Shown here piece after piece: positions 1-29,200 of a stretch of 29,200 nucleotides of DNA; the first letter of the stretch is position 1; the number at the start of each line of letters is the position of its first letter. The notes under the pieces are model-generated. The model saw only the letters and a list, made by a program, of their open reading frames with translations, ran no database searches and was not told the DNA's origin. The position numbers and the translations under genes are program-made. Source of the stretch: a virus; IMG/VR virus record IMGVR_UViG_3300032093_000621, positions 1-29,200 of that record; one strand, 5' to 3'.

Positions 1-2
1 AC

Positions 3-1337
3 TCATATCCGTGTTCTCCGACTCGTCTGCGCCGTCGCCCACATATCGTTGAGCGTAGCGGTGTTGGTTGGCCCGACCATCAGCGGTCGAGGTTCCGCAG
101 GGCGCTCCGTTGTCGGCGCGTCCTCTCTGTATGCCAATGCTAGCATACGAAATGCGTCTGCCGGATGCGAAGCCCAATCGTGGCGCGGCGTCTGCCTAAA
201 CGCTTTCTTGTCCTCGTCGTACTCGCGCTGATACTGCCGCAACGCTTCGATGCCGTCCCTGCACCCGTCCTCGTTGAACCAGCAGCGCGGCAAGACCTGA
301 CGCACCGCTTGGATGCCGTCCTGCACGGACAGTTCAGGCACCACGGCAAGGTTCGCAAAGCCTAGATGCGATGCCAGTTGTTCGATGATGCTTTTACCCG
401 CAGCCGCTAGCGTCTTTGCTCTAGCGTCATGCGGCAAGTAGTGTTTGGCGTAGCGGTAGGGCTTTACCTTTACGGCATCCGCTATCTGCTCAATGCTTGC
501 GCCGCTGACCGAGTAAAAGTCGATGACGCGCACCTCGCCGCGCAGCACTTGGTAAAACCAGATGGCGGTATCGTCCTTGTAACCCAAGTCCCATGCGGTA
601 TAGACCTTTAGATGCTCGTCGTGCTTGACGCGCCCGATGCGTCCCTGATCTTGCGCCTCGCGCATTTCTTTACCGTAGAACGCGCCGAGGATGGCGGCTT
701 CAAAAGAACACTCGTATTCCTGCAAGTACTGGTCTTCGCTCAATTGCGCCCGTGCTGCGTTGAGTTCCGACACCGGCAGCAGGCCGCTTGTCGAGGCCGG
801 GAGCCGCAGCATGAACCACTCGTCGGGTATCCGCTGCGCCGTCTGGTAAATGTCCCAAAATTGATTCTTGCCCTTTGGCGTACCGGCGAATACCGCCCAC
901 CCCTGCTTGTCCGATAGCGCAGGGCGTATGACATTACCGAACACCGAGGGCCGAAAGTCGCCGTACTCGTCGAGGTAAATGCCGCTGAAGCCTAGACCGC
1001 GCATGGCATCCGCGTTGTCTGCGCCGAACAGCCCGACCTTTGCGCCGTTGAGTAGCGTTAGGGTCATCATCTGCTCGTTAGCGTCCGCGATCAGCGGGGC
1101 GGCGTAGAACTTGAAGTAGTCCCACGCGATGCGCCTAGCCTGATTCTGGTAAGGCGCGACATACCCGAACAAACCGTTAGGCCCGGTATACATCACGGCA
1201 GCGCGGATAATGTCGTTTACCGCTGCGACTGTTTTACCGGCTCTGCGATGCGCGACGAGGCAGGCCCACCGCTTCGTGCGGCCGTGGAAAGGGAGAAACG
1301 CCCGCCGTGGGTTGTACGGCAGGACGATTTCAGTCAA
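3..1337 (-). CDS. Terminase large subunit
   Basis: ATPase-nuclease motor that packages phage DNA into the prohead, working with the small terminase and the portal. The 444-residue protein has a Walker A-like motif HRRAGKT (about 30-36), a Walker B IYLDEY (about 120-125), and a C-terminal RNase H-type nuclease half marked by AWDLGYKDDTA near residue 250 and HDWASHPADAFR near 405. The length is normal for the family and both domains look intact. It starts inside the end of the small terminase gene (8-base overlap). Its stop overlaps an ATG at 6-4 (ATGA), so another gene, probably the portal, follows off the left edge. Family identity is firm; packaging type (pac or cos) cannot be read from it. 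Confidence 0.95.
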   Translation of the reverse strand: MTEIVLPYNPRRAFLPFHGRTKRWACLVAHRRAGKTVAAVNDIIRAAVMYTGPNGLFGYVAPYQNQARRIAWDYFKFYAAPLIADANEQMMTLTLLNGAKVGLFGADNADAMRGLGFSGIYLDEYGDFRPSVFGNVIRPALSDKQGWAVFAGTPKGKNQFWDIYQTAQRIPDEWFMLRLPASTSGLLPVSELNAARAQLSEDQYLQEYECSFEAAILGAFYGKEMREAQDQGRIGRVKHDEHLKVYTAWDLGYKDDTAIWFYQVLRGEVRVIDFYSVSGASIEQIADAVKVKPYRYAKHYLPHDARAKTLAAAGKSIIEQLASHLGFANLAVVPELSVQDGIQAVRQVLPRCWFNEDGCRDGIEALRQYQREYDEDKKAFRQTPRHDWASHPADAFRMLALAYREDAPTTERPAEPRPLMVGPTNTATLNDMWATAQTSRRTRI

Positions 1338-1593
1338 CGGGATTGCCCCATGTGATTACTATGCGCTGCGCTTCGCCGTCCTTGCCCGTGACCTCGCTGC
1401 GCTGCAACTTCGGCACATGGTATTCCAGCAACGAGGTAAAGCAGCCGAACGCCGCCTCTGCTCCACGGTCGCGGTGTATCTCGTCTAACCACCCCTGTAG
1501 GCGGTCTGCGTTGCCGTCCACGAATCGCGCTATAGCCTCCCGTGCGGCGGCTGTGGCCTTGTTAGGGCTACCTTTGGGGCGACCTGCTGGCAT
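1330..1593 (-). CDS. Terminase small subunit
   Basis: An 87-residue protein encoded directly before the large terminase, overlapping it by 8 bases. It opens with GRPKGSPNKAT, a basic N-terminus common in phage small terminases and related DNA-binding proteins, followed by a helical region (about 14-60) suited to oligomerisation. In known phages this subunit recognises the packaging site and loads the motor. It is short for a small terminase (often 110-170 residues). The call rests on position plus the N-terminal signature; recognition of specific DNA is inferred. Confidence 0.75.
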   Translation of the reverse strand: MPAGRPKGSPNKATAAAREAIARFVDGNADRLQGWLDEIHRDRGAEAAFGCFTSLLEYHVPKLQRSEVTGKDGEAQRIVITWGNPVD

Positions 1594-1609
1594 AGGTAAA
1601 TATTCCTGA

Positions 1610-1631
1610 ATTGTTTATTGTGTGAAACAAT
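1610..1631. repeat. Inverted repeat ATTGTTT-N8-AAACAAT upstream of small terminase
   Basis: A perfect 7-base inverted repeat with an 8-base spacer lies in the 62-base gap between the methyltransferase gene and the small terminase gene. It is A+T-rich in otherwise G+C-rich DNA. No T-run follows on the minus strand, so it does not look like an intrinsic terminator. It could be a protein-binding site for a regulator or for the terminase, or an RNA hairpin in the leader. Function is unproven. Confidence 0.45.
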
Positions 1632-1655
1632 AGCCGTGTTTATGCGCGTATTGTA

Positions 1656-2861
1656 TCAAAGCAGCCTGCGTGCCGCACCAATCCGCGCTTCGGCAATCTT
1701 GACATACTCGGCGTCTCGTTCGATGCCGATGAAGTCAAAGCCTTCCAGCATCGCGGCTTTACCCGTTGAGCCTGACCCCATGAACGGATCAAGGACGGTG
1801 CCGCCCGGTGGGGTGACGAGGCGGCAAAGGTAGCGCATCAGGTCGGTGGGTTTGACGGTGGGGTGTGTGTTTTTCCGCATGGTAATGCTTCCCATGCTTC
1901 CATCGCGGCGACCAGACATTCCGCCTGCCACGCCTGCCACGCCTTCATCGCGGTCTTTCGCGCTCGCCTTCGCGCAGTAGAAGAAGCGGGCGGCAGAGCC
2001 GGAGTCGCCATAGCCGAGGTCATCCATTGGCGGCTTTGGAAATATGCCGCCGAAAGTGTGACCGCCGCTGTTGCGCCTAACAGCCGTGCCGCCTTTTGTG
2101 TCAGGAAACAGCCCCACCACCTCCTCGCTGCCGTCGTGTATCAAGTTGGCGGGCCAGCGGCCAAGTCCGTTACTGTTGTCGATAAGTCCCGCCTCTCGCT
2201 GGACGATGTAACTGGACCCCTCGGTGCGTGCGTTGTTAAATCGGCCCAACGCCTCACCCGTCGCCACCCTGCACCCATCCACATTCAGCGCACCCGTGCC
2301 GTGCGCCAACACATTCTCGGCTACCGTGCCGATAAGCGGCTTGCGGGCTACGGTGATAGGTTCCAGCGCGGGTTTCAGGGCGGTACCCCATCCGGCCCAC
2401 TTGCGGGCGGCGGGTGTGGCGGGGGCGGTGTAATTGTATTGCCCAGACGAAGTGTCTAGCGCATTCCACCCGCTGCCTTGCCCCAAATCAGACAAGGACA
2501 CTTTTCGAATGCCCACCACCTCCCGCTCCGCGCCCGCCGCCTTATCAATCGCCTTCGATACATCCAGCGATTTCGGAAACCCGGACGCATATACCCAAGC
2601 AATCATGTCGCGTATTTCAAACCCCGCATCTTCAATCCGTACCGCCATCCGATGCTGTGTTCGCGTACCGGCAAAGGCGAGAAGATGCCCGCCCGGTTTC
2701 AGCACCCGCAAACACTCGCGCCATATCGCCTCGCTCGGTACATCGTAATCCCACCGCTTGCCCATAAATGACAAGCCATAGGGCGGGTCGGTCACGATGG
2801 CATCAACGGAGTCGGCGGGCAGCGTCCGAAGCACATCCAGACAATCCCCCGTGTAAATCAT
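1656..2861 (-). CDS. Site-specific DNA methyltransferase (DPPY type)
   Basis: Predicted S-adenosylmethionine-dependent DNA methyltransferase, N6-adenine or N4-cytosine type. From ATG 2861 the 401-residue protein has the catalytic DPPY at 25-28 near the N-terminus and the SAM-binding LDPFMGSGSTG near 357-367, preceded by THPTVKP (332-338). This is the beta-class order (motif IV before motif I). The long middle (about 130-320) probably holds the target-recognition domain. The chosen start gives an ATGA overlap with the upstream nuclease gene; an upstream in-frame start would lie inside that gene. No restriction enzyme lies beside it, so it is an orphan, probably protecting phage DNA from host restriction. 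The target sequence cannot be predicted. Confidence 0.9.
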   Translation of the reverse strand: MIYTGDCLDVLRTLPADSVDAIVTDPPYGLSFMGKRWDYDVPSEAIWRECLRVLKPGGHLLAFAGTRTQHRMAVRIEDAGFEIRDMIAWVYASGFPKSLDVSKAIDKAAGAEREVVGIRKVSLSDLGQGSGWNALDTSSGQYNYTAPATPAARKWAGWGTALKPALEPITVARKPLIGTVAENVLAHGTGALNVDGCRVATGEALGRFNNARTEGSSYIVQREAGLIDNSNGLGRWPANLIHDGSEEVVGLFPDTKGGTAVRRNSGGHTFGGIFPKPPMDDLGYGDSGSAARFFYCAKASAKDRDEGVAGVAGGMSGRRDGSMGSITMRKNTHPTVKPTDLMRYLCRLVTPPGGTVLDPFMGSGSTGKAAMLEGFDFIGIERDAEYVKIAEARIGAARRLL

Positions 2862-3157
2862 CGGCAATGCTCCGGTCTTATCGCCAACTGGTAAAGTTCC
2901 CGCAACTGCCTCACCGTCGCCTCGGGATCGCGTGCCTCTATCCACTCGCCGCGTGGTTCCCATACTGCGCGAAATGCCGCCTGCTTATCGCTCAACGTGC
3001 CGTTGGCGTGTTTGATTTCAAGCCAACACACGAACGGTTTACCGCACGGCAGCGGCTTAACCGCGAGTTTGTCGGGGATGGAATGCCCCGCCCGGGCAAA
3101 GTCCCATACATCGAACCCCGCCGCCTTTACCGCATCGGTAACAGTCGCGTCGTTCAT
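2858..3157 (-). CDS. VRR-NUC-like nuclease
   Basis: A 99-residue protein with the pattern of the small stand-alone VRR-NUC (PD-(D/E)XK) nucleases: PDK with Asp near 29, WLEIKH with Glu 47 and Lys 49, then TLSDKQAAF with Gln near 59. In this family those residues bind metal and cut DNA, and stand-alone phage forms act on branched DNA such as Holliday junctions. ATG 3157 overlaps the preceding stop as ATGA, which favours it over in-frame ATGs at 3181 and 3169. It is translationally linked to the methyltransferase downstream. The role in resolving replication or packaging intermediates is inferred. Confidence 0.75.
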   Translation of the reverse strand: MNDATVTDAVKAAGFDVWDFARAGHSIPDKLAVKPLPCGKPFVCWLEIKHANGTLSDKQAAFRAVWEPRGEWIEARDPEATVRQLRELYQLAIRPEHCR

Positions 3158-3480
3158 ATCTCGTCGCATGGCATAGCGCATCGTGGTTGAAACCCGCCCT
3201 TCTTCCTTGCGCCGATTATAGCCTTTCGCCCCTCGCGTGTCTGGCAACGCATCTGCAGCCGCGCATGGTCAAGGCCGATCATATCGCATATCCATTGCAT
3301 CGACCCGATGCCGTCCTCCGTGCTGTTGATCCACCGCATCGCCTGCCACCCATCTTCCCGGCCCGTCTTGGTGCAGTCGGTGATGGCCTGCCAAAGTACC
3401 GCAGCCCACAGCGCCCGGTAAGGGTTTGGCGGGAGGTCGTTGTCCGCGTTCAGGTCTGATTGGAAGTTGAAGCCGCGCAT
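3154..3480 (-). CDS. Conserved phage protein of unknown function
   Basis: A 108-residue protein that I cannot assign. It has a Trp-rich helical core: PNPYRALWAAVLWQAITDC near 18-36, then WINSTEDGIGSMQWICDMIG near 54-73, ending in a basic tail. A pattern of this kind, with a WI-S-GSF/M-W-C segment, recurs in phage hypothetical proteins near methylase and replication genes (recall only). ATG 3480 has a weak AGGG ribosome site and overlaps the upstream gene by 31 bases; its stop makes ATGA with the VRR-NUC gene. The tight coupling suggests it is made together with the nuclease. Confidence 0.6.
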   Translation of the reverse strand: MRGFNFQSDLNADNDLPPNPYRALWAAVLWQAITDCTKTGREDGWQAMRWINSTEDGIGSMQWICDMIGLDHARLQMRCQTREGRKAIIGARKKGGFQPRCAMPCDEI

Positions 3481-3806
3481 GATGCCCTGTCGTAAGTTTT
3501 GATGCCGTGCGATATCGCTTTGGAAATGATGTGCGCCTTGACGTTCCACGCCTTTGCGCGTTGCTCTAACAGTCCGAGCCATTCTTTACGCGCTATCCGT
3601 GCGGCGCTGTAGTCTGCCCAAAACGCCTCGTGTTTAGCCGCAGCGCGGTACCCGGCTTGATGCACAGTCCACCACAGCGGGACATCGTGCTTTCGGCATA
3701 ACTCTTTGTTGGTCGGGATGGCGCGTTGTCGAGCGGCGATTGCTAACGCCTCACGATACTGCGCCTCGGTCAACGTGGGGTTGTAGTACCGGCCTCGTAT
3801 TTTCAT
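3450..3806 (-). CDS. Hypothetical protein, possibly DNA-binding
   Basis: A 118-residue basic protein. Residues about 10-50 (TLTEAQYREALAIAARQR, then IPTNKELCRKHDVPLWWTV) read like a helix-turn-helix used to sense or bind DNA, and the rest is helical with many Arg and Lys. It starts at ATG 3806 inside the end of the methyltransferase gene (4-base overlap) and runs 31 bases into the next gene. A DNA-binding role is only a guess; no catalytic motif is visible. Confidence 0.55.
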   Translation of the reverse strand: MKIRGRYYNPTLTEAQYREALAIAARQRAIPTNKELCRKHDVPLWWTVHQAGYRAAAKHEAFWADYSAARIARKEWLGLLEQRAKAWNVKAHIISKAISHGIKTYDRASCAASTSNQT

Positions 3807-4759
3807 AACAAATTTACCTGTGCGCCGGTCAGCCGTTCTTGCTGCATGGCCTCGTAAGCCGGGTTCAACTCGCAGCCAAGATACTGCCGCCCATGCTGCA
3901 CCGCTACCTGCGCCGTGGTGCCGCTGCCCATGAACGGGTCAAGGACAACATCGCCTTGCCGCGATCCGGCGAGAATGCACGGCTCTATCAGGTCGGGCGG
4001 GAAAGTGGCGAAGTGTGCGCCCTTGTAAGGCTTGGTCGTGACCGTCCACACGCTGCGCTTGTTACGAGTGTCTTTGACGGTTACTCCCTCCGGCGTCATA
4101 AAGCCGCCGCGAGTAGCGCCAAAATCACCCATTTGACCGTTTTTCCCGTTGTTGTTCGTAACAACTTTTCCTGCATTTATCGCAGGCTCGGAAATTGCTT
4201 CCGCGTCAAAGTAATACCGCTCCGACTTTGACAGCAGGAAGATGTATTCATGCGCCTTCGTACAGCGGTCGCGCACCGATTCCGGCATCGGGTTGGGCTT
4301 GTGCCAGATAATGTCCTGCCGCAGATACCAGCCGTCAGCGCGAAGGGCAAAGGCAAGCATCCACGGGATGCCAATGAGGTCTTTAGGCTTAAGGCCCGGA
4401 GGGGGTCTATTTTCTTTTTGCGGCGCACCGCCGTTTTCAGCCACTCGCTTATAGCCAACGCCAATGGTGTGCGTAGTTGCTAATTTGCTTTCTTCCGGCC
4501 CTGCGCTTCTCGCATAACTATCCCCAATGTTCAGCCACAGCGTGCCGTCGTCAGCCAACACATCGCGCACACAGCGGAACACTTCCACCATCGCAGCAAT
4601 GTACGCCTCGGGCGTAGGCTCCAAACCGATTTGCCCTTCGTGGCCGTAGTCCCGCAGCCCGAAGTACGGCGGCGAGGTTACGCAGGTTTGAGCCTTTACG
4701 CCGTCCGCTGCCCATCGCCGCATGGTTTCGCGGCAGTCGCCAAAGTCTATGCGGTTCAT
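3803..4759 (-). CDS. Site-specific DNA methyltransferase (TSPPY type)
   Basis: The second SAM-dependent DNA methyltransferase in this cluster. The 318-residue protein carries TSPPYFGLRDYG (catalytic motif, 28-39) and LDPFMGSGTT (SAM-binding, about 273-282), again the beta order. An SPPY tetrad is typical of N4-cytosine methylases but also occurs in N6-adenine ones. The middle segment (about 95-250) includes IIWHKPNPMPESVRDRCTKA, a conserved stretch of this family. It is not a copy of the methylase at 1656-2861. No nuclease partner is adjacent. It overlaps both neighbours by 4 bases. Probably an anti-restriction or regulatory methylase. Confidence 0.9.
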   Translation of the reverse strand: MNRIDFGDCRETMRRWAADGVKAQTCVTSPPYFGLRDYGHEGQIGLEPTPEAYIAAMVEVFRCVRDVLADDGTLWLNIGDSYARSAGPEESKLATTHTIGVGYKRVAENGGAPQKENRPPPGLKPKDLIGIPWMLAFALRADGWYLRQDIIWHKPNPMPESVRDRCTKAHEYIFLLSKSERYYFDAEAISEPAINAGKVVTNNNGKNGQMGDFGATRGGFMTPEGVTVKDTRNKRSVWTVTTKPYKGAHFATFPPDLIEPCILAGSRQGDVVLDPFMGSGTTAQVAVQHGRQYLGCELNPAYEAMQQERLTGAQVNLL

Positions 4760-5271
4760 CGGTTCCGCAGCCTCCCCAAGCCACGCTCACCGAACAAGTG
4801 CCGCACCATGCCCACGAGATGCGGGTCGTTCAGCACGTCTTTAGGGTCAGCGTCACGAATGGCAGAGGCCGCAGCCTCACGCAGCCGATCCCATGCGTCT
4901 TTGTCCGCTTCCCGCATCGTCAGCCGCGCAAGGTACGCATCGCACAGTTTCAGCCGGTGCAGCGGGGTCGGTTCCTGCTTGCCCCATGCCTTTGCAGCCC
5001 ACTCGTCTTGTTCAGCGTGGCGGGCAACATCGGCGGCGCGTTGCTTGTCGGTTTTCTCGACCTTCTCGCCCGGGCGAGGAGCGGCCTTTTTGATCTCAAA
5101 CAAGCCCTGCCACCCGTTCGCAATCGACTGGTCTACAACTGCCGCTTGGTCATCGCCAAATCGCGCCAGTTTCAGTTTTGCGGCGTGTTCGCTTATCGGC
5201 TTGATGGGCTTGCGTATCACCTTGCGAAAGGCTACCCACCGTTCCCATGCTGCTTCATCAAGTTCGTTCAT
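4756..5271 (-). CDS. Replication-type protein (C-terminal region of phage replisome organiser)
   Basis: A 171-residue protein whose N-terminal part, WERWVAFRKVIRKPIKP then about 18 residues to FGDDQAAVVDQSIANGWQGLF (9-58), matches the segment found at the C-terminus of many phage replication-initiation proteins, where FG-Q-V-QSI-NGWQGLF is conserved. The N-terminal DNA-binding domain of such organisers is absent, so it is a free-standing or truncated version. The remainder is charged and helical. ATG 5271 is chosen because AGGAGG lies 6 bases upstream; a start at 5289 has no such site. It is the first gene of the leftward cluster, downstream of a promoter at 5318-5291. Recruiting host replication proteins is inferred. 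Confidence 0.6.
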   Translation of the reverse strand: MNELDEAAWERWVAFRKVIRKPIKPISEHAAKLKLARFGDDQAAVVDQSIANGWQGLFEIKKAAPRPGEKVEKTDKQRAADVARHAEQDEWAAKAWGKQEPTPLHRLKLCDAYLARLTMREADKDAWDRLREAAASAIRDADPKDVLNDPHLVGMVRHLFGERGLGRLRNR

Positions 5272-5290
5272 GGTGTCCTCCTGAACCATG

Positions 5291-5318
5291 ACTTTACCCT
5301 AGATTTCAGGATTGTCTA
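5291..5318 (-). promoter_or_regulatory. Candidate leftward promoter for the methylase-terminase cluster
   Basis: On the minus strand TAGACA (5318-5313) and TAAAGT (5296-5291) are separated by 16 bases, close to a sigma-70 promoter, about 20 bases before the start of the first leftward gene. A CTAGA-N11-TCTAG inverted repeat (5299-5319) covers the -35 box and spacer and could be an operator. The same TAAAGT -10 hexamer occurs in two other candidate promoters of this control region. Confidence 0.45.
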
Positions 5319-5349
5319 GTGTCTTAAACCCTGATGACTGATGGTGAGT

Positions 5350-5391
5350 CCGCACGGTATAGACGGAATCCGCCTACAGCGATTCGTGCGG
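5350..5391. repeat. Bulged two-part inverted repeat
   Basis: CCGCAC (5350-5355) pairs with GTGCGG (5386-5391), and GAATC (5366-5370) pairs with GATTC (5381-5385), leaving a 10-base bulge on the left side only and a 10-base loop. It is flanked by two copies of GATGACTGA (5333-5341 and 5396-5404). It may be an RNA structure or a protein-binding site. Function unknown. Confidence 0.4.
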
Positions 5392-5592
5392 AATTGATGA
5401 CTGACGGAGCCATCCGCTGTCGGCTACTTTTGGCAGATGTTCGTCCCATCCGCTGCCATTCACGCTTCCCGACGATACGCTGCGTGTCCGTAAACTGGCG
5501 GCCTCTGTACGGATTTAAGTGCGGCCCCGCGTTCTTCCCCAACGGGCCTAAAGGAGTTTTCCTAACACCGAGCATTCGGCGTGGTGGTGTGC

Positions 5593-5621
5593 TTGACAGG
5601 ACTAGAACAGCCCAGTAAAGT
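5593..5621 (+). promoter_or_regulatory. Strong candidate promoter for a small RNA
   Basis: A perfect consensus -35 box TTGACA (5593-5598) is followed after exactly 17 bases by TAAAGT (5616-5621). It points right into a stretch with no gene but with three hairpins and a terminator within 90 bases. Expected start of transcription is near 5628. It is the closest match to the -35 consensus that I found in the window. Confidence 0.55.
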
Positions 5622-5627
5622 CTGCAT

Positions 5628-5711
5628 CACGCTCAATTTGCATTGATAGCGTATCCGAGGCCAGTCCTCGGCGTCAAGGCCCCATCCTTCCCCGGTGGGG
5701 CTTTGTCGTTT
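5628..5711 (+). ncRNA. Predicted small structured RNA (about 85 nt)
   Basis: Between the promoter at 5593-5621 and the terminator at 5676-5711 lies a short transcript with no ribosome site or open frame. It can form three hairpins in order: TCAAT-TTGC-ATTGA (5633-5646), CCGAGG-CCAGT-CCTCGG (5655-5671) and the terminator stem. It lies next to the repressor gene, which is on the other strand and ends at 5800, so readthrough past the terminator would be antisense to the repressor message. In other phages short RNAs in the immunity region regulate repressor or replication genes; a role here is inference. The 5' end is estimated. Confidence 0.4.
5676..5711 (+). terminator. Rho-independent terminator of the small RNA
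   Basis: The stem pairs AAGGCCCCA (5676-5684) with TGGGGCTTT (5696-5704): six strong pairs, one G-U and two A-U, with an 11-base loop, followed by TTTGTCGTTTCT. The tail is moderately T-rich. The left arm can alternatively pair with 5715-5728 (see findings). No T-run follows the stem on the minus strand. Confidence 0.5.
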
Positions 5712-5723
5712 CTAGGGGGAGGT

Positions 5724-5792
5724 GGGGCGGCTCCGGGTGGTCTTGCCACCGCTGGCGGGAGGATGGAGCGTCAGCGCGGACAGAGCCGCCCC
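5724..5792. repeat. 10-base perfect inverted repeat enclosing two small hairpins
   Basis: GGGGCGGCTC (5724-5733) and GAGCCGCCCC (5783-5792) are perfect complements. Between them GGTGG-TCTTG-CCACC (5736-5750) and GCTG...CAGC (5751-5775) can form two more stems, giving a three-way-junction shape. It begins about 8 bases past the 3' end of the repressor gene. On the minus strand it would fold in the repressor mRNA tail and could protect or end that message, though no T-run follows. Function unknown. Confidence 0.5.
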
Positions 5793-5799
5793 GGAAGCG

Positions 5800-6036
5800 T
5801 CACTCTACAACAGTCGCCGTGATCGCGCCAGAGTCGATTACAGCGGCGTCAGGCGGGGTCAGACTGCACCCCTCGGGTAGCGCAGCAGCCGCCAGAATCG
5901 CCGCTCCGCGCTCGACACGGTGCGCCGGGATGCGCCCGTCACGCTTCCACTTCAGCACAGCGGCATCCGTAACGCCGAACGCCCGTGCTACGCGGGACTG
6001 CTTGCCCAACAAGTCGAAAAAAGGCTTGATATCCAT
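5800..6036 (-). CDS. Cro/CI-like transcriptional repressor
   Basis: A 78-residue protein with a small helix-turn-helix near residues 12-33 (SRVARAFGVTDAAVLKWKRDG), then RIPAHRVERGAAIL, the layout of Cro-like and YdaS-type proteins. It probably binds the operator array at 6050-6154 and controls both the rightward early promoter and its own. ATG 6036 has GGAG 6 bases upstream. There is no second repressor or cleavable C-terminal domain as in lambda CI, so it resembles a Cro or a minimal repressor. No partner repressor gene is visible in the window. The DNA-binding role is secure; the lysogeny role is not. Confidence 0.75.
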   Translation of the reverse strand: MDIKPFFDLLGKQSRVARAFGVTDAAVLKWKRDGRIPAHRVERGAAILAAAALPEGCSLTPPDAAVIDSGAITATVVE

Positions 6037-6049
6037 AGGTACTCCGTAA

Positions 6050-6154
6050 GGTAAACCCCCGGACTTTACCCCCGGCAGAGGTAAAAGGCAATCGTTCCGT
6101 TTCGGATGCGATAGGTAAAGAAAACGCTTGCAACGGGTAAAGACTCTGGTAACC
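6050..6154. promoter_or_regulatory. Operator array of GGTAAA boxes
   Basis: The repressor-early operon gap holds repeated GGTAAA half sites at 6050-6055, 6080-6085, 6114-6119 and 6136-6141, an inverted TTTACC at 6065-6070, and the palindrome GGTAACC at 6148-6154. The first two boxes form GGTAAA-N9-TTTACC. The boxes lie over both candidate promoters of this gap. This is the expected position for sites bound by the adjacent helix-turn-helix protein. Binding itself is inferred. Confidence 0.55.
6063..6091 (-). promoter_or_regulatory. Candidate promoter of the repressor gene
   Basis: On the minus strand TTGCCT (6091-6086) and TAAAGT (6068-6063) are spaced by 17 bases, about 30 bases before the repressor start. 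The -10 box overlaps the inverted TTTACC box and the spacer starts at a GGTAAA box, so the repressor could control its own synthesis. The -35 box matches four of six consensus bases. Confidence 0.4.
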
Positions 6155-6155
6155 T
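6128..6155 (+). promoter_or_regulatory. Candidate rightward early promoter
   Basis: TTGCAA (6128-6133) and TAACCT (6150-6155) are 16 bases apart, followed by about 38 bases of leader and the first early gene. A GGTAAA box lies in the spacer and the GGTAACC palindrome covers the -10 box, as expected for a repressed early promoter. The -10 match is poor, so the exact boxes may be wrong even if the promoter lies here. Confidence 0.35.
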
Positions 6156-6193
6156 ATCCCTGTCGAATCAATCCACAGATAGGAGCAACAAAA

Positions 6194-6424
6194 ATGTATC
6201 AGCACATCGTTATCACAGGCCGCATCGACGTCCTCGACATCCTTCTCGCCGCCAACCCGCGAGAAATCGAAGCCGAGTATCGGCTTGCCAATTCTGCCCC
6301 CGCGCTTCGGCTTGCGCTGTTGGCTTGCGTGGCAGGCCACGATCAGCGCAGCAAAGACCTCGGACTGCGAGTTGATGACCCGCCGCACATCGCTGCGGCT
6401 CGTCAACTGCTCAACAGCCTGTAA
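6194..6424 (+). CDS. Hypothetical early protein
   Basis: The first gene of the rightward early operon; 76 residues from ATG 6194 with AGGAG 8 bases upstream. The sequence is mostly helical, with an Ala/Leu-rich middle (NSAPALRLALLACVAGHDQ) and no recognised motif. An upstream in-frame ATG at 6128 would lie across the candidate promoter and lacks a ribosome site. Being first behind the repressed promoter it could be a regulator or an inhibitor of the host, but nothing in the sequence shows it. It is separated from the next gene by a terminator-like hairpin. Confidence 0.6.
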   Translation: MYQHIVITGRIDVLDILLAANPREIEAEYRLANSAPALRLALLACVAGHDQRSKDLGLRVDDPPHIAAARQLLNSL

Positions 6425-6431
6425 CCACCCC

Positions 6432-6458
6432 GGCGGGGGACTGCCAACCCCGCCTTTT
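6432..6458 (+). terminator. Intrinsic terminator or attenuator inside the early operon
   Basis: GGCGGGG (6432-6438) and CCCCGCC (6448-6454) form a 7-base G+C stem with a 9-base loop, directly followed by TTTT (6455-6458). The ribosome site of the next gene, CAGGAG, starts at the end of the T-run. It lies after the first early gene, where partial termination would make more of that gene or where an antitermination system would act. Confidence 0.6.
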
Positions 6459-6472
6459 CAGGAGCAACAGAA

Positions 6473-6745
6473 ATGGCTACCTACATCCTTGAATACGACT
6501 TCGCTGACGGCTTGATTTGCATGGTCGAGGCCGGTGTATCGGAAGGCGAGTGCCACGACCAGCGCATCGTCGCTATCGCCCTCGACGATGGCACATGGCA
6601 CAACCTGCCGTCGCCCGTCGCCGTGTGGGATGACAAACTTGCTGACGAGTTTGAGAAACACGCCGACACGGTAAACCGCGAGTGGGCAGCGCAGGAACGC
6701 TACGAAGCCGAGCGCGACTACCGCGAATCACGTTACATCCCGTAA
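6473..6745 (+). CDS. Hypothetical early protein
   Basis: A 90-residue acidic protein starting at ATG 6473 behind AGGAGCAACAGAA. The N-terminal half looks beta-rich (ATYILEYDFADGLICMVEAG, then IVAIALDDGTWHNLP) and the C-terminal part is a charged helix (ADEFEKHADTVNREWAAQER). No family is recognised. The start is supported by the ribosome site and the clean gap after the upstream hairpin. Confidence 0.6.
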   Translation: MATYILEYDFADGLICMVEAGVSEGECHDQRIVAIALDDGTWHNLPSPVAVWDDKLADEFEKHADTVNREWAAQERYEAERDYRESRYIP

Positions 6746-6756
6746 GGAGGACTACC

Positions 6757-7158
6757 ATGACGTACCGATCAATGGCTGACCTGCTGGCCGAAAACGCCAA
6801 CCTGCAGGCCGCGCAACAGGAACTCGCCGCGATGAAACTCGCTTTCCTCGCCCTGCGCGTTGACCCCGTGACGCTCAACCATCGTGGGTCTGACCTGTGG
6901 GCGCAGTTCGAAACGCTGACCTCGCTTGCCGAGGCTTGCGGCTTGGGCTCGGCGTTCGACCGGGCGATGGCGCACCGCGACCAGTCAAGCATGGATGATT
7001 TGTACCGCCACGCGATGAACGTCGATTCTGACGCCGCCCGCGCTTTGGCTGACGCCGCAGACTGGATGGGGACTTGGATACGCGAGGCACAGCAGGCGTC
7101 CGTGTCGTTTCGCCGCGCTGCGGGTTACATTGCGGACGCGCAGCGGGTGGTGCGATGA
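6757..7158 (+). CDS. Hypothetical early protein, helical
   Basis: A 133-residue protein from ATG 6757, which has AAGGAGG 6 bases upstream. Residues 1-35 form a probable coiled coil (MADLLAENANLQAAQQELAAMKLAFLALR). The rest is helical and moderately acidic. Not recognised. Its stop overlaps the start of the following small membrane gene (ATGA). Confidence 0.6.
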   Translation: MTYRSMADLLAENANLQAAQQELAAMKLAFLALRVDPVTLNHRGSDLWAQFETLTSLAEACGLGSAFDRAMAHRDQSSMDDLYRHAMNVDSDAARALADAADWMGTWIREAQQASVSFRRAAGYIADAQRVVR

Positions 7159-7283
7159 CCCGCGACGAGGCGACCCGAGCCGCTATCCTGCTTGGGCTGA
7201 TCGTGGCGCTTGTGCTGATTGCCGCCTACCTTGTCCCTTGCGGCGATGGCGGCTGCACGGTCGAGGAGGTGCGCCGTGGATGA
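7155..7283 (+). CDS. Small membrane protein
   Basis: A 42-residue protein with a single hydrophobic segment (AAILLGLIVALVLIAAYLVP, about 9-28) followed by a short tail with two cysteines. ATG 7155 overlaps the previous stop. The basic N-terminus suggests the C-terminus faces the periplasm (positive-inside rule). Function unknown; it is one of four micro membrane proteins in this operon. Confidence 0.55.
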   Translation: MTRDEATRAAILLGLIVALVLIAAYLVPCGDGGCTVEEVRRG

Positions 7284-7431
7284 CGGGCGGCAGCAACAGG
7301 AAAACGAGGAGCGCCGGTACTTTGAGGAACTGGTGTTCCTGAAGTGGACGCAGGCCGATATCGACCGGCACCGCGAGTTGCTTGCGGAACTGCGCGAAAT
7401 GAACGAAAAGGCAAAGAGGATGTTCAAATGA
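7276..7431 (+). CDS. Small charged coiled-coil protein
   Basis: A 51-residue, very charged helical protein (GRQQQENEERRYFEEL near the start, HRELLAELREMNEKAKRM near the end). The start is GTG 7276, supported by AGGAGG exactly 6 bases upstream. An ATG at 7280 is in another frame and gives only a 20-residue peptide. It overlaps the small membrane gene by 8 bases and the annealing-protein gene by 4. Function unknown. Confidence 0.5.
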   Translation: MDDGRQQQENEERRYFEELVFLKWTQADIDRHRELLAELREMNEKAKRMFK

Positions 7432-7946
7432 GCGAACTGCTGAAAATCAACGTAAACGACCACATCGAAAAGAAGGGCAACCTGTCTTATCTGTCGTGGG
7501 CGTGGGCGTGGGCCGAGGTGCTGAAGATTGACCCCGGCGCGTGGTGGAACGCGCACGAGTGGGCCGACCGCCCTGCGATGTTCCTGCCGGACGGAACGGC
7601 GATGGTCAAAATTTCGGTCGAGGTCAAGGGCAGCACCAAGACCTGCGTTCTTCCGGTCATGGACAACCGCAACCGCGCAATCGTTAACCCCGATGCGTTT
7701 GCGATAAACACCGCCATCATGCGCTGCCTTGCCAAAGCGATTGCGATGCACGGCCTCGGCCTCTACATTTACGCAGGCGAGGACTTGCCCGAATCGGAAA
7801 AGGTCGAGCCTAACCCCGAGGTGTTGGCGCAGATTTCTGCGGCGGCTGACTCGGCGGCGCTCGTCGCCCTGTTCAAGTCGCTTGACCCCGCTATCCGCGC
7901 CGTCCACATGGACGCTTTCACCGCCCGCAAGAAGGAACTGGCCTGA
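7428..7946 (+). CDS. Single-strand annealing protein (DUF1071, Sak-like)
   Basis: A 172-residue phage recombinase of the DUF1071 family, distantly related to Rad52/Sak-type annealing proteins. The family signature is clear: NLSYLSWAWAWAEV (18-31) at the N-terminus and IMRCLAKAIAMHGLGLYIYAGEDLP (about 97-121) in the centre. It coats single strands and pairs complementary DNA, working with the YqaJ exonuclease encoded next (TGATG junction). The C-terminus (about 125-172) is a helical tail. ATG 7428 overlaps the upstream stop by 4 bases. Confidence 0.85.
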   Translation: MSELLKINVNDHIEKKGNLSYLSWAWAWAEVLKIDPGAWWNAHEWADRPAMFLPDGTAMVKISVEVKGSTKTCVLPVMDNRNRAIVNPDAFAINTAIMRCLAKAIAMHGLGLYIYAGEDLPESEKVEPNPEVLAQISAAADSAALVALFKSLDPAIRAVHMDAFTARKKELA

Positions 7947-8563
7947 TGGAACAGCGCACCGAAGAATGGTTCGCCGCGAGGCTTGGCAAGGTCACGGCCT
8001 CCCGCGTGGCTGATGTGGTCGCCAAGACCAAGAGCGGCCCTGCAGCCTCACGCGCAAACTACATGGCTGACCTCGTTGTGGAACGGCTGACGGGGCAAAA
8101 GGCATCGTCCTTCGCCAATCAAGCGATGGAGTGGGGGACGGAACAGGAGCCGAACGCCCGCGCCGCCTACAGCGCCAAGACGGGCGAACTGGTCGAGGAA
8201 GTCGGGTTCATTGACCACGCCACCATCGCGGGATCGGGCGCGTCCCCTGACGGGCGCATCGGCGGGTCTGGCGAGGGGTTGGTCGAGTTCAAGTGTCCGG
8301 CGACCGCGACCCATCTGGAATACATCCTCACGGACACCGTGCCGGGAAAGTACATCATCCAGATGCAATGGCAGATGGCTTGCACGGCGGCGGCGTGGTG
8401 CGACTTCGCATCCTACGACCCTCGGCTTCCGGCGCACCTGCAACTCTACATCAAGCGCGTCCCGCGTGACGAAAAGCACATCGCGGAACTGGAGGCCGAG
8501 GTGTCGAAGTTCCTTTCCGAGTTGAGTGACAAGGTTTCTAAACTGCAAGAGGTGAAACTGTGA
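7946..8563 (+). CDS. YqaJ-type recombination exonuclease
   Basis: A lambda-exonuclease-like 5'-3' nuclease that makes single strands for the annealing protein. The 205-residue protein shows the family landmarks: EWFAARLGKVTAS (7-19), MEWGTEQEPNAR (61-72), then the catalytic centre SPDG (Asp 102) and VEFKCP (Glu 114, Lys 116), and a Gln/Met-rich helix YIIQMQWQMA near 136-145. The set is complete, so the enzyme should be active. It starts one base into the stop of the annealing protein gene, an arrangement typical of two-component phage recombinases. Confidence 0.9.
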   Translation: MEQRTEEWFAARLGKVTASRVADVVAKTKSGPAASRANYMADLVVERLTGQKASSFANQAMEWGTEQEPNARAAYSAKTGELVEEVGFIDHATIAGSGASPDGRIGGSGEGLVEFKCPATATHLEYILTDTVPGKYIIQMQWQMACTAAAWCDFASYDPRLPAHLQLYIKRVPRDEKHIAELEAEVSKFLSELSDKVSKLQEVKL

Positions 8564-8826
8564 AAGAGTACGACAACAACAATCGCGGCGTTCTGTTCAA
8601 AAACGACAAGGGCGACAACGACAAGCGCCCCGACTATCGCGGGTCTGCTGTCATTGACGGAGTGGACTTGAACATCAGCGCGTGGATCAAGGCGAGTCAG
8701 AAAACCGGCGACAAGTTTATGTCGCTGCGCTTTGAGCCGAAGCAGGGTGCGCCGAAGAAGGCGACTCGCGCCCCGGTGATGGATGAGACGCCCTTCAAAT
8801 TTGACGACGCTGATTTGCCGTTCTGA
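8560..8826 (+). CDS. SSB-like single-stranded DNA-binding protein
   Basis: An 88-residue protein starting at GTG 8560, overlapping the exonuclease stop. It has an OB-fold-like beta pattern (RPDYRGSAVIDGVDLNISAWI, then KFMSLRFEPKQ) and ends with FDDADLPF, very like the acidic tail DDDIPF by which bacterial SSB recruits partner enzymes. Proteins of this size and pattern are found beside phage recombinases. It probably coats single strands and may recruit the exonuclease, NinB or host proteins. The tail is seen directly; DNA binding is inferred. Confidence 0.65.
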   Translation: MKEYDNNNRGVLFKNDKGDNDKRPDYRGSAVIDGVDLNISAWIKASQKTGDKFMSLRFEPKQGAPKKATRAPVMDETPFKFDDADLPF

Positions 8827-9245
8827 TGAAGCGCGTTTTCCCCAAAGGCACTTCCGCTGACGCGATGGCAGCAGCCGTCACGCGCATGGTTCAGGGGCTT
8901 GCCCCTGACCGTGTGTGGTCGGTGGAAGTAGCCGAGTGGAAGAAGCCCCGCACGAATCAGCAAAACGCTTACCTCTGGGGTGTCGTTTACCCAATGGTTT
9001 TGGAGGCAGGCGGCGAAGCGTTAGCCGGGTGGACGCGGGATGACCTGCACGAGTATTTCTTGGGCGAGGTGTGGGGGTGGGAAACGCTAGAGGGCTTCGG
9101 CAAGAAACGCCTGCGCCCTTTAAAGCGCACTTCACGCATGACCGCAGCCGAGTTCACCGAATACCTGCACGGCATCGAAAACAGGCTGATGGACTTGGGC
9201 ATTGGGCCGCTGCCGGAGCCGATATACAACGAGGTGCAATCTTGA
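8826..9245 (+). CDS. ninB: NinB family recombination protein (lambda Orf-like)
   Basis: A 139-residue member of the NinB/Orf family, close to lambda Orf in length (146). The hallmark KKPRTNQQNAYLWGVVYPMV is at 39-58, and a second conserved block, RMTAAEFTEYLHGIENRLMDLGI, lies at about 104-126. Lambda Orf binds single-stranded DNA and SSB and stands in for RecFOR in loading recombinases. Here it follows an SSB-like gene (TGATG junction), which fits that role. Confidence 0.85.
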   Translation: MKRVFPKGTSADAMAAAVTRMVQGLAPDRVWSVEVAEWKKPRTNQQNAYLWGVVYPMVLEAGGEALAGWTRDDLHEYFLGEVWGWETLEGFGKKRLRPLKRTSRMTAAEFTEYLHGIENRLMDLGIGPLPEPIYNEVQS

Positions 9246-10048
9246 AGCGTTTTCTTTCACTCGGCGCTGGCGTTCAGAGCAGCACCCTCGCGCTGATGAT
9301 CGCGCATGGCGAACTCGACCCCGTGGACGCTGCCATCTTCGCGGACACCCAATGGGAGCCGCGCAAGGTGTACGAGTGGCTTGACTGGCTAGATGCAGAG
9401 ATTCAGCGTTGCCCGTACTCGTTCCCGGTGCATCGGGTGACTGCCGGAAGTCTGCGAGAGGGAATCGTGCAAAAACAAGCGGGGGTACGGGTGGCGCAAG
9501 TGCCGTGGCATATGCTGATGCCAAACGGTGAGCGGGCGATGCCGCGCCGTCAATGCACCGCCGAGTTTAAGATTGCACCGCTGACCAAAAAGACCCGCGA
9601 ACTGGTCGGACTGGTTCCGCGCCAAAGGGCAAAGGGCATCCTCTGCGAAACCTTTATCGGCATCAGCACCGACGAGGCGTTGCGGATGAAACCGTCGCAG
9701 GAAGCATGGAAGGTTCACCGCTGGCCTCTTATTGAAAAGGGCATGGCGCGGCATGACTGCCTTAACTGGATGGAGCGCAAAGGCTATCCGCTGCCGCCGA
9801 AGTCATCCTGCATCGGCTGTCCGTATCACTCCGACCACGAATGGCGGGCGGTCAAGGCCGACCCCGAGGCGTGGGCGGATGCGGTGGAAATTGACCGCAT
9901 CATCCGCGAACCGGCACGGGGTATGCGAGGGCGGCAGTTTATGCACCGCTCATGCGTGCCGCTCGACCAAGTAGACCTGTCCACCGCCGCCGATCACGGG
10001 CAGGTCGATATGTTCAACAACGAATGCGAAGGAATGTGCGGCGTATGA
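9242..10048 (+). CDS. PAPS-reductase-like (adenylyl-transfer) enzyme
   Basis: A 268-residue protein of the PP-loop/PAPS reductase superfamily. The N-terminal nucleotide loop reads LGAGVQSSTLAL (7-18); further on come RRQCTAEFKI (Cys 105) and a C-terminal CIGCPYHSDHEW (Cys 190, Cys 193) that may bind metal or a cluster. In this superfamily the loop activates substrates as adenylates or binds PAPS for sulfur transfer. Phage versions are widespread but their substrate is not settled. It starts at TTG 9242, tied to the NinB stop (TTGA overlap); an in-frame ATG at 9071 would lie deep inside that gene. Sulfur-based nucleic acid modification is a possibility, not shown. Confidence 0.75.
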   Translation: MKRFLSLGAGVQSSTLALMIAHGELDPVDAAIFADTQWEPRKVYEWLDWLDAEIQRCPYSFPVHRVTAGSLREGIVQKQAGVRVAQVPWHMLMPNGERAMPRRQCTAEFKIAPLTKKTRELVGLVPRQRAKGILCETFIGISTDEALRMKPSQEAWKVHRWPLIEKGMARHDCLNWMERKGYPLPPKSSCIGCPYHSDHEWRAVKADPEAWADAVEIDRIIREPARGMRGRQFMHRSCVPLDQVDLSTAADHGQVDMFNNECEGMCGV

Positions 10049-10329
10049 ACCTGCGTAAAGAGGCACGGGGCCGGGGCTGCATGGTGCGTATTCCCGAGGT
10101 CTGCAACTGCAACAGCGAGACGGTGGTGCTTGCCCATGTGCGGATTGCGGGGATATCCGGCATGGGGCTAAAGGCACCCGACCTGCTAGGCGCGTGGTCA
10201 TGCTCGGCCTGTCACGATGCGATTGATCGGCGGGCGCACCTTGACCTTGACCGCGACTATGTGCGGCTGCTGCACCTTGAAGGGATGGCGAGGACGATTA
10301 ACCAACTGCTGAAGGAGGATTTGATATGA
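10045..10329 (+). CDS. ybcO: YbcO-type nuclease (DUF1364)
   Basis: A 94-residue zinc-type nuclease of the YbcO/DUF1364 family known from lambdoid phages and prophages. The signature is nearly complete: NLRKEARGRGCMVRIPEVC (2-20), LAHVRIAGISGMGLKAPD (30-46), GAWSCSACHDAIDRR (49-63). Cys 12, Cys 20, His 31, Cys 53, Cys 56 and His 57 are candidate metal or catalytic ligands. Members replace RusA or Rap resolvases in the same map position, so cutting of recombination intermediates is likely. It overlaps both neighbours by 4 bases. Confidence 0.85.
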   Translation: MNLRKEARGRGCMVRIPEVCNCNSETVVLAHVRIAGISGMGLKAPDLLGAWSCSACHDAIDRRAHLDLDRDYVRLLHLEGMARTINQLLKEDLI

Positions 10330-10523
10330 CCAAGACACAGGACGCCCGGATACTGGCTTACCTGCAGACGGGCAAAGCCCTTGACCCTATGACCGCGCTG
10401 CGGCGGTTTGGGTCGTTCCGACTTGCATCGCGCATCTGCACCCTGCGAAAGCGCGGGTTCCCTATCGTTACTTTCCGCGTCAGCAAGGGGGGCAAGTCAT
10501 GGGCGGCGTATTGGATGGCGTGA
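10326..10523 (+). CDS. Winged-helix DNA-binding protein
   Basis: A 65-residue protein matching the small phage winged helix-turn-helix family: QDARILAYLQTGKALDPMTA (5-24), LRRFGSFRLASRICTLRKRGF (25-45), then a beta wing (PIVTFRVSKGGKSWAAYWM). It starts at ATG 10326 behind AGGAGG. It may regulate the early operon or modulate a nuclease; the target is unknown. Confidence 0.7.
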   Translation: MTKTQDARILAYLQTGKALDPMTALRRFGSFRLASRICTLRKRGFPIVTFRVSKGGKSWAAYWMA

Positions 10524-10696
10524 GCCACCTTGACCAGTTGTGGCACGAATGGCGCACCCTGCGGCTGCGGCTGTCGGCGCTAGAGCGTGAAATCACCCGA
10601 GTCGAGGGCGGTGGTAAGCCTACGGTCAGGCTCGACAACCTGCCCCCGGCGTATCTGATGCAGGGCGCGGAAATGCCGAAGCGGGAGGCGCGATGA
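10499..10696 (+). CDS. Hypothetical coiled-coil protein
   Basis: A 65-residue (from ATG 10499) or 58-residue (from GTG 10520) protein. ATG 10499 has AGGGGGG about 6 bases upstream; GTG 10520 overlaps the previous stop. Residues about 10-37 form a coiled coil (LDQLWHEWRTLRLRLSALER), followed by a Pro-containing tail. Not recognised. Confidence 0.5.
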   Translation: MGGVLDGVSHLDQLWHEWRTLRLRLSALEREITRVEGGGKPTVRLDNLPPAYLMQGAEMPKREAR

Positions 10697-10956
10697 AACT
10701 CACCGACCGGGAGTTGGAGGCGGCGTTAGCCGATCTGCACGGGCTAATCACCACGCATAACGGCATCGTCGGCACCCTTGCCCACCTAAAACGCGAGGTG
10801 GCGACCCTTGAATCGTGGCGCGTAACCGACCTAGAGGCTATCCGCGAGGCAGACGCCACCGTGTACCGGCTTACGGAGGCATTACGGGCGATTGCGCGGC
10901 TTCCTGACCCTGCGGCAAGGGCGATTGCGGAGAACGCTCTTGAACCGTCTGCATGA
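10693..10956 (+). CDS. Hypothetical helical protein
   Basis: An 87-residue helical, heptad-rich protein (LTDRELEAALADLHGLITTH, then LAHLKREVATLESWRVTDLE). ATG 10693 makes ATGA with the previous stop, and GGGAGG lies 7 bases upstream. The C-terminal third (YRLTEALRAIARLPDPAARA) is also helical. Unknown function; possibly pairs with the adjacent coiled-coil protein. Confidence 0.5.
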   Translation: MKLTDRELEAALADLHGLITTHNGIVGTLAHLKREVATLESWRVTDLEAIREADATVYRLTEALRAIARLPDPAARAIAENALEPSA

Positions 10957-11044
10957 GTTTCTGTGGGTAGTCATCCCGACCCTTGCGGCGGTCTGGCTAC
11001 TCGCGCTTGTCTGCTTCATTATTTACGGGCTGATGAAGAAATAA
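10940..11044 (+). CDS. Micro membrane protein (34 aa)
   Basis: A short reading frame starting at TTG 10940 inside the end of the preceding gene, with GGAG about 8 bases upstream, encoding 34 residues with one long hydrophobic span (WVVIPTLAAVWLLALVCFII, about 9-28) and a YGLMKK end. The basic C-terminus would face the cytoplasm. The unusual start codon makes it tentative, but the hydrophobic stretch and the overlapped start fit the style of this operon. Confidence 0.45.
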   Translation: MNRLHEFLWVVIPTLAAVWLLALVCFIIYGLMKK

Positions 11045-11078
11045 CCACTTCGGAACAATCTTTAACCACGGGTGCAGA

Positions 11079-11279
11079 ATGAACGATAAAGTAAAAGATG
11101 ACGGGCTTGCAGCGATTGGCAGGGCTATCCGCGAGGCGCGGCGCGACGAGGCGCAAGCGGTTGCGGAGGTAGGCCGGTTGACCGAGCGGCTTGCGTTAGC
11201 GCAGGAAGCGGTGAGAGCAGCGCAGAATCGGATTGCGGTGCTGCACCACGACCTGCGAGACAAGGCAGAGAAAGGCTAA
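11079..11279 (+). CDS. Hypothetical coiled-coil protein
   Basis: A 66-residue charged helical protein with a near-continuous coiled coil (about 12-60: AIGRAIREARRDEAQAVAEV, then LTERLALAQEAVRAAQNRI). The ribosome site is weak (GGGTG). There is a 34-base gap before it with no clear promoter. Function unknown. Confidence 0.5.
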   Translation: MNDKVKDDGLAAIGRAIREARRDEAQAVAEVGRLTERLALAQEAVRAAQNRIAVLHHDLRDKAEKG

Positions 11280-11308
11280 ACACAGCTAAACACAAAGGAG
11301 GATGGACA

Positions 11309-11509
11309 ATGACGATCAACGACGGCGGCCCGGCGTTTCCGTTTAAAGGGTATGCCGGGGAGACTTACGGCATGACCCTGCGCGACTGGTTCGCGGGTCA
11401 GGCGTTGGCGGGGATGCTGATTGGCGAATGGTTGAGCGACAAAGGGGTAGCCACGCTGGCATATGAATACGCCGACGCCATGCTCGCGGCGCGGGAGGTG
11501 AAGCCGTGA
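11309..11509 (+). CDS. Conserved small phage protein
   Basis: A 66-residue protein with AAGGAGG upstream of ATG 11309. It carries the pattern NDGGPAFPFKG, then GMTLRDWFAGQALAG and YADAMLAAREV, which is widespread in phage and prophage hypothetical proteins. Its function is not established as far as I know. It overlaps the next gene by 4 bases. Confidence 0.7.
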   Translation: MTINDGGPAFPFKGYAGETYGMTLRDWFAGQALAGMLIGEWLSDKGVATLAYEYADAMLAAREVKP

Positions 11510-11793
11510 GCAACATCACCCTGCCCCGCGCTGTGATTGAGCAGGTGCGGGAGGCGTTGAAAGAACTCGACTACGCCAGCGAACCGTATGTGAATGAGAT
11601 AGCCCGCACCGCCCTCGCCGCCCTCGACGCCGCGCTCGCGGAGCCGAACGCCAAGCGGGAGCCTGCGACGGAAGAGGTCATCGAAGCCAAGTTCGAAAAA
11701 AGTTTCTATGTGCATCCAGAGGCGCTTGACGATTTCGCGGAAGGGTGGTGCGAAGCCGAGCGGTTCCACGGGATCACGAAGGAGGACAAATGA
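11506..11793 (+). CDS. Hypothetical phage protein
   Basis: A 95-residue acidic protein from GTG 11506, overlapping the previous stop, with GGGAGGTG upstream. The N-terminal half is helical (VIEQVREALKELDYASEP, then ARTALAALDAALAEP), a style common in phage proteins of this map position; the C-terminal half has Trp/Phe-rich FAEGWCEAERFHGI. Not recognised. Confidence 0.55.
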   Translation: MSNITLPRAVIEQVREALKELDYASEPYVNEIARTALAALDAALAEPNAKREPATEEVIEAKFEKSFYVHPEALDDFAEGWCEAERFHGITKEDK

Positions 11794-12008
11794 CACGCGA
11801 GGACATTATCAAGATGGCGCGGATAGCGGGAGCGCATGACAACGGACATGAAGTTCGTTTTGTGGAACCGCGCTACCTTGCCCGCTTCACCGCCCTCGTC
11901 GCAGAGGCCGAGCGGGAGGCGATTTGCCCGATTGTTTACGGGCTGTGCGTGTCGGACAACAACGCGCAGGAAATCGTTAACGCCATCCGTGCGAGGGGGA
12001 GCGAATGA
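11790..12008 (+). CDS. Hypothetical phage protein
   Basis: A 72-residue protein starting at ATG 11790 (ATGA overlap, GGAGG upstream). It has TREDIIKMARIAGAH near the N-terminus and YLARFTALVAEAEREAI (29-45), a combination frequent in small phage proteins. A close of IVNAIRARGSE follows. Function unknown. Confidence 0.6.
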   Translation: MTREDIIKMARIAGAHDNGHEVRFVEPRYLARFTALVAEAEREAICPIVYGLCVSDNNAQEIVNAIRARGSE

Positions 12009-12094
12009 GCCGTTGGGATCAGGTAGCCGAATACGCCACCCGTGGGGTTATCATCGCCTTTTTAGCGGGGCTGTCCGTATGGCTGTTGGCGTGA
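12005..12094 (+). CDS. Micro membrane protein (29 aa)
   Basis: A 29-residue frame from ATG 12005, overlapping the previous stop as ATGA. It has a short charged start (SRWDQVAEYATRG) and one hydrophobic segment (VIIAFLAGLSVWLLA) that runs to the stop. GGGGAG lies just upstream. It is likely to be translated given its coupling, but is too short for further assignment. Confidence 0.45.
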   Translation: MSRWDQVAEYATRGVIIAFLAGLSVWLLA

Positions 12095-12231
12095 TTTGCG
12101 ACACCTGTTTCTGGTCGGCAGAGATTACCCGACGCACCGGCAAGATATGGTGTTCGCACAAGGACTGGCACGGATGGATGCAATACCCCGCCTGCAAGGG
12201 GTCAGCGTGGAGGAACGATGAACGCCCCTGA
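12079..12231 (+). CDS. Small cysteine-rich protein
   Basis: A 50-residue protein from ATG 12079, or 46 residues from GTG 12091, which overlaps the previous stop. It carries CDTCFWS (7-13), WCSHKDWHGW (24-33) and YPACKGSAW, so four cysteines and two histidines are arranged like a small zinc-binding domain. Trp is unusually frequent. Not assigned to a family. Confidence 0.5.
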   Translation: MAVGVICDTCFWSAEITRRTGKIWCSHKDWHGWMQYPACKGSAWRNDERP

Positions 12232-12325
12232 CTTTGACAAAATCATTTCGGGGCTGTTTCAGTCTTTACTCGTCTGCACCGCCATCGTGTTAACGTTTTG
12301 GGGATTACTTAACTGGTTGTCGTAG
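12218..12325 (+). CDS. Micro membrane protein (35 aa), last early gene
   Basis: A 35-residue frame from ATG 12218 with GGAGG 5 bases upstream, overlapping the previous gene by 14 bases. A single hydrophobic span (SLLVCTAIVLTFWGLLNWL, about 16-34) reaches the C-terminus. The gene's end lies inside the terminator hairpin. It could be a small holin-like or inner-membrane regulator, but nothing decides. Confidence 0.45.
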   Translation: MNAPDFDKIISGLFQSLLVCTAIVLTFWGLLNWLS

Positions 12326-12340
12326 ACCTGTTAAGTTTTT
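12308..12340 (+). terminator. Terminator at the end of the early operon
   Basis: CTTAAC (12308-12313) pairs with GTTAAG (12330-12335) and inside it GGT (12315-12317) pairs with ACC (12326-12328), with one T-T mismatch and an 8-base loop; TTTTT (12336-12340) follows. The stem is A+T-rich and so weak, but the shape and position between convergent operons fit a terminator. A third copy, CTTAAC at 12349-12354, can pair with the same GTTAAG. Confidence 0.5.
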
Positions 12341-12345
12341 GCCGA

Positions 12346-13374
12346 TTACTTAACCTTTTGGCGTAGATAGGTCAGGTAATCCGCGCCTTCCTCCGGTTCC
12401 CAAAACACCTTCACCATGTCCGGATGCGTGGCCGGTAGGCGGGGATTGATGACCGTTACCGCACAAGGCGAAAGGGCATTGTCGCGGAACCCCTTATCAC
12501 GCGCATAACGGTCGTAGACCTTGTATGAGGCGACTTTGATCGTGTGCATGGTGATACCCTGCACCGGGTCTTTCAGGACGCTGTAGGCGCTCTCATGCTT
12601 GTGTCCGGCGACGTAGATATGGTCACGGGTGCCAAGCATGGCCGCTTTCATCGGCCCGTGCGCGGGGTTCCAGATGCTCGACCCGGCGAAGTCGTGGCGA
12701 GCGTTTACCCGCACCTCTGCGCCGTTGCTGAATTGCAACGCGATACGCGCCTCGGATGCCCGGTACATCGCGCCCTGCTGTTTGGCAATCCACCGGAGCG
12801 GGTCGCCTGCACCTGACCACAAATCGTGGTTGCCGCCGATCATGTAAAGCCACTTGCAGCGCCCGATAAACCACTCCGCGAGTTTCCACGCCTGCGCCGC
12901 GCTCGTTGTCTGGTCGGCGTATAACCGCGCCAGACGCCCGCACCAGTTGTTGGTAGTGTCGCCTACGTTGCAGGCGAAAAGCCCCGGTGTAGCGTTTACG
13001 AGCGCCGTATGACGCTCTAGCGCCTCAATGTCCGTGCCGTCATCGTCCACATGGGGGTCGCCAAAGTGAAGGAGGCCGACCGGCAGCGAACCCTTTACCT
13101 TTACGGGTATCAGTTTCGATGCTTCTTCGTGGTCGCGCTTGTGGGCAAACTTGCGCTTGCGCTGCTCGACAAGTTCCTCTATCGACACGTCATCGTCGGG
13201 AATGGGCGTAAAGACAAGGTTTTCCTCGGTCGCCTTGTTTTCGTTACGCAGCCGAGCAAGATGCCCCTGCAGGTTCCGCAGGCTCAACCCGATCTCTTGC
13301 GCCGCCGCTGTCCGGTTCCCACCGTGCCGCGCCACCGCCGCAAGCATCGCCTCGTCCGACGCCTTACGCCTCAC
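12346..13374 (-). CDS. Metallophosphoesterase with N-terminal helix-turn-helix
   Basis: A 342-residue protein from GTG 13374 (AAGGTG upstream; 11-base overlap with the previous gene). Residues about 5-42 form a Fis-type helix-turn-helix (AMLAAVARHGGNRTAAAQEI, GLSLRNLQGHLARLR). From about 95 on comes a calcineurin-like metallophosphoesterase with all metal motifs: GDPHVD (105-110), GDTTNN (138-143), GGNHD (180-184), GHKH (257-260). Such enzymes cleave phosphodiesters in DNA, RNA or nucleotides. The DNA-binding module suggests a nucleic acid substrate. It is the last gene of the late leftward operon, an odd place for DNA metabolism. Substrate unknown. Confidence 0.85.
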   Translation of the reverse strand: MRRKASDEAMLAAVARHGGNRTAAAQEIGLSLRNLQGHLARLRNENKATEENLVFTPIPDDDVSIEELVEQRKRKFAHKRDHEEASKLIPVKVKGSLPVGLLHFGDPHVDDDGTDIEALERHTALVNATPGLFACNVGDTTNNWCGRLARLYADQTTSAAQAWKLAEWFIGRCKWLYMIGGNHDLWSGAGDPLRWIAKQQGAMYRASEARIALQFSNGAEVRVNARHDFAGSSIWNPAHGPMKAAMLGTRDHIYVAGHKHESAYSVLKDPVQGITMHTIKVASYKVYDRYARDKGFRDNALSPCAVTVINPRLPATHPDMVKVFWEPEEGADYLTYLRQKVK

Positions 13375-13582
13375 GGGACACCTTGATGCCGAGTTCCTTG
13401 CGCCGCTTGGCGGTTTTCTTCTCGTCCCGCGAAGTGCGCCATTCGATGTGACCGTCATTCATCCGATACTCCTCCTTATGAACCAAAGCACAATCGCAAC
13501 ACTCATGGTGCGTATACCCACGGATGCGATACCACGCGCCGTCCGATATCTGAACCGGCGTGTACTTTACTTTGCGCGGCAT
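13364..13582 (-). CDS. Conserved small phage protein with CC-C motif
   Basis: A 72-residue basic protein (MPRKVKYTPVQISDG at the start) with HHECCDCALVHKEEYRM near 25-41, then IEWRTSRDEKKTAKRRKELG. The three cysteines and histidines look like half a metal site. The pattern occurs in small phage proteins near lysis or early genes (recall). It overlaps the outer-spanin gene by 16 bases and the phosphoesterase gene by 11. Function unknown. Confidence 0.6.
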   Translation of the reverse strand: MPRKVKYTPVQISDGAWYRIRGYTHHECCDCALVHKEEYRMNDGHIEWRTSRDEKKTAKRRKELGIKVSREA

Positions 13583-13821
13583 GACGCAATATCCCGAATG
13601 GCGCGGAGTTTGTCATGCGTGGCGCTGATGCATTGCAGCGCGTCAAGGTAAGCCAACGCGAGGTCGGCGTTAGTCTCTAAGGTCGGTTCCTGCAGGTCGC
13701 ACGGCTCCGTCAGCACCACCGGGATCGGCGGGCATTGCTGCACCACCGAGGGAGTCGCGCACCCGGTCAGGAATACGCACAGCACCCCACTCAACACTAG
13801 GCGGGTCGGTCGATATGACAC
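13567..13821 (-). CDS. Outer-membrane spanin (Rz1-like lipoprotein)
   Basis: An 84-residue lipoprotein: signal peptide 1-20 with lipobox LTGC (18-21), then a Pro/Cys-containing linker (PSVVQQCPPIPVVLTEPC) and a helical C-terminus. It starts inside the inner-spanin gene in another frame (152-base overlap), the classic Rz/Rz1 layout. It is expected to sit in the outer membrane and join the inner spanin to disrupt the outer membrane at lysis. It is longer than lambda Rz1 but within the range seen. Confidence 0.8.
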   Translation of the reverse strand: MSYRPTRLVLSGVLCVFLTGCATPSVVQQCPPIPVVLTEPCDLQEPTLETNADLALAYLDALQCISATHDKLRAIRDIASCRAK

Positions 13822-14059
13822 GGATAACTTCCTCTCGTTTTACCTTGAACCGCTTTCGTTCTGCGGCAAGGTCAGCCTCTAAGGTAACGATTCGCGCCTG
13901 TTGCTGTTCAACGGCACGGGCGTAATCCTTCCCGGCCTCTACACTAATACGCAACCAGCGTGCCTTTTCGGACATTACGCCATAGTTATATGACGCATAC
14001 GCCCCTGCGAGGGCGCACCCCGCCACCACAAGCGTGATGGCGAGGCGTACCCAAATCAC
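13670..14059 (-). CDS. Inner-membrane spanin (Rz-like)
   Basis: A 129-residue protein from GTG 14059, whose start overlaps the stop of the holin-like gene. It has an N-terminal membrane anchor (IWVRLAITLVVAGCALAGAY, about 2-21), then a periplasmic coiled coil (about 35-80: ARAVEQQQARIVTLEADLAA), and a Pro/Gly-rich tail. Size, topology and the nested lipoprotein gene identify it as the partner of the outer spanin. Upstream in-frame starts would lie inside the holin-like gene. Confidence 0.75.
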   Translation of the reverse strand: MIWVRLAITLVVAGCALAGAYASYNYGVMSEKARWLRISVEAGKDYARAVEQQQARIVTLEADLAAERKRFKVKREEVIRVISTDPPSVEWGAVRIPDRVRDSLGGAAMPADPGGADGAVRPAGTDLRD

Positions 14060-14280
14060 TTGTGAGCGACGGGCGTCGAGGTCACAAGGCGCAGCGCAGC
14101 CACGGCGACGGCAATCGCTTGACCAAGCAGCGGCCCCCACGCGCCAAGCAGCGGTTCCCAAGCCGCCTGATACTGCGCCACGGTGGACAGCACAAGCAGG
14201 ACAGCAGAGAACCACATGGTCTTGGACTTGAGCGAACCGACCACCCAATCCTTCTTCGTCACTTCGGTTTCAACGGTCAT
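14056..14280 (-). CDS. Putative holin
   Basis: A 74-residue membrane protein beginning with a charged cytoplasmic stretch, then LKSKTMWFSAVLLVLSTVAQ (17-36), a short turn (AAWEPLLGAWGPLLG) and a second hydrophobic stretch (QAIAVAVAALRLVTS). The SKTMWF start of the first span is common in phage holins and related membrane proteins of lysis cassettes. It lies directly after the endolysin gene (ATGA overlap) and before the spanins. It would make the inner-membrane hole for the signal-less amidase. Confidence 0.65.
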   Translation of the reverse strand: MTVETEVTKKDWVVGSLKSKTMWFSAVLLVLSTVAQYQAAWEPLLGAWGPLLGQAIAVAVAALRLVTSTPVAHK

Positions 14281-14783
14281 AAATACCTCTTTAGGACTTT
14301 TGCAATGTCAGCACAGCAATTTCTGCGGTGCCGCCTGATGCGCTCGGCGTGGTAAACAAACTCTGGCTCAATGATAACCGCAGCGCATCGGGTTTTGGCA
14401 AGCAACGCTAGCGGGCCTTTCTTGGGGTCTTGCTGAAACCACCCCGGCTTGACCCCGCGTGACTTGAAATAGGGTTCCATCGCGGCCTGTAGATCGTGCG
14501 CGACCTTGTGGCTACGCGGCGAACCGGGGGCATACAGCGATTCGCAGCCCTCGGCGGTGGGAACAGCGGCGTTGAAGTGGACTTCCACAAGCACGTCATC
14601 CCGCGCCACCCGCTCGTTTATCCACCGGATTTTGCGCGATAACTCGTCAGGCGGGACAAACACCCCGCCGCCGATGCTGATAAGGATATCCAACGCCCAT
14701 TGCCGCGCCTCGGGGTGTTCGACAAAGCCTTTCCACGCCGCACCCGGCGCACGGGGATGGTGGCCTGCGGAAAGGTAAATCAT
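14277..14783 (-). CDS. Endolysin, N-acetylmuramoyl-L-alanine amidase (Amidase_3)
   Basis: A 168-residue cell-wall amidase with the zinc site of the Amidase_3 fold: SAGHH (5-9, first His), Glu 22 in VEHPEA, HFNA (His 69) and the catalytic Glu near 139-141 in IIEPEF. It cuts the bond between muramic acid and the stem peptide. No signal peptide is present, so it needs a holin. ATG 14783 overlaps the previous stop as ATGA; a longer frame reaching 14948 lies in the preceding gene and reads as nonsense. Confidence 0.85.
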   Translation of the reverse strand: MIYLSAGHHPRAPGAAWKGFVEHPEARQWALDILISIGGGVFVPPDELSRKIRWINERVARDDVLVEVHFNAAVPTAEGCESLYAPGSPRSHKVAHDLQAAMEPYFKSRGVKPGWFQQDPKKGPLALLAKTRCAAVIIEPEFVYHAERIRRHRRNCCADIAKVLKRYL

Positions 14784-15028
14784 TTGAAGAATACGATTGT
14801 GGCAAGAATGGTCGCCATGCCGCCGAGCAGCCCAACCCCGAGTTTTACCAACAGGTGATTGGTGTTGCTGATTTCCTTTTTCGCATCGGCAAGCGATGAA
14901 CGAAAGTCGCTGAAATCGTCGCGGATGCGCTGATAACGCTCCGTGCAAACATCCTCATGCGATCCCAAGCGCGTCTCAACCTCGCGCAGTCGCCGCTCCT
15001 TCGTGTCGTTCCAATCAGGCGGCTGCAT
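14780..15028 (-). CDS. XhlA-like coiled-coil membrane protein, possible holin accessory
   Basis: An 82-residue protein with a charged coiled coil (about 8-55) and one C-terminal membrane span (KLGVGLLGGMATILATIVFF, about 62-81). This is the layout of XhlA/hemolysin-type proteins placed beside endolysins. It may act as holin, antiholin or membrane anchor. It overlaps the endolysin gene by 4 bases and the upstream small gene by 14. Confidence 0.65.
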   Translation of the reverse strand: MQPPDWNDTKERRLREVETRLGSHEDVCTERYQRIRDDFSDFRSSLADAKKEISNTNHLLVKLGVGLLGGMATILATIVFFK

Positions 15029-15161
15029 CTTCCACCTGTGGCTGAACCTGCGCCTGAATCTTGACCACCAGAGGCCACGCGCCGCTGCTCGTCGGCAACT
15101 GTCCGAGGACTTGCAGGATAGCCTGCACTTCGTCGCGGGTCAGTTTGAGGGTGATTTCCAT
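15015..15161 (-). CDS. Small conserved phage protein (48 aa)
   Basis: A 48-residue frame from ATG 15161 with AGGAG 6 bases upstream. It begins EITLKLTRDEVQAILQVLGQ, then LPTSSGAWPLV. Short proteins of the pattern LT-DE---I---LGQLPT are frequent in phage genomes between tail and lysis genes (recall). It fills the gap between the tail fibre and the XhlA-like gene. Function unknown. Confidence 0.6.
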   Translation of the reverse strand: MEITLKLTRDEVQAILQVLGQLPTSSGAWPLVVKIQAQVQPQVEDAAA

Positions 15162-15176
15162 GTGCGCTCCTGTGTG

Positions 15177-16763
15177 TTACGGGCCAGCGTTGCGCCAAGC
15201 GCCGCCGGAGTAGAAGTACCAACGGTTGTTGGTGGTATCAACGACGATGGGTGCCATGCCGCTGACGGCCGTCGGCACTCCGGTCGGCACACCCGCGCAG
15301 GTCGGAACATACAGGAAGCCGTTGGTCGCGGTCGTGGCGAGGGCGACGGAGCCGCCTGCCACCACATTGCCAACAGCGGTGATGCGGAACCGCTCCGTAC
15401 CGGTGCTGAAACTGTTTGCACCGCTGCGGTACACCAACGAATCGTCACCCGCAGGAAAGCCCAAGATGCCCGAGTCGCGGATGCCGGAAACGCCCCAACG
15501 AATGAACGGAGAGAAGGAATCAGTCGGCGCGGTCGCAATGACTTGCGAATCTGCGCCAGAGTTGAGGGCGCGGATGTTGCCAGTAACATCCAACTTCGCC
15601 CCCGGCGAACTCGTCCCGATGCCGACATTGCCGCCGTTCGGCTGCAAAGCGAAGTCGTAGTAGGTCTGGCTTGCAGAGTTACGAACCTGCAAGTAGCCAA
15701 GCACGGAACTACCAGAGCCAATTTCAACGCAGCCTGCGCCCGCAGTAGTGTTTGTGATAAGAAACGCGCCGCTAGGCGTTGTATCGCCCGGAGTCTGCGA
15801 TGCCTTGTTGGTATGCAACCGCGTTCCCGGCGATGCCGTCCCGATGCCGAGGTTGCCGGAGGAGTCGAGGCGCATCAGTTCGCTCGGCCCGTTGCCCCAT
15901 GCGTGAAGGCCGGAAAGACTACCGGACGAGTCGTAGCGCACCACGCGGGTCGATTCGTTCGTGCTGATGAACAGACCTTGCACACCCGTGCCGGTGTAAA
16001 CGGAGGTCGCGCCGCTTGCGGCGACAGATGCAAACTTGCCGAATGTTCCGGGGTTGGCAGTCCCGACGCCGAGGTTGCCGGAGGAGTCCACGCGCCACCG
16101 CTCCGCGCCGCCCGTTGAGAGCGCGACCGTATCCGCAGCAGGGAACCAGAGGCCGGTATTAGGGTCGCCAGAGGCGGCAAGCGACGGAGTGCCAACCGCA
16201 CCCGCAGCAAGCGACAACACGCCCGACACGTTGAGATTGGTATACGAGGCGGGGTTGAGCAACTGAAAGCGCGTACCATCGTACACCACAAGGCACACCT
16301 CGCCCGCGAGGATATCGCCCGCGACAAGTGCCGTGGAGCCGTGGCGCGTCACAGCCTTTGCGCCGAGGCCGTCCACGTTCAGCGTGACCGAAGTGGTGTT
16401 CGTAGCCGCAGCGACGAAATAAAACGTGTTGCCCGTGGCATACGCCGTCAGGGTAGGCGTACCCAAAGCCGTCAGCGTGTCCGTGCCGCTCACCGCCAAC
16501 AACTGCGCCGTACCCGCCTGCAACTGCGACAGACGGACAGCATCGGTGCCGACCGTACCCGCGCCGAGGCCGGTGATCTTAAACCCGCCCATCGGGATGT
16601 TGTTCGTGGGCGTGGTCTGACCGTCCTTCGTGATACAGGTCGAAAGGCCGGTGGCAAGGTCGGCAGTCAGGGCGTTGAAGACGGTCGCAGAAATGACCGT
16701 GCTGCTAACAACCGGCTGACCGGAGGAGTTGATGACAAAGGTGCCGGTACCGTTAAAAGACAT
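15177..16763 (-). CDS. Tail fibre protein
   Basis: A 528-residue fibre-type protein. The N-terminal part has the tail-fibre segment NNIPMGGFKITGLGAGT (54-70) followed by TDAVRLSQLQAG. The shaft contains three spaced copies of a GN(L/V)G(V/I)GT--PG repeat near 229-239, 303-313 and 379-388, typical of trimeric beta-helical fibres. The C-terminus (YVPTCAGVPTGVP, then NNRWYFYSGGAWRNAGP) looks like a short tip; no autoprotease or enzymatic domain is seen. It probably recognises the host surface. It lies 3 bases after the last ejection-type gene. Confidence 0.8.
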   Translation of the reverse strand: MSFNGTGTFVINSSGQPVVSSTVISATVFNALTADLATGLSTCITKDGQTTPTNNIPMGGFKITGLGAGTVGTDAVRLSQLQAGTAQLLAVSGTDTLTALGTPTLTAYATGNTFYFVAAATNTTSVTLNVDGLGAKAVTRHGSTALVAGDILAGEVCLVVYDGTRFQLLNPASYTNLNVSGVLSLAAGAVGTPSLAASGDPNTGLWFPAADTVALSTGGAERWRVDSSGNLGVGTANPGTFGKFASVAASGATSVYTGTGVQGLFISTNESTRVVRYDSSGSLSGLHAWGNGPSELMRLDSSGNLGIGTASPGTRLHTNKASQTPGDTTPSGAFLITNTTAGAGCVEIGSGSSVLGYLQVRNSASQTYYDFALQPNGGNVGIGTSSPGAKLDVTGNIRALNSGADSQVIATAPTDSFSPFIRWGVSGIRDSGILGFPAGDDSLVYRSGANSFSTGTERFRITAVGNVVAGGSVALATTATNGFLYVPTCAGVPTGVPTAVSGMAPIVVDTTNNRWYFYSGGAWRNAGP

Positions 16764-16766
16764 GGG

Positions 16767-18731
16767 TTACTCCTGATTGATCGTGGCAGCGCCCGCAGCG
16801 CCACCCGTAGTGCCTGCCGCACGCGCACGGCGACGAGCCAGCGCATCGCGGTAAGCCTGCGCGTTAGCAATCTCCTGTTGCGCCGCAGACCCGCGAAGCA
16901 ACAGCATCCGCGCAAGGGCGTTGCGCGAGGCTTCCGGCATCTGCAACCGACGCGCCCCCGCACGGATGCCGCCAAGCACATTACCCGTCTGCACATTTTG
17001 CGCCACATCGACGGTTTCCATAAAGTCGTTCATATCGCGCTGCGCTTCTTGACGCGCAAAGGTCTGCGACCCCTGCCCCGCACGCTCAACCGACTTGACC
17101 CGTTCCTGCCCAAGCAGCACGCGCCGAAAATCGTTGAAGTTGTTGCCGAAGATAAGCCGCAGGCGACCCTGCAAGGCAGGCTCCTTCCATGCGTTAAGCA
17201 ACTGCGTCTGACCCGACTGCGTACCAATCTTGTCACGCAACGCCTGTGCCGCGCCAAGCCGGAAGGCGTCCAACTCGCCACGGCTCATGCCGTTGACAAG
17301 TTCGCCCAAGTCCTCAACGCCAAGCCGCAGGGATTCAGACCCGCGCCGCATGGCGGTTTCGATTTCAGCGCCGCCCGCGAAAGTGTCACGCGCCGTCTTG
17401 TAAATGGAATTGCCCGCACGGTCTTTAGGCGATAACTCGTCAAGTTTTTCAATCAGTTCGTTACGCAGTTTGCCGTATTCTCTAGAGCGTTCCGTGGCTT
17501 TGTTAAACTCGCCCCGCGCCCCTTCCTCAATGTCAAAGAGCGCACGCTTAATCCGATCAAGCGCCTCAAACGGCACGGGCATTCCCGGCTTGACCTGCGA
17601 CAAGTCGGGCAACGACTCGCCGGACACTTCTGCCAATTCCCGCGCTGGCCCCTGCGCTCGCGTGGCGCGATTGAGCAGCGACACAAGCCCATCGTCAGCG
17701 ACAAACGAGGTGCCGCGCAACTGGTCGTAAAACGGCTGTGCGGCGTCCTGCTTGGCCTGTGCAAACCCCGACAGCGTGGCGCGGAACGGCATACCCTGCG
17801 CCCCGAGCAGCCTTTCGGCGGCAGACTCAATGACCGGCCCGCGCTCCGAGGCGATGCGCCGCCGCGTCACATCCAACTGCTTTGCGGCAGTACCCGGCAT
17901 GGAGGCAAGCAGGTCAATCTGCCCGACCGTTTGCGGGCCGACAGCAGCAAGCGGCGCACCCTCGCCAAGCCGCCCAAGTTTTCGTTGCGCGAACGCTTGA
18001 AACGGGTCGTTCTGCATCTGCATCTTGTCGGGCATTTCACGCGCCAACACTTGCGCCAACCGTTCCCGCGCCAAGTCCTCTGCCGACCGCTCCCGCACCG
18101 CCGCAGCGCCACGGCGACCGACCGCAGACATAGCCATGCCCGCACCTTGCGCCCCGGTGCCGAGAACGGCAGAGGTTCCCGCGCCGGTCAGCGCATCAAG
18201 CCCGATGCCGCCGAGCGTTTCCGCTTCGCTCTCACCCGCGCCAGTCGCGCCGCCTGTAACAGCGCCAGTCTTTAGCGCCTGCCCAAGTCGCTGCGGAACG
18301 GTCAGCGCCGCCGATCTAGCAGCGCCAACACCGCCAAGCGCAGCGCCGCCAAGCATCTGCAGCGCGGTTGACCCAATCGGGTATTGTTCTGCAAAACTGC
18401 GCGTGGCACCGCGCACCACATCACGCGGGCCGGTGTAATCCGCACGGCTTGGGGGCGTGTCGGTGCCGCCCATCGCATACGACTGACCAAGCATCCCAAG
18501 CGCCGATGCACCCGCCAACTCGTCGGCAAAGCCAAGCGTCGGGCCTTGCGCGAAAGTCAGCGCACCCCGAGCAGCCGTGGGCATCGCCGCGCCACGGGTT
18601 AAAGCGGGATTTTCGGCAAGGTGCGGATTTTGCCGAATTACCTCGGCACGAACCTGTTCGTCCGTTGCGCCCGGAGGCCCCTCGATTTCGTATGTTTTTC
18701 CGTCAGGAGCGGGAATTCTATAAATTGGCAT
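16767..18731 (-). CDS. Ejection / internal virion protein
   Basis: A 654-residue protein from ATG 18731, which overlaps the previous stop by 1 base. It opens with IYRIPAPDGKTYEIEGPPGA (3-22) and TDEQVRAEVIRQNP, a small domain found at the N-terminus of large podovirus internal virion and DNA-transfer proteins. Gly/Ala-rich helical segments (about 45-180) may be membrane-active, and the rest is long Arg-rich helices. Such proteins leave the capsid first and form a channel across the cell envelope. No lytic transglycosylase motif is visible. Confidence 0.65.
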   Translation of the reverse strand: MPIYRIPAPDGKTYEIEGPPGATDEQVRAEVIRQNPHLAENPALTRGAAMPTAARGALTFAQGPTLGFADELAGASALGMLGQSYAMGGTDTPPSRADYTGPRDVVRGATRSFAEQYPIGSTALQMLGGAALGGVGAARSAALTVPQRLGQALKTGAVTGGATGAGESEAETLGGIGLDALTGAGTSAVLGTGAQGAGMAMSAVGRRGAAAVRERSAEDLARERLAQVLAREMPDKMQMQNDPFQAFAQRKLGRLGEGAPLAAVGPQTVGQIDLLASMPGTAAKQLDVTRRRIASERGPVIESAAERLLGAQGMPFRATLSGFAQAKQDAAQPFYDQLRGTSFVADDGLVSLLNRATRAQGPARELAEVSGESLPDLSQVKPGMPVPFEALDRIKRALFDIEEGARGEFNKATERSREYGKLRNELIEKLDELSPKDRAGNSIYKTARDTFAGGAEIETAMRRGSESLRLGVEDLGELVNGMSRGELDAFRLGAAQALRDKIGTQSGQTQLLNAWKEPALQGRLRLIFGNNFNDFRRVLLGQERVKSVERAGQGSQTFARQEAQRDMNDFMETVDVAQNVQTGNVLGGIRAGARRLQMPEASRNALARMLLLRGSAAQQEIANAQAYRDALARRRARAAGTTGGAAGAATINQE

Positions 18732-20065
18732 TATCGCACCTGCTGCGCCTTGCCCCAACCGCCAGAAGGAACCAACATTCCGGGGGAAGCGGGCGGTTTC
18801 AACGAATTGGTAAGGGTTTCAGCCGCCTTATCAAGTTCTGGCGTCCACGCAGCACCGGCCCTTGCCTTTGCAGCAGGGATAAGGCCAATCAATTTTTGCG
18901 TTTTCCTTTGAATTGCTTCTGGGCTATCTGTAAGTGTCGGAAGATACCCGCGACGGGCAGCAATTAATTGCTCTTGCGTGTATGCAGCGCCAGTTGCAAG
19001 CGTAATCAACGCATCAACCATATCTGCCTGCTCGCCAACGACGATTTGCCGCTGCGGGCTTCTCACGGCGTTTGCCGCTTCGTCACCAAATGCGCCTGCC
19101 GCAAACTCTCTTGCTCCGGGCTTAATAGCGTTAGGGTCTTTTCCGATAGCGCCTTGAATAGCATTAGCCGCGTTTACAATGCGGGTAATGTTCCATCCGG
19201 TTTGCGCTTCTTCCACTCGCGGCGCAACATCCTTGCTGGGCGGTCTAACGCCCTGCACAACAGACGGTGGCCCGCCCGTGGGCGACGATTGGAAAAACAC
19301 CGGGTTTCCAGAATCGTCAACGCCAACAATAGGCGAACTATATCGAATATTAACGCTTGGGCCTGAAGGCGGGCGAGTTTCCCGATCAATAGCCGCTCGC
19401 AAAACAGAACGGCGCGGGTCGCCTTCGGGAAGGTCGTTAAATTCTTTTAGTAGCCGCGAAATGTTAGACAATTGTTCCGGCTTTGCTTCCGGCGCACGAT
19501 ACTCAATATCTTCGGGGTTTCGACTACGAGCAAACCGCTTCGCGCTTTCCGGCGTAAGGTCGCCAAGATTGACCGCGCCGACTTCCATCTGCGAGGGCTT
19601 CTCCATCGTCCGCGCAAGCATCGCCGCCAACATCGGATTGCCCTTGACCGCAGCGGTTCCCGGCGAGGTCATGGCAACGCGCAGCGCGTCCTCGGGCGAC
19701 CGCTGATATTCGCTTGTAACGGCGACCTCTTGCAGCCCCGACGCATCCGCAGGGGCAAGACTGCGAACCGGAGCGCCACCCGCCAACCGACCGGCAATCT
19801 GCTCTCCCGTGCGCGTCACCTCTGCCGCCGCCTTCTCCTCGGCCTCGTCAGCCTTACGCGCTGCACGGGCAGACAGGAACGCCTGCAAGCCCTGCACAAG
19901 CGGGGCAGCGGCAGGGATAGGCGCGACCCCCACATCCTGCGGGGTGTACGCTTGATTGGCGAGGGCTTCAGCCATCCGGCGACGGCGACGAGCCTCGACC
20001 ATTTGCTGATCGTATGCGGTCGGCGCGTTGAACGCCTGAACCTGCTTGTAACGGTTATCTGCCAT
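18731..20065 (-). CDS. Putative internal virion protein
   Basis: A 444-residue helical protein. The N-terminal part (NAPTAYDQQMVEARRRRRMA, about 12-31) and the following Ala-rich segment resemble podovirus ejection proteins, and the C-terminal part has ITRIVNAANAIQGAIGKDPN followed by an Ala-rich region. It lies between the small Gln-rich protein and the larger ejection protein, a position typical for injected proteins. No enzyme motif seen. Family assignment is by context. Confidence 0.55.
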   Translation of the reverse strand: MADNRYKQVQAFNAPTAYDQQMVEARRRRRMAEALANQAYTPQDVGVAPIPAAAPLVQGLQAFLSARAARKADEAEEKAAAEVTRTGEQIAGRLAGGAPVRSLAPADASGLQEVAVTSEYQRSPEDALRVAMTSPGTAAVKGNPMLAAMLARTMEKPSQMEVGAVNLGDLTPESAKRFARSRNPEDIEYRAPEAKPEQLSNISRLLKEFNDLPEGDPRRSVLRAAIDRETRPPSGPSVNIRYSSPIVGVDDSGNPVFFQSSPTGGPPSVVQGVRPPSKDVAPRVEEAQTGWNITRIVNAANAIQGAIGKDPNAIKPGAREFAAGAFGDEAANAVRSPQRQIVVGEQADMVDALITLATGAAYTQEQLIAARRGYLPTLTDSPEAIQRKTQKLIGLIPAAKARAGAAWTPELDKAAETLTNSLKPPASPGMLVPSGGWGKAQQVR

Positions 20066-20231
20066 TCATGCCACCGTACGGGTTGGGCTGCGTGGTCGGC
20101 GCGAGGCTGAAAAACTGCTTCTTCTGCCCGTTCGCCTGCGGCACCGAAGTCTGGTTCTGAAGCAACTGCGCGAGTTTTTGCGGCTTGGTCGGGTCGGCCT
20201 GCCCCGCGTACATCGTGTTCATCGGATTCAT
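20055..20231 (-). CDS. Small Gln/Asn-rich virion-module protein (58 aa)
   Basis: A 58-residue frame from ATG 20231, lying 3 bases beyond the Gln-rich structural gene and overlapping the next gene by 11 bases. The composition (Gln, Asn, Pro, Lys, Thr; for example DPTKPQKLAQLLQNQ) matches its neighbours. It fills a gap otherwise empty in a fully packed late operon. There are three in-frame ATGs near the start (20231, 20222, 20213); the first is used. Function unknown, perhaps a small virion component. Confidence 0.5.
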   Translation of the reverse strand: MNPMNTMYAGQADPTKPQKLAQLLQNQTSVPQANGQKKQFFSLAPTTQPNPYGGMNGR

Positions 20232-20234
20232 GCC

Positions 20235-22679
20235 TTAACCCCCACCCGGCTTGCCAAAGGGACTGCCGAAGAAGCCACCACCCGCCGCAGCGCCAAGACC
20301 ACCCGCCAAACTACCGTACAACCCCATCTTGGCGTTGTACGCCGCCGTCTGGTTAGCGTAGTTCTGCTGCGCGAAGTTACCCGCCGCCTGCGTAGCGCCG
20401 AAGATTGGAGCCGCCGCAACATCCGCGCCCTGATAGGCTTGGAACTGCGGCATCTGCACTTGTGCGCCGCCCATGATCGCCGCAATCTCGTTAAGCGGCT
20501 GCGACCGCAACGCCAACTGTTCCTGCAACGCCGCCTGCCGCTGCGCGTTCTGGAACGATGCCGCTGCCTGCGCCTGATTGAACCGCTGCCCCTGCATCGC
20601 CGCACGCGCCTGCGCCTGCTGCAACGCCGTCTGCTGGTTCTGCGCGAGGGCAGCGTTATACAGACCGGCAATGTCCATATCCTGCCCGAACTGCTGACCG
20701 GCAGCGGTGTTGTACGCCCCCGCAGCGCCGATGCCCTGCTGGAAGTTCTGCGCGATGGCACGGTTAGCCGCGTCCTGCGCCGCCTGCTGCGTCTGGAACG
20801 AGGCCAACTGACCCTGCCGCCCGAACTCACCCGCCGCCATACGCTGCTGGAAGTTCTGCTGCTGCGCCTGATTCGCCATCGCTTGCGCGGCCTGCGCCTG
20901 ACCGAAGTTCTGCCCGATGGCCTGATTGCCCGCCGCCTGATTCTGCATCGCCGCTTGGAACGCCGCCAACTGCGCCTCGTTGCCAAACTGACCGGCCTGC
21001 GCCCGCTGACCAAACGCCTGACTCTGCGCTTGGTTTTCCGCAGCCTGACGCGCAAGGGCGTTCTGGAAGTTCTGTTGCGCCGCCGCGTTCTGCGCTGCCG
21101 TGGCCTGCTGGCCCGCGCCAAAGCCCGCCAGAGCCGCTTGATTGGCAAACCCGCCCAACGCCTGCGCCTCGCCCAAGCCCTGCTGACGCGCCGCCATATC
21201 GAGGTTCAAGCCCTGCAACGCCGCTTGCGTCCGCAGGTCGTTTTCCTGCTGCTGCTGTTCCGTGATGGCAGCGCTATACGCCTCGCCGCCACGGACAAGA
21301 CCCTGATTCGCCAACTGCGTTTCAAGTTGCGACCGCTGACGCTGCAACTGCGGGTCGAGGCGCGACATAATCGCCTGTTGCGCCGTCATACCGGCGTTTA
21401 CGGGCATCGCGGCAAGGCGCGAGGTATCCAACTGCCCTTGCAGCCCCGGCGCATTCGGCCCGCCCTGCATCGCCGCAGGAGTGTCCGGTGCGCGGGCAAC
21501 ATCGCCCACCCCCGTCAGGTCGTACTGACCGCGAAGCGACGGAGCGCCTACGCCACCCTGCGCCGCGCCAAAGGCACCGCCACCCGGCCCGCCACCCGCA
21601 GCGCCCAAGCCGGACGCATCGAACCCCTGCAGATTCAACCCCTGCGGCCCTGCGCCCGCAAAGCCATACTGCCCCGCCGTGGGGCCGAAGTTAACCGGCA
21701 GCGCGTTCACGCCCGCCCGGGCCTGTCCCATCGCGCCGAGATCGGGAGCCTCGCCAATGTCGCCGTACCCGCCGAAACTGAACTGCTGCGCCGGAAGCCC
21801 CTGCGGGGTGAAGTTGGTGCCGTAGATATCCGACACGCGACCGATGGCCTGCTCACCGAGGCCGGACAGCGCACGCTCTACGCGCTGCTGCGCCTCTAGG
21901 GTCGCCTGCGCTTCGGGGGTAAGATACTGCTCAATAAACGGGGTGTCCAAGTCCACCATAGAAGTGAACATATCGCGGGTGGGCATAGCATCGCCCGTAT
22001 AAGCGTTCTGCGCCCCGCGCATCGCGTTGCGGTTGACAAACTCGCCTGCGCCAAAGTCGCCAAATTGCGCCCCTATGGACGAATCCATGCGATTGCCGCC
22101 AAAGCCGCCACCCATCGGGCCACCGCCCGCGTCATCAAATCCCATTCCCGTGTGGCGCATCGTGCCGCCGCCTTGCGAGAACTCGCGCCCGTCATCAAAC
22201 TGACGACCCGCCATCCCTTCGGATTTCATGCCACCGCCCAACTCCATGCGCTGATCGGTTCCGGGCTGAAACGCACCGCCGCCAATGTCAACCATAGAGG
22301 GCGGGGCTTGCGTACCCTTCGGCCCGCCAGTCGGCGGAGGCGGGGTAAAAGTGCCGTCAGCATTGGGGGGCGGCAACGCGCTCTTTGCGCTAGTGCGCTG
22401 ATAACCACCCGCAGCGGGCGGTCTGTTTGCCTGTTTTGCAGACGGGTCGGGCAACGGCTTGGGCTGACGCGCCTGCCATTGCTGCATTGCAGCGCGATAT
22501 GCCGCCTCGTCAACCTGCGGGCGACCGAAGGTCACGCGCTGACCACCAAGCGGGGTCTTGATGTTGGGATTGGACAGCCGCGCCGTGAGCCGCGCTGCCT
22601 CTAGGTTTGCAACACCCTGCTGCTGTGCAGCACCCGCGTAATCAGGTGCCGGGGGAGGTGCCGGTGACTTTTTGCCCAT
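20235..22679 (-). CDS. Large Gln/Ala/Gly-rich virion protein
   Basis: An 814-residue protein from ATG 22679. The N-terminus (GKKSPAPPPAPDYAGAAQQQ, then SNPNIKTPLGGQRVTFG) is typical of podovirus virion proteins. Around 420-470 is RSQLETQLANQGLVRGGEAY, a conserved family segment. From about 470 to 740 it becomes Gln/Ala/Asn-rich, with repeated QNF/FQ heptad-like units of roughly 25-35 residues. Lys is absent for about 600 residues. The C-terminus is Gly-rich. Probably an internal or tail-associated ejection protein; the function is inferred from context. Confidence 0.65.
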   Translation of the reverse strand: MGKKSPAPPPAPDYAGAAQQQGVANLEAARLTARLSNPNIKTPLGGQRVTFGRPQVDEAAYRAAMQQWQARQPKPLPDPSAKQANRPPAAGGYQRTSAKSALPPPNADGTFTPPPPTGGPKGTQAPPSMVDIGGGAFQPGTDQRMELGGGMKSEGMAGRQFDDGREFSQGGGTMRHTGMGFDDAGGGPMGGGFGGNRMDSSIGAQFGDFGAGEFVNRNAMRGAQNAYTGDAMPTRDMFTSMVDLDTPFIEQYLTPEAQATLEAQQRVERALSGLGEQAIGRVSDIYGTNFTPQGLPAQQFSFGGYGDIGEAPDLGAMGQARAGVNALPVNFGPTAGQYGFAGAGPQGLNLQGFDASGLGAAGGGPGGGAFGAAQGGVGAPSLRGQYDLTGVGDVARAPDTPAAMQGGPNAPGLQGQLDTSRLAAMPVNAGMTAQQAIMSRLDPQLQRQRSQLETQLANQGLVRGGEAYSAAITEQQQQENDLRTQAALQGLNLDMAARQQGLGEAQALGGFANQAALAGFGAGQQATAAQNAAAQQNFQNALARQAAENQAQSQAFGQRAQAGQFGNEAQLAAFQAAMQNQAAGNQAIGQNFGQAQAAQAMANQAQQQNFQQRMAAGEFGRQGQLASFQTQQAAQDAANRAIAQNFQQGIGAAGAYNTAAGQQFGQDMDIAGLYNAALAQNQQTALQQAQARAAMQGQRFNQAQAAASFQNAQRQAALQEQLALRSQPLNEIAAIMGGAQVQMPQFQAYQGADVAAAPIFGATQAAGNFAQQNYANQTAAYNAKMGLYGSLAGGLGAAAGGGFFGSPFGKPGGG

Positions 22680-23085
22680 ATCTCGCGTCCAAGTAACGAC
22701 ACGCATCGCGTGTCATCGTCAACATCACAAAATCTCCATCGGGACGCGCATCCTTGATGCGACCTTCCTCAATGAAGCCCATTTTCTTGACTACCCGCAA
22801 CGCTTTGGCGTTTCCGCTCGATACAGGCGCGATGATTTTGCCAACGCCTGCAACATTGAACGGATAGTCAAAAATCGCTGCTAAATAGCGTGATGTGAGT
22901 CGGCCCGCGATGACGATATGACAGACAATGCTCGCGCCGCAGTATTCTTCGTAGATTACGCCCGCGACAATTTGCCCGTCACGCTCTAACCCTATCGCTT
23001 CCGACCTTTCCGCGAAATAGCCTCTGCCTAAAACCTCTGCAACCCACGCACCAACCGGTGCGCCTGTGATTATACGCCCGCCCAT
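22642..23085 (-). CDS. GNAT-family N-acetyltransferase
   Basis: A 147-residue GNAT-fold protein within the virion gene block. After an N-terminal beta-helix part (AIGLERDGQIVAGVIYEEY) comes CHIVIAGRLTSRYLAAIFDY and IIAPVSSGNAKALRVVKKMGFIEEG, where N-KALRVVKKMGF is the typical acetyl-CoA binding end of RimJ-like members. It probably acetylates a protein or small molecule. Phage morphogenesis modules often carry such a gene at this place, with unknown target. It overlaps the upstream gene by 16 bases and the next by 38. Confidence 0.8.
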   Translation of the reverse strand: MGGRIITGAPVGAWVAEVLGRGYFAERSEAIGLERDGQIVAGVIYEEYCGASIVCHIVIAGRLTSRYLAAIFDYPFNVAGVGKIIAPVSSGNAKALRVVKKMGFIEEGRIKDARPDGDFVMLTMTRDACRYLDARYGQKVTGTSPGT

Positions 23086-24626
23086 CCGGTTTGGAAAACC
23101 ACATCGGTAGCAGCCCACTCAATCTGCAAGCCGGACGATGCCGACTTCAACTGTAGTGCGCCGCAATAACCGATGCCGGTAATCCCCTGCCATGAGTTAG
23201 TGATTTGCAAGTCCGATCCCCAAAGCGCCGAGTCCCACAGCCCAACGCCCCACGCGCCAAAGGCTGAACCCGAGTATGACAGCGCAGAACTGGTGTCCAT
23301 CGTGTCAAAGTCGATGTTCATGCCCAACTGGATTTGCGGTTGCCCGTTGGTAAAGAGCGACGGACGCGCACGGGTAAAGTATTTCTTTACGCCGCGACTG
23401 CCGAAGTAGTTAAACGCCTGCAAGCAGTTTCCGGTGATGTTTGACGAGCCATCGGTATAGCCGTCATCCCACGCCTTGCCGACAAACCCGGCACCGCCGA
23501 AGTAGGGGTTCTCGTTGAAGATTTCCCAACAGAACGCCGACCAGCCTTTGAACTTGCACCAAGAGGTCGTGATGGTGTTCATCACATACTGCTCTTGTTG
23601 CCCCGTGGCAACCGGCACGTTTACCCACACGGCGCTATTCTTCGGGGAATACACAATCTGCCACCCGAATGACGAGCCGTAATTGACCGTTGCAGCCGTG
23701 ATAGCGCCTTGAATCTTGTTCGACAGCGCCACGCGAGGGTCGAGGCGCGAGGACTGGAGCGACTGTGCAAGCGGCATCAGGCCGTCATAGGTCAAAAGCA
23801 GCAGGTCGCCCGCGTACTTCAGCAGGCAGCGGTTGCCAATCGGCGCACCGAGTTTCCATATACCCGCAAGCGCCCACGTTGCCGCGCTCGACGGGTCGGT
23901 TCCACGGTAAACGATGACCTCGCCCTCGCTCGTCACGAATACGAGGTTGTCATCCACGCCATATCCGGCGTCAATCGTCCAAGTGTCAAGGTCAACCAAC
24001 ACGCCGCCAAGTTTGGCGATAGAGGACAGGTCAAGGACAGCCGCCGCGCCGCCTGCGCTAGAGGTCGGCAGGTACCACGCCTTCAGCGTATTCTTTTCGA
24101 TGAACCACACGCGATTCTTAAACAGCGTGACGTTAGAGAGGTTGGTCGTGGTGACGCCCGTGATCGCCGGGGAGGATACGCCCGTGATTGCCGTCCAAGT
24201 CGTGCCGTTGTAGAGGCGCGGCGAGTCCACCCCGTTAACGGCGTACATGAAGTTACCGCCAGCCGTCGTGAAGTTCACATACTCCCACCGGGCATTGGAC
24301 AGGCTCGACACCACCGCAGCGCCTACCGGCCCTTGCGTGGTCACATCGTAGATGGCATTCGGAGCCGTCGCAGCGGCAAACAAGCGGTTGGTCGTAGCGC
24401 CTGCGTAGTGCATCAGCGTTTCAACCTGCCCGCCGAGGCCGGTCGCCCAAGACTCGTACCCGCCGCGCAGCACAACGCTTGACACGGTGGGAAAGAAGTT
24501 TTCCAGCGTCACCGCATCGGTTTCATCCATGTTCGCAAGCGAATCACGGGCGTTCCACCCGCCCACAGGGGCAGGCAGGGAAGCAACCGAGGCCGCATTA
24601 CGCTGAATGAGTTGCCGACGCGCCAT
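23070..24626 (-). CDS. Tail nozzle / DNA stabilisation protein (P22 gp10 or T7 gp12 type)
   Basis: A 518-residue beta-rich protein. The beginning, SLPAPVGGWNARDSLANMDE (17-36), followed by DAVTLENFFPT and VLRGGYESW, is the pattern of podovirus tail proteins that close the portal channel. The rest is strands and loops with repeated AITGV and TT segments, consistent with a beta-propeller-like ring. It follows the gp4-like adaptor gene (1-base overlap), as in P22-type operons. Structural role is likely; the precise homologue is not decided. Confidence 0.7.
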   Translation of the reverse strand: MARRQLIQRNAASVASLPAPVGGWNARDSLANMDETDAVTLENFFPTVSSVVLRGGYESWATGLGGQVETLMHYAGATTNRLFAAATAPNAIYDVTTQGPVGAAVVSSLSNARWEYVNFTTAGGNFMYAVNGVDSPRLYNGTTWTAITGVSSPAITGVTTTNLSNVTLFKNRVWFIEKNTLKAWYLPTSSAGGAAAVLDLSSIAKLGGVLVDLDTWTIDAGYGVDDNLVFVTSEGEVIVYRGTDPSSAATWALAGIWKLGAPIGNRCLLKYAGDLLLLTYDGLMPLAQSLQSSRLDPRVALSNKIQGAITAATVNYGSSFGWQIVYSPKNSAVWVNVPVATGQQEQYVMNTITTSWCKFKGWSAFCWEIFNENPYFGGAGFVGKAWDDGYTDGSSNITGNCLQAFNYFGSRGVKKYFTRARPSLFTNGQPQIQLGMNIDFDTMDTSSALSYSGSAFGAWGVGLWDSALWGSDLQITNSWQGITGIGYCGALQLKSASSGLQIEWAATDVVFQTGWAGV

Positions 24627-25528
24627 CAGTCAATCCCGTAGCCAGAGTCCGGGAGATTGTCGTAACCGATCAGCACCGTACCCGGTCGCGGGGCAAAGGA
24701 CAGGTTCGCCGCGCTCGTATCCTGCGCGATGCAGGTTTCAAGTTCCTGCAGGTAGTTCCGATACATGGCGGTCGTGTCAAAGCCCTTCGCCTCAAAGTAT
24801 TTGAGTTTGGTGGACAGCACCATGAGCCGGTCGGGATAGATGCAGGTATCCGAGTCGGCGGTAAACGAGGTCTTAGGCGCACCCGCCGCATCCTCGACCC
24901 ATCCGTTACTGCGGTACTCAAAGCCAAGCACCTCGTCATACGAAATACCCGGCCAAATCTGAAAGTACTTGCCGAGCAACCGCCACCGGATACGCGGGCC
25001 GGTTGAGATATACCCCGACAGCAGCCATTGCCATTGCTGCGCGTCCTCGGGGCCGAGCAATTCCCAACGCTTGCTCTTGTCCCATTGAGTGCGCGGGATG
25101 ATGGCATCATAGTCGGCAGGCAGGTCGTAGCGCACCTTTTGGAAAGTCACCACGGCACCCGTCGCAGAGGCCGTGACAGCCTGCGAGAGCGTGACCGTAG
25201 TGCCGTTGTTCACTACGCTGATGTAGGTGGCATTAGGGATGCCCTCGCCTACCACCTGATAGGTCGTATCCAGTCCTGCCGTAGATGGCACCGTGAGCGT
25301 CGTAGAGCCGTCTACCCACGTTCCCGTGGTCTGCGTCCATTGGGTCGTGATCAAGTGCTGACGCACCAACTTGCGCCAATCACCCCGACGCAGCAACTCG
25401 TACCCGCTAGCGTTCATCAACGCAAGAATTTGGATTACATCTTGGTTGGTGTTACCGGCAACTGCGTTAGGCGTACTTACGCCTAGTTCATTGGTTACCT
25501 GCTGTACGAGTTGAAGCATCGTGGTCAT
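24626..25528 (-). CDS. Head-to-tail adaptor (P22 gp4-like)
   Basis: A 300-residue protein with the pattern of P22 gp4/T7 gp11-type tail adaptors: N-terminal helices (LQLVQQVTNELGVSTPNAV, then QILALMNASGYELLRRGDW), a beta insert around 60-130 (TTLTVPSTAGLDTTYQVVG, NGTTVTLSQAVTASATGAV), and RYDLPADYDAIIPRTQWD with WELLGPEDAQQWQWLLSG after it. These connect the portal ring to the tail nozzle. Its start is a clean ATG 25528, and the next gene begins on its stop (TGATG). Confidence 0.75.
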   Translation of the reverse strand: MTTMLQLVQQVTNELGVSTPNAVAGNTNQDVIQILALMNASGYELLRRGDWRKLVRQHLITTQWTQTTGTWVDGSTTLTVPSTAGLDTTYQVVGEGIPNATYISVVNNGTTVTLSQAVTASATGAVVTFQKVRYDLPADYDAIIPRTQWDKSKRWELLGPEDAQQWQWLLSGYISTGPRIRWRLLGKYFQIWPGISYDEVLGFEYRSNGWVEDAAGAPKTSFTADSDTCIYPDRLMVLSTKLKYFEAKGFDTTAMYRNYLQELETCIAQDTSAANLSFAPRPGTVLIGYDNLPDSGYGID

Positions 25529-25531
25529 GGG

Positions 25532-26050
25532 TTAGTCTTCCTTGCGCTTTCGCTTGGATTCTACCAATTCGCGCATCTGTTCCTGCAACGCAGCCAACTG
25601 CGCTCGGGTTTCCTGCAACTCTTTATTCGCCTCGGCACGATTCTTGTGCTGAAGGAACATCCGCGCACGCTCACGCAGACCCGCACCGCCCATGCCGATA
25701 CGCTGGATATGGGCGTCCGAGGCCGTGGCGACCTGCTCGACGGTCTGGAACTTGAGGATGTGCAATTCTTCCATCTGCGAACGGTTGAACTCGTCAGGGG
25801 CGGCGCTGTGCCAGTCCGAGAGGGGCGTTCCGATCACGGGAGCGCCGTCGCTCTGCTGCATCTGAAAGTGCAGCCATTGACGCGGGAACCGCTCCTTGTG
25901 GTCATCGCGCACCGGCTGTTCGACGATGTTGGTCTTGTCGCCCGGTACCATGATGCGGACAAAGGGCTGACCCTTGTAGTCCTTCAGGTCGGACAGGTAA
26001 AACTCAACGTGAAGAAAAGAGTCCGCGTTAGAAACGTCAGAATCAAGCAT
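25532..26050 (-). CDS. Conserved head-region protein of unknown function
   Basis: A 172-residue protein with a globular N-terminal part (LHVEFYLSDLKDYKGQPFVR, then HKERFPRQWLHFQ) and a C-terminal coiled coil (about 135-172: EANKELQETRAQLAALQEQM, ending KRKRKED). I recall this kind of protein (FVRI--PGD--N---QPV----ERFPRQW) near capsid genes of podoviruses and siphoviruses, but not its function. The ribosome site ACAGGAG belongs to a 13-base leader shared with the scaffold gene. Confidence 0.6.
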   Translation of the reverse strand: MLDSDVSNADSFLHVEFYLSDLKDYKGQPFVRIMVPGDKTNIVEQPVRDDHKERFPRQWLHFQMQQSDGAPVIGTPLSDWHSAAPDEFNRSQMEELHILKFQTVEQVATASDAHIQRIGMGGAGLRERARMFLQHKNRAEANKELQETRAQLAALQEQMRELVESKRKRKED

Positions 26051-26068
26051 GGTTTACTCCTGTGGGGA

Positions 26069-26434
26069 TTATGCTTTAGCGCCTGCAACGCCGTACCACT
26101 TGTTGTTGGCTACGGCAAAAAAGATGCTCACATGGTCGCGGGCGACCGATGCGGAAGGGTTCTGGTTAATCGTGGTTGACGCCTCATGCGCGTAAACCGT
26201 CAGGGCATGGGCGCCGCTGTTGGCGATGTAGATAACCGCGCCCATTTCGGTCGGCGGCAACCTTACGCCCGATCCCGATGGCGTCACGTCCACCGAGTTG
26301 TAAACATGGGTCAACTGCAGCGCCGTCGCTTGCGTTGAACCCGTCGCGGTAAGGTCATCGACGCCATCGCCGCAGATTGCTACGGTCGATAGCGCCGATG
26401 CCCCCGCACCTAGCACACGGCTAGGTATCGTCAT
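26069..26434 (-). CDS. Small head protein, paralogue 2 (possible decoration protein)
   Basis: A 121-residue beta-rich protein, paralogous to the next upstream gene. Shared blocks: PSRVLG (4-9), AICGD (19-23), an LTA-G--ATAL segment, GVRLPP-E-GAV (about 55-67), AN-GA--LTVY. It would form a small beta-barrel suited to decorating the capsid or to a short fibre. It starts 4 bases inside the upstream paralogue. Function is inferred from context only. Confidence 0.6.
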   Translation of the reverse strand: MTIPSRVLGAGASALSTVAICGDGVDDLTATGSTQATALQLTHVYNSVDVTPSGSGVRLPPTEMGAVIYIANSGAHALTVYAHEASTTINQNPSASVARDHVSIFFAVANNKWYGVAGAKA

Positions 26435-26784
26435 GCGCCGAGGACGCTAACCCAAGTGGTCGGGCTGGTACCCACGAACACACGCCGCTTGGTCGTGGCA
26501 ATCGCCACGGAAGCAGCGCCGTCAATGGTTCCCGAAGCCGGGTACACCGTCAGCGAGGAAGCCCCGTCATTCGCCACAACGCTCACCGCACCGGCCTCCG
26601 CAGGCGGCAGGCGAACGCCCGTGCTTGCAGCGGTAGTGCTAACGACATTGTGAACAGCCGACAGCGCAAGCGCCGTTGCAGCGTTGGTGCCAGCAGCCGT
26701 GAGGCCGGTAGCAACATCACCGCAAATCGCCGTAGCCGACGCACCCGGCTGACCCGAACCCAAGACGCGAGAAGGATATGCCAT
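26431..26784 (-). CDS. Small head protein, paralogue 1 (possible decoration protein)
   Basis: A 117-residue Ala/Thr/Val-rich protein with the same blocks as its neighbour (PSRVLGSGQ, TAICGDVA, GVRLPPAEAGAV, VANDGASSLTVYP). Very low in Lys, Tyr and Trp. Lying two genes after the capsid gene, it fits a capsid decoration or head-fibre protein. Its ribosome site AGGAG (26795-26791) is paired in a perfect hairpin, suggesting regulated translation. Confidence 0.6.
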   Translation of the reverse strand: MAYPSRVLGSGQPGASATAICGDVATGLTAAGTNAATALALSAVHNVVSTTAASTGVRLPPAEAGAVSVVANDGASSLTVYPASGTIDGAASVAIATTKRRVFVGTSPTTWVSVLGA

Positions 26785-26790
26785 TCTGCT

Positions 26791-26823
26791 CTCCTGAAAG
26801 GAGGAGGCGGGTTTTACCCCGCC
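26791..26823 (-). promoter_or_regulatory. Hairpin pair at the ribosome site of the decoration gene
   Basis: In transcription order: GGCGGG (26823-26818) pairs with CCCGCC (26811-26806) around a 6-base loop, then CTCCT (26803-26799) pairs with AGGAG (26795-26791) around TTC. The second AGGAG is the ribosome site 6 bases before ATG 26784. The first stem lacks a T-run but is followed by a pyrimidine stretch, so weak termination is possible. A very similar hairpin and leader occurs at 6432-6472. Confidence 0.5.
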
Positions 26824-26832
26824 CCCTGTGGG

Positions 26833-27129
26833 TTACACGCTAGTCGCGCTGAACCAAGCCACGTCGCCAGTCGCCAGAGCGACCGGAGGCGAGGTGTACG
26901 AGCCACCCGTCGCCGTGACAAGGAACGTGGTAGCGTTGACCGTGCAGACAGCGGTGCTAGCGGTAATCGTCGCGTTAGCCTGCGCCAACACATAACGACG
27001 CCCGTTCGCACCCCAAACCTGCAAGCCAAGCGGCCCGATGACCGGGACAGCCGTGCCAGCCGAGTTCAGGTTGGTGTCGGCCTTGTCGAGCAGCGCGGTA
27101 CCGATAACCGGAGTAACTGAAAAAGTCAT
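26833..27129 (-). CDS. Small head protein after the capsid gene (decoration-like)
   Basis: A 98-residue beta-rich protein (IGTALLDKADTNLNSAGTAV, GPLGLQVWGANGRRYVLAQ, then Thr/Ala-rich strands). It lies 13 bases after the capsid gene, has AGGAGCAACA upstream of ATG 27129, and is followed by a hairpin. Position and composition suggest a capsid decoration or stabilising protein. It is not clearly related to the paralogous pair that follows. Confidence 0.55.
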   Translation of the reverse strand: MTFSVTPVIGTALLDKADTNLNSAGTAVPVIGPLGLQVWGANGRRYVLAQANATITASTAVCTVNATTFLVTATGGSYTSPPVALATGDVAWFSATSV

Positions 27130-27142
27130 GGTGTTGCTCCTA

Positions 27143-28162
27143 TTAAGCGATCAGGACGCCGCTGAACTGCGGGCCAGACGAGGTGAGGTTACCGGCCCAG
27201 CCAATCAGTTTGACAACCGCATCCTGATTGACCGACTGACGCTCGCCACCAATCGGCACAAAGTTCCGATCCTTGTGCGGACGGAAGTGCAGATACTTGG
27301 TGTTGAGGAACCACATGTGATTCGCGTTGCCGGAGCCGCCGTTATACGACGAGGAACCGATACCACCATCAAGCACCACGTCCGAAGCCATGCCCGCGCC
27401 GAAGTACTTGAGCGAGGCAAAGCCAGCGCCAGCCATACCCGAGCCTTCGCTCGAAATACGCTGAATGGCCTGCAGGCTCTGGAGGTACAGACGGTAATAG
27501 TTGCTGTCAGCCACGATAAGGTCAGGCTTATCGGTGCCGCGCACCAACTGAACCGCCAGCGAGTCCATGTACTGCTGGATGTTGGAGGCCGTAACAGCAG
27601 CGCCGCCATCGGTCACACCGGAGAACTTGCGGCTCTGCCAGAACGACCAAGTGGCGCGGTTGATGCCGCCGTAGGTACCCGAGGACGGAGCATCGGGGAC
27701 AGCCGCAGCAAGACCCGTGAGGTTCTTGCCAGAGTTGCCCGTGCCGTCGCCGTACAGGTCGCCCGAGATACGGTTAGCCAACTGCGCCTCGGCAACCGAC
27801 ATACGACCGTCAAGAAGGTCGATGATGGCCTCCTTGCCCGAGTTCTGGATCATCTCCAGACCCGAGATGGTCACAGCCGCAGCGTACTGCGTGATGGAGA
27901 ACTGCGCCGCCGAAATGGGCGAGTTCTGGCCGACGTTCAGCACTTCATAACCCGAATAGGAATTCGTGTTGTTCGTGGTGCTGTCGTTGTACATGATTTC
28001 CTGAAGGATGACGTTACCGCCCGAGAACGTCTTGACGTTCCCGCGCTCCTTCAGGCGACGAAGCAACGCATTGTTGTTCGTCACGTTGTCAGCGAGTTCA
28101 CCCGACCGGCTCTGAATGTTGGTCGCAATGATATCGCTGATACTGGAATTGGCAAATGCCAT
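27143..28162 (-). CDS. Major capsid protein
   Basis: A 339-residue protein with features of HK97-fold coat proteins: an N-terminal helix (ISDIIATNIQSRSGELADNV, 8-27), N-LLRRLKERG---TFSGG (30-48), the LEMIQNSGKEAIIDLLDGRM helix near 99-118, and FWQSRKFSGVT in the A domain. The C-terminal part has NHMWFLNTKYLHFRPH. It lies between scaffold and head-completion genes, the expected place. Length is typical of scaffolded coats of moderate size. About 20 bases separate it from the scaffold gene, room only for a ribosome site. Confidence 0.9.
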   Translation of the reverse strand: MAFANSSISDIIATNIQSRSGELADNVTNNNALLRRLKERGNVKTFSGGNVILQEIMYNDSTTNNTNSYSGYEVLNVGQNSPISAAQFSITQYAAAVTISGLEMIQNSGKEAIIDLLDGRMSVAEAQLANRISGDLYGDGTGNSGKNLTGLAAAVPDAPSSGTYGGINRATWSFWQSRKFSGVTDGGAAVTASNIQQYMDSLAVQLVRGTDKPDLIVADSNYYRLYLQSLQAIQRISSEGSGMAGAGFASLKYFGAGMASDVVLDGGIGSSSYNGGSGNANHMWFLNTKYLHFRPHKDRNFVPIGGERQSVNQDAVVKLIGWAGNLTSSGPQFSGVLIA

Positions 28163-28185
28163 GTTAAGACTCCTGTATCAAGTGA

Positions 28186-29157
28186 TTAAACACGGTCTGC
28201 GAGGCCGTCAAATGCTTCAGCCAACATAGACCGACGATCTTGCGCTTTGGGAGCCGTGTTCGTTCCGGGTGTGGAACTTCTGACGCTGACCGCAGCCGCC
28301 CGTGCCGCTTTCGCTGCACGATTCAACTCCGTTGCCTTCTTCGCTTGCTCTGCAGCCTGTTGTGCGGACTGCACTCGCTCAAAAAGCGCCGGGTCTAGGC
28401 GTATGGCTTTATCATACGCTTCGTCAAGTGTGGATGCCAAACCGCTCTGCAGCAGGTTGACCATGACAGGCCGCGCATCCTCAAAGTGTTCAGCCTTCGC
28501 AGCAAAGTCGTTAATCTCCGACAGCAACACAGCGTTCTGCTGCTGTTCCTGCTGCTGCTTCCACGTCAGCACTTCACCGCGAACCTGCGCCAACTGGTTC
28601 TGCAAGGCGTAAAGGTTTTGATCAACAGCCGGGGCAGGCTGCACCCCGCCGAGGTTTACCCCGTACTGCTGCGCCAACTGCTGAAAGTACGCCACGCGCT
28701 GTTCAGGCGAGGACGTGCGGAGGGTGTAGTCCGCTTCCATCAGCGCCTTTACCGCTTGCGCGGGCTTGATGCCAAGACCCGCAATCGTAGTCTCGTAAGG
28801 CGCAATGGCCTCCTTCATTTCGTCGGCAAAGGTCGCCTTCGACAGCAACGGCTCGACGCCTTTACGCATCTGCTCCTCGCGCTGCCATGCGTATTCCTGA
28901 ATCTTGGGGTCGGCCTTCGCCCAATACTCGTGATAATCCTTCTTCCACGATGCCGGGGGCTTGCGCCACACGGGTTCCTCGGCAGGCTCCGTGACGGGTT
29001 CAGCGGGTTCAGCCTTTACCTTCGGGGCAAACCGCCCCGACTCGTCGCGCACCGTTTCAACGGGCTTCGGGGTTTCGGGCTGTTCGCCCGACAACTCCGC
29101 TACGGTTTCCACGCCCTCAAACTGCTCTGCCAACTTTTCGCGCCGGGTGTCTTCCAT
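28186..29157 (-). CDS. Scaffolding protein
   Basis: A 323-residue, acidic, highly helical protein. It begins with a disordered Pro/Glu-rich part (about 25-60: GEQPETPKPVETVRDESGRF, then AEPAEPVTEPAEEP), followed by WRKPPASWKKDYHEYW (64-79) and Gln/Glu/Ala-rich coiled coil to the end. This is the usual make-up of scaffolds of podoviruses and siphoviruses, and it precedes the coat gene. ATG 29157 has AGGAG 6 bases upstream; GTG 29160 is the alternative. It would guide prohead assembly and leave before packaging. Confidence 0.85.
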   Translation of the reverse strand: MEDTRREKLAEQFEGVETVAELSGEQPETPKPVETVRDESGRFAPKVKAEPAEPVTEPAEEPVWRKPPASWKKDYHEYWAKADPKIQEYAWQREEQMRKGVEPLLSKATFADEMKEAIAPYETTIAGLGIKPAQAVKALMEADYTLRTSSPEQRVAYFQQLAQQYGVNLGGVQPAPAVDQNLYALQNQLAQVRGEVLTWKQQQEQQQNAVLLSEINDFAAKAEHFEDARPVMVNLLQSGLASTLDEAYDKAIRLDPALFERVQSAQQAAEQAKKATELNRAAKAARAAAVSVRSSTPGTNTAPKAQDRRSMLAEAFDGLADRV

Positions 29158-29200
29158 CACTTTCTCCTGTGGGGATCATTGGTGAATCGCGCATTGTCAC
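29157..29200 (-). CDS. Possible C-terminal end of the portal protein (partial)
   Basis: The frame coming from the right edge is open for 13 codons (ending NDPHRRK) and stops at TGA 29159-29157, making a TGATG junction with the scaffold start. In P22-type gene order the portal gene lies here. It is too short to recognise, and the other frames cannot be excluded on length alone. Confidence 0.3.
   Translation of the reverse strand, partial: DNARFTNDPHRRK

Follow-up and report, generated by a model that had tools for sequence, protein, structure and literature searches.

A small RNA (sRNA) gene with its own promoter, fold, and terminator is predicted in a 29.2-kb virus record without an assigned host (the window, meaning the whole stretch of DNA analyzed), and the sequence evidence strongly supports it. 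The gene lies between a replication gene and a Cro-like regulator gene, next to a second conserved structured RNA on the opposite strand. The features of the locus are as follows.

4756-5289, minus strand: replication gene with a lambda O-like C-terminal part (phrog_678, 'replication initiation O-like', E 1.6e-12)
5290-5799: gene-free stretch of 510 bases between the replication ORF and the Cro-like gene
5332-5575, minus strand: predicted class-A leader RNA (alignment A4), ~215 nt in relatives, with two pseudoknots, upstream of the replication gene
5579-5632, strand undefined: long imperfect palindrome around the sRNA promoter, from arm-swap covariation
5593-5598, plus strand: -35 hexamer TTGACA of the sRNA promoter
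5616-5621, plus strand: -10 hexamer TAAAGT, after a 17-nt spacer
5628-5711, plus strand: predicted sRNA of ~80-84 nt with three hairpins, 5' end placed from the -10 hexamer; 91.5 bits with covariance model R1
5629-5652, plus strand: hairpin H1, from the minimum free energy (MFE) fold and covariation
5655-5671, plus strand: hairpin H2, with a loop mostly C-rich in relatives
5672-5711, plus strand: terminator hairpin CGTCAAGGCCCC...GGGGCTTTGTCG followed by TTTC (MFE hairpin 5672-5708)
5800-6036, minus strand: Cro-like HTH regulator gene (phrog_409/phrog_35, Pfam YdaS/P22_Cro; weak, below the Pfam cut-off)

Promoter, hairpins, and terminator of the sRNA gene

The initial annotation had described a perfect TTGACA, a 17-base spacer, and TAAAGT, followed by three ordered hairpins ending in a terminator; the promoter was found at 5593-5621 and the hairpins, by MFE folding, at 5629-5711, all on the plus strand. 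The promoter, of the sigma-70 type, matches the consensus at 10 of 12 positions. Within the region, promoter-like and terminator-like sites taken singly were near chance (2 versus 0.8 and 3 versus 1.7, respectively), whereas the ordered promoter-terminator pair was seen a single time in the actual 29.2 kb, compared with 0.025 times per shuffled window. The predicted sRNA has an MFE of -38 kcal/mol (z = -4.6), and none of 200 shuffled sequences was as stable.

Relatives were sought with the Cro-like protein, the replication protein, an exact 22-mer, and then a degenerate terminator pattern, which together yielded at least about 200 related loci from viral contigs. Well over a hundred related phages, a lower bound, retain the sRNA together with its promoter and its three hairpins. 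Among the matches listed, 106 of 108 distinct terminator-pattern contexts had TTGAC upstream, 75-84 nt from the terminator, with a -10 element and two further hairpins after it; the two contexts without it (L119 and L204) reach no more than 15 and 22 bits with R1. The -10 elements of relatives had A at position 2 in 92/98 and T at position 6 in 83/98, and both hexamers were kept even where the sequences diverge. The orientation was the same in all relatives, which ruled out an invertible promoter.

Covariation of the stems

For covariance model R1, 44 diverse members served as seeds. Across 89 distinct sequences, a set that includes the R1 seeds and whose alignment was fitted to the structure, 13 of 21 base pairs showed compensatory changes, and 135 cells were changed on both sides compared with 40.3±4.9 in shuffled and at most 53 in slid controls. 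A held-out set comprised 39 loci (36 distinct) found only through the neighboring element, each carrying the sRNA. Here 99 cells were changed on both sides (30.2±4.6 shuffled, at most 11 slid), and TTGAC was present in all 36 distinct loci. When class-A pattern loci without a strict sRNA match were searched again with the sRNA model, 39 of 40 carried the sRNA, on the strand opposite the leader. Hairpin H2 showed compensatory changes in 5/5 pairs in both sequence sets and an arm-swap z of 12.5. Swapping hairpin arms between phages lowered the pairing of every helix, but not that of a control segment pair. The fold of the sRNA is conserved more than its sequence.

These changes speak strongly for the dedicated small RNA that the initial annotation had proposed, since relatives conserve stems instead of a reading frame. 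The absence of an open frame in the unit was likewise borne out: the terminators of relatives measure 30-41 nt, with length differences that are not multiples of three, and a small peptide or coding reading was rejected on both grounds. The T-run CTTTTCGTTTT ends many held-out relatives. An invariant TTTGTCG end was also considered and dropped; it holds only for the loci found with it, and many held-out loci end in CTTTTCG.

The searches run gave no confirmed copy of the sRNA in bacterial genomes, known phages, or plasmids. A copy in a bacterial host or prophage was rejected: the strict terminator pattern, applied to a collection of bacterial and archaeal genomes, returned only L206, a stretch of a Verrucomicrobia MAG beside a transposase-like gene and a chance match of 21.5 bits. 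Among known phages, the best homologue of the replication gene (MW202691, 36.8%) had no sRNA by the model, and blastn against plasmids gave no match. No Rfam 15 family matched the sRNA at or above gathering, and only one chance match appeared at E<=5.

Strand of the sRNA

Covariation of H1 and H2 alone cannot distinguish the strands, and the minus strand of the sRNA locus folds almost as well (z -4.45). Other features indicated that the sRNA is on the plus strand: read in that direction, four-nucleotide terminator loops were GNRA in 31/32, one G-U pair was fixed in 83/87 sequences, and the consensus energy was lower than on the minus strand. We therefore consider it very improbable that the functional RNA is the leftward message, with stems that matter on the minus strand and a plus-strand fold that is their mirror. 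The nearly equal folding and the adjoining structured leader on the minus strand would suit that explanation, but the plus strand is the one that carries the promoter, the U-tract of the terminator, the GNRA loops, and the fixed G-U pair.

The palindrome around the promoter

The sRNA promoter is set in a long imperfect palindrome, with outer arms GCGTGGTG (5579-5586) and CATCACGC (5625-5632) and inner arms inside the -35/-10 spacer. The arms covary in relatives (arm-swap z 9.9 and 10.8), and the outer right arm is also the 5' strand of H1. The palindrome folds equally well on both strands, and the comparison of G-T with C-A mismatches favors neither an operator nor an RNA. It may represent another hairpin of the leader, or else an operator bound by some protein. 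An operator shared with the cro promoter was ruled out, as the spacer palindrome and the cro upstream region had no excess of shared words (6.32 within the same phage versus 6.18 +/- 0.11 for other phages).

That the locus makes no RNA at all and consists of DNA palindromes, such as operators or a recombination or replication site, is hardly credible. The covarying, strand-symmetric palindrome around the promoter is what such an explanation would draw on. Against it, sequence sharing between the spacer palindrome and the cro upstream region is no greater within a phage than between phages, and H1, H2, and the terminator lie mostly outside the palindrome and bear RNA signatures.

Separately, the words GGTAAA/TTTACC are repeated at 6040-6180, upstream of the Cro-like gene, where they are likely operators of divergent early promoters. 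In two relatives (L244 and L256), GGTAAAG-N5-CTTTACC occurs within the sRNA promoter spacer.

Neighboring genes and synteny

In 125 distinct contexts, the Cro-like gene was found on the minus strand to the right of the sRNA in 100/114 and the replication gene on the minus strand to its left in 91/94; neither was ever on the plus strand. The connection that the initial annotation drew to the repressor and to the replication gene on the left is supported by this near-universal synteny, while the regulation itself we infer. The replication ORF probably starts at 5271, with AGGAGG just before the ATG, and not at the first ATG (5289). A weak candidate promoter lies at 5318-5291 (minus strand), and no intrinsic terminator was predicted on the minus strand within 4800-6800. 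In four loci of class C, which have no leader (L130, L143, L164, and L173), ~25-40 bp lie between the -35 element and the start of the replication gene, which is DUF1376-like as named from its sequence.

A second structured RNA on the minus strand

The stretch 5290-5799 had been described as gene-free. Its size and lack of genes were confirmed, yet it is not empty because 5332-5575 (minus strand) holds a second conserved structured RNA. For the same reason, "orphan" no longer describes the promoter-terminator unit, as the structured leader RNA of the opposite strand is coupled to the sRNA. In alignment A4, which joins this part of the window with the ~215-nt element of many relatives and has ~70 invariant columns, 21 of 45 pairs of the predicted class-A leader fold showed compensatory changes. 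Two long-range pseudoknot helices, picked by eye on the same alignment that scored them, were paired in 100% and 99% of cells with several pair types, and the leader including these pseudoknots had 148 double-changed cells versus 39.5±7 after shuffling. The element folds better on the minus strand than on the plus strand. No Rfam 15 family matched it in the window or in 15 relatives, and the leader may be the more novel part of the locus compared with the sRNA.

Two direct repeats of TCAGTCATC (window 5332-5410, minus strand; A4 columns 176-190 and 247-262) lie on either side of the leader's last hairpin. They vary together from phage to phage, a behavior that would suit competition for a single pairing partner. 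The first repeat pairs with AUGGCU, and the second, which lies near the replication gene, might pair with that strand as well.

Not all relatives share this leader: those of class B have another one, and those of class C have none. Another conserved element that looks like a leader, CCCCTCGACATGGGTTAAATCTGTC..., was observed in L122, L063, L053, L156, L016, L197, and L033, and also in L002 and L004; it lies left of the sRNA promoter, replaces the class-A leader, and is accompanied in some loci by GGTGCAATTCCGG. It had no Rfam match at gathering in the loci searched. In six further loci (L110, L128, L131, L184, L202, and L203), the replication protein is reduced to its C-terminal ~100-127 residues. 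The shortened gene is directly downstream of the class-A leader, and no function has been named for the conserved C-terminal part.

Possible function of the sRNA

We consider it fairly probable that the sRNA resembles OOP in function and acts as a cis-antisense RNA against the leftward transcript of cro and the replication gene. Its own transcription would run away from the replication operon and toward the Cro-like gene. A leftward transcript begun at the cro promoter would cross the sRNA locus, continue through the leader RNA, and reach the O-like gene; the two RNAs would therefore be complementary over the whole sRNA, which would be perfectly antisense to the cro-to-O junction of the leftward message. 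Duplex formation could lower the expression of cro and/or the replication gene, for example through RNase III cleavage or refolding of the leader, and collision of opposing polymerases could assist repression, so that early replication would be limited. The initial annotation had proposed antisense pairing with the repressor message through readthrough; the antisense relationship is retained here as probable, but readthrough is not needed, as the sRNA itself would be antisense to the intergenic part. Some points weigh against this cis-antisense role. In the window, 89 nt separate the end of the sRNA from the cro stop and no coding sequence is overlapped, although this distance is 5-21 nt in about half of the relatives. 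The replication operon may have a separate promoter between 5290 and 5590, and a purely cis-acting RNA needs neither a conserved fold nor mostly C-rich H2 loops.

Those last two features would instead suit an sRNA acting in trans, which would show its C-rich loop to G-rich sites, such as ribosome-binding sites, in host or phage messages, its location setting only the timing. The H1-H2-terminator architecture is typical of trans-acting sRNAs, and H2 loops are mostly C-rich across the family, with a fold kept more than the sequence. We nevertheless consider such a role unlikely: the loop of H2 in the window is CCAGU, which is not C-rich; the window contains no strong second target (the best non-cis match was 17 nt with 5 G-U pairs); and a trans regulator would have no need of the near-absolute synteny with cro and the replication gene. 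Distinctly less plausible is that transcription itself is the function, with a pO-like promoter that interferes with leftward transcription or opens the origin and an RNA that is a by-product. Lambda pO acts in this way (PMC3985674), the promoter adjoins the replication gene, and its hexamers withstand sequence divergence; compensatory changes in H1 and H2 would not be needed, however, and yet 99 cells versus 30 were found in the held-out loci.

We tentatively suggest, with less confidence, that the locus is a modular RNA control unit for replication. An antisense sRNA would face interchangeable leaders, and together they would switch the replication gene on or off. The leader would be a ~215-nt double-pseudoknot RNA whose two repeats could compete for one partner, an unrelated second type, or absent.

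Detailed accounts of regulatory RNAs at the replication switch exist for lambda and a small number of plasmids. The phages described here, a separate lineage, keep a predicted sRNA gene at the same place, but its sequence and fold differ, and it is accompanied by a pseudoknotted leader absent from the catalogues. If both RNAs work, RNA control over phage replication would either have arisen convergently or be deeply conserved, and the covariance models gained would make such RNAs findable in environmental phages.

Comparison with known systems

CopA of IncFII plasmids and the Inc RNA of ColIb-P9 are antisense RNAs of plasmid replication genes. The locus shares with them a predicted hairpin RNA that is transcribed away from the replication gene from a site upstream of it, as well as a structured leader, which is pseudoknotted in some cases; with IncFII CopA it also shares the repressor gene on the far side. 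It differs in that the sRNA lies upstream of the pseudoknotted leader and not inside it, and no plasmid match was obtained with blastn. In size, invariant positions, and pseudoknots, the element at 5332-5575 (minus strand) is typical of the pseudoknotted leaders and riboswitches in Rfam, although none of the families catalogued there matches it.

In lambda, oop lies between cII and O, with its promoter pO abutting O (PMC3985674, PMC5869508). OOP acts on cII mRNA through RNase III, and pO lowers pR transcription (PMC5869508, PMC3985674), and OOP overlaps cII by 52 nt (PMC5869508). The window sRNA differs from OOP in several respects: the best score of R1 against the lambda region was 4.6 bits (E 0.71, not significant); OOP folds as one long stem plus a terminator, whereas the sRNA has three hairpins; OOP overlaps the 3' end of cII, whereas the window sRNA overlaps no upstream coding sequence; and the sRNA is coupled to structured leader RNAs. 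Identity with OOP is therefore not supported, given the lack of a model match, the other fold, and the absence of coding overlap. The likenesses concern layout. Both are short RNAs with their own promoter and terminator (~80 nt here, as predicted from the DNA, versus 77 nt for OOP); both lie between Cro/CII-type and O-type genes, divergent from the O-type gene, with the sRNA convergent to the Cro-like gene as in the cII-oop-O arrangement; and the short distance between the -35 element and the replication gene in class-C loci recalls pO abutting O. By position and design, the predicted sRNA would thus be OOP-like.
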